From the NCBI RefSeq assembly GCF_000014005.1, contig NC_008009.1:3286001-3350000 (forward strand): 64,000 nt of DNA. Direction: 5' to 3'. A model generated the notes under the pieces. The model had not been told where the DNA came from. It searched no databases and saw nothing but the letters and a program-made list of their open reading frames with translations. Of this stretch, positions 1-64,000 are shown one piece after another. The stretch comes from Candidatus Koribacter versatilis Ellin345. Its GTDB lineage: Bacteria; Acidobacteriota; Terriglobia; Terriglobales; Acidobacteriaceae. Position numbers and translations under genes: made by a program. Each line of letters opens with the position of its first letter. Within the stretch, counting starts at the first letter, position 1.

Positions 1-2709
1 AGCGGAAGTGCCACTTGCACCACTTCCTTCGGCTCCGAGGGCTCCCATACCATCCAGGCGACGTATAACCCAGCCTCAGGGTATTCCTCCAGCAGCGGCT
101 CAGTGTCGCAATTCGTAAACAATCACACGACGGTCAACGGCCAAGCCTTCTGCAATAGCGGAACAATCGCCATCAGCAGTGCGGGCCTGACCGTCCCGTA
201 CCCGCAACACGTTTTTGTGAGCGGCCTTACTGGAACGATGGACGAGATGACGCTGACTTTGAACGACGTCACGTCCAATGGCGGCGTCGGCAACTTGAAG
301 GCAATGCTTGTAGCGCCGGATGGAAAGGCGTTTGTATCGACCGCAAATGCGGGCGGAAGCACAGCCCCGAGCAGTCTCACGATGAAGTTGAGCGACGTCG
401 GCACGGCGTTCCTCGACGCGGCAGCGAACGCCACCGCACCAGACTCTGGTACCACGTATCTGCCGACGTACTACGCACCGGCAGTTTCGTTTCCCGCTCC
501 AGCGCCGGCAAGCGGAGTCAACGCGCCTTATTCCTTCGGTTCGGCGACTTTCCTGAGCACCTTCGGAAGCGAAAACCTCAACGCGGCCGGATCGACCGAT
601 CAACAATGGAGCTTGTATCTCTCGGATCAGAGCGGCGACACAGTAACTGTAGGCGGCTATTGCCTGAGCTTTGCTACCAGCAGCAATCAAGCGACCGCCA
701 CCGCACTTTCCCCATCTCCCTTGTCTGCGACGCTTGGCAATCCGGTGACGCTGACCGCAAACGTCACTGCCAGCGGATCACCGCTCGCCGGCGCCACCGT
801 TACGTTCTATCAGTCCGGAATTGCGGCCCCGATTGGCTCCGGCACAACCGATTCCAACGGCAATGCCGCGATCACCACCAGTCCCGCTACGGAAGGTCTG
901 TACAACTACTCAGCCGAGGCTTCGCTCGGTTCGTACAGCCCGAGCACGGGCAACGCAAGTCTCCAGGTGGACCAGCCCACTACCCATCCGTCGGCCAACA
1001 CCTTCTGCAACAACGGTGAGATTGACATTACTGCTTCAAGTGCACAGCCACTGGAGTATCCGTCGCGCATTTTAGTGAGCAATCTGGCGGGCACTACGCA
1101 GTCTGTGTCGGTGTCGATCAACCACGTCACTCACAGCAACGTGAACGAACTGGCGATGATGCTTGCCTCTCCTGGAAACGCAGATCTCGTGTTCTGGTCT
1201 GGCGTGGGTGCCGGAGGTGTCACTGATCAGAACTTTGTGATTGCAGACACCGCCGCTACACGCTTCCCGCCTGGCACGCTTTCCGGAGGTACCTATCAAC
1301 CCAGCGCGGGCGTCACTCTGAGTTTCCCATCGCCTGCCCCCGCACCCGTTTACGCCGCGGTCCAGGGTTCCGGGACTCTCCACGCAGAGTTCGCGGGTTT
1401 CGATCCCAACGGCTACTGGTCGTTCTTCGCACTTGATAACACCGCCGATGGGAGCACCGGCAGCATTGGCCAGCGCTGCCTCACGTTTACCCAGAACGCG
1501 CCGTCAGTCGGTATCAGCATCAACCATGTGCCTGATGTTTTCGTGCTTGGAGACACCAACGATACCTACACAATCAATGTCACGAACCATGGTCCTGGAC
1601 CCACCGATTCATCGCTGATCCTCACTGACACTCTGCCCAGCGGGCTCAGCGTCGTCTCCATGGCCGGTACGAATGTCGACACCGGCTGGAGTTGCGACTC
1701 CGGGACGCTTACCTGCACGCGCAGCACGCCGCTGGCGTACAACGCAAGCGATCCGGTTACGCTGACGGTGAGCGTCGGCTCGAACGCGCCTGTCGGAAGC
1801 AACTCGATCACGAATTCGGCGACGGTTGCCGGGGGGAGCGCAAGCGGCGGGACCGCGAACGATCCAACCACCGTGGCCTCGCCGACCGCGATCATGCTGA
1901 ACCCGACGCCGGGCACCACGCTTCCGGGCGCATCGACGACGTTCACTTGGACGGCGGGGGCGAGTGCTACGGCCTATAGCTTGTACATCGGCAGCACGCC
2001 CGGAGCGCACGATCTCGGATATGTCTACGCGGGCTCGTCACTCTCGACAGATGTAAACAACTTGCCCACCGGCGGTGGAACCGTATACCTAACGCTCTAC
2101 TCTTATTTGAAGAGCGGCTGGTCGGGCACCCGGTATCAATATTCCGCTTCCGGCATCCCAACTGCCGCGACCATGGCAACACCCACCGACGGGTCGACGC
2201 TGCCGGCCTCAACGCTCTTCACGTGGAATCCTGGTTCCGGCGTGACGCAGTACAGTCTCTACGTCGGGACCACCCCTGGAGGCAACGACATCGCGTTTGT
2301 CAACGCTCGAACCGGTACGAGCGCGAGCGTTAGCATTCCCCAGACTGGCGGCCTAGTGTATACGAAGCTCTACTCGCTGATCAGCGGAACATATCAATCC
2401 AACTTGTATAAGTACGTAGCCGGTGGCGTCGGCGCTCCAGCGACCATGACCGTTCCAACCGATGGATCCACGATCTCCGGAGGGTCAGCAGCGTTTCAGT
2501 GGACCGCCGGAACCGGAGTAAGCCAATACAGCCTGTACATTGGGACGACACCAGGGGCCAGCGATCTCCGCTACGTGAATGCGCACCTGGGATTGGCTTC
2601 CACCGTCAATGGATTGCCGACGGACGGCAGCACGGTCTACGTGACGCTGTACTCGTTGATCGGCGGCCACTATCAGCACACCGTTTACAGCTATATAACC
2701 AGCCCGTAG
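1..2709 (+). CDS. Large secreted multidomain protein, 3' part (P-like, Ig-like, DUF11, C-terminal repeats)
   Basis: The reading frame is open from base 1, so the true start and signal peptide lie upstream; about 902 codons are visible. In order it shows the end of an Ig-like repeat, a proprotein-convertase P-like domain (around positions 140-690), a Big_3-type Ig domain (about 700-980), a second P-like domain (about 1000-1490), a DUF11-type domain with the NHGPGPT and DTLPSG motifs (about 1500-1860), and three C-terminal repeats of about 90 residues. Each C-terminal repeat carries a YSLYIGTTPG-like core and a VYxTLYS motif. Such modules are typical of exported, surface or secreted adhesin-like proteins. 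No catalytic domain is visible in this part. The function is unknown and the family call rests on domain style. Confidence 0.8.
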   Translation, partial: SGSATCTTSFGSEGSHTIQATYNPASGYSSSSGSVSQFVNNHTTVNGQAFCNSGTIAISSAGLTVPYPQHVFVSGLTGTMDEMTLTLNDVTSNGGVGNLKAMLVAPDGKAFVSTANAGGSTAPSSLTMKLSDVGTAFLDAAANATAPDSGTTYLPTYYAPAVSFPAPAPASGVNAPYSFGSATFLSTFGSENLNAAGSTDQQWSLYLSDQSGDTVTVGGYCLSFATSSNQATATALSPSPLSATLGNPVTLTANVTASGSPLAGATVTFYQSGIAAPIGSGTTDSNGNAAITTSPATEGLYNYSAEASLGSYSPSTGNASLQVDQPTTHPSANTFCNNGEIDITASSAQPLEYPSRILVSNLAGTTQSVSVSINHVTHSNVNELAMMLASPGNADLVFWSGVGAGGVTDQNFVIADTAATRFPPGTLSGGTYQPSAGVTLSFPSPAPAPVYAAVQGSGTLHAEFAGFDPNGYWSFFALDNTADGSTGSIGQRCLTFTQNAPSVGISINHVPDVFVLGDTNDTYTINVTNHGPGPTDSSLILTDTLPSGLSVVSMAGTNVDTGWSCDSGTLTCTRSTPLAYNASDPVTLTVSVGSNAPVGSNSITNSATVAGGSASGGTANDPTTVASPTAIMLNPTPGTTLPGASTTFTWTAGASATAYSLYIGSTPGAHDLGYVYAGSSLSTDVNNLPTGGGTVYLTLYSYLKSGWSGTRYQYSASGIPTAATMATPTDGSTLPASTLFTWNPGSGVTQYSLYVGTTPGGNDIAFVNARTGTSASVSIPQTGGLVYTKLYSLISGTYQSNLYKYVAGGVGAPATMTVPTDGSTISGGSAAFQWTAGTGVSQYSLYIGTTPGASDLRYVNAHLGLASTVNGLPTDGSTVYVTLYSLIGGHYQHTVYSYITSP

Positions 2710-2831
2710 AGCCAGAGTGCTTCGGGTGTCCCACTTCTCGCGGTTTTCGAGAAGTGGATAGACCCACATCAATGCGTGTTCCCAGTCACATCGTGTGCCA
2801 ATAAGAGCAAGGATGCTCTCGGCGGAAAACT

Positions 2832-2937
2832 CGGGGACAGACCGGATGTCTCGCATCCCACGAACATCGCTCTGTGATATAAGGCGGAGTCCTTGAGTTC
2901 GTAGGACAAAATATGGTAAACGTCCGGTCTGTCCCCG
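2832..2937. repeat. MITE-like element with 15-bp inverted repeats of the RAYT REP type
   Basis: A 15-bp sequence, cggggacagaccgga, at 2832-2846 recurs as a perfect reverse complement at 2923-2937, giving a 106-bp element without a coding gene. Its core ggggacagac is the same as in the inverted repeats of the RAYT element at 4163-5011. This suggests a non-autonomous relative, which is inference. The 120 bp between the end of the preceding gene and this element holds nothing I recognise. Confidence 0.55.
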
Positions 2938-2946
2938 GTTTTTTCC

Positions 2947-3063
2947 TGGCAGGAAGTCGAAAGCTACAGCGCAGCCCAAACCGACGCCAAGTTCAGTCAC
3001 GGCGTCTGCCCCGATTGCCTCGATAAGTTCTACCCCGAAGTCCAGAACATCGCCGCGCGATAA
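2947..3063 (+). pseudogene. C-terminal remnant of a signalling protein (SHGxCPDC tail)
   Basis: The 38 codons before the TAA stop read WQEVESYSAA then a FSHGVCPDCLDKFYPE motif. The SHGxCPxCxxxxYPE ending is familiar from the C-termini of bacterial PAS/GAF/receiver-type signalling proteins. No upstream portion exists: nine bases before the readable part lies the right inverted repeat of the MITE-like element at 2832-2937. It is therefore a gene end left behind after insertion or deletion. Domain assignment is from motif memory only. Confidence 0.5.
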
Positions 3064-3137
3064 GCTTCCGTCGCCACGCGCGGGTACCGAAGCCCGGCTG
3101 GAAATCTCGTGAGGACGACTTCAAAACCTTTGAAAAG

Positions 3138-3157
3138 GGCACGACTTCAGTCATGTC
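3138..3157. repeat. Imperfect palindrome of the cgacttcag REP-like class
   Basis: The sequence ggcacgac-ttca-gtcatgtc is an imperfect copy of the perfect 8+4+8 hairpin at 12387-12406. It lies between two decayed gene ends and is probably an extragenic dispersed palindrome. Confidence 0.45.
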
Positions 3158-3206
3158 AAACCCGCCTACAATAGAATCTGGGCGTCAGCCCCTGCGTATC
3201 GTCCTC

Positions 3207-3345
3207 ATGCCCGACACCCCAACCCGCAAGAACCCACCCCGCCCTCTTCTACTGCGCCCACTGCGCCGAAGAAGTCCACGACCCGCTAACCTGCGGCGAC
3301 CGCTCGGCCGTCATCTGCCGCGTCTGCGGAACACCGCTGGGGACA
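3207..3345 (+). pseudogene. Possible zinc-ribbon gene remnant, frameshifted and cut by a REP palindrome
   Basis: An ATG at 3207 begins a frame reading MPDTPTRKN. One frame over, the sequence encodes HPALFYCAHCAEE followed by TCGD and ICRVCGTPLG, which gives a CxxC plus C plus CxxC pattern typical of a small zinc ribbon. Joining the two parts needs a 1-nt frameshift near 3235. The coding character ends at the palindrome starting at 3346. This is a low-confidence reading: the cysteine spacing is seen, and the rest is inference. Confidence 0.3.
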
Positions 3346-3391
3346 GTTTCGGAGTTTCGGGGACAGTCCCCGAAACTCCAAACTCCGAAAC
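3346..3391. repeat. Long palindrome with ggggac core (REP-like)
   Basis: A 19-bp left arm ending in cggggac (3346-3364) is followed by one base and then its reverse complement. The right arm is interrupted only by a 7-bp duplication (aaactcc). It lies immediately past the stop of the minus-strand membrane protein gene at 3398 and may act as that gene's terminator. The ggggac core is shared with the other REP-like repeats of this island. Confidence 0.55.
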
Positions 3392-3397
3392 TCGGTT

Positions 3398-3847
3398 CTA
3401 GGCCTGCTGACTTCGAAACACGTCACCATTCCTTGAATCGAGGACTCGTCTCAGCGCTGACGCTACGAAAGCCGCCAAGACAAATTGAACTAAGTTCGCT
3501 CCGAGGAACCCTAAGACGCTCTCGATTCCAAGGCTTCTCAATGATTCAGTGGCGAGCGCATAGAGCGAAAATGGAAGTAGAATCGCGATCGCTAATATGT
3601 TTGCATGCCTCTTTTGAACTAGTGCAGCGTACAAACCAATGACGCATCCGGTTAATGGCGCGATGACGTACTCTATCCACTTATGTGCAGCTGCCATGGC
3701 TGAAATCAACGGGACGGCGTTATTGGTCTGTCGCGCTTCCGCAAACAGTCTCGGCATCTCATAATGCGAGTCAAGTATCGCATTTGCCCAAATGATCAGA
3801 ATCAGACACAAGACTGTTCCAGCAAGATACTTCAGGACAATCTTCAT
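3398..3847 (-). CDS. Small polytopic membrane protein, orphan immunity-protein candidate
   Basis: This 149-residue protein starts MKIVLKYLAGTV and shows about four hydrophobic stretches (roughly residues 5-25, 55-75, 85-100 and 108-130) with a charged tail. A purine-rich aaggaa lies 6 bases before the ATG. It starts 21 bp after the stop of the C-terminal fragment encoded just upstream on the same strand (3869-4116). That layout is usual for a toxin tip followed by its immunity gene. Base composition is visibly poorer in GC than the neighbouring housekeeping genes, suggesting transfer. I recognise no family, and it is not obviously similar to the membrane protein at 6161-6694. The immunity role is inference from position. 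Confidence 0.55.
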   Translation of the reverse strand: MKIVLKYLAGTVLCLILIIWANAILDSHYEMPRLFAEARQTNNAVPLISAMAAAHKWIEYVIAPLTGCVIGLYAALVQKRHANILAIAILLPFSLYALATESLRSLGIESVLGFLGANLVQFVLAAFVASALRRVLDSRNGDVFRSQQA

Positions 3848-3868
3848 GGTGTTCCTTACTCCTGAAAT

Positions 3869-4116
3869 TCATGGCGTTGGAAGACCCTTTCCTGCATAGC
3901 ATTCGAAACATTTTCCGCAGTTCGAGTCACCTTGAAACGATGCTTGCACATGAGCCCAGCCTGGACTTGAAGAGCCTGTTACCTGATATAACTGTAACTC
4001 GTTTTCTATGTATCCGCCCGTCTGATTACCCATCGCTTGATTCATCTGTTGTGACCTGTCGAACACCTTGCACAGATAGCAATTGGTATTACAGGTAGCG
4101 GAATCAACAAACTTGT
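3869..4116 (-). pseudogene. C-terminal end of an unidentified cysteine-rich protein, truncated by REP repeats
   Basis: On the minus strand the frame ending at the TGA at 3869 reads NKFVDSATCNTNCYLCK, with further Cys in GDSNCGKCFECYAGKG, about 82 residues in all. Upstream the frame runs into cgaaaatcggg repeats at 4117-4190, where the sequence stops looking like protein, so the original N-terminal part is missing. Position, low GC and the membrane-protein gene 21 bp downstream suggest the variable tip of a polymorphic toxin. No toxin fold is recognisable. It could also be any secreted Cys-rich protein end. Confidence 0.4.
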
Positions 4117-4190
4117 TGGGCGAAAATCGGGGCGAAAATCGGGAAAATCGGGACGGAAAATCGGGGAAAATCGGGGACAGACGAAATAAT
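4117..4190. repeat. Left REP cluster and 28-bp inverted repeat of the RAYT element
   Basis: Several direct copies of cgaaaatcggg / gaaaatcgggg (4117-4162) lead into a 28-bp unit at 4163-4190 containing ggggacagacgaaataat. That unit recurs as a perfect reverse complement at 4984-5011. REP sequences flanking their own transposase gene are characteristic of RAYT systems. Confidence 0.75.
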
Positions 4191-4269
4191 TCCCATTTTC
4201 GCTTCATCATGACGAATTCGCTCTTTGTGGGATGCGCCCGCAACGGCACTGCTTGCTAGTTTCACAGAC

Positions 4270-4977
4270 ATGGCCCGCTTGCCTCGTGTCGTTGCCGTCG
4301 GCGTCCCGCACCATGTAACCCAGCGCGGCAACGCCCGACAGTTCCTCCTCACAACCGACGCAGAACGCACCATCTACCTCGCGCTGCTGCGGCAATCGGC
4401 AGAACTCCGAGGCCTCGCGGTCCTCGGTTACTGCCTGATGTCGAACCACGTTCACCTCGTCGTCATTCCTCACCATGCCGACTCGCTCGCCCTCGCGCTC
4501 AAGCAAGCCCACGGACGCTACGCCGCATTCTGGAACGCCAGTCACCAGTCCAGCGGACACGTCTGGCAGGGCCGCTTCTTCTCTTGTCCCCTCGATCGCG
4601 AACACCTCTGGCGTGCCCTCCGCTACACCGAACTCAACCCCGTCCGCGCCGGATTGGTATTAAGCGCCGAAACATGGTCTTGGTCGAGTGCGGGAGCCCA
4701 TTGTGGTTCCACCCTTCGGCCAGGTTGGCTCGAAATGGAGACTTGGGACTCGTGGTGGACGCCGTCCGCGTGGCGCGAGTATCTGAGCGCGGGTGAAACC
4801 GAAGGCGAGCGCATCGAGATCCGCCGCCGCACCTACAGCGGCCGACCGCTCGGAGAACCGGCCTTCGTCGAACAACTAGAGCAGGCGATCCACCGTCAAC
4901 TCACCCCACGCAAGCGCGGACGCCCGGCGAAAGAAGTTCCAGCGGATCATGAAGAATCCTTGATCTCCCCCGAATAA
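4270..4977 (+). CDS. REP-associated tyrosine transposase (Y1_Tnp, HUH family)
   Basis: This 235-residue protein begins MARLPRVVAVGVPHHVTQRG, the standard start of the TnpA-REP/RAYT family. The HUH metal motif is H60-V-H62 in MSNHVHLVV, and the presumed catalytic tyrosine is Y119 in RYTELNPVRAGLV. The start at 4270 is preferred over upstream in-frame codons because family proteins begin with M-x-R-x-x-R and the decayed copy at 6812 begins identically. The C-terminus after about residue 150 is a basic extension ending RKRGRPAKE. RAYT proteins act on single-stranded REP hairpins. The gene lies inside 28-bp inverted repeats of REP type. Confidence 0.92.
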   Translation: MARLPRVVAVGVPHHVTQRGNARQFLLTTDAERTIYLALLRQSAELRGLAVLGYCLMSNHVHLVVIPHHADSLALALKQAHGRYAAFWNASHQSSGHVWQGRFFSCPLDREHLWRALRYTELNPVRAGLVLSAETWSWSSAGAHCGSTLRPGWLEMETWDSWWTPSAWREYLSAGETEGERIEIRRRTYSGRPLGEPAFVEQLEQAIHRQLTPRKRGRPAKEVPADHEESLISPE

Positions 4978-4983
4978 TTAGTG

Positions 4984-5011
4984 ATTATTTCGTCTGTCCC
5001 CGATTTTCCCC
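4984..5011. repeat. Right 28-bp inverted repeat of the RAYT element
   Basis: This is an exact reverse complement of 4163-4190, including the ggggacagacgaaataat core. The Rhs-type coding sequence becomes readable from 5013. Confidence 0.8.
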
Positions 5012-5012
5012 C

Positions 5013-6123
5013 TCCGGCGACGGCCACACCTACACCTACGACTCCGAGAACCGCATCACCACCGCCGCGGGCGTTACCTACACCTACGATGGCGACGGCG
5101 AGCGTGTCCAGAAGTCCAGCGGCGAAACCTACTGGGGCGGCGGCGCCGGCCATGCGCTGGTCGAGACCGACAACTCCGGCACTCCCACCGCCGAATACAT
5201 CTACTTCCTCGGCAAAGTGCTCGCCCGCCGCGATCTTCCCAGCGGAACGGTGAAGTATTACTTCGGCGACCACCTCGGCTCCGCGTCTGTCCTTACCGAC
5301 ATCCAGGGCAACATCTACAAGCAGTACGACTACGCCCCCTACGGCGAACTCCACTGGCAGAGCGGGTCCGACACCAACCATTACCTCTTCACCGGCAAAG
5401 AACGCGACACCGAAACCGGCAACGACTACTTTGGCGCGGTATTACGAGTCGGCGATGGGAAGGTTCATGACGCCGGATTGGGCAGCCACACCGGTGCCGA
5501 TTCCATACGCGAAACCGGCGCTACCCCAATCGCTGAACCTATACGGCTACGTCGCGAACAATCCAATAACCGGAATCGATCCGGATGGGCATCAGGATCC
5601 CAAGTCGGCGCCAGCAGGAGACAAACCAGTTCAGACTACGAAGGAATGTGATGCTGCGACCGGTGCTTCATGCACCACCGAAGAAGAGGACACGTACGAC
5701 ACACAGCGAAGCGGAAATCAGATCACGCTCTATGTTAAACACGTCACCACGACAACGGATGCGAATGGTAAAGTGATCTCAACGAACGAGACGATCACGA
5801 ATGCGATTTACAATGTGCAAAAGGATGGCACGATTGGTTTTTCCCGAGCACTGCAGGGCGAACCAGGGGACCAGCATTCGGTTACCCAGAACGATGCCGA
5901 GAAGGCGCTCGGTGGAGCTTCGCGCGTGTACGATCAAATCGCGGACAAAATCCGAACCGATGGATTACTGCGATATGTCGGAACAGTTGTTGCTGCAATT
6001 CCCTCTGCGGCCCATTTTGTTCATGAGGTTGCCGAGAAAAGTTTTCTTAAGGCGGCCGGGACCACCATAGAGCACTTCTCCATTGAGCATGTAATTGATG
6101 AAGGCGCTCTCGTTGAAAAATAG
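5013..6123 (+). pseudogene. Rhs/YD-repeat protein C-terminus with variable tip, frameshifted
   Basis: From 5013 the frame encodes YD repeats (GHTYTYDSENRIT, YTYDGDGERV) and the Rhs core (YYFGDHLGSASVLTD, YDYAPYGE, TGKERDTETGNDYFGA). At about 5433 the frame is lost: ggcgcggtattac lacks 2 bases relative to the expected codons for GARYYES. The core resumes one frame over as RYYESAMGRFMTPDW, then SLNLYGYVANNP and DPDG, the hallmark boundary of the core. About 175 residues of variable tip follow, with a hydrophobic stretch near its end, ending at 6123. The 5' part of the gene is missing, replaced by the RAYT element. Rhs proteins carry toxin tips in many bacteria; this tip matches no toxin I know. 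Confidence 0.8.
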
Positions 6124-6160
6124 CTCCAGCGCTCTGCTGGAATTTTGGATGGAATGCGGA

Positions 6161-6694
6161 ATGTCAGAAGAAACGGAGCCAAAATCTGTTTACTCACTTC
6201 TGCGAATTATTTCGCTTGCCACATTATGGATGGCGTTTTACGCGTGGGCCAAATTGTCGCGAACGAGCAGCATCTCACCTGCACTGCTCTTGGCGGTGTA
6301 CGTCCTCATCGGAACAGCCCGATTAGTCCTAAATTTCAGAGAAGCAACAAAGTTGGAGTTTTGCTGCGAAACCGTACATGTTCTTGCAATGATGTCTTTC
6401 GTCTACGGTGCATTTCACGAATCGGCGCCTTTCACTTGGGCCTTCATCTACGCCACGATCTTCTATCTCCCTAGTCACACACTTCACTGCAATCGCAAGC
6501 TAGCATTTGTGATCGGGCTTCTCATACTCTGTATCGTCGCGTCGCTGACCCTTAATCTCGTAGTCGATCCGCAAGCACGCAACTACATGAGCGGCGCATA
6601 CGCCGTTCTTGTGACTTTGCTCTGGATGTTTTGCTCGAAGCTCAGCGCCCGGGTGTTTGGCCTTGACGAAATGGAATCGTCACTTCGTTACTGA
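6161..6694 (+). CDS. Polytopic membrane protein, candidate immunity partner of the Rhs tip
   Basis: This 177-residue protein starts at ATG 6161 (MSEETEPKSVYS). An in-frame ATG at 6095 would overlap the Rhs gene by 29 bp and 6149 is also possible. It shows about five to six hydrophobic segments, including around ISLATLWMAFYAW, LLLAVYVLIG, FVIGLLILCIVASL and YAVLVTLLWMF. It follows the Rhs tip by 37 bp, is poorer in GC than the chromosome at large, and stops where REP sequence resumes. A small membrane protein directly after an Rhs tip is the normal place for a cognate immunity gene. That function is inferred from position, since no family is recognised. Confidence 0.6.
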   Translation: MSEETEPKSVYSLLRIISLATLWMAFYAWAKLSRTSSISPALLLAVYVLIGTARLVLNFREATKLEFCCETVHVLAMMSFVYGAFHESAPFTWAFIYATIFYLPSHTLHCNRKLAFVIGLLILCIVASLTLNLVVDPQARNYMSGAYAVLVTLLWMFCSKLSARVFGLDEMESSLRY

Positions 6695-6737
6695 ACGGAG
6701 TTTGAACGGAGTTTCGAGGACAGACGGAATAATCCCC
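6694..6737. repeat. REP relic preceding a decayed RAYT copy
   Basis: Two direct aacggagttt units (6694-6703 and 6705-6714) precede gaggacagacggaataatcccc, a diverged form of the ggggacagacgaaataat end of the element at 4163-5011. Confidence 0.6.
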
Positions 6738-6811
6738 TTTTAGGCACTGCACCGGCGAATACAATCTTCGTGGTATCGGCACCCAAGCCGCCCATTCGAT
6801 AGCCTGATGCC

Positions 6812-6919
6812 ATGGCCCGTCTCCCTCGTGTGATCGCCGTCGGCATACCGCACCATGTCACCCAGCGTGGCAACGCTCGCCAGTTTCTCCTCACCACCGA
6901 CGCTGCGCACGTGGATTAG
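6812..6919 (+). pseudogene. RAYT transposase N-terminal fragment
   Basis: ATG 6812 begins MARLPRVIAVGIPHHVTQRG and continues as NARQFLLTTDA, nearly the same as the first 31 residues of the intact transposase at 4270. After four unrelated codons it hits TAG at 6917. The HUH and tyrosine regions are gone, so it is a dead copy. With the REP relic at 6694-6737 it marks a second insertion of the same family. Confidence 0.85.
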
Positions 6920-7228
6920 CCTGTTTACCGATTAGCAAACAAAATCTTGTCAGTCCGCATGTACCACCTTTGCGGTAAATTCGCCGACTTGAACACTTTT
7001 CTGGCTCCAGGGTCACGTTTTGTGGCCTTCCAGGAAAAAAATCACGGTCCCAAACCGGCTTTTTTTAACCCCCTTTCAGAGCGCCTCTCCGTAAATACCC
7101 GCGGAATAAGCACTTGGAAAAAGTTGTTTACCACTTTCTAACTTCGGGTTTTGCCGTAAGTTTTCCTCGTTTCTTCCCGTTAACTTCCTACGGCGACTCC
7201 CTGAAAATCATCCTCTACAATCAAAACC
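6920..7228. other. Intergenic region upstream of nagA
   Basis: I see no gene, hairpin or repeat in these 309 bases. A tacaat hexamer at 7214-7219 lies 10 bases before the nagA start and could be a -10 box of a very short-leader transcript, but no -35 box is convincing. Confidence 0.4.
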
Positions 7229-8398
7229 ATGAAGACTGCCCTCCTCGCTCGCGAGATCCTGACGCCGCTCGATCGCATTCATAACGGCATCCTCATCTTC
7301 GAAGACGGCTGCATTCTGGAAGTCGGCAATCGCGATTGCATCGAGGTCCCCCGCGCCTGCCGCACCATCGATCTGGGCGACGCAATCCTCACTCCCGGAT
7401 TCATTGATCTTCACATCCACGGCGGTGCCGGGCACGACGTGATGGAAGGCGACGATGCCGCACTCGAAGCCGTCGAACTTCTCATCGCGAAGCACGGCGT
7501 CACCAGCTACTGCCCAACCACGGTTACGGCAGCAACCGACGTGACCCTCGTTTCACTCAATAAAATCGGGCACTTCATCGAGCGCATGGCTTCGCACGGT
7601 CCCGCCAACAACGGACGCGCGCGCCCCCTCGGCGTGCACCTCGAAGGCCCCTTCCTCGCCGAGTCGCGACGCGGCGTGCATCCGCCGAACCATCTGCAAG
7701 CGCCGTCCATCAAGCTCTTTCACGAGATGTGGCAAGCCGCCATCGGCCGCGTGAAAGTGCTGACCATCGCACCGGAATTACCAGGCGCCATCGAGTTGAT
7801 TCACGAAGCACGCAAGCGCGGCGTAGTGGTGAGCCTCGGTCATTCCAACGCCGATCTCTGCGAAGCCAAGCGCGGCATCAGCGCCGGCGGACATCACGCG
7901 ACGCACACCTTCAACGCCATGCGCCCACTCCAGCACCGCGACGCCGGCCTACTCGGCGCCATCCTCACCCAGCAATGCGTCACCGCCGACATCATCGTCG
8001 ATGGCATTCACGTGGATCCCACGGTAGTGAAGTTGTTCCTGCGCGCGAAGGGTGTGGAGGGCGCAGTGCTCATCACCGATGCAACCAGTGCGACCGGCAT
8101 GCCCGATGGTACGTATCACCTTGGCAATATCGAAGTGGAAGTGAAGGACGGGCAGTGCATCTCGCAAGGCAAACTTGCCGGCAGTGTTCTCACACTCGAT
8201 CGCGCCGTGCGCAACGTGATGGACTTCGCCGGTTGGACGCTGCAGAATTCAGTACGCCTCGCGACCTACAATCCCGCCCGCGTGCTCGGCGTGGAAAACA
8301 GCAAAGGCGTTTTAAAAGCCGGCGCCGACGCCGACATCCTGGTGATGAACGCCGCTGGCGAAATCCGAAATACGATCATCGGTGGTATTGGGATCTAG
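7229..8398 (+). CDS. nagA: N-acetylglucosamine-6-phosphate deacetylase
   Basis: This 389-residue amidohydrolase cleaves acetate from GlcNAc-6-phosphate to give glucosamine-6-phosphate, in amino-sugar catabolism and cell-wall recycling in the cytoplasm. The fold's signatures are present: H62 and H64 in DLHIHGGAGHD, metal-binding E139 in GVHLEGPFL, H205 in SLGHSNA, H226 in ATHTFNAM, and catalytic D284 in LITDATSATG. The C-terminal NPARVLG motif and the TIDLGDAILTPGFID entry strand also match the family, and the length is normal. No nagB or transporter neighbours it. The next gene set downstream is a sigma-54 two-component module. Confidence 0.93.
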   Translation: MKTALLAREILTPLDRIHNGILIFEDGCILEVGNRDCIEVPRACRTIDLGDAILTPGFIDLHIHGGAGHDVMEGDDAALEAVELLIAKHGVTSYCPTTVTAATDVTLVSLNKIGHFIERMASHGPANNGRARPLGVHLEGPFLAESRRGVHPPNHLQAPSIKLFHEMWQAAIGRVKVLTIAPELPGAIELIHEARKRGVVVSLGHSNADLCEAKRGISAGGHHATHTFNAMRPLQHRDAGLLGAILTQQCVTADIIVDGIHVDPTVVKLFLRAKGVEGAVLITDATSATGMPDGTYHLGNIEVEVKDGQCISQGKLAGSVLTLDRAVRNVMDFAGWTLQNSVRLATYNPARVLGVENSKGVLKAGADADILVMNAAGEIRNTIIGGIGI

Positions 8399-8442
8399 GG
8401 TTTTCCTCTTTGCCATTTTTCGTCATTGAGGGTTGACGGAAT

Positions 8443-8457
8443 TTGTCAGTGCGACAA
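8443..8457. promoter_or_regulatory. Candidate enhancer site (ttgtc-N5-gacaa) for the sigma-54 promoter
   Basis: A perfect inverted repeat, ttgtc-agtgc-gacaa, lies about 110 bp upstream of the expected sigma-54 start, the usual distance for an NtrC-type activator site. Further gac/gtc half-sites follow (ggacac near 8465, ttgacaa near 8479). The symmetry is seen; the binding role is inferred. Confidence 0.45.
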
Positions 8458-8532
8458 AAGTGGACACGTCTTGCCGTTGACAATTCGTTTGTAAGTTGCT
8501 GATTTCACAGCGATAAAACTACCCTTTCGAGT

Positions 8533-8549
8533 TTGGCACGGCCATTGCA
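8533..8549 (+). promoter_or_regulatory. Sigma-54 (RpoN) -24/-12 promoter
   Basis: The sequence ttggcacg-gcca-ttgca matches the RpoN consensus TTGGCACG-N4-TTGCA at every conserved position, including GG at -24 and GC at -12. Transcription should begin around 8560. It lies between nagA and the kinase/regulator pair at 8769-11194, whose regulator is itself of the sigma-54-activator class. Confidence 0.85.
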
Positions 8550-8560
8550 CTAGTACTGGG

Positions 8561-8685
8561 CATTCGAGCGAGCCACAGAGTTTAGTGGCAACACGAGGCC
8601 GGGACACCTCGTGCAAAGGCAAGTACTCGGGGGAGGGTACAAGCCATAGGGAGGACTAGAGCACAGCTCTAGTCCTTTACCTTTT
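8561..8685 (+). ncRNA. Candidate sigma-54-dependent small RNA or attenuated leader
   Basis: From the predicted start the transcript contains hairpin 1 (gccac 8572-8576 / gtggc 8585-8589), hairpin 2 (cacgagg 8592-8598 / cctcgtg 8607-8613) with a ccgggaca loop, a purine-rich stretch bracketed by gtac at 8623-8626 and 8637-8640, and an 11-bp terminator hairpin. There is no start codon with a plausible ribosome site or an open frame of note. It ends about 84 bp before the kinase gene. It could be a free small RNA of about 125 nt, or a leader whose terminator attenuates the kinase gene. No Rfam family can be assigned from memory. Confidence 0.55.
8652..8685 (+). terminator. Strong hairpin terminator
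   Basis: aggactagagc (8652-8662), loop aca, then gctctagtcct (8666-8676) forms a perfect 11-bp stem followed by ttaccttttg. This would end most transcripts from the sigma-54 promoter before the kinase gene. Confidence 0.75.
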
Positions 8686-8768
8686 GTGGCGATATTCCGC
8701 ATCGCGCACAGCTTGCGGTGACCCCAATCACTGCTGAGAACCCCTTTTCCTTCTAACGTTTACCCAGA

Positions 8769-9803
8769 ATGATTGCAGTTAGAGCAAGCCGTTCGCGCGG
8801 GTTGTGCTGCGTTGCCACACTAGGGATGATCACGCCCGTGGCAGGAGGCATAGCGCTTCCCTCGCTGTTTGGAACGACGCTCCTTGGACTGGCGGCAGGG
8901 CTTGCCGGCGGAGCGGTGCTTTACCTCATCGCGCGCGTGCACTACCGCAAACTTTTCCGGCAAATGCAAGTGGCGTTTGAACTGGCCGAGCACAGTGAGC
9001 ACGAGCGCGATCTTGCGCAGCAAGAACTGGTGCGGCGGCTTGAGGAAGAGCGCGAGTTGGCGAAGGAAAAAATCCAGTTTGAAGCGCAGCTCGGCGACTA
9101 CGAGAAGTACGCGGCGTTGGCGCAACTGGCGCTGGGAGCGGCGCACGAAATCAACAATCCCTTGCTCGGCATTCTGTCGCACCTCGAGTGGGAGAAGAAA
9201 ACCGCAGACGCGGCGACAAAGGAAGAGATCGATCAATGCATTGAGGGCGCGAAGCGGATTTCGTCGGCGGTGCGCGGGCTGTTGAACTACGCGCGGCCGG
9301 GACCGCTATTGCTCGGCCGCATCCATCTCGATCGCCTGGTGGCGGAGACGGTTGCGTTTATTGCGCACCAGCCGATGTTTCGTGCGATTCGTCTCGAGAA
9401 CCGTGTGCCGTCAGATCTGCCGCCAATTACCGCAGATTCGAACCAGATATCGCAGGTGCTGATGAACCTGCTTTTGAATGCGGCGCAGGCGACGCCGCCC
9501 GGCGGGACGGTGACGGTATCGGCGGAGAAGGTAAAGTTCAACGAACTGATTGAGCTGCGAGTGAGCGACACCGGCGCGGGTATTCCTCCGGACATTCTGC
9601 CGCACGTCTTCGAGCCATTCTTCACCACCAAGCGCAACCAGGGGACAGGACTTGGGCTGAGCATCAGCCAGGCTTACGTGCGCAGCCACAGTGGGACGAT
9701 CCACGTGGAGAGCCAACAGAATCGTGGAACGATTGTTCGTATCGTGCTGCCAATCCGGCAGGAAGGACGACCAGTGTTGCAGGACGAGGAGGTCGTAGTC
9801 TAG
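8769..9803 (+). CDS. Membrane sensor histidine kinase, NtrB-like
   Basis: This 344-residue protein has one clear transmembrane segment (about residues 32-56), a charged coiled coil (about 60-110), then a HisKA domain with phospho-acceptor H126 in LGAAHEINNPL, and a HATPase domain: N box around N237 (LMNLLLNAAQ), G1 box DTGAGIP (267-273), F box FEPFFTT and G2 box GTGLGLSIS (292-300). The HEINNPL H-box is that of the NtrB/AtoS class which partners sigma-54 activators. There is no periplasmic sensing domain, so the signal is probably cytoplasmic or in the membrane. Its stop overlaps the regulator's GTG by one base. ATG 8826 is an alternative start. Confidence 0.9.
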   Translation: MIAVRASRSRGLCCVATLGMITPVAGGIALPSLFGTTLLGLAAGLAGGAVLYLIARVHYRKLFRQMQVAFELAEHSEHERDLAQQELVRRLEEERELAKEKIQFEAQLGDYEKYAALAQLALGAAHEINNPLLGILSHLEWEKKTADAATKEEIDQCIEGAKRISSAVRGLLNYARPGPLLLGRIHLDRLVAETVAFIAHQPMFRAIRLENRVPSDLPPITADSNQISQVLMNLLLNAAQATPPGGTVTVSAEKVKFNELIELRVSDTGAGIPPDILPHVFEPFFTTKRNQGTGLGLSISQAYVRSHSGTIHVESQQNRGTIVRIVLPIRQEGRPVLQDEEVVV

Positions 9804-11194
9804 TGGCCTACTCGATCCTCATCTGCGACGACGAAGCTCTGACGCTGAAGACGATCAGCCGCGCCCTGGAGGCTGAGGGTTACGAGATCTTCCTTGCCCA
9901 GAGTGGCGAGCAGGCAGTGGAGATCGCGCAGAGGGAGCATCCGGACATCGCACTGCTCGATGTGGTGCTGCCGGGTATCGACGGCGTGGAAGTGCTGCGC
10001 CAATTGAAGCGGCTGGATTCATCGATCGTGGTGGTGATGATGAGCGCTTATCGCGTCGTGGAGCGCGCGGTGGAAGCGCTGAAACTCGGCGCCTACGACT
10101 ACCTGACGAAGCCATTTCACGTCTCAGATATGGTGAACACCATCGGGCGCGCAAGCGAGGTTCTGGCGCTTCGTGTTCGGGTGCGCGATTCCGTTCAGGA
10201 TGCGCGCGGGCGCTACGACTTCGGAAGAGTGGTGACGCGAAACGCCGCGCTGGCGGCGATGCTGGAGCAGGCCAAGAAAGCTGCGGAGTCGGACAAAACT
10301 ACGATCCTGATTCAGGGCGAGAGCGGCACGGGCAAAGAAGTGATGGCGAAGACAATCCATTACTACAGCCCACGAGCGCAGCAACCCCTGGTCTCGCTGA
10401 ACTGCGCGGCGCTGCCGGACACGCTGTTGGAGAGCGAGCTGTTCGGTTACGAACCTGGCGCGTATACCGACGCGCGGCGGCGCAAAGAAGGCCTGCTGGA
10501 GAAAGCACACGCCGGAACGTTGTTCCTGGATGAGATCGGGAACATGTCGTTCAGTGTGCAGGCAAAGCTGCTGCGCGTGTTGGAGGAAGGCAACTTCATG
10601 CGCCTGGGCGGAACGCGGACAATCCAGGTCGATGTGCGAATCATTGCGGCAACAAACAAAGTTCTGAAGGATGCCGTGTCGCGTGGAGAGTTTCGCGACG
10701 ATCTCTTCTACCGTCTCAACGTAATGCCGCTCTTCATCCCGCCATTACGCGAACGCAAAGAAGACACTGTGCCGATCGCGCTCGACATGATGAAGCGCTT
10801 CAACAAAGACTTGAAAAAGAACTTCACTGGAATGACGCCAGAGGCTGCCGAGTGCCTGCGCGCCTACACCTGGCCCGGGAACATCCGCGAATTGCGCAAT
10901 GTAATGGAACGGACGATGATCCTTGCGACTCACGGTGACATTTCGCTCGATGACTTGCCGCACGAGATTCGGGAGTTCGACGCCCCGCCGGAAACATCGT
11001 CCGGCGAGGTGGAGATCTCATCGCTAACCACGCCGTTTGTCACCCTCGAAGAGTTGGAGGATCGGTACATTCTTGAGGTGCTTACCGCGACGGGAAATAA
11101 TAAGACGCACGCGGCGAGGATCCTGGGAATCCATCCAACGTCATTGGCGCGAAAACTGAAGAGGATTCCAGAAGAAGTAGCCGCAGAGCACTAG
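9803..11194 (+). CDS. NtrC-family sigma-54-dependent response regulator
   Basis: This 463-residue protein, GTG start, has a receiver domain (residues 1-120, acidic D10/D11, phospho-acceptor D53, K103 in LTKPF), an AAA+ domain (about 140-370; Walker A GESGTGKE 172-179, Walker B LFLDEI 240-245, arginine-finger region FRDDLFYRLNV) and a Fis-type helix-turn-helix (about 419-456). The sigma-54-contact loop reads GAYTDA (219-224) where the canonical form is GAFTGA. It hydrolyses ATP to open sigma-54 promoters. The perfect sigma-54 promoter 1.25 kb upstream makes autoregulation, or control of the intervening RNA, likely; that is inference. Confidence 0.93.
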   Translation: MAYSILICDDEALTLKTISRALEAEGYEIFLAQSGEQAVEIAQREHPDIALLDVVLPGIDGVEVLRQLKRLDSSIVVVMMSAYRVVERAVEALKLGAYDYLTKPFHVSDMVNTIGRASEVLALRVRVRDSVQDARGRYDFGRVVTRNAALAAMLEQAKKAAESDKTTILIQGESGTGKEVMAKTIHYYSPRAQQPLVSLNCAALPDTLLESELFGYEPGAYTDARRRKEGLLEKAHAGTLFLDEIGNMSFSVQAKLLRVLEEGNFMRLGGTRTIQVDVRIIAATNKVLKDAVSRGEFRDDLFYRLNVMPLFIPPLRERKEDTVPIALDMMKRFNKDLKKNFTGMTPEAAECLRAYTWPGNIRELRNVMERTMILATHGDISLDDLPHEIREFDAPPETSSGEVEISSLTTPFVTLEELEDRYILEVLTATGNNKTHAARILGIHPTSLARKLKRIPEEVAAEH

Positions 11195-11425
11195 CGTGCG
11201 ACCGATAAGCGTACTTCGAGGCGCGATTCAAATTCGGTGAACTGCTTATCGGCAAGAAGCTTTTGTACAGGTGCGATCGAGGCCTTCCCATCTCAGAGAT
11301 TGGCGTTGGCGACGTGGTAGTCAGCTTCGACGACCGCGTTGGGGAATGCGCCTTTCTTGTCGTGTAGGCTTTTGGCACTTTTGGGATAGCGCTCAAAAAG
11401 GGATTGGGGTAGCTTCTTGGGCTTA
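11191..11425 (-). pseudogene. Possible decayed minus-strand gene end with an in-frame TGA
   Basis: On the minus strand, roughly 11425 down to 11296 encodes a plausible protein stretch (KLPQSLFERYPKSAK, FPNAVVEADYHVANANL). A TGA at 11293-11295 interrupts it. The same frame stays open for another 33 codons (DGKASIAPVQKLLADKQ and on) to a TAG at 11191. No start or family is recognised. Protein-like texture on both sides of the TGA suggests a dead gene. Confidence is low because the stretch is short. Confidence 0.3.
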
Positions 11426-11446
11426 GATCTTCGAGAAGGATGACAG

Positions 11447-11767
11447 ATGAACAAACATAAGCTGGCAGAAGAATGCGCGGAAGCAGTCGACAAGATTGAA
11501 GCCGAGATGAAGCGCATCGGGTATTGGCAGGAAGCGCCGCTTCGCGAGGAGCAGTACGGATTCCAGCAGGCGTTTGCCATGGACACGATGACCTACGCGC
11601 AGTGGCTGCAGTTCGCCTTTTTGCCCAGGGTGCGCGAGGCCATCACGAGCCAGCAGTTTCCAAAAAGCAGCGACGTGGGAACCCAGGCAATTCGAGAGTT
11701 CGACGGTGACATAAACGCCTCAGGACTCGTAACACGGTTGTGCGACTTTGACGCGCTGTTCTCCTAA
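11447..11767 (+). CDS. YqcC-family (DUF446) small protein
   Basis: This 106-residue protein (MNKHKLAEECAEAVDKIEAEMKRIG) has the conserved family features: an N-terminal helix, WQEAPL near residue 28, FAMDTMTYAQWLQFAFLPRV in the middle, and a C-terminal segment ending in LCDFDALFS. YqcC proteins in enterics are often linked to pseudouridine synthase TruC; that partner is not next door here. The function is unknown. A gaagga sequence lies a few bases before the ATG. Confidence 0.8.
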   Translation: MNKHKLAEECAEAVDKIEAEMKRIGYWQEAPLREEQYGFQQAFAMDTMTYAQWLQFAFLPRVREAITSQQFPKSSDVGTQAIREFDGDINASGLVTRLCDFDALFS

Positions 11768-11895
11768 GTCGTGACGATTCATTACGAAATGGTGAAATGT
11801 TCCAACAAAAAAGCTGATGAAGTACATAAGAACTTTACGTTTGTTAAATCGATTTTTCTGCGACAAAATGCTTCTTAGCACATCTAACGTAGTGA

Positions 11896-12150
11896 ATGAA
11901 TTTGACGCTCTACTCAGCTCAGTGGTGCCCGGATTGCCGGGTGGCCAAACGGTTTCTCGATAAACACAAGATCCCCTATCGGGAGGTCAACATAGAGACG
12001 ACGCCTGGCGCGGCGGAGGAATTGATCCGCAATGTTGGGAAGCGGGCGATCCCGCAGTTCGTCATCGACGGTAAGTGGGTACAGCCTTATCGTCCGGGAC
12101 ATGGTTTTTTGTACGACGAGATGGCGGAGCTTCTCGGCGTAAGTTCGTAA
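11896..12150 (+). CDS. Glutaredoxin-family protein
   Basis: This 84-residue thioredoxin-fold protein has the redox motif CPDC at residues 12-15 (SAQWCPDCRVAKRF), the cis-proline motif AIPQFVIDG (about 51-59) and a C-terminal helix. A CPDC centre resembles NrdH/glutaredoxin-like small oxidoreductases that reduce protein disulfides or mixed disulfides with thiols. It stands alone, followed by a strong terminator at 12202. Confidence 0.88.
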   Translation: MNLTLYSAQWCPDCRVAKRFLDKHKIPYREVNIETTPGAAEELIRNVGKRAIPQFVIDGKWVQPYRPGHGFLYDEMAELLGVSS

Positions 12151-12201
12151 CGAGTTTTTGTACAAGCTCCGTGCACAGCGGAGGACGCATAGCACCTCCT
12201 G

Positions 12202-12235
12202 TCCGGCGGATTGCCAAGTCCGCCGGAATTTTTTT
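12202..12235 (+). terminator. Intrinsic terminator after the glutaredoxin gene
   Basis: tccggcgga (12202-12210), an 8-base loop and tccgccgga (12219-12227) form a perfect 9-bp GC-rich stem, followed by seven T residues. Confidence 0.88.
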
Positions 12236-12291
12236 GCCTTTTCGCTTCAGGCAACTCTTCAACGCTACAGAGAGCTGGCTCTGTATCGGGT

Positions 12292-12388
12292 CTTGCATCC
12301 CGGCTTGCACCAGTCCTTGCACAAGTCCTGCACCAGTGTCCTTGCACCAGGACTTGCACCAGGACTTGTATCAGGTCTTGTATCAGGG
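12292..12388. repeat. 12-bp tandem repeat array
   Basis: About eight units of a degenerate 12-mer run head to tail, for example cttgcaccagga twice, then cttgtatcaggt and cttgtatcaggg; earlier units are cttgcatcccgg and cttgcaccagtc. One unit has an extra base, so no long reading frame is preserved. The array leads directly into a REP-like palindrome. Confidence 0.75.
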
Positions 12389-12406
12389 CACGACTTCAGT
12401 CGTGCC
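12387..12406. repeat. Perfect REP-like hairpin
   Basis: ggcacgac-ttca-gtcgtgcc is a perfect 8-bp stem. A second small hairpin of the gggctttagcccc type follows at about 12430. Related palindromes occur at 3138-3157 and 55718-55737. Confidence 0.65.
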
Positions 12407-12449
12407 GAAAACGGCTAAAAAAGAACTGGGCTTTAGCCCCTGCCCGCGC

Positions 12450-13103
12450 TCAACGTCGAGGCCCGCTGTATTGCTCAACATAACGAGGCGCCGAGATCTC
12501 TTCCCGCAACTTCGGATCCCGCTCCGCCGGCCCCACCACCGTTTCGAATGGCACCACCCCCGCCCAGCAGCTCAGCGCGTAATCATCGGCGTCGTCTTCG
12601 GGTGGGCCTTGCCGAACCTTCGCGGAGGCTTCGGTGAGCGGGACTTTGAGAACGCTGGTCGCTTTGAGTTCCTGCGCATTCGGGTAGCGGATCTCGTTCC
12701 ATCGACCGGGGGCGAGACGCTCCGTAAACGCGCGCAGCGCCGCGATCTTTTCTTCATCCGTCTCGAGAGGTGTTCCCTTTCCCAGCACGACGACAGAGCG
12801 ATAGTTGACCGAGTGATTGAACGCGGAGCGCGCGAGCACGAGACCGTCAATGTGCGTGACCGTCACGCAGACTTCGAGGCCGGCGGCTAGGTTGCGCAGC
12901 ATCCGGCTTGCGGAGGAGCCATGGACATATAGATCGTTATCAATACGCCAGTAGCTCGTCGGGATAACGAAGGGGTGGCCGTCGTGAACGAAGCCCATGT
13001 GGCAGACGAAGCCGGCGTCGAGAATCGCGTGGATGGTCTCGCGGTCGTACACACCACGATGGGGTTCGCGGCGCACCGTGGTGCGCTCCGAGTTCAAGGA
13101 CAT
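12450..13103 (-). CDS. Pyridoxamine 5'-phosphate oxidase-like flavin-binding protein
   Basis: This 217-residue split-barrel protein begins [20 protein letters not shown] and shows the NimA/FMN-binding pattern: ILDAGFVCHMGFVHDGHPFVIPTSY, then YVHGSSASRMLRNL, VTVTHIDGLVLARSAFNHSVNYRSVV and GKGTPL. Such proteins bind FMN or a related nucleotide and reduce small molecules; the substrate is unknown. The ATG at 13103 overlaps the last base of the msrB stop (TAATG), so the two genes form an operon and are translationally coupled. An upstream in-frame extension to 13211 lies inside msrB and is rejected. Confidence 0.85.
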   Translation of the reverse strand: MSLNSERTTVRREPHRGVYDRETIHAILDAGFVCHMGFVHDGHPFVIPTSYWRIDNDLYVHGSSASRMLRNLAAGLEVCVTVTHIDGLVLARSAFNHSVNYRSVVVLGKGTPLETDEEKIAALRAFTERLAPGRWNEIRYPNAQELKATSVLKVPLTEASAKVRQGPPEDDADDYALSCWAGVVPFETVVGPAERDPKLREEISAPRYVEQYSGPRR

Positions 13104-13507
13104 TATTTCTTCTCTTTCGGGTCGAGATCGATCGAAGCCGAGTTGATGCAGTAGCGCAGGCCCGTAGGCTTGGGGCCGTCTTCGAAGACGTGGCCGAGAT
13201 GGGCGTCGCACTTAGAGCATCGGACTTCGGTGCGTGTCATGCCGAATCCGCGGTCTTCGAGCTCGGTGACGTTCTGCTGGTCGAGCGGGACGAAGAAGCT
13301 TGGCCATCCGCAGCCGGAATCAAATTTGGCTTCGGAAGAAAACAGCGGTTCGCCACAGCAGATGCACTTGTACGTGCCGTCGGTGTGAGTGTTCCAATAT
13401 TTACCGGTGAAGGCGCGCTCGGTGCCGCGTTCGCGGGCGACGTGGTACTGCTCGGGTGTGAGCTGTTCGCGCCACTGTTCGGATGTCTTGTTGACCTTGT
13501 CGGCCAT
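13103..13507 (-). CDS. msrB: Peptide-methionine (R)-S-oxide reductase
   Basis: This 134-residue enzyme repairs the R epimer of methionine sulfoxide in proteins using thioredoxin. Two CxxC pairs (CICC near residue 48 and CSKC near 97) make the structural zinc site, and the catalytic cysteine lies in RYCINSASI near residue 119. [10 protein letters not shown] and GHVFEDGP are family signatures. An aaggag sequence precedes the ATG. It is translationally coupled to the flavin-binding protein gene downstream. Confidence 0.96.
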
Positions 13508-13602
13508 GTCAACTCCTTCTGAACTTGAATCCGCAGGTTTGTCACTATTCTATGCGGAGGGGTAAGCTATCGGACACGATAGAAGTTGCCCTGGAGATAT
13601 CG

Positions 13603-14367
13603 ATGAAAGTGGTACTTGAAAAGACTCTCGTGGTCATGATTGCGGCGCTGTTGCTGAGTTGCGCAACCTTTGCAGCGACCCCCAAAGAAGTTACCTATAA
13701 GAGCGGCAACGACACGGTCAAAGCCATCCTGTATGCGCCCGATGGCGCGAAGGGCAAGCTGCCCGCGCTTGTCGTCATTCATGAGTGGTGGGGGTTGAAT
13801 GATTGGGTGAAGGAACAGGCATCGAAGCTGGCGGACCAGGGATATGTGACTCTGGCGATCGATCTGTATCGCGGCGGCGTGGCGAAGACTTCCGACGAAG
13901 CTCATGAGTTGATGCGGGGCGTACCGAATGATCGGGCGTCGCGAGATTTGACGGCGGCGGCGGAGTTTTTGCGGTCGCAACCGAATGTGGATGCGTCGCG
14001 CGTAGGAGACATTGGGTGGTGTATGGGCGGCGGATATGCGCTCGACCTCGCGCTCTCGGACGCGAAGCTGAAGGCCTCGGTGATTAATTACGGGCATCTG
14101 ATGGTGGAACCTAGCAATCTGGCGAAGATCAACGCTGCGGTGCTGGGACTTTTCGGCGCGCAGGACCGCGGGATTCCGGTGGACAGCGTAAAGGCGTTCG
14201 GCGACGAGTTGAAGAAGCAGGGGAAGACCGTGGAGATCAAGATTTACGACGACGCGGGACATGCGTTTGAGAATCCGAATAACAAGGATGGGTATCGAGC
14301 GGCCGATGCCGAGGATGCTTGGAAACGGACGACGGCGTTTTTAGAGAAGAATTTGAAGGGCAAATAG
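13603..14367 (+). CDS. Exported dienelactone hydrolase-family protein
   Basis: This 254-residue alpha/beta hydrolase starts at ATG 13603, preceded by ggaga. The N-terminus MKVVLEKTLVVMIAALLLSCATFAA is a signal peptide; LLSC fits a lipobox, so it may be a lipoprotein, although cleavage after TFA is also possible. The nucleophile is the Cys of GWCMGGGY, as in dienelactone hydrolases, with an acid in GAQDRGIP and the His in DAGHAFENP. The HEWWGLNDW segment is typical of the family. The substrate is unknown. Confidence 0.88.
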   Translation: MKVVLEKTLVVMIAALLLSCATFAATPKEVTYKSGNDTVKAILYAPDGAKGKLPALVVIHEWWGLNDWVKEQASKLADQGYVTLAIDLYRGGVAKTSDEAHELMRGVPNDRASRDLTAAAEFLRSQPNVDASRVGDIGWCMGGGYALDLALSDAKLKASVINYGHLMVEPSNLAKINAAVLGLFGAQDRGIPVDSVKAFGDELKKQGKTVEIKIYDDAGHAFENPNNKDGYRAADAEDAWKRTTAFLEKNLKGK

Positions 14368-14410
14368 TTCAACGAGCAGAGGGTTACATATCGCAAGGGA
14401 TCATTGGACT

Positions 14411-14818
14411 TTGTTGCAGTACGTACCGGATCACTCCGAAGAGGTCTGGCTCTTCCGGAAGAACCTTCGTCCGCGATTTTCGCCTGCAGACCAGGAATTC
14501 CGCCGTGTAGCGTATATTACGTTCCACTACCGGATCTCTGGACCGAAGAAGCTGCCGACCGCCGCTGAGATGGAAATGTTTTCGGACCTGGAGGAAGAGA
14601 TCATCAATGGGGAAGGACACAGCTTCACTTTAGTTGCCGTAGCCACCAAGACGGGAGTGCGCGACTATATGTTCTATGTGAGCGATCCAAAATCGATCCA
14701 GCAATGCGCATCGAACCTAATGGACCGATTCGCGGAGTACGGCGTCCAACTCGAAGTGGAAGATGATCCGGACTGGAAGCACTACCTCGATTTTCCAGGC
14801 GGTCAGGACGTCCAATAG
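14411..14818 (+). CDS. DUF695-like protein, TTG start
   Basis: This 135-residue protein has the look of the DUF695 family: RRVAYITFHYR, LPTAAEMEMFSDLEEEI, then FTLVAVATKTGVRDYMFYVSD and a WKHYLDF ending. No ATG is available upstream in frame; the TTG at 14411 is supported by aaggga about 10 bases before it (TTG 14414 is an alternative). It lies 43 bp after the hydrolase gene and 4 bp before the deacetylase-like gene, so it is likely co-transcribed. The function is unknown. Confidence 0.65.
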   Translation: MLQYVPDHSEEVWLFRKNLRPRFSPADQEFRRVAYITFHYRISGPKKLPTAAEMEMFSDLEEEIINGEGHSFTLVAVATKTGVRDYMFYVSDPKSIQQCASNLMDRFAEYGVQLEVEDDPDWKHYLDFPGGQDVQ

Positions 14819-14822
14819 AACA

Positions 14823-15719
14823 GTGTCCCGCCGATTGTTTTATACCGACCATTACACCCTTCCCTTGCCTGAGGGACACCGGTTTCCGATTTCAAAATAC
14901 AAATTGCTGCGCGAGATGTTGGAGCGCGATTCGCTCTTTGAGTTTGTCCCGGCACCGCTGGCTAAGCCGGAGGTGATTGCACTCGTGCATGACGCTGCCT
15001 ACGTTGAACAATTTGTTCAGGGGGAGTTGAGTGCGCAGGCGATGCGGAGGATTGGGTTTCCGTGGTCGCCGGAGTTGGTGAAGCGGACACTCGGATCGGT
15101 GGGCGGAACGTTGAGTGCGGGGATGGATGCGTTGAGCTCAGGATTCGGTGGGACGCTGGCAGGTGGGACGCATCACGCCTTCCGTAGCGAAGGCTCTGGC
15201 TATTGCGTCTTCAACGATATCGCCATCGCCATTCTCTACCTGCGAAGCAAAGGCCTCGCTCAGCGCGCTGCCGTGATCGATCTCGACGTGCACCAGGGCG
15301 ATGGCACAGCGCAGATATTTCAGAACGATGCGTTGGTACTGACGATCTCAGTCCATAGCCGAGCGAATTTTCCGTTTCGCAAGCAGGTGAGCAAGATCGA
15401 CATCGAGTTGGAAGACGCAACGCACGATGACGAGTATTTGAACGTTGTTGATGGGTTGTTGCCGCGGGTGGCGGATTTCAAACCCGAGATTTTGTTCTAT
15501 CAATCAGGCGTGGATGGGTTGGCGACGGATTCGCTGGGGAGATTGGCATTGACCCACGCAGGTTTAAAAGAGCGCGACCGCCGCGTGTGCACCTTCGCGC
15601 GCAGCTTCGGCGTGCCGCTGGTCATCACGCTCGGCGGCGGCTACTCGCTCCCCATCGAGCATACCGTCACCGCCCACGCCAACACTTTCCGCACCGCAGC
15701 GGATGTTTTTGTCGTGTGA
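14823..15719 (+). CDS. Histone deacetylase-family protein (AcuC/APAH-like)
   Basis: This 298-residue protein, GTG start at 14823 (VSRRLFYTDHYTLPLPEGHRFP), has the zinc-hydrolase signatures: GGTHHAFRSEGSGYCVFNDIA with the tandem His, IDLDVHQGDGTA with the metal Asp/His, and LGGGYS near the C-terminus. Bacterial members deacetylate small acetyl-amines or proteins such as acetyl-CoA synthetase; the substrate here is unknown. The frame extends upstream into the DUF695 gene, but the conserved N-terminal strand RLFYTDHY begins right after the GTG. Confidence 0.9.
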   Translation: MSRRLFYTDHYTLPLPEGHRFPISKYKLLREMLERDSLFEFVPAPLAKPEVIALVHDAAYVEQFVQGELSAQAMRRIGFPWSPELVKRTLGSVGGTLSAGMDALSSGFGGTLAGGTHHAFRSEGSGYCVFNDIAIAILYLRSKGLAQRAAVIDLDVHQGDGTAQIFQNDALVLTISVHSRANFPFRKQVSKIDIELEDATHDDEYLNVVDGLLPRVADFKPEILFYQSGVDGLATDSLGRLALTHAGLKERDRRVCTFARSFGVPLVITLGGGYSLPIEHTVTAHANTFRTAADVFVV

Positions 15720-15870
15720 CGAACTTCACACGGAGCTGTGTTGCAGATCACTTACTTCGTGACACGACCCAGATATTTTGCAAGTGTGGAGTATTTCCGG
15801 TAAATAGCTCTGGTCTTTGACAATCTTCCGCGGCCAGCCCGCGACACCGCTGGCACTTCCGTCAGTGCTT

Positions 15871-15916
15871 CCTCGTCATTGCGAGGAGCGCGGAAGCCCG
15901 ACGTGGCAATCTCCTG
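15871..15916. repeat. Dispersed intergenic repeat (cgtcattgcgaggagcg type)
   Basis: The sequence cgtcattgcgaggagcg followed by ggcaatctcctg is a widespread extragenic repeat motif in many bacterial genomes. It carries no gene here. Confidence 0.5.
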
Positions 15917-15960
15917 TCCGCAGGCAGCGCCGAAATGCGCGCTAACTCTCACGCGCTCAA

Positions 15961-16060
15961 ATATTTACCTCTAAGTACCTTTAGAAAGTAATATTTACGA
16001 GATTTCCACAGCCTAAGTTGCTGAAAACAAAATATAGGGGGGAGGGGGTACCCCCTCCCT
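15961..16060 (-). repeat. 100-bp 3'-end element, copy A
   Basis: The region contains ttacctctaagt, tttagaaag, ctaagttgctgaaaacaaaa and a 20-bp palindrome gggagggggtaccccctccc (16040-16059). It matches the reverse complement of 53809-53908 over its whole length with about three quarters identity by eye. The palindrome starts 6 bp beyond the lpdA stop, as it does beyond the peroxiredoxin stop in the other copy, and may serve as a terminator. Confidence 0.7.
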
Positions 16061-16065
16061 AAAAC

Positions 16066-17490
16066 CTATTTCCGCTTCGGACGGTAGATGTGGGTGGATT
16101 GTCCGTAGAAGACTTCCGCCGCTTCCATGATCGTCTCCGACAAGGTCGGATGCGGATGGATGCTGAGCTTGATGTCGCCTGCTAGGGCACCCATCTCGAT
16201 GGCGACCACGCCTTCGGCGATCATTTCACCAGCGCCCGGGCCACAGATGCCGACACCTAACACGCGCTCAGTTTGCGGGTCGATGATGAGCTTGGTGAGG
16301 CCCTCGGTGCGGTCGATGGTGACGGCTCGACCGCTGGCAGCCCAGGGGAATTTCGTGACCGTGACTTCGCGGCCTTCGTTTTGAGCCTGAGTTTCGGTGA
16401 GGCCGGCCCACGCAATTTCTGGGTCGGTGAAAACGACAGCCGGAATGGCTTGCGGTTCGAAGGCGACTTTATGGCCGGCGATGGATTCGACGGCGACGAG
16501 ACCTTCGTGTGAGGCCTTGTGCGCGAGCATCGGTTCGCCGACGACGTCGCCGATGGCGTAGATGAATGGATCGTCGGTCATGAGCGACGGGTTCACCTGG
16601 AGGAAGCCCTTCTGGTTCACCTTGACGCGCGTCTTGTCGAGGCCGGGGATCTGCGAGTTCGGCTTGCGCCCGACGGAGACGAGGACGCGATCGTAGGTCT
16701 GCTCTTCTTCTTTGCCGTCCTGCGTTTTGAATTTCACCTTCACGGCACTGCCAGTGTCGGCAATGCTGATGACGGTGGTGTTGAGCATGATGGCTTCGAA
16801 GATGCCAGTGAGGCGCTTGTGCAGCGGGGCAACGAGATCGCGATCCGCACCGGGAAGCAATCCAGCCGTCATTTCCACGACGCTGACCTTGCTGCCGATG
16901 GCCGCATAGACGGAGCCGAGTTCGAGCCCGATGTAGCCGCCGCCGACTACCAGCAGGCGCTTGGGAATGTCTTCGAGGTTGAGCGCGCCAGTGGAATCCA
17001 TCACGCGCGGTGAGCCGATGTTGAACGCCGGTATGACCGCGGGGCGGGAGCCGGTGGCGAGAATGAGCTTATCGAAGTGCAGCGTCTCTTCACCGCCTGC
17101 GGTCTTCTCGACCTTGACGGTGCAGGAGTCGACGAGCGTGGCTTTGCCCTGGATGTAGGTGACCTTGCGTTGCTTCGAGAGCTGGCCGAGTCCGCCAGTG
17201 AGCTTCTTGACCACGCCTTCCTTGAAGGTGCGCAGGCGCTCGAGGTCGATCTTCGGCGCGTCGTAGGTGACGCCCCAGTTCGTGGAGTGCTTGGCTTCTT
17301 CGATCAACTTGGCGACATGGAGGAGCGCCTTCGACGGGATGCAGCCGCGGTAGAGGCAGACGCCGCCGGGGTTGAGTTCCATGTCGATGAGGGTGACGGT
17401 CATGCCGAGGTCGGCGGCGAGGAACGCAGCGGCATAACCGCCGGGGCCGCCACCGATGACAGCGATGTTGGGAGTTTTCTGGTCGGCCAT
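16066..17490 (-). CDS. lpdA: Dihydrolipoyl dehydrogenase (E3)
   Basis: This 474-residue flavoenzyme reoxidises dihydrolipoamide of the pyruvate dehydrogenase complex with NAD. The FAD motif is GGGPGGYAAA (13-22), the redox disulfide is C45/C50 in GGVCLYRGCIPSKALL, the NAD motif is VVGGGYIGLELG, and the C-terminal dimer motif with catalytic His is HPHPTLSE. ATG 17490 is chosen because gaggaa lies nine bases upstream; an in-frame TTG at 17508 is less likely. It is the last gene of aceE-aceF-lpdA, 14 bp after aceF. Confidence 0.95.
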   Translation of the reverse strand: MADQKTPNIAVIGGGPGGYAAAFLAADLGMTVTLIDMELNPGGVCLYRGCIPSKALLHVAKLIEEAKHSTNWGVTYDAPKIDLERLRTFKEGVVKKLTGGLGQLSKQRKVTYIQGKATLVDSCTVKVEKTAGGEETLHFDKLILATGSRPAVIPAFNIGSPRVMDSTGALNLEDIPKRLLVVGGGYIGLELGSVYAAIGSKVSVVEMTAGLLPGADRDLVAPLHKRLTGIFEAIMLNTTVISIADTGSAVKVKFKTQDGKEEEQTYDRVLVSVGRKPNSQIPGLDKTRVKVNQKGFLQVNPSLMTDDPFIYAIGDVVGEPMLAHKASHEGLVAVESIAGHKVAFEPQAIPAVVFTDPEIAWAGLTETQAQNEGREVTVTKFPWAASGRAVTIDRTEGLTKLIIDPQTERVLGVGICGPGAGEMIAEGVVAIEMGALAGDIKLSIHPHPTLSETIMEAAEVFYGQSTHIYRPKRK

Positions 17491-17504
17491 TTCGATCTGG
17501 TTCC

Positions 17505-19352
17505 TCAACCTTGCAGGAGCAGCAGCACCGGTTGTTCGAGCGCGTCAGCGACCCAGCGAAGGTAGCGGGCGGCGTCGGCACCATCAATGATGCGGTGGTC
17601 GTAGCTGAGCGAGAGCGGGAGCATCGTCCGGGGCTCGAAGTGATCGTTGACCCACACGGGCTCAGTGCGTCCGCGCGAGAGGCCCAGGATGGCAACCTCG
17701 GGGAGGTTCACGATCGGCGTGAATGATGTGCCGCCAATGCCACCGAGGTTGGTGATGGTGAAGGTGCCACCTTCCATCTCTTCCGGCTTGAGCTTGCGTT
17801 CGCGCGCGCGCTTCGAGAGTTCGTTCATCTCGGCCGCGATCTGATAGACGTTTTTCTGGTCCACGTTGCGAAGTACGGGAACGAGGAGTCCGGCTTCAGT
17901 GTCAACGGCGACGCCGATGTGCACGTACTTCTTATAGATAATTTCTTCGCGATCGATATCGATGGACGCGTTGAACTTGGGGAACTTCTTCATCGCGGCA
18001 GCAATGACTTTGAGCGCGATGGCCGTGACTGTGAGCTTGCCACCCGCGGCTTCGGCTTGCTTCGCGAACTTCTCGCGCAGCTTTTCGAGCTCGGTGATAT
18101 CAGCGCGGTCGTGCTGAGTAACGTGCGGGATGGTGGTCCAGGCCTGCGTGAGACGCTCAGCAGTTTTGCGCCGAATGCTGCGCATCTGCTCTTTCTCGAT
18201 CGAGCCCCACTTGCTGAAGTCGGGGAGCACGACCTTGGGAGCGGCCTTCGCGGTAGCGGCTTCGTGCTGGAGGCGCACGATCAGTTGCTTTGCGAAGAGC
18301 TTTACATCCCCTTCGCTGATGCGTCCGCCGGGACCGGTTCCCTTCACCTGCACGATGTCGACGCCGATTTCGCGAGCGAGACGGCGTACCGTGGGCGACG
18401 CGGCGACAGTGGGACGGCCCGGCGTCAGTGGCGTGAGAGAGACCCGCACGCCAAGATCACGAACGTCGGGCGGATGCGCCTCGCGTTCGGTTTTGCCTTC
18501 GCTGCGCAGAGCGAGTTCGAACTGAAGGCGAGCAAGTTGCTGTCCGCTGAGTTCGAAGTCGCGAGCAGCGGTCGCGGAAGAAGATCCACCGCCGCCAGTG
18601 GGCGGCTGTGGATTGCCTTCGGTGTTGGAGTGCGGATGCGGGGGCTGAGTATTGCCTTCCGTGTTCGAGGAAGCGCCGCCGCCGGTGGGCGGTTGCGTGT
18701 TGCCCTCGGTGTTGGTGTGTGGATGTGGCGGCTGGGTGTTACCCTCGGTGGTTTCGACGGTGAAGATCGTTTGGCCAACGCCGATCTTGTCGCCTTCCTT
18801 CACATGCACTTCTTTGATGGTGCCGGTCAATGTGGCGGGAACTTCGATGACAGCTTTGTCGGTTTCAAGTTCGAGGATCGGTTGGCCGTCGCTGACACTC
18901 GCACCTTGCTTAGCGATGATGCGGACGAGCTGGCCTTGCTTTATGTTCTCGCCTAGTTCCGGAAGCTTGAACTCGATCGTTTGTTTTGTGCCGGTGCTCG
19001 CGGCAGGTTTTGCAGCAGAAGGCGCAGCTTGCTTGGGTGCTTCAGCCTTAGGCTCGGCCTTGGGTTTGTCTTCGGTCTTTGCAGGAGCCGCGGGCTGCAC
19101 CGGGGCGGCGGCCGCGCCGTCGCCATAGGTGAAGATGATGGCGCCGACTTTCAGCTTCTGGCCTTTTTGGACTTTGACTTCCTGTACCTTGCCGCTGACG
19201 GTGGAAGGAACTTCGATGACGGCCTTGTCCGTCTCGAGTTCGATCACAGGCTGGCCTTCCTTGACGGTGTCGCCGGGCTTCACCATCACACGAACCAGGT
19301 CGCCGCTGGCAATATTCTCACCCAGTTCGGGGAGTTTAAATTCCTGTGCCAC
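17505..19352 (-). CDS. aceF: Dihydrolipoamide acetyltransferase (E2) of pyruvate dehydrogenase
   Basis: This 615-residue protein, GTG start with aaagga upstream, transfers acetyl groups to CoA. It has two lipoyl domains with lipoyl lysines K43 and K166 (ETDKAVIEVP in both), an Ala/Pro/Lys linker (79-122), an odd repetitive Pro/Gly/His linker (about 201-259), a peripheral-subunit binding domain (about 316-356, VRRLAREIGVD and GTGPGGRI) and the catalytic domain with DHRIIDGADAARYL near the C-terminus. It lies 12 bp after aceE and 14 bp before lpdA. Confidence 0.95.
   Translation of the reverse strand: MAQEFKLPELGENIASGDLVRVMVKPGDTVKEGQPVIELETDKAVIEVPSTVSGKVQEVKVQKGQKLKVGAIIFTYGDGAAAAPVQPAAPAKTEDKPKAEPKAEAPKQAAPSAAKPAASTGTKQTIEFKLPELGENIKQGQLVRIIAKQGASVSDGQPILELETDKAVIEVPATLTGTIKEVHVKEGDKIGVGQTIFTVETTEGNTQPPHPHTNTEGNTQPPTGGGASSNTEGNTQPPHPHSNTEGNPQPPTGGGGSSSATAARDFELSGQQLARLQFELALRSEGKTEREAHPPDVRDLGVRVSLTPLTPGRPTVAASPTVRRLAREIGVDIVQVKGTGPGGRISEGDVKLFAKQLIVRLQHEAATAKAAPKVVLPDFSKWGSIEKEQMRSIRRKTAERLTQAWTTIPHVTQHDRADITELEKLREKFAKQAEAAGGKLTVTAIALKVIAAAMKKFPKFNASIDIDREEIIYKKYVHIGVAVDTEAGLLVPVLRNVDQKNVYQIAAEMNELSKRARERKLKPEEMEGGTFTITNLGGIGGTSFTPIVNLPEVAILGLSRGRTEPVWVNDHFEPRTMLPLSLSYDHRIIDGADAARYLRWVADALEQPVLLLLQG
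18576..18752 (-). repeat. In-frame minisatellite encoding the E2 linker
   Basis: Codons 201-259 of aceF alternate two related units: (N/T)TEGNTQPPHPH and NTEGN(T/P)QPPTGGG, in an A-B-A-B order. The DNA shows the same alternation. It preserves the frame and inserts a flexible segment between the second lipoyl domain and the binding domain. Confidence 0.85.
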
Positions 19353-19364
19353 GAAGGATCCTTT

Positions 19365-22046
19365 CTAAACGGTGAACGGATTCGGCTTGTTGGGATCGAC
19401 GCCGAGATCCTTGATAGCGCGGCTGACCGCGTCGGGTTTCACTTTGCCGTCGCGCATGAGCGCGGTGAGCGTACCGACGACGATGTGCTTGGCATCGACC
19501 TCGAAGAAGTCGCGCAACGATGCGCGGCCTTCGCTGCGGCCGAAGCCGTCGGTACCGAGCGCGAGGAGCGGACGCGGGAACCACTGCGAAATGGATTCCG
19601 GCATTGCCTTCACATAGTCGGAAGCAGCGACAAAGACGCCTTCGGCGTCTTTCAACTGCTCGCCGATGAAGGTCTGGCGCGGCTTCTCCGCCGGGTGCAG
19701 CATGTTCCAGCGGTCCACGTCATTGCCGTCTTTGTAGAGTTCCTTGTAGCTGGTGATGCTCCAGATATCGCTCGCGATGTCGTACTTGGACTCGAGGATT
19801 TCGGCGGCCTTGATCACTTCCTGCATGATGGTGCCGGAGCCGAAGAGGTTCGCCTTGAGCTTCGACTTGTGCTCCGACTTCTTGAAGCGATACATGCCGC
19901 GGAGAATACCTTCGCGCACACCTTCGGGCATGGCGGGGTTCTCGACCGGCTCGTTCATAACGGTGATGTAGTAGAAGATGCTTTCGCCGTCGTGATACAT
20001 GCGCTTGATGCCGTCCTGAATGATGATCGCGAGTTCAAAGGCGAACGCGGGATCGTAGGCCATGCAGGTAGGAACCGGGTAAGCGAGCAGGTGGCTGTGG
20101 CCGTCCTGGTGCTGGAGACCTTCGCCGGCAAGGGTGGTGCGTCCGGCGGTGCCGCCGAGCATGAAGCCGCGGCAGCGGGTGTCAGCGGCGGCCCATACGA
20201 GATCGCCAATGCGCTGGAATCCGAACATCGAGTAGTAAATGAAGAACGGAATCGTCGGGATGCCGTGCGTGGAATATGCACTGCCCGCAGCGATGAACGA
20301 AGACATCGAACCGGCCTCGGTGATGCCCTCTTCGAGAATCTGGCCGTCCTTAGACTCCTTGTAATAGAGGAGCGTGTCCATATCGACAGGCTCGTAGAGC
20401 TGGCCTACGCTGGAGTAGATACCCACCTGGCGGAAGAGCGCTTCCATACCGAAGGTTCGAGCTTCGTCGGGAACGATGGGCACGACGTACTTGCCGAATT
20501 CGGGATCGCGCAGCAGTTTGCCGAGCATGCGAACGAAGACCATGGTGCTCGATGCCTTGCGGCCTTCAGTGCCCTTGTAGAACTCTTCAAAGAGCTCTTC
20601 CTTCGGGATGGGCAGCGCGGCGGCGCGGACCTTGCGGGCCGGCATGTATCCGCCGAGTTGCTTGCGGCGTTCCTGCAGGTATTTGATTTCGGCCGAGTCG
20701 TCGCTGGGGCGATAGAACGGGGCTTTCGCGAGATCTTCATCGGCGACAGGGATGCCGAAGCGCGAGCGGAAGATTTTGAGCTCTTCTTCGTTGAGCTTCT
20801 TCTGCTGGTGGGTGATGTTCTTGCCCTCGCCACTTTCGCCGAGGCCGTAACCCTTGATCGTCTTGGCGAGAATGACCGTGGGCGAGCCCTTGTGATCGAC
20901 GGCCTCTTTGTAGGCGGCGTGAACTTTGATCGGGTCGTGTCCGCCGAGGCGCAGGTGTTCGAGCTGCTCGTCGCTGAGGTGCTCGACCATCTTGAGCAGG
21001 CGCGGGTCGGTGCCGAAGAAGTTCTGGCGGAAGTAGCGTCCGGTTTCGACGGCGTACTTCTGGAACTGGCCGTCGGTGATTTCGCCCATGCGCTTTACGA
21101 GCAGACCGTCGGTGTCCTTCTCAATGAGGCTGTCCCAATCGCTGCCCCAGATAACTTTGATTACGTTCCATCCGGCGCCGCGGAAGTTGGCTTCAAGTTC
21201 CTGGATGATTTTGAAATTGCCGCGGACGGGGCCGTCGAGGCGCTGGAGGTTGCAGTTGATAACGAAGATGAGGTTGTCGAGGCGTTCCCGCGAAGCGAGA
21301 GAAATTGCACCGAGCGACTCGGGCTCATCGGTTTCGCCGTCACCGAGGAAGGCCCAGATCTTGCCGCTGGTCGCAGTCTTGAGGCCGCGGTTTTCGAGGT
21401 ACTTGTTGAAGCGAGCCTGGTAGATCGCGGTGATCGGACCGAGTCCCATGGAGACCGTGGGGAATTCCCAGAAGTCGGGCATGAGCCACGGGTGCGGATA
21501 GGACGAGAGGCCGCCGCCGGGATGAAGTTCGCGGCGGAAGTTCTCCAGCTTCTCGATCGGGAGACGACCTTCGAGGAACGCGCGGGAGTAGATGCCGGGG
21601 GCGCTGTGTCCCTGGAAATAGACGATGTCACGATCGCCATCTTCAGTAGCGGCGCGAAAGAAGTGGTTGAAGCCGACTTCGTAGAGCGTGGCCGCGGAGG
21701 CGAAGGTGGAGATGTGGCCGCCGATTCCCTCTTCGACCTTGTTGGCGCGCATGACCATGGCCAGAGCGTTCCAGCGAATAAGGCTCTTAATGCGACGTTC
21801 CATTTCCTGGCTGCCGGGAAACGGGGGCTGGCGGTCGGCGGGGATGGTGTTTTCGTAGGGAGTGGTGGCAGTGAATGGGAGTTTTACGCCGGCGCGCTCG
21901 CATTGCAACTGGAGCTGCTGAATCAGGCGTCCTACGCGCTCGGGGCCTCCGGTTTGGAGGACGTATTCGAGCGACTCAAGCCATTCACGGTTCTCTAAGA
22001 CTTCCAGGGAATTAATGTCGATTGTGTCTAGATTAACAGGATTCAT
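19365..22046 (-). CDS. aceE: Pyruvate dehydrogenase E1 component, homodimeric type
   Basis: This 893-residue protein is full length for the AceE class that decarboxylates pyruvate with thiamine diphosphate. Signatures are GGHISTFASAATLYEVGFNHFF near the N-terminus, the ThDP/Mg segment FLGDGETDEPES with downstream NCNLQRLDGPVRGN, GYGLGESGEGKNITHQQKKL, and TLAGEGLQHQDGHSH. It is the first gene of an operon with aceF and lpdA; the order E1-E2-E3 matches proteobacterial PDH operons. The promoter should lie in 22047-22177, shared with the divergent aminotransferase gene. Confidence 0.96.
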   Translation of the reverse strand: MNPVNLDTIDINSLEVLENREWLESLEYVLQTGGPERVGRLIQQLQLQCERAGVKLPFTATTPYENTIPADRQPPFPGSQEMERRIKSLIRWNALAMVMRANKVEEGIGGHISTFASAATLYEVGFNHFFRAATEDGDRDIVYFQGHSAPGIYSRAFLEGRLPIEKLENFRRELHPGGGLSSYPHPWLMPDFWEFPTVSMGLGPITAIYQARFNKYLENRGLKTATSGKIWAFLGDGETDEPESLGAISLASRERLDNLIFVINCNLQRLDGPVRGNFKIIQELEANFRGAGWNVIKVIWGSDWDSLIEKDTDGLLVKRMGEITDGQFQKYAVETGRYFRQNFFGTDPRLLKMVEHLSDEQLEHLRLGGHDPIKVHAAYKEAVDHKGSPTVILAKTIKGYGLGESGEGKNITHQQKKLNEEELKIFRSRFGIPVADEDLAKAPFYRPSDDSAEIKYLQERRKQLGGYMPARKVRAAALPIPKEELFEEFYKGTEGRKASSTMVFVRMLGKLLRDPEFGKYVVPIVPDEARTFGMEALFRQVGIYSSVGQLYEPVDMDTLLYYKESKDGQILEEGITEAGSMSSFIAAGSAYSTHGIPTIPFFIYYSMFGFQRIGDLVWAAADTRCRGFMLGGTAGRTTLAGEGLQHQDGHSHLLAYPVPTCMAYDPAFAFELAIIIQDGIKRMYHDGESIFYYITVMNEPVENPAMPEGVREGILRGMYRFKKSEHKSKLKANLFGSGTIMQEVIKAAEILESKYDIASDIWSITSYKELYKDGNDVDRWNMLHPAEKPRQTFIGEQLKDAEGVFVAASDYVKAMPESISQWFPRPLLALGTDGFGRSEGRASLRDFFEVDAKHIVVGTLTALMRDGKVKPDAVSRAIKDLGVDPNKPNPFTV

Positions 22047-22177
22047 CCGAAGCGATTCCTTCTATTTTTCCTTTATGACATATTAAATCGTTTTCAGTGA
22101 TCCGTGTTACTGGGGGTTGTGACAGGGACATCGATATTCACAAATGCGACAATGTTGCAGAAATTGTGGGGGCCACT

Positions 22178-23338
22178 GTGCCGAAATTGAGTGAACGAGC
22201 GTTGGGGATCAAGCAGTCGGAGATCCGCGTGATGAGCGTGGAGTGCGAGCGGGTGAAGGGGATCAACCTGGCGCAGGGCATTTGCGATACGGAGGTTCCG
22301 CCACCGGTGCGTCAGGGCGCGCACGAGGCGATTGAGAACGGCAACAACCAGTACACGCGAATGGATGGCATCGCGGGGCTGCGTCAGGCGATCGCGAAGA
22401 AGATGAAGCGGTACAACCGGATTGAGCGTGATCCGGAGACGGAAGTGGTGGTCACGGGGGGATCGACGGGAGGCTATCTGTCGACGTGCCTGGCGCTGCT
22501 GGAGGCTGGCGATGAGGTGATTCTCTTTCAGCCTTATTACGGATACCACGTGCATACGCTGGAGACGTTGGGTGTAACGCCGCGATTTGTGAATCTGCAG
22601 CCGCCGTCGTGGGAGTTCAAGAAAGAAGAGTTAGAGCGGGCGATCTCAGCGCGGACGAAGGCGATCGTGGTGAATACTCCGGGGAACCCGAGCGGCAAGA
22701 TGTTCACGCGCGAAGAACTGGGATGGATTGCCGAGATCGCTTCTCAACACGATCTGTTTGTGATCACGGATGAGATTTACGAGTACTTCCGGTATGACGG
22801 GCGGGAGCATATCAGCCCGGCGACGGTCGATAGACTGCGCGAGCGGACGGTTACGATCTCGGGATTCTCGAAGACGTTTAGTGTGACAGGATGGCGGCTG
22901 GGGTACGTGGTGGCAGACGCAAAGTGGACGAACGCGATTAAGTATTTCAGCGATCTCGCGTATATCTGCGGGCCGTCGCCACTGCAGTGGGGCGTGATGA
23001 TGGGAATCGATGAACTCGGCGATGAGTTTTACGACGAGTTGAATGCGGAGTATGCGCAGAAGCGCCGGTTGCTTTGCGACACGCTTCATGAAGTTGGGTT
23101 GACGCCGTTTGAGCCACAGGGTTCGTATTACGTGCTGGCGGATGCGAGTTCCCTTCCCGGTAAGGACAGCAAAGAACGGGCGATGCATTTGTTGCATACG
23201 GCGGGAGTGGCGACCGTGCCGGGCGAGTCGTTTATGAAATCGGGTGGGGAGACGCTGCTGCGGTTTTGTTTTGCCAAGAGGATGGAGGAGTTGGAGGAGG
23301 CTTGCAGACGCCTCGAAGGTGTCAGAGCGAACGTTTAA
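22178..23338 (+). CDS. Pyridoxal-phosphate aminotransferase, class I/II
   Basis: This is about 386 residues from GTG 22178 (PKLSERALGIKQSEIRVM). The fold-type I signatures are GICDTEVPPPVRQGAHEAI, VTGGSTGGYLS for the phosphate, NTPGNPSGK, TDEIYEYFRYDG with the cofactor Asp, the Schiff-base lysine in SGFSKTFSVTGWRLGY, and the substrate-binding Arg in LRFCFAK. It probably acts on aspartate, aromatic or alanine-type substrates, which cannot be fixed by eye. A start at GTG 22097 is possible but adds 27 unconserved-looking residues. It is divergent from aceE. Confidence 0.88.
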   Translation: MPKLSERALGIKQSEIRVMSVECERVKGINLAQGICDTEVPPPVRQGAHEAIENGNNQYTRMDGIAGLRQAIAKKMKRYNRIERDPETEVVVTGGSTGGYLSTCLALLEAGDEVILFQPYYGYHVHTLETLGVTPRFVNLQPPSWEFKKEELERAISARTKAIVVNTPGNPSGKMFTREELGWIAEIASQHDLFVITDEIYEYFRYDGREHISPATVDRLRERTVTISGFSKTFSVTGWRLGYVVADAKWTNAIKYFSDLAYICGPSPLQWGVMMGIDELGDEFYDELNAEYAQKRRLLCDTLHEVGLTPFEPQGSYYVLADASSLPGKDSKERAMHLLHTAGVATVPGESFMKSGGETLLRFCFAKRMEELEEACRRLEGVRANV

Positions 23339-23528
23339 AGCGGCGTTTCTTCGGAGACGTTTTGCGGGCGCGCGGATCAGGATCGATTTCGCGGTCAGGT
23401 TCGCGTTCGAAGTCGGTGGGAACGCCGGGGCCGGCCAGGATTCCACAGTAATAGTTTATCCAATACGCATGGTCACGTTCGGCGGGTGGGCGCGTGTGTT
23501 TTTTCAAGATGCGCGAATGCTTTTTCAT
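23322..23528 (-). CDS. Small basic hypothetical protein
   Basis: A 68-residue frame from ATG 23528 reads MKKHSRILKKHTRPPAERD and HAYWINYYCGILAGPGVP, and ends with a very basic tail (RKTSPKKRRFKRSL). The regular Lys/Arg-rich composition and the compact central aromatic patch look like real protein, perhaps a nucleic-acid-binding one. It overlaps the convergent aminotransferase 3' end by 17 bp and has no convincing ribosome site. The frame is open further upstream to 23576. Confidence 0.4.
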   Translation of the reverse strand: MKKHSRILKKHTRPPAERDHAYWINYYCGILAGPGVPTDFEREPDREIDPDPRARKTSPKKRRFKRSL

Positions 23529-23637
23529 GATTAAAAGATAACGCCTCGGTTTTGGAGGTGCATAGCTTTTGAACACAAGGTTGCTCCCCTCCTGACGCGC
23601 ATCGGTGTGCGCGTTCTCCGGTCACAGCGTCAGCGAC

Positions 23638-23667
23638 AAAAAAAAGGCGGAGCATTTCTGCTCCGCC
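23638..23667 (-). terminator. Terminator of the nfnBA operon
   Basis: Read on the minus strand, ggcggagca - gaaa - tgctccgcc (23667 down to 23646) forms a perfect 9-bp stem followed by eight T residues (23645-23638). It lies 26 bp past the end of the gene at 23693. Confidence 0.88.
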
Positions 23668-23692
23668 GAAATCACATCATTCGAAAGAAACT

Positions 23693-24538
23693 CTAATGCG
23701 CTTGCAGACCCAACGCGCACTTGTGGGCTTCGTAGGCCTGGACTTCCTGCTTCTTGTAAGCCTTGGTGCGGCGCGTTAGTTCTTCGAAGTCAACTTCGTG
23801 GGCGTCGAACTCGGGGCCTTCGACGCAGGCAAAGCGGACTTTGCCGCGGACGGTGACGCGGCATCCGCCACACATGCCGGTGCCGTCGATCATGACCGGG
23901 TTCACGCTGGCGTAGGTTTTGATGCCGAGGTCCTTGGTGGCTTTGGCGGCGGCACGCATCATGGGAATGGGGCCGATAACGTGCGAAAGGTCGGGCTTCT
24001 CGCCGCTGGCTTTCACGACGTCCTGGAGAAGCTGAACCACGTTGCCGGCGAAGCCGAAGCTGCCGTCGTCGGTGGCCCAGATAACTTCGTCCGCTACGGC
24101 GAGGAGTTCTTCGCGGAGGATGCGAAGACTGTCGGTGCGCGCGCCGGCGAGGACGACGGTGTAATTCCCTGCTTCCTTGAAGGCCTTGGCGACGGGAAGG
24201 ACTTCGGCGACGCCGACGCCTCCGGCGAGCAGCGTGACCTTGCCAACACTGGTGATATGGGCAGGTTCACCGAGGGGTCCGACAACATCGTGGAAGGCAC
24301 CGTCGGCGGGGGTGGCGACTGTCACAGCCGAGGTTTTGCCAATGCGCTGCACAACGATGGTGATGGTGCCGCGCTCTTTGTTTCCGTCAACGAGCGTGAG
24401 GGGAATGCGTTCGCTGCCGGCGTTGGGGCGGACGATGATGAACTGACCGGGCTTCCAGCGTTTGGCGATGCGCGGGGCTTCAACTTCGAAGAGGGCAGTC
24501 TCGGGCGTTAGCTGTTGTTTGCGAATGATCTTGTTCAT
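23693..24538 (-). CDS. NfnA-like FAD/[2Fe-2S] ferredoxin-NADP reductase subunit
   Basis: This 281-residue protein belongs to the sulfide/dihydroorotate dehydrogenase-like group. It has a flavin-binding barrel (GQFIIVRPNAGSERIPLT, residues about 31-48), a nucleotide domain (LLAGGVGVAEVLPVAKAF) and a C-terminal [2Fe-2S] motif DGTGMCGGCR with a further Cys in FACVEGPEFD. In the NADH-dependent ferredoxin:NADP oxidoreductase this subunit pairs with a GltD-like subunit. Here its ATG overlaps the stop of that gene by 4 bp (ATGA). Either bifurcating transhydrogenase or a glutamate-synthase-like role is possible; the gene pairing favours Nfn. Confidence 0.82.
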   Translation of the reverse strand: MNKIIRKQQLTPETALFEVEAPRIAKRWKPGQFIIVRPNAGSERIPLTLVDGNKERGTITIVVQRIGKTSAVTVATPADGAFHDVVGPLGEPAHITSVGKVTLLAGGVGVAEVLPVAKAFKEAGNYTVVLAGARTDSLRILREELLAVADEVIWATDDGSFGFAGNVVQLLQDVVKASGEKPDLSHVIGPIPMMRAAAKATKDLGIKTYASVNPVMIDGTGMCGGCRVTVRGKVRFACVEGPEFDAHEVDFEELTRRTKAYKKQEVQAYEAHKCALGLQAH

Positions 24539-25968
24539 GCTTCCGCTCCTACGATCTCCACTTCTTTCTGTTGCAGCTTGAGCGCCTTGTCGATGGCATC
24601 AGCGGCGGCAAGGCCATCGCTCATGGCAAGGATGACGGTGGAACCTCCGCGTACGACGTCGCCACCAGCGAAGACCTTGTCCATGTTGGTCTGGCGATTG
24701 ACGTCGACCACGATCTTGCCGCGATTAGTGATGAGCTGCGGTGTGGTGCGCTGGAGCGTGGGGTTGGGAGCCTGGCCGACGGCGGCAATGACGGTGTCGA
24801 CTGGGATGCGGTAGTTCGAGCCCTCGATGGGCACGGGCGAGGGGCGTCCGCTGGAGTCGGGCTCACCGAGCTTCATGCGGATACATTCCATTTCGTTGAG
24901 CCAGCCGTTTTCATCGCCAAAGAGCGCGACGGGCGCGCCAAGAAATTCGAACTTGATGCCTTCCTGCTCGGCGTGCTCGATCTCTTCGGCGCGGGCGCGG
25001 AGTTCGGCGCGGCCACGGCGGAAGAGGATGGTGGTGTCGGCGCCAAGACGCTTCGACCAGCGGGCAGCATCCATGGCGGAGTTGCCGCCGCCGATGACGA
25101 CTGTGTGCTTGCCAATGTTGACCGGGGTGTCGGCACCGGTTTCGTTGGCGTTCATCAGGTTGATGCGGGTAAGGAACTCATTCGCGGTGTAGACGCCGAT
25201 GAGATTCTCGCCGGGGATGTTGAGCATGAACGGCAGACCCGCGCCGGTTCCGAGGAAGACCGCTTCGAAACCTTCTTCGTGGAAGAGCTCTTCCAGGGTC
25301 ACGCTATTGCCGACGATGACGTCGGTTTCGAACTTCACGCCCATGGCTTCGAGGCGGGCAATTTCGCTGTCGAGAATCTCGCGCGGAAGGCGGAAGGGCG
25401 GAACACCATATATAAGGACACCGCCCAGGCGATGCAATGCCTCGAAGACGGTGACGCGGTAGCCGCGCTGTGCGAGGACGAAGGAAGCCATCAGCGAAGC
25501 GGGGCCACTGCCGACCATGGCGATTTTAGGTCCCGTGGGATTTGCTTTCACCACCGGAGCTTTGCCGTTGAACTGCCGGTGGTGGTCCGAACAGAAGCGC
25601 TCGAGCGAGCCGATCGCGACGGGATCGAGCTTCTTTCCGAGGAGGCAGGCGCTCTCGCAGAAAAGCTCGTGCTGGCAGACGCGTCCGCAGATACCTGGGA
25701 AGGGGCTGCGTTCGCTGATCTTGTCGAACGCACTGGCGACGTCGCCCAGAACTATGTGCTGGATGAAAGATTTGATGTCGATATGAAGCGGACAGGCCTC
25801 AACGCATTTGGCGTCTTTGCAATTGAGACAGCGTAACGATTCCACCTGAGCTTGTTCGGTCGTAAAGCCACCCGCAACTTCGACCGCGCCGCCCTGAACG
25901 CGAACGTTCGGAGCGACTTCGGGAGGTATTTGGCGAGGGGCCTTCGGGTTCCGTTTGATAGGAGGCAT
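24535..25968 (-). CDS. NfnB-like / GltD-like FeS flavoprotein subunit
   Basis: This 477-residue protein has N-terminal cysteine clusters CLNCKDAKCVEACP and CGRVCQHELFCESAC for [4Fe-4S] centres, an FAD motif (VGSGPASLMASFVLAQRGYRV), an NADPH motif (VIGGGNSAMDAARWSKRLG) and the closing motif VFAGGDVVRGGSTVILAMSDG. It resembles the small subunit of glutamate synthase and NfnB. No large glutamate synthase subunit is present, and the FAD/2Fe-2S partner overlaps by 4 bp, which supports NfnAB-type electron transfer between NADH, NADPH and ferredoxin. Confidence 0.85.
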   Translation of the reverse strand: MPPIKRNPKAPRQIPPEVAPNVRVQGGAVEVAGGFTTEQAQVESLRCLNCKDAKCVEACPLHIDIKSFIQHIVLGDVASAFDKISERSPFPGICGRVCQHELFCESACLLGKKLDPVAIGSLERFCSDHHRQFNGKAPVVKANPTGPKIAMVGSGPASLMASFVLAQRGYRVTVFEALHRLGGVLIYGVPPFRLPREILDSEIARLEAMGVKFETDVIVGNSVTLEELFHEEGFEAVFLGTGAGLPFMLNIPGENLIGVYTANEFLTRINLMNANETGADTPVNIGKHTVVIGGGNSAMDAARWSKRLGADTTILFRRGRAELRARAEEIEHAEQEGIKFEFLGAPVALFGDENGWLNEMECIRMKLGEPDSSGRPSPVPIEGSNYRIPVDTVIAAVGQAPNPTLQRTTPQLITNRGKIVVDVNRQTNMDKVFAGGDVVRGGSTVILAMSDGLAAADAIDKALKLQQKEVEIVGAEA

Positions 25969-26267
25969 ACCGGTCCTTTGCCCGCAATACGGGCTAGAAC
26001 ATGGTGACTCCGGGACAAGCGAGAGTCTGTGATGGGGGTCACGTGAGGTTGGTTAGGCAACCGAAGTGTTGGGATTTCCCTCGGCAGTATTGCGTCGACA
26101 GGGGTCCTTCGACTTCGTTTCGCTTCCCACCCCAGCAAGCTCAACTACGGAACTCGCCGGGGGGCCCGGCTTCGCGAAACTCCGCTCAGGAAGACCGGAC
26201 GAAGCTCATCGTTGAACTAAACACATGGTGAATTCGTACCTTCTGCATCAGCTTGGGAGCGTGATTC
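25969..26267. other. Intergenic region with a dispersed repeat
   Basis: About 300 bases between divergent genes. Positions 26098-26195 carry a broken copy of the repeat beginning caggggtccttcgact and ending ctccgctcagga, whose compact copies lie at 28801-28848 and 53148-53199. No gene is seen. Confidence 0.55.
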
Positions 26268-27161
26268 GTGAAATTGACGGTTGAGAATGTAAGCAAGCGA
26301 TATGGCAATGGCGTGCAGGCGCTGCGGGATTTTTCGCTGGAATTAGGACCGGGCGTACTGGGGCTGCTCGGGCCGAACGGCGCCGGCAAAAGCACGCTGA
26401 TGAGCATCCTTGCCACGATCACGCTTCCTAGCGCTGGTCGCGTGCTGTGGGACGACGGCAAAACCAGTGTCGATACTGCGGCGCATCCGAATGTGCTGCG
26501 CAACGTACTGGGATTTTTGCCCCAGGATTTTGGCGTGTATCCGAACCTGAGCGCGCTGGAGTATCTCGAATACCTCGCGGCGATCAAAGGGATCGATGGC
26601 AAGACGGCGAAGTCGCGGATTGAAGAACTGCTGACGCTGGTGAATCTGCAGTCGGCGAAGACCCGCAAGCTGGGCGGATATTCTGGCGGTATGCGGCAGA
26701 GGGTGGGAATTGCGCAGGCTCTGTTAAACGATCCGAAATTGTTGATCGTGGATGAGCCCACGGCGGGTCTTGATCCTGAAGAGCGCGTGCGGTTCCGAAA
26801 TTTGTTATCGGAGCTGTCTCACGATCGCATCGTGATCCTTTCGACGCACATTGTTTCGGACGTGGAGTTAACGGCGGACCGCATTGCGCTCGTTGCCGCG
26901 GGCCAACTGATCACCTGCCAGTCGCCGGACCAACTTCTGAACTCGCTTGATGGACGGGTGTGGGAGTGCGTGGTACCGCCGGATATGTTGGCTCAATTCA
27001 AGTCGCACCACGCGTGCAGTGGAATGGTGCGGCGTCAGGACGGCGTGCATGTGCGCGTTGTGAGCGATGAGAAGCCGTGGCACAACGCAGAGTCGGAGCC
27101 GGCGGTACTGGAGGATGCGTATCTGCATTGGGTAAACGCACCTGTCGAGGTCGCGGCATGA
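26268..27161 (+). CDS. ABC transporter ATP-binding protein
   Basis: This 297-residue ATPase, GTG start with gggag 8 bases upstream, has Walker A GPNGAGKST (about 44-52), Q-loop FLPQDFG, ABC signature YSGGMRQRVGIAQAL, Walker B LLIVDEPTAGLDP and H-loop STHIVSD. The C-terminal extension of about 80 residues is typical of exporter ATPases of the ABC-2 group. Its stop overlaps the start of the membrane subunit gene (ATGA). Probably an efflux or lipid/antibiotic export system; the substrate is unknown. Confidence 0.92.
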   Translation: MKLTVENVSKRYGNGVQALRDFSLELGPGVLGLLGPNGAGKSTLMSILATITLPSAGRVLWDDGKTSVDTAAHPNVLRNVLGFLPQDFGVYPNLSALEYLEYLAAIKGIDGKTAKSRIEELLTLVNLQSAKTRKLGGYSGGMRQRVGIAQALLNDPKLLIVDEPTAGLDPEERVRFRNLLSELSHDRIVILSTHIVSDVELTADRIALVAAGQLITCQSPDQLLNSLDGRVWECVVPPDMLAQFKSHHACSGMVRRQDGVHVRVVSDEKPWHNAESEPAVLEDAYLHWVNAPVEVAA

Positions 27162-28786
27162 TGGCGCACAAGGTTTGGGCAGTCGCGAAAGCCGACTTTA
27201 AGGAGCGCATGCGGCGCGCGCCGGCGTGGATGGCGATGATCGTCGGCGGCTTTCTCTGCTATCTCGCAGTTACAGGCAAAGCGACCGTGACGCTGCCGTT
27301 CGCGCGCGGCGTATGGAACAGCGCGTGGTCCGCGGGAACGATGGCAACACTGGCGGCGAACTACCTCACGCTGGTGTGCTTCTTCGTGGTGCGAAGCGCG
27401 ATCCAGCGCGATGAAGAAACGGGCGCGGGAAGATTGGTCGCAGCTTCTCCGCTGTCGAACTATGCCTACCTGCTCGGAAAGGCGCTGAGCAATTTCGCAG
27501 TCGTGCTGTCCATCGGTTCAATATTCCTGCTGGCCGCGCCGGTGCTGCAATGGGTCCATCATGAGGGATATCCGTTCAACCCGTGGGAGTTCATCAATCC
27601 GTTCCTGTACATGACGGTGCCGTCAGCAGCGTTGGTGGCGGCGGTAGCGGTGTTTTTCGAGTGTCATCCGTGGCTGAAAAGAGGCATTGGCAATGTGATC
27701 TACATCTTCTTGTGGGTCGAAAGCCTCCGGGAATCGGCCGAATACGGTCGCGCGTGGACGGATGCCGTCGGTTTCTACGGTTTCATGGAGAGCGGGCGCG
27801 CCGCGGCCCTGGCGCAGGGAATCGTTCTCAAAGAGCGTGGGCTGAACATCGGTCACGCTCAATACGATCACTGGAATATCTTCACGTGGCACGGCTTCCA
27901 ATTCACGGGGCAGCAGGTGCTACTGCGCTTGGAGTGGTTTGCTGTCGCAGCGGTGCTGGTGTTCGCGGCAACTTACTTCTTCAAGCGCTTTAATCCGGAT
28001 GCGAAAGCAGCGTTGCGCTTCCCGGTTCCGGCGTTCCTGAAGCGTAAGAAGAAGGAAGAGACTTCCGGCAAGTGGGAGACGGAAATTGCGCGGCTGTCCG
28101 CGATTGGCGGGATGGTAGGCAAAGGGCGGTTCTTCGGAATTGTTCGAGCGGAACTGAAGCTGCTGCTGAAAAGCATTCCGAAGTTCGTGTACTTCCTCTT
28201 GGGCTTTGCCAACTTCCTGGCACTGATGCCACACGAGAAAGACGGGCCGACCGGGCCTGGGGTGTTGGCGTTCCTGTGGATCGTGCCGGTGATTGTGTGG
28301 TCGAACATGGGAGCGCGGGAGCAGGCGCCGCATGCACGGCCGTTAATCTTCAGCGCGCCGCACTCGTGCTTGCGGCAGTTGCCGGTGGAGTGGGTGGCGG
28401 GCTTCGTGATCGCACTTGGGATTTCGTTTGGCGTGGCGGTGCGGGACTTGATTGCTCGCGACTGGCAACACCTGGCGACGTGGCTGGCCGGTGCGGCATT
28501 CATCGCTTCGCTGGCGCTGGCCTGTGGCACCTGGTCGCGGGGCACGCGGCTGTTCCAAGGGCTCTATTGTGGATGGTGGTATCTCGCGATGAACAACGCG
28601 CCAAACATGGACTTCACGGGCGTGACGGGGCAGCGGCATTTCGTGGGATATGCGTTTACTGCAGCCCTGCTCTTCGCCAGCGCGTTTGCGCAGAGATGGT
28701 GGAGTACGGAGAGGGCTGCGGTGTTGCGGGTGCTGGGAGTGATACGGAAGCATCCGCAGCGGGATGCGGTGACGGCGCAGATCTGA
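27158..28786 (+). CDS. ABC-2-type membrane permease
   Basis: This is about 542 residues from ATG 27158 (ATG 27161 equally possible). It shows many hydrophobic helices: residues about 22-42, 62-90, 110-135, 150-180, about 275-295, and a second set after residue 340. That arrangement suggests two membrane blocks around a basic loop (FLKRKKKEETSGKW). RDEETGAGRLVAASPLS-like wording is typical of ABC-2 exporters that follow a soluble ATPase gene. It forms one transporter with the upstream ATPase. The substrate is unknown. Confidence 0.82.
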   Translation: MMAHKVWAVAKADFKERMRRAPAWMAMIVGGFLCYLAVTGKATVTLPFARGVWNSAWSAGTMATLAANYLTLVCFFVVRSAIQRDEETGAGRLVAASPLSNYAYLLGKALSNFAVVLSIGSIFLLAAPVLQWVHHEGYPFNPWEFINPFLYMTVPSAALVAAVAVFFECHPWLKRGIGNVIYIFLWVESLRESAEYGRAWTDAVGFYGFMESGRAAALAQGIVLKERGLNIGHAQYDHWNIFTWHGFQFTGQQVLLRLEWFAVAAVLVFAATYFFKRFNPDAKAALRFPVPAFLKRKKKEETSGKWETEIARLSAIGGMVGKGRFFGIVRAELKLLLKSIPKFVYFLLGFANFLALMPHEKDGPTGPGVLAFLWIVPVIVWSNMGAREQAPHARPLIFSAPHSCLRQLPVEWVAGFVIALGISFGVAVRDLIARDWQHLATWLAGAAFIASLALACGTWSRGTRLFQGLYCGWWYLAMNNAPNMDFTGVTGQRHFVGYAFTAALLFASAFAQRWWSTERAAVLRVLGVIRKHPQRDAVTAQI

Positions 28787-28800
28787 GGCGTTTGGGTGGT

Positions 28801-28848
28801 GATAGGGGTCCTTCGACTCCGTCGCTTCGCGACTCCGCTCAGGATGAC
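28801..28848. repeat. Dispersed repeat (ggggtccttcgact / ctccgctcaggatgac)
   Basis: A compact copy of a repeat also found at 53148-53199 and, in broken form, at 26098-26195. Repeats of this wording are common between genes in acidobacterial and other genomes. No function is known to me. Confidence 0.65.
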
Positions 28849-28864
28849 ATATCTCAAAAATGAC

Positions 28865-28891
28865 AAAGCACGCCACTTGGGCGTGCTTTTT
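28865..28891. terminator. Bidirectional terminator between convergent genes
   Basis: aaagcacgcc - acttg - ggcgtgcttttt has a 7-bp core stem (gcacgcc/ggcgtgc) with A residues before and T residues after, so it can end transcription from both sides. It lies between the permease and ferredoxin gene ends. Confidence 0.85.
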
Positions 28892-28912
28892 GTTTGAGCT
28901 TGCGCAGAGAAA

Positions 28913-29173
28913 TTAGCGGCCGAAGTACTTGGCGTTCTTTTCGGCGTATTCCTTCCACTTTTCCGGCAGGTCATCGAGGGCGAAGATGGCGGAGACGGGG
29001 CAGACGGGGACGCAGGCGCCGCAGTCAATGCATTCGACGGGGTCGATGTAGAGCATCGGCTCGTTAGCGTGGGCCTCCGCATCCTTCTTGGGATGGATGC
29101 AATCGACTGGGCAGGCATCCACGCATGCCGTGTCCTTCGTTCCTATGCAAGGTTCCGCGATTACGTATGCCAT
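28913..29173 (-). CDS. fdxA: Ferredoxin with two FeS-cluster motifs
   Basis: This 86-residue protein starts MAYVIAEPCIGTKDTACVDACPVDCIHP, with a second cluster motif CIDCGACVPVCPVSAIF. The spacing in the first motif is that of the seven-iron FdxA type, which carries a [3Fe-4S] and a [4Fe-4S] cluster. It moves low-potential electrons in the cytoplasm. ATG 29173 is preceded by tggagag at the right distance; an upstream frame extension is ignored. It may supply electrons to enzymes such as the Nfn pair at 23693-25968; that link is inference. Confidence 0.92.
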   Translation of the reverse strand: MAYVIAEPCIGTKDTACVDACPVDCIHPKKDAEAHANEPMLYIDPVECIDCGACVPVCPVSAIFALDDLPEKWKEYAEKNAKYFGR

Positions 29174-29274
29174 AACGGTGGTTCTCTCCAGGGAATTCTC
29201 AGTCAGCGGTTGAAAGAGAATTCTAGCAAACTGCGTGGGCCACTGCACAAAACCTGTGAGTGGCAGGAAAAAAC

Positions 29275-29787
29275 TTACGGTTTGCTCTTTACTGCCGTAT
29301 GGACAACTCGGGGTGCAAGATCGTCAATGGCGCGAGCGGCAGCGCCGGAATCGTCGCCGCCAGCGCGCAGCGGGATTCCGCCTTCATCCACGTGTCCGGT
29401 GCCGTCGGCGCGAGCGATGGAGTAGGCCAGGGTGGCGCGACGAGTGGCAAGTGTTCCGCCTGCAGTGATCGGGGGCGTGTGCGAGGCGGGATCTTCGTTG
29501 TGCGCGACATAGCCGAAACTTTGCTCGAAACGCGTGGTCACGATTAAGCGGCAGTTCTCGTCGTGGGCTGTATCTGCGGGATCCCCGCCTGGGATGGGCA
29601 CGACGTCCAAAGTTCCTTTGGCCTTCTTGTCATGCACAATTTCGTCGATCAAGCGGGAGCGTAGGGCCTCCGGCGCGACGGCGAGGTGTGAGACGTTGCT
29701 CGGGGTCTGAATGCAGACCTTCACGGGAGCGGCTGTCTGTGCCGCAGCGGCGGCAATGAAGCAGGCAAATGCGATTAGCGATTTCAT
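29275..29787 (-). CDS. Exported hypothetical protein, paralogue of its neighbour
   Basis: This 170-residue protein has a signal peptide (MKSLIAFACFIAAAAAQ). The mature part begins VKVCIQTPSNVSHLAVAPEALRSRL and shares with the next gene the patterns VCIxxPxNxSHL, CRxxVxxxFExxxxYV, a xTxRAxLxYxI segment and an Ala-rich end with RVV. I recognise no family. It starts 2 bp after the stop of its paralogue, so the two are co-transcribed. Two conserved Cys (in VCI and ENCRL) may form a disulfide. Confidence 0.7.
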   Translation of the reverse strand: MKSLIAFACFIAAAAAQTAAPVKVCIQTPSNVSHLAVAPEALRSRLIDEIVHDKKAKGTLDVVPIPGGDPADTAHDENCRLIVTTRFEQSFGYVAHNEDPASHTPPITAGGTLATRRATLAYSIARADGTGHVDEGGIPLRAGGDDSGAAARAIDDLAPRVVHTAVKSKP

Positions 29788-29789
29788 AG

Positions 29790-30350
29790 CTAGTCCACCG
29801 AGGGAGGCCGTTGTTTGGTTACGGCACTTACAACACGCACCGAGAGTTGACGGATGCCATCCGTGGCGGCGGAGTCTTCATCGCTGTCGGCGGGAAGAGC
29901 GATCAGGCCTTTGTCGAGTTCCGAACGGTCTCGGACCCGGATAATGCGATAACTCAATGACGCACGCTGCGTATTGGCAGTGCCGTTTTTGATTATTGGA
30001 TCGAGACCGACGCCCGTGCTGGTTCCGCCAACGTAGCTCTTGTTCAATTCAAACTCAGAAAGAACGAGGAAGCGGCACTGCTGATCTTCGGCGCTAGCGC
30101 TTGCATCACGCACGTCGCTGCCGTCTACCGGAGTGGCATCCACGCGGACTTTCGCGTTCTTTTTCTGGGCGCTGGTGTTGATGAAATGAACGAGACGGTC
30201 GCGCTCCGCCCCGGGACTGATTACGAGGTGCGAGAGGTTGACAGGGGCCGCAATGCAAACGCGAATGGGAGCGTTGGCGCTCCCATTGGGTGAGTCGGAT
30301 TGTGCGGCCGCAATAGATGCGACAAGAGCTACGAAAACGAGGGCACGCAT
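29790..30350 (-). CDS. Exported hypothetical protein, paralogue of its neighbour
   Basis: This 186-residue protein has a signal peptide (MRALVFVALVASIAAAQ) and mature start IRVCIAAPVNLSHLVISPGAERDRLV. It is clearly a tandem duplicate of the downstream gene at 29275, with conserved Cys positions, TQRASLSYRIIRV and a common ending RVVSAVTKQRPP. gggagg precedes the ATG. It is the second of three genes encoding exported proteins on this strand, 32 bp after the first. Function unknown. Confidence 0.7.
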   Translation of the reverse strand: MRALVFVALVASIAAAQSDSPNGSANAPIRVCIAAPVNLSHLVISPGAERDRLVHFINTSAQKKNAKVRVDATPVDGSDVRDASASAEDQQCRFLVLSEFELNKSYVGGTSTGVGLDPIIKNGTANTQRASLSYRIIRVRDRSELDKGLIALPADSDEDSAATDGIRQLSVRVVSAVTKQRPPSVD

Positions 30351-30382
30351 GCGGCCTCCCGCAGAAATGGTACTCCCCTTCC

Positions 30383-31303
30383 CTACTCTGGGGCCTTCGC
30401 GTTAGACGCGAGAGTTCCCATGGAGGAAGCGAGGGTCTGGGTGGCACGCATGTTTCCGCCATAGAACCGAACGTTGCTCTCCACTTCTTTCTGGAGCACC
30501 GAGCGGCGGTCGGAGGTTTGGATATCCATTTTGACGCGAAGTTTCGTCCAGCCTTTGACCGTGGTGACCGCGCGTTGTTCTTCGTTCCCGTGAACGAAGC
30601 TAATCACGTTGGTCTTGAGGACGAGGAGCTTCGGGTACTTAGTTGCATTGGCGTCACCGCTGCGCAGGACCATCGCAAACTTATGCGAATCCTGGAGCTT
30701 CTCAATCAGGAACTCGTAGGTGGCGACGAGAAACGCTGGCGAGACGGCTGTATCACCTGGATCCAGAGGTTCAACTTGGATTGCCCAACCGGGATCGGTG
30801 GCGCGATCGGCAGCGGCCATCGGCTGAGCGGGAGAAGAAGTACTGACGTCGCCGGCAGCCGCGGCCATGGCGTCGGCCTGGCCTTTTGGCATCGCGAACA
30901 CAACTCCGCGGTAGCCACCGTTTTCATCGCGGTACTCGACGGTGAGCGTATCGAACTTTTCGTGGGCGAAGAGACTAATGACACGGCCGCCTCCATACGG
31001 GACGGCAGCTTTGGCGGCGGTCATCGGGAGTCCGCCGGTTTCCTTCGTGTCCGAGCCCACCGTGACCTTCTGGAGCGAAGCCTTCGCGACCTTGTAGGTC
31101 TTCGTCTTGGTGGCGAAGCTCATGCCGTCGACGTTCGCGGAAAGGGTGCCGTGCGCGTTGTGCTTGGCCGCGGCGCCGACAATGAGCGTGACGTTGGGAT
31201 TCGGATTGGGTGCCGCAGAAGTGGTTGTGTCGGCAGCAATTCCGACGGCGGTCAGAGAGGTGCACAGAGCAGCAAGCGCAAATGCGCGTCCCGCACGCAA
31301 CAT
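30383..31303 (-). CDS. Exported hypothetical protein
   Basis: This 306-residue protein has a signal peptide (MLRAGRAFALAALCTSLTAVGIAA). The mature part contains a segment KTKTYKVAKASLQKVTVGSDT resembling a PH-like or recognition strand set (residues 65-130), an Ala/Pro linker near 150-165, and a basic C-terminal third (VKGWTKLRVKMDIQTSDRRSVLQKEV). No family is recognised. ggaga lies before the ATG. It is the first gene of a likely three-gene transcript of exported proteins; the shared context suggests a common envelope role, which is inference. Confidence 0.65.
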   Translation of the reverse strand: MLRAGRAFALAALCTSLTAVGIAADTTTSAAPNPNPNVTLIVGAAAKHNAHGTLSANVDGMSFATKTKTYKVAKASLQKVTVGSDTKETGGLPMTAAKAAVPYGGGRVISLFAHEKFDTLTVEYRDENGGYRGVVFAMPKGQADAMAAAAGDVSTSSPAQPMAAADRATDPGWAIQVEPLDPGDTAVSPAFLVATYEFLIEKLQDSHKFAMVLRSGDANATKYPKLLVLKTNVISFVHGNEEQRAVTTVKGWTKLRVKMDIQTSDRRSVLQKEVESNVRFYGGNMRATQTLASSMGTLASNAKAPE

Positions 31304-31391
31304 GGTTTGATCTCCTCAAGGAATGCAGTTGAGCGAACTACGCAAAGTTGCAGAAGGATACACCGCATTCGGTTTCGGAGTCTCTGGAAAA

Positions 31392-32588
31392 TTAGGGCAT
31401 TGCCCGGTCCCTCATGCCCAGCAGATAGAGGATGGCGTCGAGGCCGAGGGTGGAGATCGCATGCTGGGCACTTTGGCGCACTACCGGCTTGGCGCGAAAA
31501 GCAATTCCCATGCCCGCGAGGTTGAGCATTGGCAGATCGTTGGCGCCGTCGCCAACGGCAATGGCCTGGTCAAGAGTGATGCCCATCTCGGTTGCGATCT
31601 CCTGCAGCTTTTCCGCTTTGCGCTGGCCATCCATGATGGGCGGAACGATGTTGCCGGTAACGATCCCGTGGCGGATTTCGAGTTCATTGGCGTGCAGGTA
31701 ATCCATGCCGAGCTTCGACTGGAGATGGAGCCCGAAAAAGGTAAAGCCGCCGGAGAGGATCGCTGTCTTGTAGCCCTGCGATTTCAGCGTGGAGATGAGG
31801 CGTTCGGCGCCGTCGGTGATGGCGACGCGGTCGAGGAGTTCGAGGACGCGGGATTCGGGGAGGCCTTTAAGCAGGCCGACGCGGCGGGTGAAGCTCTGCT
31901 TGAAGTCGAGTTCGCCGCGCATGGCGGCTTCGGTCACGCGTGAGACTTCCTCACCGACTCCCTGCATCTTCGCAAGCTCATCGATGATTTCGGCCTGGAT
32001 CAAGGTCGAGTCCATGTCGAAGGCGATGAGGCGACGACTGCGTCCGTACTGCGACTCCTGTTGGATCGCGATGTCCACGCCGGTTTCCTGAGCGAGTTTC
32101 AGAAAACTAGCTCGCAACTTGTCAGGTTCGGACTTCTGTCCGCTGATGTGGAACTGCACACAGGCGCGGCCGCTTTCGGCGAGCGATTCACGCGACGAGA
32201 GTCGTTCTATGCGGTCGATATTGAGCGCCCCATTTGCAATCGCGGCAGAAACATCCGCCAGGTGCTGCGCAGTGAGAGCCGACGCGATGACGGTGACCAC
32301 AAACCGTTGCTTACTGGCACGGCCAAGCCAGCTCTGCCATTCCTGTTCTGTAACGTCGGTGAAATGAGCAGCTACCTCGAATTGGGTAGCCTTGCGCAAG
32401 ATGTCTTCCTCGAGTGCTAACGACTTGTCCGGCGCGTCGATGAGCAGGCCGAGCGCAAGCGTGTCGTGCACCACGGCCTGGCCGATATCGAGAATGCGCG
32501 CACCGTGGGCGGCGAGGATCGAGGTAAGCGACTGCGTCAGCCCCGGTCGGTCGTGACCGGAGACACTCAACAGGAGGATTTGGCCCAT
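31392..32588 (-). CDS. serB: Phosphoserine phosphatase with N-terminal ACT domains
   Basis: This 398-residue enzyme performs the last step of serine synthesis, removing phosphate from phosphoserine. Two ACT-like modules (residues about 4-80 and 95-175) precede a HAD domain with nucleophile D191 and D193 in AFDMDSTLI, the motif ILSGGFTFFG, and VGDGANDLPML for Mg binding. ACT domains often sense serine; the length matches double-ACT SerB proteins. It is transcribed divergently from the Omp85 gene. Confidence 0.95.
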   Translation of the reverse strand: MGQILLLSVSGHDRPGLTQSLTSILAAHGARILDIGQAVVHDTLALGLLIDAPDKSLALEEDILRKATQFEVAAHFTDVTEQEWQSWLGRASKQRFVVTVIASALTAQHLADVSAAIANGALNIDRIERLSSRESLAESGRACVQFHISGQKSEPDKLRASFLKLAQETGVDIAIQQESQYGRSRRLIAFDMDSTLIQAEIIDELAKMQGVGEEVSRVTEAAMRGELDFKQSFTRRVGLLKGLPESRVLELLDRVAITDGAERLISTLKSQGYKTAILSGGFTFFGLHLQSKLGMDYLHANELEIRHGIVTGNIVPPIMDGQRKAEKLQEIATEMGITLDQAIAVGDGANDLPMLNLAGMGIAFRAKPVVRQSAQHAISTLGLDAILYLLGMRDRAMP

Positions 32589-32733
32589 GGATTGAGCTTA
32601 CACCGGAGCAGCCGAATCCCGGAACTCCGGTTGCGGCGGATACAACGTAACGCGGCAGGGCTCATCCAACTTGTGAGTAGTTTACGAATCCGGAGCGGCT
32701 GCCGACGCGCTCCCTGGGAAGCCGACATTGTTG

Positions 32734-35700
32734 ATGGGTATGCGGAGAAGACTCTGGGGATTGATGCGCGGACGTGTCGCTGGTGCAGTGCTGTTCCTTG
32801 CTTGCTTGTGTGCGACGAGAATGTGGGCACAGGGATCGGCTGACCCCGGCACCCAGATCATGCAGTCGTATGAGGGCCAGAATGTTTCCGTGGTAGAGAT
32901 CGCAGGCCAGCCTGACATTGATACCAGCAAATATGAGTCCGTGCTGAAACAGCATCAGGGACAGCCGTTCTCGATGGAAAAGGTCGCTGCAACAGTCGAG
33001 GCTTTGAAAAAGACCGGCGACTTTAAGGACGTGATTCTCGACCTGAGGCCGGAGACCTCAGGTGTGCACGTGATGTTCATTGCGCAGCCGGCGTATTACA
33101 TCGCTCTCTATGACTTCCCCGGTGCGCTAAAGAACTTTCCTTATTCCCGGCTTATCCAGGTGGCGAACTACCAGTCACAGGAACCGTATTCAAAATTAGA
33201 TATTGAGACAGCGCAGAAATCGCTGGAGAAATTCTTCCACCAGGTTGGGTTCTTTGAGGCCACGGTACAGCCCGAAATCCGCTTGAATAAAGAGCATGGA
33301 ATCGTCAACGTTGATTTCACTACGACGCTGAAACGTCACGCCAAATTTGGAGAAGTTAAAATCGAGGGAGCCACGCTACAAGACACTGCCTTTCTCCAAG
33401 GCAAAGTTCGCGGATTCATGGCGCGCACGCGCGGGGCACAGATCAGACCGGGCAAGCCGTATTCAAGCCGAAAGATCCAGCTTGCAACGAACTATTTGCA
33501 AGGAGCGCTGGCGAAACAACAACATCTTGGGGCGGATGTGAAGTTTGTTACGGCAGAATATGATCCGGCAACCAACGTCGCGAATGTCGTCTTCCACGTG
33601 AAGGTCGGGCCAAAAGTTGAGGTGGACATTGTCGGAGCGCATTTGTGGCCGTGGACGAGGAAGAAGCTCATCCCGATCTATATTGAGGGTTCTATTGATG
33701 AGGACCTGATCGAAGAGGGTGAACGGAATCTGCACTCGTATTTCCAATCAAAGGGCTTTTACGACGCGGTCGTAAAAACGGATGTGAAGCAGAACGCGGA
33801 ACTCACGACGATCAGTTACACCATCACCAAGAATGAAAAGCATAAAGTGGAACGCCTCGATGTTGAGGGAAACAATTCGATCTCCTCAAAAGACCTGCTG
33901 AACAACTCCCAAGTGGAGAAGGCGCACTTCTACAGCCATGGAAAATTCAGCGAGGATCTGGTGCGGAAGTCCTCCGCCAGCCTGCGCGCTGTGTATCTGA
34001 ACGCCGGTTACAGCAAGGCGAAGGTCACGCCACGGGTGACGCGCGATCGCGGCAACATCGTGGTGACGTACGTGGTGGAAGAGGGACCACGGGATTACGT
34101 TGCCGAGCTGCACATTGTTGGTAACGATACGGTGCCGATGGAGCAGCTTTCCCCCAAGGGACTACAGCTTGGCGTGAACCGTCCATACTCGCCGCTCTTT
34201 GAGCAGCAGGACCGCAACAATATCGCCGCGCATTACCTGACGAACGGCTATCTCACGGCGGGTGTGACTTCGAAAGCCGTACCGGTGAGCAAGTCCGATC
34301 CGCATCATTTGATCGTGACCTACAAAATTCATGAGGGTCCGAAGGTCACGACGGCACGGATCATTACGGTAGGAAAACAGCAGACAAAGCAGGAGATCGT
34401 GGACCGTGCTTCTGTCGTGAAGGTCGGCGTGCCGCTCAGCGAAGCAGACCTGCTTTCTTCCGAGAGCCGCTTGTATGCGATGGGAATCTTCGACTGGGCG
34501 CAGGTGGACCCGAAACGCGGAATCACGAGCCAGAACCAGGAAGAGGTACTGATCAAAGTCCACGAGACCAAGCGGAACACGATTACGTACGGCTTCGGAT
34601 TTGAGGTGATCAACCGCGGCGGCAGCGTGCCGGGAGGAACGGTGAGCGTTCCGGGCATTCCGCCGGTTGGCCTGCCGCAGGGGTTCCGGACCAGCGAATC
34701 TACGTTCTGGGGTCCGCGGGGAACGTTTTCCTATACGCGTCGCAACGTGCGCGGCCTCGCTGAGAGTTACACGTTGGGGGCGTTTGCCGGACGCCTGGAC
34801 CAGCGAGTGTTCGGCAACTACACGATTCCCTACCTCCTCGCGTCGAGTTGGAGCGGAGCGTTCCAAGTCTCGGGCGAACACGATGCGACAAACCCAGTCT
34901 TCAGCGCCCTCAATGGTGCAGCGGGGTTCCAGGTCCAACGCTACCTCGACGCCAAGCAAACGAAGCAACTCTTCTTTCGATACAAGTTTCAGTACACCGA
35001 CTTGAGCAACATCTTCCCGGGCTTCGAAATCCTGGTTCCGGAGGAAGACCGCCGGGTGCGGCTCTCGACACTATCCACTTCATTTGTGCGCGACACGCGC
35101 GACAACATACTGGACGCGCACAAGGGCACATATGGCACGGTAGACCTCGGAATTACACCGCAGGCGCTGGGATCGAGCGAAACGTTCGCGCGCTTCCTTG
35201 GTCAATTCGCATTTTACAAACAGATTCCGCACGGAATTATCTGGGCCAACAGCTTCCGCTTGGGGATAGAGACGCCGTTTGGCGGCAGTCATGTTCCGAC
35301 GAGCGAACTATTCTTCAGCGGCGGCGGCAGCACACTGCGCGGCTTCCCGCTGAACGGTGCTGGTCCGCAGCAGTACACGACGGTATGCGGCGACCCGAAC
35401 GACACGTCCACCTGCGGCCCGATTACGGTGCCGACGGGCGGTAAGCAGCTGATCATCGTGAATTCGGAACTGCGGATTCCGCTCAACCAGCTCTACAAGG
35501 GGCTGGGAATCGTGCCCTTTTATGACGGCGGAAACGTCTATAAGCACGTAGGGTTCAGTAGTTTTTCTACCAACTGCAATGCGGCCGCTACGACTAGCAC
35601 CGGCAGCAATGGACAAACCGTTACGCTGGTGGAACCCTCGTGTTTCACCAGTTCGATTGGATTGGGAGTGCGCTACAACACGCCGATTGGACCGGTACGA

Positions 35701-35781
35701 CTGGATGTTGGCCACAACTTGAACCACATAACTGGAATCAAATCGACCCAGGTATTCATCACCTTGGGACAGGCATTCTGA
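32734..35781 (+). CDS. Omp85-family outer-membrane assembly protein with about seven POTRA domains
   Basis: This is about 1015 residues from ATG 32734 (TTG 32728 and ATG 32740 are alternatives), with a signal peptide ending near WAQ. Repeating POTRA units can be followed by eye at about residues 45-125, 124-205, 200-300, 295-385, 380-470, 465-555 and 550-625. A C-terminal 16-strand barrel of about 390 residues follows, ending in TQVFITLGQAF with the usual C-terminal Phe. Standard BamA has five POTRAs and TamA three. It inserts or assembles outer-membrane proteins. Its neighbour 36 bp downstream is a TamB gene, so it may be the TamA-like partner. Confidence 0.88.
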   Translation: MGMRRRLWGLMRGRVAGAVLFLACLCATRMWAQGSADPGTQIMQSYEGQNVSVVEIAGQPDIDTSKYESVLKQHQGQPFSMEKVAATVEALKKTGDFKDVILDLRPETSGVHVMFIAQPAYYIALYDFPGALKNFPYSRLIQVANYQSQEPYSKLDIETAQKSLEKFFHQVGFFEATVQPEIRLNKEHGIVNVDFTTTLKRHAKFGEVKIEGATLQDTAFLQGKVRGFMARTRGAQIRPGKPYSSRKIQLATNYLQGALAKQQHLGADVKFVTAEYDPATNVANVVFHVKVGPKVEVDIVGAHLWPWTRKKLIPIYIEGSIDEDLIEEGERNLHSYFQSKGFYDAVVKTDVKQNAELTTISYTITKNEKHKVERLDVEGNNSISSKDLLNNSQVEKAHFYSHGKFSEDLVRKSSASLRAVYLNAGYSKAKVTPRVTRDRGNIVVTYVVEEGPRDYVAELHIVGNDTVPMEQLSPKGLQLGVNRPYSPLFEQQDRNNIAAHYLTNGYLTAGVTSKAVPVSKSDPHHLIVTYKIHEGPKVTTARIITVGKQQTKQEIVDRASVVKVGVPLSEADLLSSESRLYAMGIFDWAQVDPKRGITSQNQEEVLIKVHETKRNTITYGFGFEVINRGGSVPGGTVSVPGIPPVGLPQGFRTSESTFWGPRGTFSYTRRNVRGLAESYTLGAFAGRLDQRVFGNYTIPYLLASSWSGAFQVSGEHDATNPVFSALNGAAGFQVQRYLDAKQTKQLFFRYKFQYTDLSNIFPGFEILVPEEDRRVRLSTLSTSFVRDTRDNILDAHKGTYGTVDLGITPQALGSSETFARFLGQFAFYKQIPHGIIWANSFRLGIETPFGGSHVPTSELFFSGGGSTLRGFPLNGAGPQQYTTVCGDPNDTSTCGPITVPTGGKQLIIVNSELRIPLNQLYKGLGIVPFYDGGNVYKHVGFSSFSTNCNAAATTSTGSNGQTVTLVEPSCFTSSIGLGVRYNTPIGPVRLDVGHNLNHITGIKSTQVFITLGQAF

Positions 35782-35817
35782 GCGGCTCTGGCCTGCCGCG
35801 GAGCTCGTGAGGTACTT

Positions 35818-38800
35818 GTGGCTCGTTGGAAAAAAGTCGTGGGCTGGGGCGCCGTGGCGGTGCTCTCACTGGTGTTGCTGGCGATTGTCGGCACGGCCGT
35901 TCTGCTGCATTCGGAAAAATTCCACCGGTATGTAATCGTCAGGGTTCAGACAGAAGCGAGCGACTCGCTGAACGCGCAGGTTACGCTGCGCGACTTCAAG
36001 CTGAACCTCTCGACGCTCACGCTCGATCTCTACGATCTCAACCTGCATAGCAGCGAGAGCGATCCGAACGCGCCGCTGTTACATGTGGACCACGCCGGCG
36101 CGAGCGTGAAGATCATCTCCATGCTGAAGCGGCAGTGGAACCTGAGCGACATCCAGGTGGACCACCCGGTGATCCATCTGTACGTGGACAAGAACGGCAA
36201 CAACAATCTTCCAAAGCCGAAGACCTCGAACGGCAACAGCAATACGAATATTTTCGACCTTGCGATTCGGCGCGCGGCACTGACAAACGGCGAGATTTAT
36301 TACAACGATCGCCGCAGCGAACTCGACGCGAATCTCCTGGACGTGACGTTCCAGTCGTCGTATGACGCCGCAAATGGTGGACGGTATTACGGCAGTCTCG
36401 GCTACAAGCAAGGCAATCTGCACTTTGGCGATTACTCGCCGGTGCAGCACGATCTCTCCGCGAGTTTCGATGCCGATCGGAATGGAATAAAGCTTGATCC
36501 GGTGAACTTCGCGATCGGCGAGTCGAAGGTCCTGCTGCACGCGACGATGCAGAACTATACGCAGCCGGTAGTAACGGCAGCCTATGATGCGTCGCTCGAT
36601 GCAACCCAGTTCCGCAAGATCCTGAAAAATGCTTCGATTCCCGTAGGTACAGTCCGTCTCGCGGGGAATGCGATTTACCACCAGGACCCGAATAAACCGG
36701 CACTGCAAACCGTGAATGTAGATGGCACGATCGCGAGCCGTTCCCTACTGGTGAACCAGCCAGGGCTGCGCGCCGATATTCGCGCCATCGATGGCCACTA
36801 CAAAATCGCGGACGGCAACGCGGAGTTGTCGTCCTTCCGCGCTAGCATTTTCGGCGGCGAGATCAACGCAATCGCCAAGGTGACCGACCTTGCCGGAGCC
36901 GGCAATGGAAAACTCCACGCCGTGGCGAAGAATATCTCCGCCGCAGATCTGAAGACACTAGCGAACGCGGCTGCGATCAAGAATGTAAACGTTGATGGGA
37001 AATTGAATGCTTCGGCGGATGCGACCTGGTCAGGCAGCATGAGGCATTTGCAGGCAAACAGTGATGCAGATCTGGCGGCCAACATCACGAATCAAAACAA
37101 TGGTGGTGCGCAGATGCCGGTGAATGCGGTGATCCACGCGAAATACGCGGGTGACTCGCAGACCATCGCCCTGAAGGAAAGCTTCGTCAAGACGCCGCAG
37201 ACGACGCTGAACCTCGATGGCACGATGTCAAAGCACTCGAATTTGAACATCCAGCTTCACTCGAATGACCTGGCTGAAGTCGATACGTTGGCCCCGTTGT
37301 TCAGTACGCCCAAGCCGGGCGAGTCCGCGCCGCCACCGCTGGGGCTGCATGGCACGCTGAGCTTCAACGGCGAATTGCACGGGACCACCGCCGATCCGCA
37401 ACTGAGTGGGCAGGTCGCAGGTGACAACCTCGCCGTCAAAGGAACGTCGTGGAAGCAACTGCGAACAAACGTGGCGCTCAGTCCGAGCGGCGCGGCCCTG
37501 CGCAATGGTTCGCTGGTGCCGGCGTCGAAGGGGCGGATCACGTTCGATGTAAGCGTTGGGTTGAAGAAATGGGCCTATGAACCGTCGAACCCGATCAACG
37601 TTGTTTTGAACGCGAACCAGCTTTCGTTGCAGGATGTCGAGAAGGCGGCAAACCAGAATGTCCCAGCGACAGGCACACTCAGCCTGAACGTAAATGTGCA
37701 CGGATCGCAGTTGAATCCGATTGGCAATGGAACGCTGTCGCTGGTGAACGCGAAAATCCAGCAGGAACCCGTGCAGTCGGTGAATGTTAAGTTCAACGGT
37801 ACCGGCGAGGTGGTTCACGCGAACCTTGAAGTTCGGATTCCGGCGGGCACGACGACAGGAACACTGGTGTATTACCCGAAGCAGCAGGGCTACGAAGCTA
37901 CGCTGCGCACCGCAAATTTGCAACTTGGACAGATACAGACGCTCAAGGCGAAGAACCTGAACATCGCTGGAGCACTGAATATCGACGTTCATGGCAAAGG
38001 CACGGTTCAGGACCCGCAACTGCAGGCTTCGATCACCATCCCGCAGTTACAGGTGCAGAACCAGCAAGTCAAGGGCATCACGCTGAACGCAAACGTCGCG
38101 AACCACGTTGGCACATTCAACCTGAACAGCGAATTGCAGAACACGTCCGTGAAGGCGCAGGGCCATGTGAACCTGACCGGCGACTATGTGGCGGATGCAA
38201 GCCTCGATACTGCAAACATTCCTCTGAAGCCGATCTTCGCCGTATACCTGCCCGAACAGGCCGCGGACATGAACGGCGAGACGGAGTTTCACGCCACGGT
38301 ACGCGGGCCGCTGAAACGGACGAAGGACCTCGAAGCGCACGCGACGATTCCGGTTCTTAAATTGACATACAAGGACCTGCAAATAGGCGCAGCGCAGCCG
38401 ATCAAGTTCGACTACACCAACCATGTCCTGACGGTTGAGAACTCGCAGATTAAAGGAACAGATACCGATTTGCGTTTTGGCGGACGCATTCCGCTCAATT
38501 CGAACGAAGCCGCAACATTAAACGCGACTGGCAGCGTGAACCTGCAACTCGCGCAGATGTTTATGCCCGACGTGAAGAGCAGTGGACAAATCAAGTTCGA
38601 CATCAACAGCGCGGGAAGTCTCGCAGACCCAGATGTCCACGGCAAAATCGAGATTGTGGATGCGGACTTCTTTCCGGCAGATTCGCCAGTTGGTCTCGAC
38701 GGCGGCAACGGTGTGCTGACGCTCACCCGCGATCGCCTCCAGGTCACCAGTTTCAAGGGAACGCTAGGCGGAGGAGATATCACTGCGTCGGGAGCGGTGA

Positions 38801-39771
38801 TCTATAAGCCGTCGTTGCAATTCAATTTGGCTCTCGCCACGAGCGACGCGCATTTACTGTACCAAGACAGCATCCGTGTCGGCGCCAACAGCCAACTGGC
38901 TCTCACCGGTAATCTCGACGACGCCTACCTGCGCGGGCAGGTTTCGCTCACGCGACTATCGTTCACACCCGACTTCGACTTGATCTCGTTCGCCAGTTCG
39001 TTCGCCGGAGGAACGGCTTCGGCCCCGTCAGGCGGCTTCGCGCAGAACCTGCATCTCGCGATTACGGTGCAATCAACGTCGCAGCTCAACCTTGTAAGCC
39101 GCGGTATGACGATCCAAGGCAATGCGAATTTGCGCGTGGTCGGGACGGCGGACAATCCCGTGATCCTCGGCCGCGCGGCCATCACCGGCGGCGACTTGAT
39201 CTTCAACGGGAACCGCTACCTGCTTCAGAACAGTACGATCGAGTTCGTGAATCCGGTACAGACCGAGCCGGTGGTGAATCTGGCCGCGAGCACCACGATC
39301 AGCCAGTACAACATTGATTTGCGTTTCCATGGCCCCGTAAGCCAGTTGCAGACGACCTATAACTCCGATCCTGCTCTACCGCCCGTGGACATTATCAATC
39401 TCATCGCGCGCGGCCAAACCACGGAAGCCGCGGGACAAAACTCGAATTCCGCGAGCGTAAGCGCGCAATCGGCGATTGCCTCGGCGCTCTCAGGCCAGGT
39501 TACGAATCGAGTGGCAAAGATCGCGGGCATCTCACAGCTAACAATTGACCCAGGGCTGGGTGGTGGATCTGGTTCGACGAACAGTCCGCGCATTGCGGTG
39601 CAGCAGCGTGTAACCAGCAATATGTACGTTACGTTCGCGACCGATCTCACCGGGACGCAGAGCTCGCAAATCCAGGTGGAGTACCGGCTGTCACCGAAGT
39701 GGTCGGTAAGCGGCACCCGTGACCAGAACGGCGGCGTAGGCTTCGAAGCGAAGGCGAAAAAGGATTTTTAG
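35818..39771 (+). CDS. tamB: TamB / DUF490-family translocation and assembly protein
   Basis: This 1317-residue protein starts at GTG with an N-terminal membrane anchor (about residues 10-32), followed by a very long region of beta-strand repeats rich in Gly, Asn and Asp, an AsmA-like start (LRDFKLNLSTLTLDLYDLNL) and the conserved C-terminal DUF490 segment (LPPVDIINLIARGQTTEA, SQIQVEYRLSPKWSVSG). TamB-type proteins span the periplasm and move phospholipids or help assemble barrels. Short gap to the upstream Omp85 gene implies one operon. Confidence 0.92.
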   Translation: MARWKKVVGWGAVAVLSLVLLAIVGTAVLLHSEKFHRYVIVRVQTEASDSLNAQVTLRDFKLNLSTLTLDLYDLNLHSSESDPNAPLLHVDHAGASVKIISMLKRQWNLSDIQVDHPVIHLYVDKNGNNNLPKPKTSNGNSNTNIFDLAIRRAALTNGEIYYNDRRSELDANLLDVTFQSSYDAANGGRYYGSLGYKQGNLHFGDYSPVQHDLSASFDADRNGIKLDPVNFAIGESKVLLHATMQNYTQPVVTAAYDASLDATQFRKILKNASIPVGTVRLAGNAIYHQDPNKPALQTVNVDGTIASRSLLVNQPGLRADIRAIDGHYKIADGNAELSSFRASIFGGEINAIAKVTDLAGAGNGKLHAVAKNISAADLKTLANAAAIKNVNVDGKLNASADATWSGSMRHLQANSDADLAANITNQNNGGAQMPVNAVIHAKYAGDSQTIALKESFVKTPQTTLNLDGTMSKHSNLNIQLHSNDLAEVDTLAPLFSTPKPGESAPPPLGLHGTLSFNGELHGTTADPQLSGQVAGDNLAVKGTSWKQLRTNVALSPSGAALRNGSLVPASKGRITFDVSVGLKKWAYEPSNPINVVLNANQLSLQDVEKAANQNVPATGTLSLNVNVHGSQLNPIGNGTLSLVNAKIQQEPVQSVNVKFNGTGEVVHANLEVRIPAGTTTGTLVYYPKQQGYEATLRTANLQLGQIQTLKAKNLNIAGALNIDVHGKGTVQDPQLQASITIPQLQVQNQQVKGITLNANVANHVGTFNLNSELQNTSVKAQGHVNLTGDYVADASLDTANIPLKPIFAVYLPEQAADMNGETEFHATVRGPLKRTKDLEAHATIPVLKLTYKDLQIGAAQPIKFDYTNHVLTVENSQIKGTDTDLRFGGRIPLNSNEAATLNATGSVNLQLAQMFMPDVKSSGQIKFDINSAGSLADPDVHGKIEIVDADFFPADSPVGLDGGNGVLTLTRDRLQVTSFKGTLGGGDITASGAVIYKPSLQFNLALATSDAHLLYQDSIRVGANSQLALTGNLDDAYLRGQVSLTRLSFTPDFDLISFASSFAGGTASAPSGGFAQNLHLAITVQSTSQLNLVSRGMTIQGNANLRVVGTADNPVILGRAAITGGDLIFNGNRYLLQNSTIEFVNPVQTEPVVNLAASTTISQYNIDLRFHGPVSQLQTTYNSDPALPPVDIINLIARGQTTEAAGQNSNSASVSAQSAIASALSGQVTNRVAKIAGISQLTIDPGLGGGSGSTNSPRIAVQQRVTSNMYVTFATDLTGTQSSQIQVEYRLSPKWSVSGTRDQNGGVGFEAKAKKDF

Positions 39772-39917
39772 CCTCGTGCAGTAGAAACAAAGGGGTAGCT
39801 GCGGCTGCCTCTTCCTGTTTGGCTGGCCACTTTTTGCGACGAAGCGAGCCGCCACTCATCGAAACATATAGGACAGGACATCCTCGGTCCTGGATCGCTC
39901 AGCCTGGAGAAATCCCT

Positions 39918-40532
39918 ATGTCCGTCAATCTTTTGATCGCGTTTTATTCCCGTGGAGGCGTTACCGAAACACTCGCGCTCGGTGCTGCCGAAGGCGCAAG
40001 AGCCGCTGGCGCTGAAGTTAGACTGCGTAGAGTTCACGACATCGTTTCCGAAGAGATCAAAGCGAAAGTATCGGGCTGGAAGGAACATTCTGAGCGCATG
40101 ATCGCAACCTACGGACCGCCGACCGTCGAGGATGCGGTATGGGCAGATGGCATCCTCTTTGGCACGCCAACCCGCTTCGGAAATGTTTCAGCAGAGTTAA
40201 AAGCGTTTATCGATTCACTCGGTGGAATCTGGGTGAAAGGTGCCCTAAATGGCAAGGCGGGCGGGGTTTTCGGGTCATCCGGAACGATTCACGGCGGCAA
40301 CGAATCCACTCTGCTTTCGTTGTATCATCCTCTGGCTCACTTGGGGTTCATCATTGTACCGACCGGATATGCCGATCCTTCCCTGTTCAAGGCAGGTAGC
40401 CCATACGGTGCGACCAGCGTGTCGTACAACAAGGACGCACCTCCGACCGAAGATGACCTCGCTGTGGCGCGCTTCCAGGGACGTCGGACGGTGGAAGTTG
40501 CGGCGGCCCTGAAATCAGCAAAGCAGTCGTAA
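39918..40532 (+). CDS. wrbA: NAD(P)H:quinone oxidoreductase, WrbA-like flavodoxin
   Basis: This 204-residue flavodoxin-fold protein begins MSVNLLIAFYSRGGVTETLA with the FMN phosphate loop, then has GTPTRFGNVSAELKAFID and GVFGSSGTIHGGNESTLLSLYHPLAHLG, the WrbA signatures. It catalyses two-electron reduction of quinones. ATG 39918 has ggaga upstream; an in-frame extension to 39819 is ignored. It lies between the TamB and glucoamylase genes, 146 bp after the former. Confidence 0.94.
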   Translation: MSVNLLIAFYSRGGVTETLALGAAEGARAAGAEVRLRRVHDIVSEEIKAKVSGWKEHSERMIATYGPPTVEDAVWADGILFGTPTRFGNVSAELKAFIDSLGGIWVKGALNGKAGGVFGSSGTIHGGNESTLLSLYHPLAHLGFIIVPTGYADPSLFKAGSPYGATSVSYNKDAPPTEDDLAVARFQGRRTVEVAAALKSAKQS

Positions 40533-40574
40533 CGTTCTGCTCGCAAATGAATCTCAAGATCAACCTCGCTCGGA

Positions 40575-43025
40575 GTGGATGTGGACGATCACATTGAGGA
40601 GAAAGTGGCATTCGGTGCTCCGGGCATGGAACCCCGCTGGACGCGTGGCGCGAAGGACGCTGTCGGCACAGCCTATTCCACGTCGAGCAAAGTCTGGTAC
40701 ACACTCGCCGGCGGATGCATTACCGAGATTTACTACCCTACGATTGATACCCCTCAAGTACGCGATGTGCAATTCCTCGTAAGCGACGGGGAAACCTTTT
40801 GCGACGAAGAGCGCCGCCACATGTGTGCTGACATCGACCATGTGGCCGAAGCAGCCTTGGGATACGACGTAGTCAGCCGCGATCGGAGTGGCCGGTACAC
40901 GCTAAAGAAGACCGTCCTCGGTGATCCGCACCAAAACTGCCTGCTGGTGCGAACCGAACTCCTGCCCAGCCCGCAATTCAAGGACAAACTCCGACTTTTT
41001 GTGCTGGCCGCACCGCATATGGGAATTGGCGGGTGGCATAACAATGCTGAAGTCCACGAATTTAAAGGACGCCGCTTTCTGGTTGCGCACAAAGACGGAT
41101 TCTGGATGGCAATCGGTGCGACGATTCCTTTTCTCAAGTGCTCGGTTGGCTATGTGGGCGCGAGCGATGGCTGGACCGACATCAAAGACGACTATGCGAT
41201 GGACTGGGAGTTTGAGTCGGCTCCCGACGGCAATGTGGCAATGACCGGTCAGTTCGATTTGAGCCACGGCACCGAGTTCACAATGGGCATCGCCTTCGGA
41301 CGCACACTGCATTCAGCGGTGACGTCTCTCATCAACTCTATCTGTGCGCCGTTTGACCGGGTTCTGACGAATTTCATTACCCAGTGGGCTCGTACTGCTA
41401 AGCGCTTCGACCTGATCAAGAACGGATTGAAGCCGCATAACGCGCACCTCTTCGAACATAGCGTGAACCTGCTGCTGGCGAGCGAAGATAAGACCTATCC
41501 CGGCGCGATGATCGCGTCTCCCGCAATTCCGTGGGGCGAAGACAAAGGCGACGACGAACTCGGCGGGTATCACCTGGTGTGGACGCGCGACATGGTCAAC
41601 TCCGCGTCGGCACTGCTCGCCGTAGGGGACCTCGGAACACCGCTCCGGGCGTTAATTTACCTGGCGGTTTCCCAACGCGATGACGGCGGTTTCTACCAGA
41701 ATTTCTGGATCAACGGCGATCCGTACTGGCATGGTGTGCAACTCGACGAGGTCTCTTTTCCCATCGTGCTCGCCTGGCGCTTGTGGAAGGCGAACGCGCT
41801 GAACCAGTTCGATCCGTATCCACTCGTAAAGCGGGCAGCGGGCTATGTTATTCGCGAGGGACCCTATTCTCCGCAGGAGCGCTGGGAAGAGGCGGGCGGG
41901 TATTCTCCTTCGACCTTAGCGATCAGCATCGCCGCTCTGGTTTGCGCGGCAGATTTCATGAGCGCGCGCGGTGAACCCGAACTGGCCACATTCGTTTTGC
42001 AGTATGCCGACTTCCTCGAGCAGCACGTCGAACGCTGGACGGTGACCACCGAAGGATCGCTGTTGCCCGGAATCCCGACGCATTACATACGGATCAATCC
42101 GGCAAACTTGGCCAATGGCTTCATTGACGAGAACCCGAATACCGGCACGCTGCGAATGGCCAACCAGGAACCGGGCACCCAGTACGACTATCCGTCGAAA
42201 GATGTGGTGGATGCCGGTTTCCTGGAGCTGGTGCGCTACGGCATTCGCGCAGCGGGTTCGAGGCTGATGGAAGACTCTCTGCGGGTGATCGACGCAGTCC
42301 TGAAGGTTGACACGCCACAAGGCCCGGCCTGGCACCGCTACAACCATGACGGCTTCGGCCAGCGCGACGATGGCGGATCGTACAACTACTGGGGTGTCGG
42401 GCGTGTGTGGCCCTTGCTGACCGGTGAACGTGGACATTACGAGCTCGCCGCGGGACGCGATGCCGAGCTCTACCACGACACCATGGCCAACTTCAGTCAC
42501 GGCGTCGGGCTTCTCCCCGAACAGGTTTGGGATTCTCCCAGCCTGCCGAAGAAACACATCGAGTTCGGTGGACCAACCGGAGCGGCCATTCCGCTCATGT
42601 GGGCGCACGCCGAGTACCTGAAGCTTTCACGCTCCATTGAGGACGGACGCGTCTTCGACCTTATAGAACCAGTATCCGACCGCTATCAATCGGCATCGTA
42701 TAACCCAGAACCCTTAGAAATCTGGAAACTCAACCGCCAAATTCGGTCGGTTCCAGCCAATACCAAAGTCCGACTTCTAGCAAGTGCTCCTTTTCAATTA
42801 CATTGGAGTGCTGAGAATTGGGCGACTGTAAACGACAGTCCGTCCACCAAGACTGACCTGGGAGTCCACTACGTAGATGTCGTGATCGCGGGCGATCCGC
42901 ACGATCCGCTCCGCTTCACCTTCTACTGGACCGCCGAGAGCCGATGGGAAGGCAAAGATTACGAACTAGCAGTGGAGGCCCGCCCCGTGGAAGCGGGCAG
43001 AAAGGCAGCACACGGTGTCCAGTGA
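40575..43025 (+). CDS. Glycoside hydrolase family 15 glucoamylase-like enzyme
   Basis: This 816-residue protein, GTG start, has an N-terminal beta-sandwich (about residues 15-290) and a C-terminal (alpha/alpha)6 barrel. Signatures are [19 protein letters not shown], the general-acid Glu region [15 protein letters not shown], and the base region GLLPEQVWD. These enzymes release glucose from the non-reducing ends of alpha-glucans. No signal peptide is visible, so it is likely cytoplasmic and may use storage glycogen. It overlaps the transketolase start by 11 bp and heads the pentose-phosphate gene run. Confidence 0.92.
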
Positions 43026-45108
43026 ACCAGCCGTAAAAGAGGAACAGAAAATAGCAGCCGAACCAAAGCGCGGTCCCGAGGGCGGCGTTAGCGAAAAGCA
43101 GGAAGACCTGCTCGCGATCAACACGATCCGCACCCTCTCGATGGACGCGGTGCAGAAGGCGAACAGCGGGCACCCCGGAACGCCGATGGCGCTCGCTCCG
43201 GTGGCCTATACGCTGTGGTCGCGCTTCCTGCGCTTCAATCCGAAGAACCCGCATTGGGCCAACCGTGATCGCTTCGTTCTGTCCAACGGCCACGCCTCCA
43301 TGCTGCTGTATTCCCTGCTGCATCTCTTCGGATACGGCCTCTCGCTCGATGAATTGAAGAACTTCCGCCAGTGGGATTCGAAGACTCCCGGCCACCCCGA
43401 GTACCGCCTTACAGAAGGCGTCGAGACCACGACTGGTCCTCTCGGCCAGGGCGTCGCGAACTCCGTCGGAATGGCGATCTCTGAACGCTGGCTGGATTCG
43501 CACTTCAACAAGGGCGACCAGAAGATTGTGGACTATCGTATTTACGCCATCTGTGGCGATGGCGATCTGATGGAAGGCGTTTCGCAGGAAGCCGCTTCGA
43601 TTGCTGGCCACCTCGGGCTCTCAAACTTGCTCTGGATTTATGACAACAACCAGATCACGATTGAGGGCAATACCTCACTCGCATTCAGCGACGATGTGGG
43701 CACTCGATTCCTCAGCTATCACTGGAATGTTCTCCGTGTAAGTGACGCAAACGACGTGGAATCCATCGATCGAGCGATTCGCACCGCTCAGAAGGAAACC
43801 GAACGCCCGACGCTGATCATTCTCGACAGCCACATTGCCTGGGGCGCTCCGAATAAGCAGGATACCGCCGCCGCTCACGGCGAACCGCTCGGCGAAGACG
43901 AGATCAAACTGGCGAAGAAAGCCTACGGCTGGCCAGAGGACGCGAAGTTCCTCGTGCCGCAAGAGGTCTATGACCACCTGAAGCCATATGCCGACCGCGG
44001 CAAAAAGCTGGAAGGCGATTGGAACGACAAGCTGAACAGCTATCGTTCGGCTAACGCCGACCTCGCGAAGGAATGGGACACGCTCCACGCCGGCAAACTG
44101 CCCGACGGTTGGGACAAGGACATCCCGGTGTTCCCCGCCGACGCCAAAGGCATGGCGACCCGCGAATCGAACGGCAAAGTGCTGAATGCCATCGCGAAAA
44201 ATCTTCCGTGGTTAATAGGCGGTGCAGCCGACCTGGCACCTTCAACCAAAACTTTAATCAATGGCGCTAAGGGATTTGAAAAAGGCTCGTATGATGGCCG
44301 CAACTTCCACTTCGGTATCCGCGAGCACGCCATGGGTTCCATCCTGAATGGAATGGCACTCTCAGGGCTGCGGCCGTACGGCGCCACCTTCCTGATCTTC
44401 ACCGACTACATGAAGCCACCGGTTCGTCTCTCGGCGCTCATGGAACTGCCGGTGATCTTCCTTTACACCCACGACTCCATCGGTCTGGGTGAGGACGGCC
44501 CGACGCATCAACCGATCGAGCAGATGCTCGGCCTGCGTTCGGTGCCCCGACTCATTGATTTCCGTCCCGGCGATGCGAATGAGGTTGCTGTCGCCTGGAA
44601 GACGATTCTCCAGTTGCACAACACACCGGTGGCAATGGCGCTCAGCCGCCAGGGCATGCCGACCTTCGACCGCACCAAATATGCCAGCGCCGACGGCGTC
44701 GCCAAGGGTGGCTACGTGCTGGCCGACAGTGAGAATCCCGAGCTGATCCTGATTGGCACGGGTTCCGAAGTTCAGCTCTGCGTGAGCGCGTATGAGGAAC
44801 TAAAGAAGGAAGGCGTTCGCGCTCGAGTGGTGAGTTTGCCGTCGTGGAAGCTCTTCCAGCAGCAATCGCAGGAGTATCGCGACTCGGTACTGCCGCCGGC
44901 GGTTCGGGCGCGCGTTGCCGTGGAAGCCGGTACCGATCTCGGCTGGCGCGAGCACGTTGGCATCGATGGCGAGATCATCGCGCGCTCCGACTTCGGCGCC
45001 TCGGCTCCCATCAAGGATTTGTTCAAGCATTTCGGCTTTACGGTTGAAAACGTGGTGGCGAAATCGAAAGTGACGCTTGATCGCGTCCGCCAGGGCGGAA
45101 AGAAGTAG
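43015..45108 (+). CDS. tkt: Transketolase
   Basis: This 697-residue ThDP enzyme of the non-oxidative pentose phosphate pathway starts at GTG within the glucoamylase gene's end. It has an N-terminal extension of about 25 residues before the conserved [24 protein letters not shown]. Signatures: [36 protein letters not shown] with the cofactor Asp, [17 protein letters not shown] and [15 protein letters not shown]. Gene order with rpiB and tal-pgi is consistent with a sugar-phosphate operon. Confidence 0.96.
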
Positions 45109-45112
45109 GCCG

Positions 45113-45562
45113 ATGAAAGTCGCAGTCTCAGCCGATCATGCCGGCGTCCCGATGAACGAGGTCGTCATTGCCGAGTTGCGGAAACTCGGGCACGAGGTGC
45201 TCGATCTTGGCACCCACGACCCGAACTCCGGCGACGACTACCCCGACCGCGCTGCCGACATTACAGCAGCAGTGTTGAATCAAGGCTGCGAAAGAGGCAT
45301 CCTGATTTGTGGCAGTGGTGTGGGCGCTTCGGTGGCTGCGAACAAAATTAAGGGGATCCGGGCCGGACTCTGCCACGACCACTACTCCGCCCATCAGGGC
45401 GTGGAACACGACAACATGAACGTACTTTGCCTGGGCGGACGCGTGATTGGGACGGAAACAGCGCTCGATCTCGTCCGCGCTTTCGTGTCGGCAAAGTTCA
45501 CCAACGAAGAGCGCCACTTGCGGCGCCTCCACAAGATCGCAGTCATGGAAGGATCGAGGTAA
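45113..45562 (+). CDS. rpiB: Ribose-5-phosphate isomerase B
   Basis: This 149-residue isomerase interconverts ribulose-5- and ribose-5-phosphate. Signatures: ADHAGVPMNEVV at the start, CGSGVGASVAANKIKGIRAGLCHD with the conserved Cys, and EHDNMNVLCLGGRVIG. ATG 45113 is 4 bp after tkt. It is followed after 3 bp by the tal-pgi fusion, so tight coupling is evident. Confidence 0.95.
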   Translation: MKVAVSADHAGVPMNEVVIAELRKLGHEVLDLGTHDPNSGDDYPDRAADITAAVLNQGCERGILICGSGVGASVAANKIKGIRAGLCHDHYSAHQGVEHDNMNVLCLGGRVIGTETALDLVRAFVSAKFTNEERHLRRLHKIAVMEGSR

Positions 45563-45565
45563 ATC

Positions 45566-48442
45566 ATGAGCAATCCGTTGATCGAACTGCACTCTTTCGG
45601 ACAGAGCGTTTGGCTGGACCAAATCGAACGCGCCCTCTTCAAGACGGGCAAACTGGCAAAGCTGATTAAAGAAGACGGCCTGCGCGGCATGACGTCGAAC
45701 CCAACAATTTTCGAGAAAGCGATCACCGGCTCCAGCGATTACCAGGAGCAGATCGATCGCGCCGCCCGCGACGGCAAAACTGGCAACGAGATCTATGAAG
45801 AAGTCGTGATCGACGATATCGCCCACGCCGCCGACCTCTTTCGCCCGCTCTACGACAGTACCAACGGCGAAGACGGCTTCGTGAGCCTGGAAGTTTCTCC
45901 GCTGCTGGCGAAGAACACCGATGGCACCATTCGCGAGGCGAAGACGCTCTTCAGCCGGTTGAATCGGCCGAACGTGATGATCAAGGTTCCGGCGACGGAA
46001 GAAGGCCTGCCGGCGATCGAAGAACTCATCGCGTCGGGCTTGAACATCAACGTGACCCTGATCTTCTCTGTGCACCGTTACGAAGAAGTGGCCGAAGCCT
46101 ACATCCGCGGACTGGAACGCCGCGCTCAGGCGGGCCAACCGATCGATCGCATCGGTTCGGTGGCGAGCTTCTTCGTCAGCCGCATCGATAGCGCGGTGGA
46201 CAAGCAACTCGAGGCGCTGGAGAAAGAAGCCACCGATCCTGCGAAGAAGCAGGAAATCCATGCGCTCCGCGGCAAAGCTGCGATTGCCAACGCGAAGCTG
46301 GCGTATGCCTCGTTCAAGCGCATCTTTGAGAGCCCGCGTTTCGAGGCGCTCAAGCGCAAAGGCGCGCGCGTACAGCGTCCTCTGTGGGCGTCGACCAGCA
46401 CCAAGGACCCGAGCTATCCCGATGTTCTGTACGTGACCGAGTTGATCGGGCCGCACACCGTGAACACGCTGCCTCCGGCGACGGTGGATGCGTGGCGCGA
46501 TCACGGCGTCGCGGGCGCACACCTCGAAAAGGACATGGACAAGGCACCAGATGTCTTCGCCAAGCTGAAGGCGCTCGGCATCGACTTCAACAAGGTCACA
46601 GATAAGCTGACGACAGACGGCGTGCGCTCGTTCTCCGCATCATTCGTGGACCTGATGCGTGCCATAGAACAGCGCCGTGAGATGAGCCTGCCGGGAATCA
46701 AGGAACGCCACGTTTCCGCACTCGGCAAGTACGAAGGCGATGTGCAGGCGGCATTGCAGGAACTCGGATCGAAGAACGTCATCCAGCGCTTCTGGAACAA
46801 GGAAGCCGCGGTGTGGAGCGCCGATGCTGGTGATCAGAAGATCATCAACAACGCGCTGGGCTGGCTGACCGTCACCGACCTGATGCAGGGGAAAGTAAAA
46901 GAGTTGAAAGCCTTCGCCGCTGAAGTGCAGGCGGCGGGCTTCAAACATGCCGTTGTACTCGGCATGGGTGGCTCCAGTCTCTGCCCGGAAGTTTTGCGGC
47001 AGACCTTCGGCAAACAGCTCGATTATCCCGAACTCCTTGTGCTCGACTCCACCGTTCCCGCTGCCGTGCTCGCAATCGACAAGCAGATCGATCCGGCAAA
47101 GACCCTGTTCATCGTGGCCTCGAAGTCGGGCTCTACGACAGAGCCGCAGATGTTCTATCGCTATTACTTCGAGAAAACGAAGCAGGTGCTCGGCGACAAA
47201 GCGGGACAGAATTTCGTCGCCATCACCGATCCGAATACGCAACTCGAGAGTGAAGCTAAGCGCGATGGTTTCCGCAAGGTCTTCACCAATATGGCCGACA
47301 TCGGCGGGCGCTACTCCGCCCTTTCGTACTTCGGCATGGTGCCCTTCACGGTGATGGGTGGCGATGTGGACTCGCTGCTGCGCCGCGCCAAAGCCGCAAT
47401 GGATGCCTGCGCTGCGGGTGTTGAACCGGCGAACAACGCCGGCGCGAAGATCGGCGCGATTCTCGGCGCCCTCGCGCGCAAGGGCCGCGACAAAGTCACT
47501 TTCGTTACGCCGCCGCCCATCAGCTCGCTCGGGCTGTGGATCGAGCAGTTGATTGCCGAGAGCACCGGCAAGCACGGTAAGGGCATAGTGCCGATCTCAG
47601 GCGAATCGCTTGGCGATCCAAAGGTCTACGGTGATGATCGCGTTTTCGTGTACATCGGCGTCTCGGGAACGAATGGCGCCAACTACGAAGCGCAACTCCA
47701 GGCGCTGGAGCAGGCCGGGCATCCGGTGTTGCACCACGTGCTGAACAGCCCGATTGATCTTGGCGAAGAGTTCTTCCTCTGGGAATTCGCGACACCCATC
47801 GCCGGCGAGTTGATCGGGATCAATCCGTTCGACCAGCCGAACGTGCAGGAGTCGAAGGACAACACCAAGCGCATCCTGAAGGAATACACCGACACCGGCA
47901 AAATTACGCAGTTGCCCGAGGTAGCCGAAGGCGACGGCCTGACCGTGCTGACCGACGAGAACAATCGCAAGGCTCTGAACGGCGTTTCAACGCCGGATTC
48001 GGCGATCACCGCGCATCTGGGCCGCGTGCAGAAGGGCGACTACTTCGCGATCACGCAGTACATCGAGGAGACGCCGGAGATCGAGTCGCTGGTGCAGCAG
48101 ATTCGTACCGCTGTCCGCGATAAGGCTTGCGTGGCGACGACAACTGGGTATGGTCCTCGCTTCCTGCATTCGACTGGGCAACTGCACAAAGGCGGTCCGG
48201 ACAGCGGCGTCTTCCTGCAACTGATCTCCAACGACGCGCAAGATGTTCCTCTGCCGGGCGAGAAATTCACCTTCGGCGTGTTGAAAGACGCGCAGGCACT
48301 GGGCGATTTCGAGTCGCTGTCGAGCCGCGGACGACGCGCGATTCGCGTGAACTTGGGCAACAACATCGTCGGCGGGTTGAAGAAGATACTCGCGGCGGTG
48401 CAGCAGTTTGAAGGCGCGACAGCGGGAGCTGCGCGCAAGTAA
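45566..48442 (+). CDS. tal-pgi: Transaldolase / glucose-6-phosphate isomerase fusion
   Basis: This 958-residue fusion has an N-terminal transaldolase of about 370 residues (SNPTIFEKAI; Schiff-base lysine K140 in NVMIKVPATEEGLPAI; TKDPSYPDVLYV) and a C-terminal phosphoglucose isomerase (GMGGSSLCPEVLRQTFG, SKSGSTTEPQMFYRYY, and a GPRFLHSTGQLHKGGP ending). It links fructose-6-phosphate output of the non-oxidative branch to glucose-6-phosphate that feeds zwf nearby. Such Tal-Pgi fusions are known in several phyla. A hairpin terminator follows. Confidence 0.95.
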   Translation: MSNPLIELHSFGQSVWLDQIERALFKTGKLAKLIKEDGLRGMTSNPTIFEKAITGSSDYQEQIDRAARDGKTGNEIYEEVVIDDIAHAADLFRPLYDSTNGEDGFVSLEVSPLLAKNTDGTIREAKTLFSRLNRPNVMIKVPATEEGLPAIEELIASGLNINVTLIFSVHRYEEVAEAYIRGLERRAQAGQPIDRIGSVASFFVSRIDSAVDKQLEALEKEATDPAKKQEIHALRGKAAIANAKLAYASFKRIFESPRFEALKRKGARVQRPLWASTSTKDPSYPDVLYVTELIGPHTVNTLPPATVDAWRDHGVAGAHLEKDMDKAPDVFAKLKALGIDFNKVTDKLTTDGVRSFSASFVDLMRAIEQRREMSLPGIKERHVSALGKYEGDVQAALQELGSKNVIQRFWNKEAAVWSADAGDQKIINNALGWLTVTDLMQGKVKELKAFAAEVQAAGFKHAVVLGMGGSSLCPEVLRQTFGKQLDYPELLVLDSTVPAAVLAIDKQIDPAKTLFIVASKSGSTTEPQMFYRYYFEKTKQVLGDKAGQNFVAITDPNTQLESEAKRDGFRKVFTNMADIGGRYSALSYFGMVPFTVMGGDVDSLLRRAKAAMDACAAGVEPANNAGAKIGAILGALARKGRDKVTFVTPPPISSLGLWIEQLIAESTGKHGKGIVPISGESLGDPKVYGDDRVFVYIGVSGTNGANYEAQLQALEQAGHPVLHHVLNSPIDLGEEFFLWEFATPIAGELIGINPFDQPNVQESKDNTKRILKEYTDTGKITQLPEVAEGDGLTVLTDENNRKALNGVSTPDSAITAHLGRVQKGDYFAITQYIEETPEIESLVQQIRTAVRDKACVATTTGYGPRFLHSTGQLHKGGPDSGVFLQLISNDAQDVPLPGEKFTFGVLKDAQALGDFESLSSRGRRAIRVNLGNNIVGGLKKILAAVQQFEGATAGAARK

Positions 48443-48449
48443 ATCCAAC

Positions 48450-48476
48450 GGGCCGCTGAATCAAAGCGGCCCTTTT
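48450..48476 (+). terminator. Intrinsic terminator between tal-pgi and gnd
   Basis: gggccgct - gaatcaa - agcggccc forms an 8-bp GC stem followed by four T residues. It divides the run into a tkt-rpiB-tal-pgi part and a gnd-zwf-HAD-pgl part, though read-through is possible with so short a T tract. Confidence 0.75.
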
Positions 48477-48535
48477 CATCATCTCTGGTATCAACTCACG
48501 CGGGAGCTGTGGGGCTTTCGCAAGGAGTCTGCAAG

Positions 48536-49984
48536 ATGAGCACAACTTCCGCGCCTGCCGTGGGCAGCGCGCAATTCGGCGTCGTTGGATTGGGCGTCAT
48601 GGGGCAGAACCTCGCCCTGAACGTGTCCGATCACGGCCAGGTCGTTTCGGTGTGGAACCTCGAAGCCGATTGGGTCACGAAATTCCTCACCCAACACAGC
48701 GACCGCAAGATGACCGGCAGCGGCGATCTCAAAGAGTTCGTACAGTCCCTCGCGCGACCGCGCCGCATCCTGATGATGATCATGGCCGGCAATCCGGTGG
48801 ACCAGATGCTCGACAAACTGGCGCCACTGCTCGAACCCGGCGACATCGTGATCGACGGCGGCAACTCCTTCTTCAAAGACACCCAGCGCCGCGAAGCCGC
48901 TTATCGCACGAAAAATCTGAACTTCTTTGGCATGGGCGTTAGTGGCGGCGAAGAGGGCGCGCGCTTCGGACCGAGCTTGATGCCGGGCGGCGACGAAGCT
49001 TCCTACGAGCACCTGAAGCCGACGCTCGAGGCCATCGCGGCGAAGACCGATTACGGTGCTTGCGTCACCTACGTAGGTCCGAACGGCGCGGGCCACTTCG
49101 TGAAGATGGTCCACAACGGCATTGAGTACGGCGACATGCAGTTGATCGCCGAGGCTTACGACCTGCTGCGCAAAGCGCTTGGTCTTGGCGCGAAGGAAAT
49201 TGCCGCAATCTTTGAAGAGTGGAACAAGGGCAAACTCGAGTCGTACCTGATCGAGATCACCTCACACGTGTTGCAGGTCGATGATCCGGAGACCGGCAAG
49301 CCGCTGGTCGACATGATCCTCGACAAGGCCGGACAAAAAGGCACCGGCAAGTGGACGCAGCAGATTGCGCTCGACCTCGCAGTACCGATTCCGACAATTG
49401 GCGCGGCGCTCGATGCCCGCGTGCTCTCTTCAATGAAAGATGAGCGCGTGGCTGCCTCGAAGAAACTCGGCGCTCCTTCCCGCCAGTATTCGGGTGACAA
49501 GAAAGAGTTCATCAACGCGGTGCAGGATGCCTTATACGCGTCGAAGGTCTGCTCCTATGCGCAGGGCATGAGCCTGATTCGCGCTGGCTCGAAAGAGTGG
49601 AACTGGAACGTGAATCTGCGCGAGATGGCACGAATCTGGACCGGCGGCTGCATTATCCGTGCACGGCTGCTTGCTGACATCATGCATGCCTTCGACCGCG
49701 ATGCGAATGTAGCGAATCTTCTGGTCGAGTCCGAATTCACGTCGCGCGTGCTGGAGTCTGAGAAAAACTGGCGCAGCGTGGTGCAGACCGCCGCTGGGCT
49801 CGGAATTCCGACTCCAGCGTTCTCGTCGTCGCTCGCGTACTTCGACAGTTATCGATCCATGCAACTGCCGCAGAACCTGACGCAGGCGCAACGCGACTTC
49901 TTCGGCGCCCACACGTATCAACGCGCGGACCGTCCGGACGCCGGTTTCGTCCACACCGATTGGATTAAGTTGGTCAAGAAGTAG
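48536..49984 (+). CDS. gnd: 6-phosphogluconate dehydrogenase, decarboxylating
   Basis: This 482-residue enzyme oxidises 6-phosphogluconate to ribulose-5-phosphate with NADP. The N-terminal nucleotide motif is VGLGVMGQNLALN (residues about 17-29); catalytic features are GVSGGEEGARFGPSLMPGG and GHFVKMVHNGIEYGDMQLI with the active Lys. The length is that of the long, dimeric class. ATG 48536 has aaggag 7 bases upstream. It lies 12 bp before zwf. Confidence 0.96.
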   Translation: MSTTSAPAVGSAQFGVVGLGVMGQNLALNVSDHGQVVSVWNLEADWVTKFLTQHSDRKMTGSGDLKEFVQSLARPRRILMMIMAGNPVDQMLDKLAPLLEPGDIVIDGGNSFFKDTQRREAAYRTKNLNFFGMGVSGGEEGARFGPSLMPGGDEASYEHLKPTLEAIAAKTDYGACVTYVGPNGAGHFVKMVHNGIEYGDMQLIAEAYDLLRKALGLGAKEIAAIFEEWNKGKLESYLIEITSHVLQVDDPETGKPLVDMILDKAGQKGTGKWTQQIALDLAVPIPTIGAALDARVLSSMKDERVAASKKLGAPSRQYSGDKKEFINAVQDALYASKVCSYAQGMSLIRAGSKEWNWNVNLREMARIWTGGCIIRARLLADIMHAFDRDANVANLLVESEFTSRVLESEKNWRSVVQTAAGLGIPTPAFSSSLAYFDSYRSMQLPQNLTQAQRDFFGAHTYQRADRPDAGFVHTDWIKLVKK

Positions 49985-49996
49985 ACAGGAGAGTTC

Positions 49997-51541
49997 ATGA
50001 GCACCGTTGTTCAAGCGACTCCTACGCGCAGCATTGCGATCCCGCCCATGCCCAAGGCCGAGCCGTGCACCATCGTCATCTTCGGCGCATCCGGCGACCT
50101 CACGAAGCGCAAATTGATACCCGCGCTCTATGACCTGGCCTGCATCGGCTGCATCTCTGGGCAGCAGTTCGATGTTCTCGGCACCGGCCGCACCGAGATG
50201 ACCACCGACGAATTCCGCAAGGCGATGCGCGACGCCGCTTCGACTTCGAAGGACGCGCGCAAGTTCAGCGACTGGAACTGGGAAGAGTTCGAGAAGCGCC
50301 TGCATTACTTCCCCGGCGATATCAACAACGATGGCTTCTATCACGCGCTCAAAGACCAGCTCAGCGAGATCGAAAAGAATGGCGGCAGTTCCAACCACCT
50401 GTTCTATGTGTCGACGCAGGCATCTCTGGCGCCGCCGATCGTCCAAGGCCTGGGCAAGTGCGGACTCTCGAAGAATGAGAAGGGCTGGACACGCATCGTG
50501 CTGGAGAAGCCGTTCGGGCGCGACCTCGAGTCAGCAAAGGCGCTGAACCGCGAAGTGCTTCAGGTCTTCGACGAAAAGGACGTCTATCGGATCGATCACT
50601 ATCTCGGCAAGGAGACGGTGCAGAACATTCTGGTCTTCCGCTTTGGCAACTCCCTCTTCGAGCCGATCTGGAACCGCAACTACATCAACTCCGTCGAGAT
50701 CACTGCGGCCGAGACCCTCGGCGTGGAACAGCGCGCGGCGTTCTACGAAGAGACCGGCGCTCTCCGAGACATGGTCGCCAACCACCTGCTGCAACTGGTT
50801 ACGCTCACGGCGATGGAGCCACCCGTGGCGTTCGATGCCGACAGTGTCCGCGAACAGAAGGTCCAGGTGCTGCGGGCAATTCACCACATGACGCCGGAGC
50901 AAGTGTGCGAGCGGACGGTGCGCGGGCAATACGGGCCCGGGAAGATCAACGGGAAGGACGTGCCGGGGTATCGCGAAGAGCCGGGCGTGAAACCGGACTC
51001 GCGCACGGAGACGTACGTCGCGGTGGAGTTCCGCATCGACAACTGGCGCTGGGCTGGAGTTCCCTTCTACGTGCGCAGCGGCAAGCGACTGGCGAAGTCG
51101 GAGACCGAGATCAAGATCCACTTCAAGCGCACTCCACAGGCGCTGTTCGCCAAGACATCGGACGACGATATCGAGGCAAACGTGATCACGTTGCGGGTGC
51201 AGCCGAATGAAGGCATCACCATGTCGTTCGCAGCGAAGCAGCCGGGCGCACAGATGAAGGCCGTTCCGGTGAAGATGGACTTCAGCTACCAAACGGCGTT
51301 TGGCGGACAAGCACCTGTCGCTTACGAGACGCTTCTCCTCGACGCGATGCGCGGCGATCCGACGTTGTTCACCCGCGGTGACGAAGCTGAGAACCAGTGG
51401 CGCATCATCACGCCGATCGAAGATGCCTGGCTGCAGTTGCCGGTGCCGAAGTTCCCCAACTACGCGGCAGGAAGCGATGGTCCGGAGGAGGCGAACACGC
51501 TGATCGCGGAAGAGTGCAAGAAGTGGTCGCCGATTGGGTAG
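49997..51541 (+). CDS. zwf: Glucose-6-phosphate 1-dehydrogenase
   Basis: This 514-residue enzyme catalyses the first oxidative step of the pentose phosphate pathway. Signatures: nucleotide motif FGASGDLTKRKL (29-40), EKPFGRDLESAKALN, and active-site RIDHYLGKETVQNI (about 196-209) with the catalytic His downstream in the same motif region. It is one base apart from the HAD gene downstream. It produces NADPH and 6-phosphogluconolactone, which the pgl product then hydrolyses. Confidence 0.96.
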   Translation: MSTVVQATPTRSIAIPPMPKAEPCTIVIFGASGDLTKRKLIPALYDLACIGCISGQQFDVLGTGRTEMTTDEFRKAMRDAASTSKDARKFSDWNWEEFEKRLHYFPGDINNDGFYHALKDQLSEIEKNGGSSNHLFYVSTQASLAPPIVQGLGKCGLSKNEKGWTRIVLEKPFGRDLESAKALNREVLQVFDEKDVYRIDHYLGKETVQNILVFRFGNSLFEPIWNRNYINSVEITAAETLGVEQRAAFYEETGALRDMVANHLLQLVTLTAMEPPVAFDADSVREQKVQVLRAIHHMTPEQVCERTVRGQYGPGKINGKDVPGYREEPGVKPDSRTETYVAVEFRIDNWRWAGVPFYVRSGKRLAKSETEIKIHFKRTPQALFAKTSDDDIEANVITLRVQPNEGITMSFAAKQPGAQMKAVPVKMDFSYQTAFGGQAPVAYETLLLDAMRGDPTLFTRGDEAENQWRIITPIEDAWLQLPVPKFPNYAAGSDGPEEANTLIAEECKKWSPIG

Positions 51542-51542
51542 C

Positions 51543-52379
51543 ATGAGCGATGCGCCGATCAAGCTGCTGGTGTCGGATGTGGACGGCACATTGCTAGACC
51601 CGAAGAAGCAGCTTACCGAACCGGTGCGGCAGGCAGTGTTGCGGGTCAAGCAGGCCGGGCTGAAGTTCACCATTGTGTCGGCTCGTCCGCCGCTCGGCAC
51701 GACTTTCCTCATTGATGCGCTCGACATCACCGAGCCGATTGCGTGCTTCAACGGCGCGCTGACCTGCACACCACAGTACGAAATCCTGCATCAGATTCTG
51801 CTGGCCGCAGACGTCGCGACGCAGGTTGCACAAACGATCCTCGAACACGGACTCGACCTGTGGATGTTCCGTGGCGCGGAATGGTGGGTGAGCAAGCTGA
51901 ACGGGCCGCATACCGAGGGACACATCAAGTTGATGCGGCACGAGCCGCGCTACCTCGGCGAGGATGTCACATTGTGCGCGCGGGCGAACAAACTGGTTGG
52001 CGTGAGCGACGACCACGAGGCGGTAAAGCGCTGTGAAAAAGATGTGATCGCGAAGTGCGGCGACCGCGTATCGGCAACGAGATCCTCCGACTACTACCTC
52101 GATGTCACGGACCATGATGCGAACAAGGGAAACGCTGTGGTGCAACTCGCGAAGCTGATGGATATTCCTCTGGAGAACGTGGCGACGATCGGCGATATGC
52201 CAACCGACATGTTCATGTTCGCCAAGAGCGGTATGAGCATCGCGATGGGGAATGCGAGCGATGAGGTCAAAGCGGCAGCCACATTCACGACGACAAGCAA
52301 TGCGGAAGGTGGCTACGTGAAGGCGATGGATGAGATCGTGCTGCCACGCGTCGCGCAACGTGCAGGAGCGCAAGGATGA
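51543..52379 (+). CDS. HAD-superfamily phosphatase, Cof/YbiV type
   Basis: This 278-residue protein starts MSDAPIKLLVSDVDGTLLD, with the nucleophile Asp pair in DVDGT, a type IIB cap in the middle, motif II in TIVSARPP, and TIGDMPTDMFMFAKSGMSIAMGNA for Mg binding near the C-terminus. Cof-type enzymes dephosphorylate sugar phosphates or flavin/pyridoxal phosphates. It is locked between zwf (1 bp) and pgl (4-bp overlap), suggesting a sugar-phosphate substrate related to the pathway; that is inference. Confidence 0.92.
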   Translation: MSDAPIKLLVSDVDGTLLDPKKQLTEPVRQAVLRVKQAGLKFTIVSARPPLGTTFLIDALDITEPIACFNGALTCTPQYEILHQILLAADVATQVAQTILEHGLDLWMFRGAEWWVSKLNGPHTEGHIKLMRHEPRYLGEDVTLCARANKLVGVSDDHEAVKRCEKDVIAKCGDRVSATRSSDYYLDVTDHDANKGNAVVQLAKLMDIPLENVATIGDMPTDMFMFAKSGMSIAMGNASDEVKAAATFTTTSNAEGGYVKAMDEIVLPRVAQRAGAQG

Positions 52380-53134
52380 ATATCGTCAGGACAGTCGAAC
52401 TCGGGCCGAACGAGCGGATGACGGTAGTTGCCGATAAAGTCGCGCTATGCGAAGCAACCGCAGAGCTGATTGCAAAGAGCGCGCAGGAAGCGATTGCCGC
52501 GCGCGGACGCTTTACGATTGCGCTCTCCGGCGGATCAACACCTAAGCAGTTATATGAGTTGCTGGCGACGGAACCGTGGCGAGATCGGTTGGATTGGTCG
52601 AAAGTGCATCTCTTCTGGGGCGATGAACGCTACGTTCCGCCAACCGACGCGCAAAGCAATTTCCGGATGACCAGCGAGGCGTTGATTTCCAAGATTTCGA
52701 TTCCAGCGAAGAACATACATCGTATTCCGACACAGCCGTACTCACCCCAGTCGGGGGCAAATAAGTACGAGGACACCCTTCGCGCCCTGCTCGGCGAGCA
52801 TCCGCAAATTGATTTCAATTTGCTCGGCGTGGGAACCAACGGGCACACGGCTTCCCTGTTCCCGCATCGTCCGACGCTCGAAATTCGCAACCGACTGGTG
52901 GTGGCGGATTTTATTCCTGAAGTCAACATGGACCGCATCACGATGACTCTGCCGGTCATCAACGATTCGCGGCTGATTGTTTTTCTAGTCAGCGGGGCGG
53001 ACAAGGCGCAGGTGGTGCACGATGTGCTTCGGGGGCCCCGGCAGCCTGAGCAGTTGCCGTCGCAGTTGGTGCATCCGGCGGGCGGTGAGTTGATTTGGCT
53101 GGTGGATGAAGCGGCGGCGGAGTTGGTGCGTTAG
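52376..53134 (+). CDS. pgl: 6-phosphogluconolactonase
   Basis: This 252-residue protein of the DevB/Pgl family hydrolyses 6-phosphogluconolactone, the product of zwf. Signatures: ALSGGSTPKQLYELLA, LFWGDERYVPPTDAQSNFRM, GVGTNGHTASLFPHRP and a final LVDEAAAELV. It overlaps the HAD gene by 4 bp (ATGA), so the order zwf-HAD-pgl is translationally coupled. It is the last gene of this run; a dispersed repeat follows from 53148. Confidence 0.94.
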   Translation: MNIVRTVELGPNERMTVVADKVALCEATAELIAKSAQEAIAARGRFTIALSGGSTPKQLYELLATEPWRDRLDWSKVHLFWGDERYVPPTDAQSNFRMTSEALISKISIPAKNIHRIPTQPYSPQSGANKYEDTLRALLGEHPQIDFNLLGVGTNGHTASLFPHRPTLEIRNRLVVADFIPEVNMDRITMTLPVINDSRLIVFLVSGADKAQVVHDVLRGPRQPEQLPSQLVHPAGGELIWLVDEAAAELVR

Positions 53135-53147
53135 ACATCAGTGCGAG

Positions 53148-53199
53148 GATAGGGGTCCTTCGACTGCGCACGTTTCGCGTGCTCCGCTCAGGATGACAG
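53148..53199. repeat. Dispersed repeat (ggggtccttcgact / ctccgctcaggatgac)
   Basis: Second compact copy of the repeat at 28801-28848: gataggggtccttcgactg, a variable middle, then gctccgctcaggatgacag. It lies 13 bp after pgl. Confidence 0.65.
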
Positions 53200-53272
53200 G
53201 CTGAAACATTTGCGTGACAAACGGAAGCTGGGCGATGCGTTATCATGCTCGGCACCTATAGGAGGATGGAAA

Positions 53273-53794
53273 ATGAAATTTCGCAAAGCTCTTTTGATTG
53301 GCGCGCTGGCGCTGGTACCCCTGGCGCTATCGGCCAAAGTTGAAGTAGGACAGCCGGCCCCGGATTTCACGCTCACCTCGCAGGACGGCAACCAGGTTTC
53401 GCTGAGCCAGTTCAAGGGGCACTGGGTTGTGCTGTACTTCTATCCGAAGGACTTCACCAGTGGCTGCACGGTCGAGGCGCATAAATTCCAAGACGACCAG
53501 GACAAGTACAAAGCGCTGGATGCTGCGATTGTCGGCGTCAGCGTGGATACGGCGGATTCGCACAAGCAGTTCTGCACAAAAGAAGGCCTGACCTTCAAGC
53601 TGCTTGCCGATCCGACGGCAAAGGTTCCGGCAGAGTACGACTCGATCATGGAGTATCAAGGCACGAAGCTGGCCGCGCGCCACACGTTCCTGATTGATCC
53701 GAGCGGCAAGGTGGTCAAGTCGTACATGGAAGTGAATCCGAAGAACCACAGCGAGCAGGTTCTGGCGGATCTCGCGTCCCTGCAAAAGAAGTAG
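53273..53794 (+). CDS. Exported peroxiredoxin, BCP/AhpC-TSA family
   Basis: This 173-residue protein starts with a signal peptide (MKFRKALLIGALALVPLALSA), unusual for bacterioferritin-comigratory-type peroxiredoxins which are mostly cytosolic. Signatures: VGQPAPDFTLTSQDGN, peroxidatic Cys in FTSGCTVEAHKF, a second Cys in KQFCTKEGL and ADPTAKVPAEY. It would detoxify peroxides in the periplasm. ggagg lies 7 bases before ATG 53273. A copy of the 100-bp 3'-end element follows. Confidence 0.9.
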   Translation: MKFRKALLIGALALVPLALSAKVEVGQPAPDFTLTSQDGNQVSLSQFKGHWVVLYFYPKDFTSGCTVEAHKFQDDQDKYKALDAAIVGVSVDTADSHKQFCTKEGLTFKLLADPTAKVPAEYDSIMEYQGTKLAARHTFLIDPSGKVVKSYMEVNPKNHSEQVLADLASLQKK

Positions 53795-53808
53795 TTGCCT
53801 CGAAATTC

Positions 53809-53908
53809 GGGAGGGGGTACCCCCCTCCCCCCTCTCTTGTGTTTTCAGCAACTTAGAGTATGCAATCTCTGCAAATTCCTCTTTCTAAATACACTTAGAG
53901 GTAAATTC
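53809..53908 (+). repeat. 100-bp 3'-end element, copy B
   Basis: This is the reverse-complement counterpart of 15961-16060. It starts with the palindrome gggagggggtacccccctccc 14 bp after the peroxiredoxin stop and continues through gttttcagcaacttag to cttagaggtaaattc. Relative to the preceding gene it has the same orientation as copy A, with the GC palindrome first and the AT-rich part next. Confidence 0.7.
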
Positions 53909-53981
53909 CTCTCGGCGTAGCAGTTCGCTCGTGTTTTCGAGCCTTTTCCGCGCGTTATCAGATATTAAAAGCAAAATCCTT

Positions 53982-54089
53982 AACCACGAAGGACACGAAG
54001 GAATTTGGAGATATAGGGATTCGAATTCGTGGGAATTTCCGGGCGAAAGTGCGTGAAAAATGCGAGATGGGTGCGAATTCTTCGTGGTT
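53982..54089. repeat. Dispersed repeat with aaccacgaag inverted ends
   Basis: aaccacgaagg at 53982 is matched by cttcgtggtt at 54080-54089, over 108 bp. The wording aaccacgaaggacacgaagg is a common extragenic repeat in many bacterial genomes. From 54090 to 54437 no gene or further structure is seen. Confidence 0.5.
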
Positions 54090-54437
54090 TCGGCGGCAAC
54101 ATTCGCGGATTCGGGGAGGAATTTGCTGCCCCGAATAAAACAGCAGATCCCACGTCGGGCTGACGCCCTCCTCTGGATGACAAGAGGCGGCAGTGGAAAT
54201 GCGGGCTGCGGTGCTAGCTGGCTGCTTCGATTTTCAAAGAACTTCTGTTGTTGGCTGGGAGTGGCCCACTTGCGCATGGTAGCTGAGTCGTGGTGCGACT
54301 TATGTGACCGACGACACTTCTGGCTGTGTTGCTCGTCACGTATGCGCGTCGTCGCCTGGTAACTTCGGTATTTTCAGAATGGGACACAGAAGTGAACTAT
54401 GCACTGACAATCACAACGCCCGACTGGATAGTAGAAG

Positions 54438-55673
54438 GTGGTGCGAATTTCTTCTACGCTGGCGCGAGTTTGTCAGTTCCTGGTGCTCCTCTGCTTGTTG
54501 GCACCGCTATGCATGATAGGCGCGGAGAATGTTTCGCAGCAGAACGGCCTGCAACTCGCGGATGCTCCTCGGTCTTTGTTTCCACTTGTCGCGCGTGGCG
54601 GTGGCAGCGAGATTCGGTACATTGGCGCCATCTTCGCCGATGGAAAGTTTCGTGTGGGAGCGTTTGCAAGCGCGAACGCTCAGGAGCACGCGAACTTGTA
54701 CGACGGGACGACTCCCCTTTCGCGGCCTGCAGACGTTCCCCCGGCCGTCGAACTTCACCCGCGCGAGCAGGCTCGGGAGAACCTTTCTGCAAAGAACACG
54801 GCGCAGAAATCAGCTGCAGGGCGATCGGAAATTGTTGGGTTGCTTGACGAGGTTGTGACCGCGGTTTACGGCCGCGAGCAGAGCCTGATGGGGCCTACGT
54901 CTGTAACCACGGACCGCGACGGACGCGTGATCGTCTCTGATCCGGCTGCGCTATCGGTACATGTGTTCGATCCGATGCGACCTTTCCGCATCCTGGCTGG
55001 GACGCAATACCGACTCCAACATATCGGCCCAGTTGCCACGGATGCGGTGCGAAACATCTATGTCGCAGATCCGGTGCAGGGCGTGGTGGTGGAATTTGAT
55101 CGCGAGGGCAGGTATCTCGGCGAGATCGGGAGGCTCGGCGAGGGTGAAGGCATCTTTCACGAGCCAGTCGCAATGGCGGTTGATGTTCACCATTTCTTGT
55201 ACGTTGCGGATGCAGAGCGCGACATGGTTCTGATGGTGAACAGCGAGGGTAAAATCCTGCGACGTGCGGGCGGACGGCGCAAAGAGCTGGGCGTGAGTCT
55301 CGAACATCCGAGCGCGCTGGTGCTGAAGCATGACCAGTTGTTCGTACTGGACGCGAATGACACGCGCGTGCAGGTGTTCGATTCGCAGCTTCGACGGCGC
55401 ATGACATTTGATACCGGGTTAGGACCAGGGCACAGAACACTGGATCTAGACACTGCCGGAAATATCTATGTGAGCGATGGGCGCACGATTTACATATTTG
55501 ACGGAGAGGGACACCGGAAGGGCGAGTTTGGCCGGAAGGGCAGTCTTCGCGGGGAAATTAGCAGTGTAGCGGGGCTGTGGATCGACGAGAACGATCGCAT
55601 GTATGTGACGGATAAAGAGAATCGGCGCGTGGCGGTGTTTCAGATCAAGATGTTGGAAGACACGGCACATTGA
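54438..55673 (+). CDS. Exported NHL-repeat protein
   Basis: This 411-residue protein, GTG start, has a hydrophobic N-terminal signal (VCQFLVLLCLLAPLCMIG), then about 110 residues of unclear fold and a beta-propeller of about six NHL blades (LMGPTSVTTDRDGRVIVSDPAAL, IYVADPVQGVVVEFDREGRYLG, EPVAMAVDVHHFLYVADAERDM and others) up to the C-terminus. NHL propellers bind proteins, peptides or glycans. The function is unknown. There is no partner gene; its 3' side carries tandem hairpins. Confidence 0.82.
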   Translation: MVRISSTLARVCQFLVLLCLLAPLCMIGAENVSQQNGLQLADAPRSLFPLVARGGGSEIRYIGAIFADGKFRVGAFASANAQEHANLYDGTTPLSRPADVPPAVELHPREQARENLSAKNTAQKSAAGRSEIVGLLDEVVTAVYGREQSLMGPTSVTTDRDGRVIVSDPAALSVHVFDPMRPFRILAGTQYRLQHIGPVATDAVRNIYVADPVQGVVVEFDREGRYLGEIGRLGEGEGIFHEPVAMAVDVHHFLYVADAERDMVLMVNSEGKILRRAGGRRKELGVSLEHPSALVLKHDQLFVLDANDTRVQVFDSQLRRRMTFDTGLGPGHRTLDLDTAGNIYVSDGRTIYIFDGEGHRKGEFGRKGSLRGEISSVAGLWIDENDRMYVTDKENRRVAVFQIKMLEDTAH

Positions 55674-55679
55674 TGGCAG

Positions 55680-55827
55680 ACAGGGGCTAAAGCCCGTGTC
55701 TTTAGCGGAGCGGTTTCGGCATGGCTGAAGCCATGCCCTGATACAAGGCGTCGCAGTTTGGCAGGGTTGAAGCCAACGCCCTGATGCAAGGCATCGCAGT
55801 TTGGGCAGGATTGAAGCAACGCCCAAA
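55680..55827. repeat. Array of three REP-like hairpin units
   Basis: After a ggggctaaagcccgtg hairpin comes ggcatggc-tgaa-gccatgcc (55718-55737), then two direct copies of a 43-bp unit: atacaaggcgtcgcag and ggcagggttgaagccaacgccctg, then atgcaaggcatcgcag and gggcaggattgaagcaacgccc. Each unit can fold to a short stem around a tgaagc centre. No coding function is seen. Confidence 0.7.
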
Positions 55828-55860
55828 TAGAGCATTTGTCGAAGAGTTCGAGAAAGAACG

Positions 55861-55884
55861 AAGGCGGGCCATGAAGGCCGCCTT
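55861..55884 (-). terminator. Possible terminator for the RND operon
   Basis: aaggcgggcc-atgaa-ggccgcctt forms a stem of about nine pairs with one bulge, 22 bp beyond the permease stop. The T tract on the minus strand is weak (ccttcgttctttc). Confidence 0.45.
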
Positions 55885-55905
55885 TGGTTTGGTAGAAGGC
55901 GACAG

Positions 55906-58900
55906 TTAGTCGCCCTCGGGGTTCGGGATCGGCTCGACTGCGTTAATTGGGGCCGGAAGGAACGAGCGCACGATCACGTAAAGAATCGGGATGATGAAGA
56001 GGTTGAGGAAAGTGGAGATGATCATGCCGCCGAAGACGGTGGTGCCGACGGAGTTGCGTCCGGCGGAACCGGCGCCCGTAGCGAAGACCAGCGGGAGTAC
56101 GCCGAGGATGAACGCGATGGAGGTCATGAGAATCGGACGAAGGCGAAGACGCGCGGCTTCGACCGCGGATTCGAAGAGACCCATGCCTTTCATCTGTAAC
56201 TGCTCGGCAAATTCGACGATTAAGATCGCGTTTTTGCTGGCGAGACCGATCAACATCACCAGACCGATCTGGCAGTAAACATCGTTTTGCTGGCCACGGA
56301 GGAACTGCGCGCCAAGCGCGCCGAAGATGGCCATGGGCACGGCGAGCAAGATGATGAACGGCAGCACGAAGCTTTCGTACTGTGCGGAGAGAGTGAGATA
56401 GACGACGAGCAAGCCTAGCGCGAAGAGAATGATCGCCTGGCTGCCGGACTGAATTTCTTCGAGAGTGAGCCCGGTCCATTCAAACGTGTAGCCAACAGGG
56501 AGCGCTTGTTTCGCGAGGTCTTCCATGGCAGCAATCGCCTGGCCGGAACTGTAGCCGGGCGCGGCGGCGCCGTTGATCGCGGTGGTGCGGAAAATGTTGT
56601 AGTGCTCGATGACTGATGAGGTCGTAGTTTCCTTGACCGTCACGAGGTTATCGAGCGGGACCATCTGGCCGGAATCGGAGCGCACGTAGAACTCGCGGAG
56701 ATCGCGGGGTTGGCGGCGGTATTGCTCATCGGCCTGCACGTAGACGCGGTAGGAACGATTATTGAAATCGAAGTCGTTGACGTATTGCGAACCCATAAAG
56801 ACCTGGAGGGCCGACGATATTTCGGTAAACGAGACACCGAGGCTCTTGGCTTTTTCGCGGTCGACGTTGACCTCGAACTGCGGATCGCGCGCGCTAAAGG
56901 TGGAGAAGAGGCCGGTGAGTTCCTTGCGGCCGCGGGCCTTCATGAGGAAACCGTTCAGCACATTCTGCATGTCCTCAAGCGAACCGGAACCAGTCTGCTC
57001 GAGTTGAAATTGGAAGCCGCCGAACGCGCCGAGACCTTGAATGGCGGGCGGTGCGAGCGGGATGACCAGCGCGTCAGGAATGGAGAGAAGCGGGCCGCGT
57101 ACGGAATTCAGGACGGCGGCTGCGGTGTGCTGATTTCCTTTTCGTTCACCGAACGGACGCAGGTTCGCGAAGATCATGGCGCGGTTGGGCGCCGCTCCGG
57201 TGAAGCTGAAACCCGGGACGGCGAAGACACCATTGATGTCATGATTCGCGGCGAGAATCGCGGCGGCAGCGCGAGTTTTCTGTGTCGTGTACTCGAGCGA
57301 AGCGCCTTCCGGCGTTTGCACGAGCGCCATGAGGTAGCCCTGATCTTCGTCGGGGACAAAGCTCGTTGGCACGATTCGATAGATGTACCAGGCTGCGACC
57401 AGTCCGAGCACGAAGACAGCGAAGACTGGGAGCTTGGCGCGTTCCAACTTCTGCAAGATTCCGGTATACCCCTTGGTGCCGCCAGAGATGATGGCGTTGA
57501 ATCCGCGAAAAATCGGGTTCTTCTTCTCGCTGCTATGACGCAGCAACAACGCGGACAGCGCTGGTGTAAGCGTGAGCGCGTTGAATGCCGAAAGGCCAAT
57601 GGAGAAAGCGATGGTAAGGGCGAACTGCTGGTAGAGGCGGCCCGTTGATCCCGGGAACAACGAGATCGGGATGAAGACGGCGATAAGCACGAGCGACGTT
57701 GCGATAACGGCGCTGGTGACTTCGCCCATGGCGACTTCAGAGGCACGACGCGGATCGCGAATGCCTTCTTCGAGGTGGCGCTCGACGTTCTCGATGACGA
57801 CGATAGCGTCGTCCACGACGAGGCCGGTGGCGAGCGTAATGCCGAAGAGGGTGAGGGTGTTGATGGAGAAACCGAAGAGCTTGACGAACGCAAATGTGCC
57901 GATCAGCGAGACCGGGATGGTGATGGCTGGAATGAGCGTGCTGCGCCAGCTCTGGAGGAAGAGGAAGATCACGAGAATGACGATAATGATGGCTTCCACG
58001 AGGGTCGTGAGCACTTCGCGGATGGATTCACCGACGGCGGTGGTGGTGTCGAAGGCGATCTGGTACTTCAGTCCCGGCGGGAATTTTGCCGAGAGGCGGC
58101 TCAGTTCGTCTTTAACGGCCTTGTCCACATCGAGCGCGTTGGCGGTAGAAAGCTGCTGGACGCCGATACCGATGGCATCGTAGCCGTTGTACGAGAGGTT
58201 GCCGGCGTAGCTTTCGGCACCAAGTTCGGCGCGGCCGACATCGCGTAGCTGGACCAAAGATCCGTCGGCGCCGCGTTTCAGGATGATTGCTTCGAATTCC
58301 TTGGCCTCGCGGAGACGTCCGACAGCTCGAACGCTGATCTGGAAGTTCTGGCCTTTGGCGATCGGGGCCTGGCCGACTTGTCCGGCAGCAACCTGGACGT
58401 TTTGCTCACGGAGAGCGTTCACGACGTCTTGTGCGGTCAGGCTGCGCTTGGCAAGGCGAACGGGATCGAGCCAGAGGCGCATGGCGTACTTGCGCTCGCC
58501 AAAGATGATGACGTCGCCGACGCCCTTGATGCGCTTCAGCGCGTCGCGCACGTAGAGGTCGAGATAGTTGCTGATGAAGAGCTGATCGTACTGACCTTTG
58601 TCGGAGTAGAAGCCGGCGGCCATGATGAAGGTGCCGGAGTTCTTTCCGACGGTGACGCCGGTCTGCTGAACTTCCGCAGGGAGACGGCCGAGAGCGCTGG
58701 AGGCGCGGTTTTGCACGTCAACCGCAGCGATGTCGAGATTGCGCTCGAGATGGAAGGTCGCGGTGATCTGGCTGGTGCCGTCGTTGCCGCTGACGGAACT
58801 GATGTAGTTCATGCCCTCGGCGCCGTTGATGGCCTGTTCGAGGAGAGTGGTGACACTGGTTTCGACGGCCTGCGAGTTCGCGCCGTTATAGAACGCGGTG

Positions 58901-59037
58901 ACGGTTACTTGCGGCGGGGCGAGTTGCGGGAACTGCGCGATGGGCAGCGTGGGGATCGCGATGGCACCGGCGAGGATGATCAGCAGCGAACAGACCGTCG
59001 CGAAGACCGGGCGGCGGATGAAGAAATTGACAAACAT
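55906..59037 (-). CDS. RND efflux permease, AcrB/MexB (HAE1) family
   Basis: This 1043-residue inner-membrane proton-drug antiporter has full family length. It starts MFVNFFIRRPVFATVCSLLIILAGAIA, shows twelve expected membrane helices in two halves, the proton-relay acids in GLVVDDAIVVIENVERHLEEG (about residues 400-420), and GPLGAFGG-like and FEWTGLTLEEIQSG motifs in the porter region. It pairs with the membrane-fusion protein gene 15 bp upstream. No outer-membrane channel (TolC/OprM) gene is present nearby, so one must be encoded elsewhere. Confidence 0.95.
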   Translation of the reverse strand: MFVNFFIRRPVFATVCSLLIILAGAIAIPTLPIAQFPQLAPPQVTVTAFYNGANSQAVETSVTTLLEQAINGAEGMNYISSVSGNDGTSQITATFHLERNLDIAAVDVQNRASSALGRLPAEVQQTGVTVGKNSGTFIMAAGFYSDKGQYDQLFISNYLDLYVRDALKRIKGVGDVIIFGERKYAMRLWLDPVRLAKRSLTAQDVVNALREQNVQVAAGQVGQAPIAKGQNFQISVRAVGRLREAKEFEAIILKRGADGSLVQLRDVGRAELGAESYAGNLSYNGYDAIGIGVQQLSTANALDVDKAVKDELSRLSAKFPPGLKYQIAFDTTTAVGESIREVLTTLVEAIIIVILVIFLFLQSWRSTLIPAITIPVSLIGTFAFVKLFGFSINTLTLFGITLATGLVVDDAIVVIENVERHLEEGIRDPRRASEVAMGEVTSAVIATSLVLIAVFIPISLFPGSTGRLYQQFALTIAFSIGLSAFNALTLTPALSALLLRHSSEKKNPIFRGFNAIISGGTKGYTGILQKLERAKLPVFAVFVLGLVAAWYIYRIVPTSFVPDEDQGYLMALVQTPEGASLEYTTQKTRAAAAILAANHDINGVFAVPGFSFTGAAPNRAMIFANLRPFGERKGNQHTAAAVLNSVRGPLLSIPDALVIPLAPPAIQGLGAFGGFQFQLEQTGSGSLEDMQNVLNGFLMKARGRKELTGLFSTFSARDPQFEVNVDREKAKSLGVSFTEISSALQVFMGSQYVNDFDFNNRSYRVYVQADEQYRRQPRDLREFYVRSDSGQMVPLDNLVTVKETTTSSVIEHYNIFRTTAINGAAAPGYSSGQAIAAMEDLAKQALPVGYTFEWTGLTLEEIQSGSQAIILFALGLLVVYLTLSAQYESFVLPFIILLAVPMAIFGALGAQFLRGQQNDVYCQIGLVMLIGLASKNAILIVEFAEQLQMKGMGLFESAVEAARLRLRPILMTSIAFILGVLPLVFATGAGSAGRNSVGTTVFGGMIISTFLNLFIIPILYVIVRSFLPAPINAVEPIPNPEGD

Positions 59038-59052
59038 AAATGTGTCTCCGCG

Positions 59053-60183
59053 CTAGGACTGCGGACCTGCCGCAGATGGCGCAGCCGGATTCTGGCTGGC
59101 AGTTTCGGGAACTATGGGCATGCCGTCCACCAGCATGTTGACGCTGCTGACGATGACCTTGTCGCCGGGGCTGATGCCGCCGAGCACGGTGTAGCTGTTG
59201 CCGACGATCTCACCGAGTTGCACCGAGCGCTGCTGAGCGACGGCCTGGCCCTTGTTGTCGCCAACGACGAACGCGAAGGTCGCTCCGCCGATGCGCGAAA
59301 CCGCGGTGACGGGCAGAGTGGGACGCGAGACGGATTTCCAGATCACGCGCGCGTGGATGACTTGATCGTTGCGGAAGTCGCTGCTCGCGGGAACGTTGGC
59401 CTTCACGAGGAGCAATTGAGTCGCGGGATCGACACGCGGCGAGATGAAAGAGATCGTGGTCGCAACGGTCTTGCCATCGGAGGTAGCGAGGGTTACGGGC
59501 ATGCCTTGCTTCACGTCGGCCGATTTTTCTGCGGGGACGGAGATATAGGCTTCGAGGCCGGCGCCGGTGTCGAGCGTTGTGAGCACGGTAGCGACAGTGA
59601 CGCGATCGCCGACACGAACGGGGATGTCACCAACGATGCCGGCGGTGGGAGCGTAGACCGAGAAGTAGTGGAGCTGGACTTTCTGCTGCTTGACGGTCTC
59701 ATCCATGGCAGTAAGGTCGGCCTTGGCGGCGTCGTAGGAGGTCAGCGCCTGGTCGAGGTCCTGTCGGCTGATGACGCCCGCCGCATAGAGACCCTTACGA
59801 CGTTCGAGTTCCTTGGAAGCCCAATCGAGATTAGCGCGCTTGGAATTCGCGTTGGCTTCCTGCGAACTGACAGTCGCGGCCTGACGGCGGGGATCGATTT
59901 CCATCAGCACTTGGCCGGGCTGAACGTGCTGGCCGGACTTTACAAAAATTTGCGTGATCTGACCTTCGACTTCGGGCTGGAGGATGGATGAGCCGCGCGA
60001 TTTAATCGTGGCAAGATACTCGGTGAAGTCGCCGACGTTCTGCGCCAGCGCGGGCTGTGTTTGCACGTGCATCGCCGGGAAGCCCTGCGGTGCACCGCCC
60101 TGCGCGGAGCGGCCACAAGCCGAGAGCACTGCAAGGCCGAGAGCGGCAAGAAGTGCGGTGGAAATGATTGGGAACTTTGGCAT
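59053..60183 (-). CDS. RND efflux periplasmic adaptor (membrane-fusion protein), lipoprotein
   Basis: This 376-residue protein starts MPKFPIISTALLAALGLAVLSACGRS with a lipobox LSAC, so it is lipid-anchored. It has the adaptor order: lipoyl-like domain halves (QPEVEGQITQIFVKSGQHVQPGQVL, then TAGIVGDIPVRVGD), a coiled-coil hairpin between them, a beta-barrel and a membrane-proximal domain. ATG 60183 is preceded by aggag. It links the downstream RND pump to an outer-membrane channel. Confidence 0.94.
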   Translation of the reverse strand: MPKFPIISTALLAALGLAVLSACGRSAQGGAPQGFPAMHVQTQPALAQNVGDFTEYLATIKSRGSSILQPEVEGQITQIFVKSGQHVQPGQVLMEIDPRRQAATVSSQEANANSKRANLDWASKELERRKGLYAAGVISRQDLDQALTSYDAAKADLTAMDETVKQQKVQLHYFSVYAPTAGIVGDIPVRVGDRVTVATVLTTLDTGAGLEAYISVPAEKSADVKQGMPVTLATSDGKTVATTISFISPRVDPATQLLLVKANVPASSDFRNDQVIHARVIWKSVSRPTLPVTAVSRIGGATFAFVVGDNKGQAVAQQRSVQLGEIVGNSYTVLGGISPGDKVIVSSVNMLVDGMPIVPETASQNPAAPSAAGPQS

Positions 60184-60426
60184 ATCGCTCCTGAAACAAG
60201 CCGTCACTCTATGATCGAACGAGGCGTGACGGTGAAGACACACAGCGGAAATTTTAAGTCCGATGGGTTGGGCCGTGCGGCAGATTCGTTTTTCTTTCGC
60301 TGCCTAAAAGTCCAGTTTACGTGAAACGCAAGGTCAAGTGGGAGGCGCGGGTTAATTCTTCCAAATTCTTGGGATGAAGGAGGATAGCTGTGTCTTATCG
60401 TGTCGCGATAAATAAGATTTGCCGGC

Positions 60427-60435
60427 TGCTATAAT
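60427..60435 (+). promoter_or_regulatory. Extended -10 promoter upstream of the M28 peptidase gene
   Basis: tgctataat is a full extended -10 box (TGn plus TATAAT), 57 bases before the start codon. No -35 box is convincing, as is usual for this type. Nothing else is seen in 60184-60491. Confidence 0.55.
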
Positions 60436-60491
60436 CGCGCCAATTTCGGGCAGGTGATTTCTTTGCAGCCCAATTCATCATGGAGAATTTC

Positions 60492-62765
60492 ATGCAAGTT
60501 CGTCGCGCATTGATCGCGTCGCTGCTTTGCTGCGCGGTGGTTCCGCTACCGGCGCAGACTTCGGCCCCGGCGCTCGCAGGATATTCGGCGCAGAATTCGG
60601 CGTCTGAGCAGCAGTGGGAAGAGAAATTCCGGGCGATTCCCTCCCCCGATAACCTGAAGAACTACATGCAGCGCCTGAGCGCGCGTCCGCACCACGTGGG
60701 CTCGCCCTATGACAAGGACAATGCCGAGTGGATGCTGGCGCAGTTCAAGTCGTGGGGACTGGATGCGCATATCGAAGAGTTCGACGTGCTCTTCCCGACG
60801 CCGAAGGAGCGCTCTGTCGAGTTGATTGAGCCGACACACTTTGTGGCGAAACTGCAGGAGTCGGCGGTGAATGGAGATCCGACTTCGAGCCAGCAGAAAG
60901 AACAGTTGCCGACATATAACGCGTACTCGGCGGATGGCGACGTCACCGGGCCGCTGGTGTATGTGAACTACGGCATGCGCGAGGACTACGAGAAGCTGGA
61001 GCGGCTGGGCGTTTCGGTGAAGGGCGCAATCGTCATCGCACGTTACGGCGGCGGCTGGCGCGGCATTAAGCCGAAGGTTGCGGCGGAGCACGGCGCGGTG
61101 GGCTGCATTATTTATTCCGACCCGAAAGACGATGGATACTCGGAAGGTGATGTATTTCCGAAGGGCGCGTTCCGTCCGTCGGATGGCGTTCAACGCGGAA
61201 GCGTCGAGGACACGGACTATCCGGGCGATCCGCTGACGCCGGGCGTTGGCGCGACGAAAGATGCGAAGCGGCTGACGGTGAAGGAGTCGCCGGTAATCCA
61301 GAAGATCCCGGTGCTGCCGATATCCTATGGCGATGCGCAGCCGCTGATGCAAGCGATCCAGGGGCCGGATGTTCCGCAGGAATGGCGCGGCGGGCTGCCG
61401 ATTACCTATCACGTGGGGCCGGGGCCGGCGAAAGTGCACCTCAAGATGTTCTCCAACTGGGACATCAAGCCGGTGTATGACGTGATCGCGAAGATTCCGG
61501 GCTCGGAATTTCCGGATGAGTGGGTTATTCGCGGGAACCATCATGATGCGTGGGTGAATGGCGCGGAAGACCCGCTCTCGGGCATGGTCGCGCTTATGGA
61601 AGAAGCGCGCTCGATGGGCGAACTGCTGAAGCAGGGATGGAAGCCGAAGCGCACGATCATCTTCTGCGCGTGGGACGGTGAGGAACCGGGACTGCTCGGT
61701 TCGACCGAGTGGGTGGAGACGCATGCCCAGGAACTGACCGAGCACGCGGTGATGTATGTGAACTCGGATTCCAACGGTCGCGGCTGGTTGTTTGCTTCGG
61801 GCTCGCACTCGCTTGAGCATTTCGTGAACGACGTCGCGAAGACCGTGCAGGACCCTGAGACCAAGAAAACTGCGTGGGAGCGGTCGCGGCTGGTGCGCAT
61901 ATCGCGCGCGAAGGGCGACGAACGTGGTGAGGTCAGGAGCCGTCCGGACACGCGAATTGGCTCGCTGGGCGATGGTTCGGATTACGCATCGTTCCTCGAT
62001 CACCTGGGCGTGGCCGCGCTGAATATTGGCTACGGCGGCGAGACCGATGGCGGTATCTATCACTCCATCTACGACGATTTCTACTGGTATACGCACTTCG
62101 GCGATCCGAGCTTCCAGTACGGACGTGCGTTGTCGCAGACCGGTGGAACGCTGGTGATGCGGATGGCGGATGCGGATGTGCTTCCCTTCCAGTTCACAAA
62201 TGCCGCCGAGACCGTTGGCAGGTTCGTGAATGAATTGAAGAAGCAGCTGAAGGAGAAGCAGGACGAAATCGCCGAATTGAACACAGAGATTGATGAAGGT
62301 ATGTTCACGGCGACGGCGGACCCGACCAAGAAATTTGTGCCTCCGCCGAAGGAGCAGGTGCCTCCGTTCTTGAACTTCGCGCCGCTGGATAACGCGGTGG
62401 TGACCTTCAAGAAGAGCGCCGAACGTTACGACAAGGCAATGAAGGCGCTCGTCAAGGCCGGCTTGCCGACTGGCGACAAAACAGCCGAGCTGAACAAGTT
62501 GCTCATCCAGAGCGAGCGTGCGTACACAAATGCACAGGGGCTTGCGGAGCGGCCGTGGTTCAAGCACATGATCTATGCACCGGGCGCTTACACCGGCTAC
62601 GGCGTCAAGACGATTCCAACCGTGCATGAGCCGATGGACGCGAAGAAGTGGGCGCAGGCAGATGCCGGCGTACCAGCAGCAGCCAAGGCAATTGAGGACG
62701 AAGCCAAGCTGGTGGACTCCGCGGCGGAAGCGGTGGAGAAGTTGGCGGGCGAGGCTGGAAAGTAG
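60492..62765 (+). CDS. Exported M28-family zinc peptidase, glutamate-carboxypeptidase-like
   Basis: This is about 757 residues from ATG 60492, which has tggaga 5 bases upstream; ATG 60480 is the alternative. Signal peptide MQVRRALIASLLCCAVVPLPAQ. It contains an inserted PA domain (about residues 150-260, VNYGMREDYEKLERLGVSVKGAIVIARYGG), a M28 core with zinc ligands in GNHHDAWVNGAEDPLSG, the catalytic pair in CAWDGEEPGLLGSTEW, and further ligands in YVNSDSNGRGW and GGIYHSIYDDF, and a C-terminal helical dimerisation domain. It likely trims peptides outside the cytoplasm. Confidence 0.93.
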   Translation: MQVRRALIASLLCCAVVPLPAQTSAPALAGYSAQNSASEQQWEEKFRAIPSPDNLKNYMQRLSARPHHVGSPYDKDNAEWMLAQFKSWGLDAHIEEFDVLFPTPKERSVELIEPTHFVAKLQESAVNGDPTSSQQKEQLPTYNAYSADGDVTGPLVYVNYGMREDYEKLERLGVSVKGAIVIARYGGGWRGIKPKVAAEHGAVGCIIYSDPKDDGYSEGDVFPKGAFRPSDGVQRGSVEDTDYPGDPLTPGVGATKDAKRLTVKESPVIQKIPVLPISYGDAQPLMQAIQGPDVPQEWRGGLPITYHVGPGPAKVHLKMFSNWDIKPVYDVIAKIPGSEFPDEWVIRGNHHDAWVNGAEDPLSGMVALMEEARSMGELLKQGWKPKRTIIFCAWDGEEPGLLGSTEWVETHAQELTEHAVMYVNSDSNGRGWLFASGSHSLEHFVNDVAKTVQDPETKKTAWERSRLVRISRAKGDERGEVRSRPDTRIGSLGDGSDYASFLDHLGVAALNIGYGGETDGGIYHSIYDDFYWYTHFGDPSFQYGRALSQTGGTLVMRMADADVLPFQFTNAAETVGRFVNELKKQLKEKQDEIAELNTEIDEGMFTATADPTKKFVPPPKEQVPPFLNFAPLDNAVVTFKKSAERYDKAMKALVKAGLPTGDKTAELNKLLIQSERAYTNAQGLAERPWFKHMIYAPGAYTGYGVKTIPTVHEPMDAKKWAQADAGVPAAAKAIEDEAKLVDSAAEAVEKLAGEAGK

Positions 62766-62786
62766 AAACTCACACAGTAAAAATAA

Positions 62787-62809
62787 GGGGCCGTATTGGC
62801 CCCTTTTTT
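62787..62809 (+). terminator. Intrinsic terminator after the M28 peptidase gene
   Basis: ggggcc-gtatt-ggcccc followed by six T residues. Confidence 0.88.
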
Positions 62810-62876
62810 GTTGCTCCGTTACAATCGTCGGCCTAAGTGGGTTAGCGCTCTTCTTCATTGGGGAAACATCTTGAGA

Positions 62877-64000
62877 ATGTATGAACTGCTTTTGAAGCGG
62901 GTGCTGCTCGGCATCCTGGCGATTGTGTGGGTCACGGCAGCGGTCGCGCAGGATGATGACGACGCGAACAGCAAATTCGATGTCAAAGCCCATTACACGA
63001 AGTACGAATACCGGATCCCGATGCGTGATGGAGTACGCCTCTTTACCGCGGTGTACGTGCCGAAGGACCAAGCGAAGCCTTATCCATTCATGATGGAGCG
63101 GACGCCGTACACGGTGGGACCGTATGGCTCAGACAACTATCCCAAGAATGTAGGGCCGGCGCAGGAGTTTGCGGAGGCGGGTTACATCTTTGTTTACCAG
63201 GATGTGCGCGGGCGGTGGATGTCGGAGGGCAAGTGGGAGGAGATGACGCCCCACATCGACCATCCCAACGGCCCCAAAGACGTGGACGAGAGTACGGACA
63301 CCTACGACACCGTAGAGTGGCTGCTGAAGCACGTGCCGAATAACAACGGAAAAGTTGGTATTTGGGGCATTTCGTATCCGGGATTCTATGCGTCGGCGAG
63401 CATCATTGATTCGCATCCGGCGATCAAGGCGGCGAGTCCGCAGGCACCGGTAACCGATCTCTACATGGGCGACGACGCGTACCACAACGGCGCGTTCATG
63501 CTGGCGGCGAACTTCGGCTTCTATACCAGTTTCAAGCAGGAAAAAGCGCCGCTGTTGCCACCCAAGAATGGGCAGGACTTCGATTTTGGCACGGAAGACG
63601 GATACGAGTACTACCTGAAACTGGGAGCGCTGGCGAATTCATTCAAGGTAATTACCGATGAGTTCAATCCGCTGTGGCGCGACCAGGTGGTGAACACCAC
63701 GTATGACGACTACTGGAAGAAGCGCAACATTGCGGCCCATCTGCACAACATCCACTGCGCAGTGTTGAACGTCGGCGGTTGGTTTGATGCCGAGGACGTG
63801 GAAGGGCCGATGAAGACCTTCCGAACCATCGCCAAGAATGATCCCGATACGGTGAACATCCTGGTGGAAGGGCCATGGGCGCACTTTACCTGGTCGGTAG
63901 TGAATGGGAACAAGATGGGCCGCGTGGTGTGGGGCTCGGACACGGCAAAGTACTTCCGCGCCAAGATCGAATTCCGATTTTTCGAGTACTACCTGAAGGG
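62877..64000 (+). CDS. Exported CocE/NonD-family alpha/beta hydrolase, 3' end cut by the window
   Basis: About 374 codons are visible and the frame is still open at base 64000. From ATG 62877 (TTG 62871 is an alternative) it encodes a signal peptide (LLLKRVLLGILAIVWVTAAVAQ), then YEYRIPMRDGVRLFTAVYVPKD, a typical X-Pro dipeptidyl-peptidase (S15)/CocE start. The nucleophile serine lies in GIWGISYPGFYAS, and the following AASPQAPVTDLY and GGWFDAEDVEGPMKTF continue the family pattern. It cleaves esters or acyl-peptides; the substrate is unknown. Confidence 0.9.
   Translation, partial: MYELLLKRVLLGILAIVWVTAAVAQDDDDANSKFDVKAHYTKYEYRIPMRDGVRLFTAVYVPKDQAKPYPFMMERTPYTVGPYGSDNYPKNVGPAQEFAEAGYIFVYQDVRGRWMSEGKWEEMTPHIDHPNGPKDVDESTDTYDTVEWLLKHVPNNNGKVGIWGISYPGFYASASIIDSHPAIKAASPQAPVTDLYMGDDAYHNGAFMLAANFGFYTSFKQEKAPLLPPKNGQDFDFGTEDGYEYYLKLGALANSFKVITDEFNPLWRDQVVNTTYDDYWKKRNIAAHLHNIHCAVLNVGGWFDAEDVEGPMKTFRTIAKNDPDTVNILVEGPWAHFTWSVVNGNKMGRVVWGSDTAKYFRAKIEFRFFEYYLK

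Follow-up and report, generated by a model that had tools for sequence, protein, structure and literature searches.

A dispersed promoter-bearing repeat unit of Terriglobales and its association with a zinc-cluster protein family

A 100-bp element that occurs twice in a 64,000-nt stretch of the Candidatus Koribacter versatilis Ellin345 chromosome (NC_008009.1, positions 3,286,001 to 3,350,000; hereafter the window) is the distal end of a longer, dispersed, promoter-bearing and mostly non-coding unit. Sequence comparisons showed a tight association of the unit with a single protein family, which holds across an order. The initial annotation had described the element as a pair of sequences behind two unrelated genes, and the observations on the pair itself held: window positions 15961-16060 (+) and the reverse complement of 53809-53908 aligned end to end (81 % identity, E=1.5e-18, blastn), with the same orientation to the gene at both sites. 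The palindromes lie, as described, within 15 bp of stop codons, 6 bp from that of an lpdA-like gene and 14 bp from that of a peroxiredoxin gene; gene calls were made with a custom hexamer script, so that individual gene distances may be off. The element is real, yet it is only the distal part of the unit, the features of which are listed in Table 1. Unit 1 sits between the stops of a gene at 14835-15719 (+) and the lpdA-like gene at 16066-17508 (-), unit 2 faces the peroxiredoxin gene at 53273-53794 (+) from its 3' side, and the promoter module is present in both (15715-15825 and 54341-54229). The label "CRP-like" for the dyads we take to denote resemblance only.

Table 1 Features of the two units in the window
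Feature	Sequence	Coordinates	Strand	Basis
Unit 1, whole, promoter module to palindrome end		15715..16059	+	R3 match 15715-15824, R1 match 15942-16055, motif positions
Unit 1 CRP-like dyad	TGTGACGAACTTCACA	15715..15730	+	A6 alignment; the TGA inside serves as stop codon of the preceding gene
Unit 1 second dyad-like site	GTGTTGCAGATCAC	15738..15751	+	conserved columns, A6 alignment
Unit 1 putative -10-like hexamer	TATTTT	15774..15779	+	aligned TAnnnTG columns, A6; inferred
Unit 1 short hairpin site	consensus GTGGGGCATTCCC	15786..15798	+	A6 alignment
Unit 1 boxA-like site	GGTCTTTGACAATC	15812..15825	+	invariant TCTTTGA in A6
Unit 1 repeat u1		15943..15968	+	A2 alignment
Unit 1 repeat u2		15969..15999	+	A2 alignment
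Unit 1 repeat u3 core	CCTAAGTTGCTGAAAACA	16012..16029	+	A2 alignment
Unit 1 G-tract	GGGGGGAGGGGG	16037..16048	+	motif position
Unit 1 palindrome	GGGAGGGGGTACCCCCTCCC	16040..16059	+	motif position
Unit 2, whole		53809..54341	-	R3 match 54230-54340, R1 match 53812-53927, motif positions
Unit 2 CRP-like dyad	ACGTGACGAGCAACACA	54325..54341	-	A6 alignment
Unit 2 second dyad-like site	GTGTCGTCGGTCACA	54303..54317	-	A6 alignment
Unit 2 hairpin site	GTGGGCCACTCCCA	54256..54269	-	A6 alignment
Unit 2 boxA-like site	GTTCTTTGAAAATC	54229..54242	-	A6 alignment
Unit 2 repeat u1		53901..53926	-	A2 alignment
Unit 2 repeat u2		53871..53900	-	A2 alignment
Unit 2 repeat u3 core		53840..53857	-	A2 alignment
Unit 2 G-tract	GGGGGGAGGGGGG	53820..53832	-	motif position
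Unit 2 palindrome	GGGAGGGGGGTACCCCCTCCC	53809..53829	-	motif position

Sixty-three matches at E<=0.1, 62 of them at E<=0.001, were obtained in the window's own genome (G000, a 5,650,368-bp chromosome in one contig) with R1, a sequence-only profile built from 26 copies, and blastn gave 23 non-self matches with E<2e-4. The repeat family is thus real, dispersed and far above chance level. Relatives presented 72 (G001), 37 (G007), 24 (G022) and 15 (G008) R1 matches at E<=0.1. Read on the strand that has the G-tract last, the leader orientation, each copy has three direct repeats, u1, u2 and u3, of the pattern TAA(C/G)TCCTTTGnnnnCAAnATTTTGC, with spacings of about 30 and 42 bp that are close to whole helical turns. 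Downstream of u3 follows GGGGGG(A)GGGGG, often continued by TACCCCC, and the closure is often GGGGGTACCCCC. The C/G tract is the constant part; the palindrome shared by both window copies lacks its second half in many others. By a simple regular expression, the 60 listed copies of the 63, on which the analyses of placement and type were made, fell into the types TTCCTC (20), ATTTGA (11) and ATNTTC (29, including one copy initially scored as 'other'). RNAalifold found no conserved RNA pairs in the A2 (G000) and A5 (genus g33) alignments, and a search of the window and 20 loci against Rfam placed no family on the units. The other Rfam matches in these loci were a tRNA (L093) and Acido-Lenti-1 (RF01687), the latter antisense over the 3' end of a zinc-cluster gene (L102 2696-2741, -). 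No match for the element was present in plasmid records, nor for the unit in phage records. Integron attC sites, judged by their usual core consensus, were dropped as a candidate, since the attC core sequences were by eye unconserved across the copies.

The complete unit measured 182-552 bp with a median of 307 bp (47 copies of G000) and comprises, in leader orientation, two CRP-like dyads with a promoter, a hairpin with a boxA-like site after it, a middle of variable sequence, u1-u3 and the G-tract. Upstream of u1 the G000 module consists of a GTGAnnnnnnTCAC-like dyad, a second dyad, a promoter-like TAnnnTG site, the hairpin GTGGGGCATTCCC and G(C/T)TCTTTGA(A/C)A; from these motifs we infer that the module is a promoter and that the units are transcribed. 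A strict regular expression detected the boxA-like site in 33 of the 60 copies. Its position soon past the promoter resembles the boxA leaders of rRNA and suhB, for which PMC5725501 gives the consensus GYTCTTTAANA; the likeness is one of sequence only, as the site of the units is one base off this gamma-proteobacterial consensus and has no clear counterpart in genus g33.

R3, a profile of the promoter module trained on 29 modules upstream of repeats, matched 59 times in G000, 38 times in G001 and not at all in G009, a relative without zinc-cluster gene. Fifty-six of the 59 G000 modules lie 10-473 bp upstream of a same-strand repeat, and 56 of 61 repeats (the 60 listed and one read by eye) have a module; random placement paired a mean of 0.4 and a maximum of 4 (2000 trials). 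This coupling is partly circular for the 29 training modules, and since R3 was trained on modules near repeats, more weight attaches to how seldom it matched away from repeats and to the pairs that played no part in training. The three unpaired modules stood before a degenerate element (L360), an ordinary ORF (L361) and a terminator-like hairpin (L362). At L361 (G000:4698430-4698540, -), promoter and boxA-like site precede the ORF without any repeat element. In G001, 29 of 38 modules paired with a listed element, 14 of the 72 elements there being unlisted, and several of the other nine modules lie at contig ends. The anatomy of the unit and a near one-to-one coupling of module and repeat were thereby shown at the level of sequence.

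The middle of the unit is variable and not conserved. Other intergenic repeat families fill the middle of units or trail them (TTGTCATCCAGAGGAGGGC..GACGTGGGATCTGCTGTT, CAGGGCAGCGCTTCAGCGCTGCC, CAGTTGCAG..CTGCAACTG and CACAGAGACACGGAGG), with instances at window positions 15869-15915 and 54110-54180, L102 1620-1990 and L023 470-1220; ahead of zinc-cluster genes, two of these families are arranged as tandem arrays of about 93 and 137 bp. At L131 (about 1350-1520, G000:959364) a G-tract, GGGGGAGGGGGTACCC, stands immediately 5' of an ATG with a terminator-like hairpin ahead, without module or three full repeats, in a layout like that of genus g33.

Six of the listed G000 elements stand at the starts of related small-protein genes. 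The encoded proteins share a zinc cluster, C-x9-C-x10-C-x2-H, and a helical core (LPxLED...LLYxLQTA). All seven zinc-cluster genes of G000 have a repeat upstream, six by R1 matches and the diverged seventh by eye, and so have four of the five in G001 (by eye); about 54 of the 61 G000 copies are leaders without a gene ('solo'). Across the phylum the family was present in 18 of 247 genomes, all from the window's own family; among 41 near relatives, 13 had such genes. Scanning public genomes yielded 51 loci, five of them the G001 loci, in Acidobacteriaceae MAGs, Ca. Sulfotelmatobacter, Edaphobacter and other Terriglobia. Forty-five were usable (five had no start found, one a too short upstream region), and in 31 of these the 200 nt upstream contained a G-tract, compared with 4 of 70 control genes (p=4e-13); most of the displayed leaders had TAA...TTTG...ATTTT repeats ahead of the G-tract. 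Among the seven G000 genes, the similarity of the leaders followed that of the proteins with a Spearman coefficient of 0.76 (21 pairs, non-independent). Sequence thus showed a match of repeat type to protein subfamily.

Gene and repeat also co-occurred between genomes. With R1 at E<=0.001, 12 of 41 relatives had both, one the gene only, one the repeat only and 27 neither (p=2e-8; within the family alone p=3e-5). The gene-only genome, G016, had five weaker R1 matches; the repeat-only genome was G015. For R2, a second repeat model, 22 copies from a different genus (g33) were used; four genomes gave 66, 72, 62 and 79 matches to it, and among 30 genomes it matched in 13 of the 18 that have the gene and in 2 of the 12 that lack it (p=0.008). 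The matches without gene were five in G208 and one in G239; G232, G111, G158, G176 and G012 had the gene and no R2 match. Gene presence follows phylogeny and the Fisher tests disregard shared descent.

Pfam and NCBIfam models recognised no catalytic or tyrosine transposase domain in the zinc-cluster protein, thus it possibly moves nothing. The only Pfam zinc-finger matches, zf-primase and DUF5763, were sub-threshold, with a best zf-primase (PF09329) score of 19.8 bits against a gathering cut-off of 28.8, and the best PDB sequence match was the MCM10 zinc finger (E=0.14). In the AlphaFold model of 197 residues (mean pLDDT 82.7), the N-terminal 100 residues are confident, and the MCM10 finger matched residues 4-43 (Z 4.7, 40 residues, 28 % identity). 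Foldseek returned nothing at E<=0.001 from the PDB and viral models, the VIA rows of Z 6 are confined to about 50 residues of helix, and no match to the protein was present in plasmid records. The cluster shares three Cys and one His with the MCM10/primase finger, but all scores stay below the curated cut-off and the helical remainder is without clear relative; a nucleic-acid-binding finger is plausible.

The fairly probable explanation, and the one we favour, is a repeat-plus-protein system resembling REP/RAYT, in which the element forms the downstream end of a leader unit and the partner is no recognisable transposase. The master form of the unit would be the leader of the zinc-cluster protein genes, transcribed from its own module, and the protein, with its faintly MCM10/primase-like finger and helical core, would bind the direct repeats. 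By analogy to REP and RAYT, the units may have spread through the genome under the influence of this protein. As in REP/RAYT, each genome has tens of copies scattered outside genes, and a dedicated protein family goes with them, the repeat standing here at the border of its genes; repeat type varies with protein subfamily, and gene and repeat occur together across genomes. According to PMC2817692, RAYT genes are flanked by two repeats in inverted orientation. In contrast, the Terriglobales repeat lies on one side of the gene: no inverted second element was seen by eye within 150 nt beyond the stops of 27 zinc-cluster genes, nor an inverted second copy beyond the gene in a self-blastn of six G000 loci. 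Among the 27 genes, L160 and L170 (both G024) have a same-orientation G-tract shortly past the stop rather than before the start. The unit, unlike REP, is made of three direct repeats and no short palindrome, it has its own promoter, and the protein lacks a recognised IS200/IS605-like tyrosine transposase domain. Lacking inverted flanks, tyrosine transposase and palindrome, the units are not classed as REP/RAYT. BOX-type repeats of Streptococcus are likewise modular and intergenic with dozens of copies; in contrast to these, the units have a fixed promoter module, three phased direct repeats, a G-tract and a partner gene family.

The promoter module could instead identify the units as small non-coding RNA genes, with promoter, hairpin and boxA, that act on convergent neighbours or in trans and carry the zinc-cluster gene as a passenger. 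The G000 module with its boxA-like site is in line with this, as is a GTGGCGTA-like promoter motif that was found in G131 upstream of 23 of 31 copies but in none of 31 control windows, and which by eye often precedes a terminator-like hairpin. The lack of an Rfam family on the units, of a conserved fold in the repeat part and of conservation in the middle of the unit, however, makes RNA genes an unlikely explanation.

The initial annotation had proposed a 3' element that follows genes, such as a terminator. On the G-tract side, the neighbouring gene of the G000 copies faces the tract with its 3' end in 34 of 60 cases, but with its 5' end in the other 26, so that this proposal holds for a part of the copies only. 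Among the 47 copies with mapped module, the median distance from the tract was 13.5 nt to a convergent 3' end (28 copies) and 145 nt to a 5' end (19 copies), and three units lie between divergent genes. Four copies, including the first window copy, have the stop codon of the upstream gene at the identical place in the first dyad. In G131 (31 of 66 copies examined), the tract lies towards a 3' end in 17 copies and towards a 5' end in 14; the genes faced include mnmA, pdxT and dxr (names from translation). Placement is therefore not random with respect to gene ends, yet gene starts, above all those of zinc-cluster genes, are used as well; the niche of the units is gene boundaries, of which gene ends are only part. 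A transcription terminator or 3' UTR element, in which tract hairpin and AT-rich part would end the neighbour's message, agrees with the 28 closely spaced convergent copies, with a slightly longer tract hairpin in copies within 20 nt of a stop (median 4 vs 3 bp, p=0.004, 14 vs 40 copies) and with the lpdA orthologue in G001, which has an ordinary terminator-like hairpin at that place instead. The 26 copies facing gene starts, the many copies without palindrome and the absence of RNAalifold pairs in both alignments argue against it, while promoter module and protein family would be left unexplained. The units further differ from intrinsic terminators in having no conserved GC-rich hairpin with U-run and no consensus fold. 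We regard the terminator as a quite unlikely function of the family; in the favoured explanation, the stop-adjacent placement reflects the tolerated intergenic niche, and some copies perhaps also end the transcript of the neighbour.

Mobility, the other initial proposal, would be in line with the differing occupation of gene ends between species. Eighteen stop-adjacent G000 elements were looked up in G001: 13 downstream regions were readable, three with the element (prx, rph and the L030 gene) and ten without, among the latter the lpdA end, and a MiaB-like gene was a fourth occupied end by coordinates; the remaining four gave no match or a contig end. Both genomes thus had the element at four of the 14 orthologous ends that could be judged, and G007 at none of ten ends read. 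Against mobility, all ten chosen sites (of about 18 matches) were occupied in both members of the close pair G131/G200, without sign of recent movement, and no terminal inverted repeats or target-site duplications were seen in the alignments; an empty site was not resolvable between G000 and G001, as the intergenic DNA is too diverged for alignment. In seven of these ten otherwise mostly near-identical pairs (L290-L309), the length of the G-run differs, like in a slippage-prone contingency tract. A non-autonomous MITE-like element, moved by an unrelated transposase with preference for gene boundaries, would account for the dispersed, subfamily-structured copies and the four of 14 shared ends, but is highly improbable, given that no terminal repeats or target duplications were seen in the alignments, and given the tight coupling to one protein family and the sites common to G131 and G200.

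The repeat types of G000 are unevenly distributed: 19 of 20 TTCCTC-type copies lie within 1.33-3.53 Mb, 26 of 29 ATNTTC-type copies outside 1.5-3.5 Mb, and similarity declines with circular distance (Mantel r=-0.215; 999 permutations gave no value this low). GC skew of the scattered loci did not place the replication origin of G000, nor was a DnaA motif seen in its first 5 kb or last 5.9 kb. The position pattern is equally compatible with copying to nearby sites and with domain-specific sites. Chromosome-organising sites, where each repeat type with its own zinc-cluster paralogue would mark a different arc, would agree with this clustering but are a highly improbable explanation, as G131 has no position effect (r=+0.07; 31 of 66 copies, one type, some cut out of register) and copying to nearby sites would look identical.

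A further-reaching and very unlikely reading is a novel type of genome-wide repeat system: zinc-cluster proteins that each recognise their own type of triple repeat, units that are transcribed and boxA-protected, and pairs of paralogue and repeat assigned to arcs, which would serve for addressing or domain marking and not be plain selfish DNA. A search of the open-licence literature found no description of the element or of the zinc-cluster family, which suggests a previously undescribed partnership of repeat and protein. Terriglobales are abundant soil bacteria with little-known molecular genetics. Should the partnership prove real, they would possess a repeat-plus-protein system with up to about 80 loci per genome that has no Rfam match and is apparently unnamed. 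It would stand beside REP/RAYT as a non-transposase example of a repeat population tied to one protein family, and the selfish, regulatory or architectural nature of such populations would become testable.
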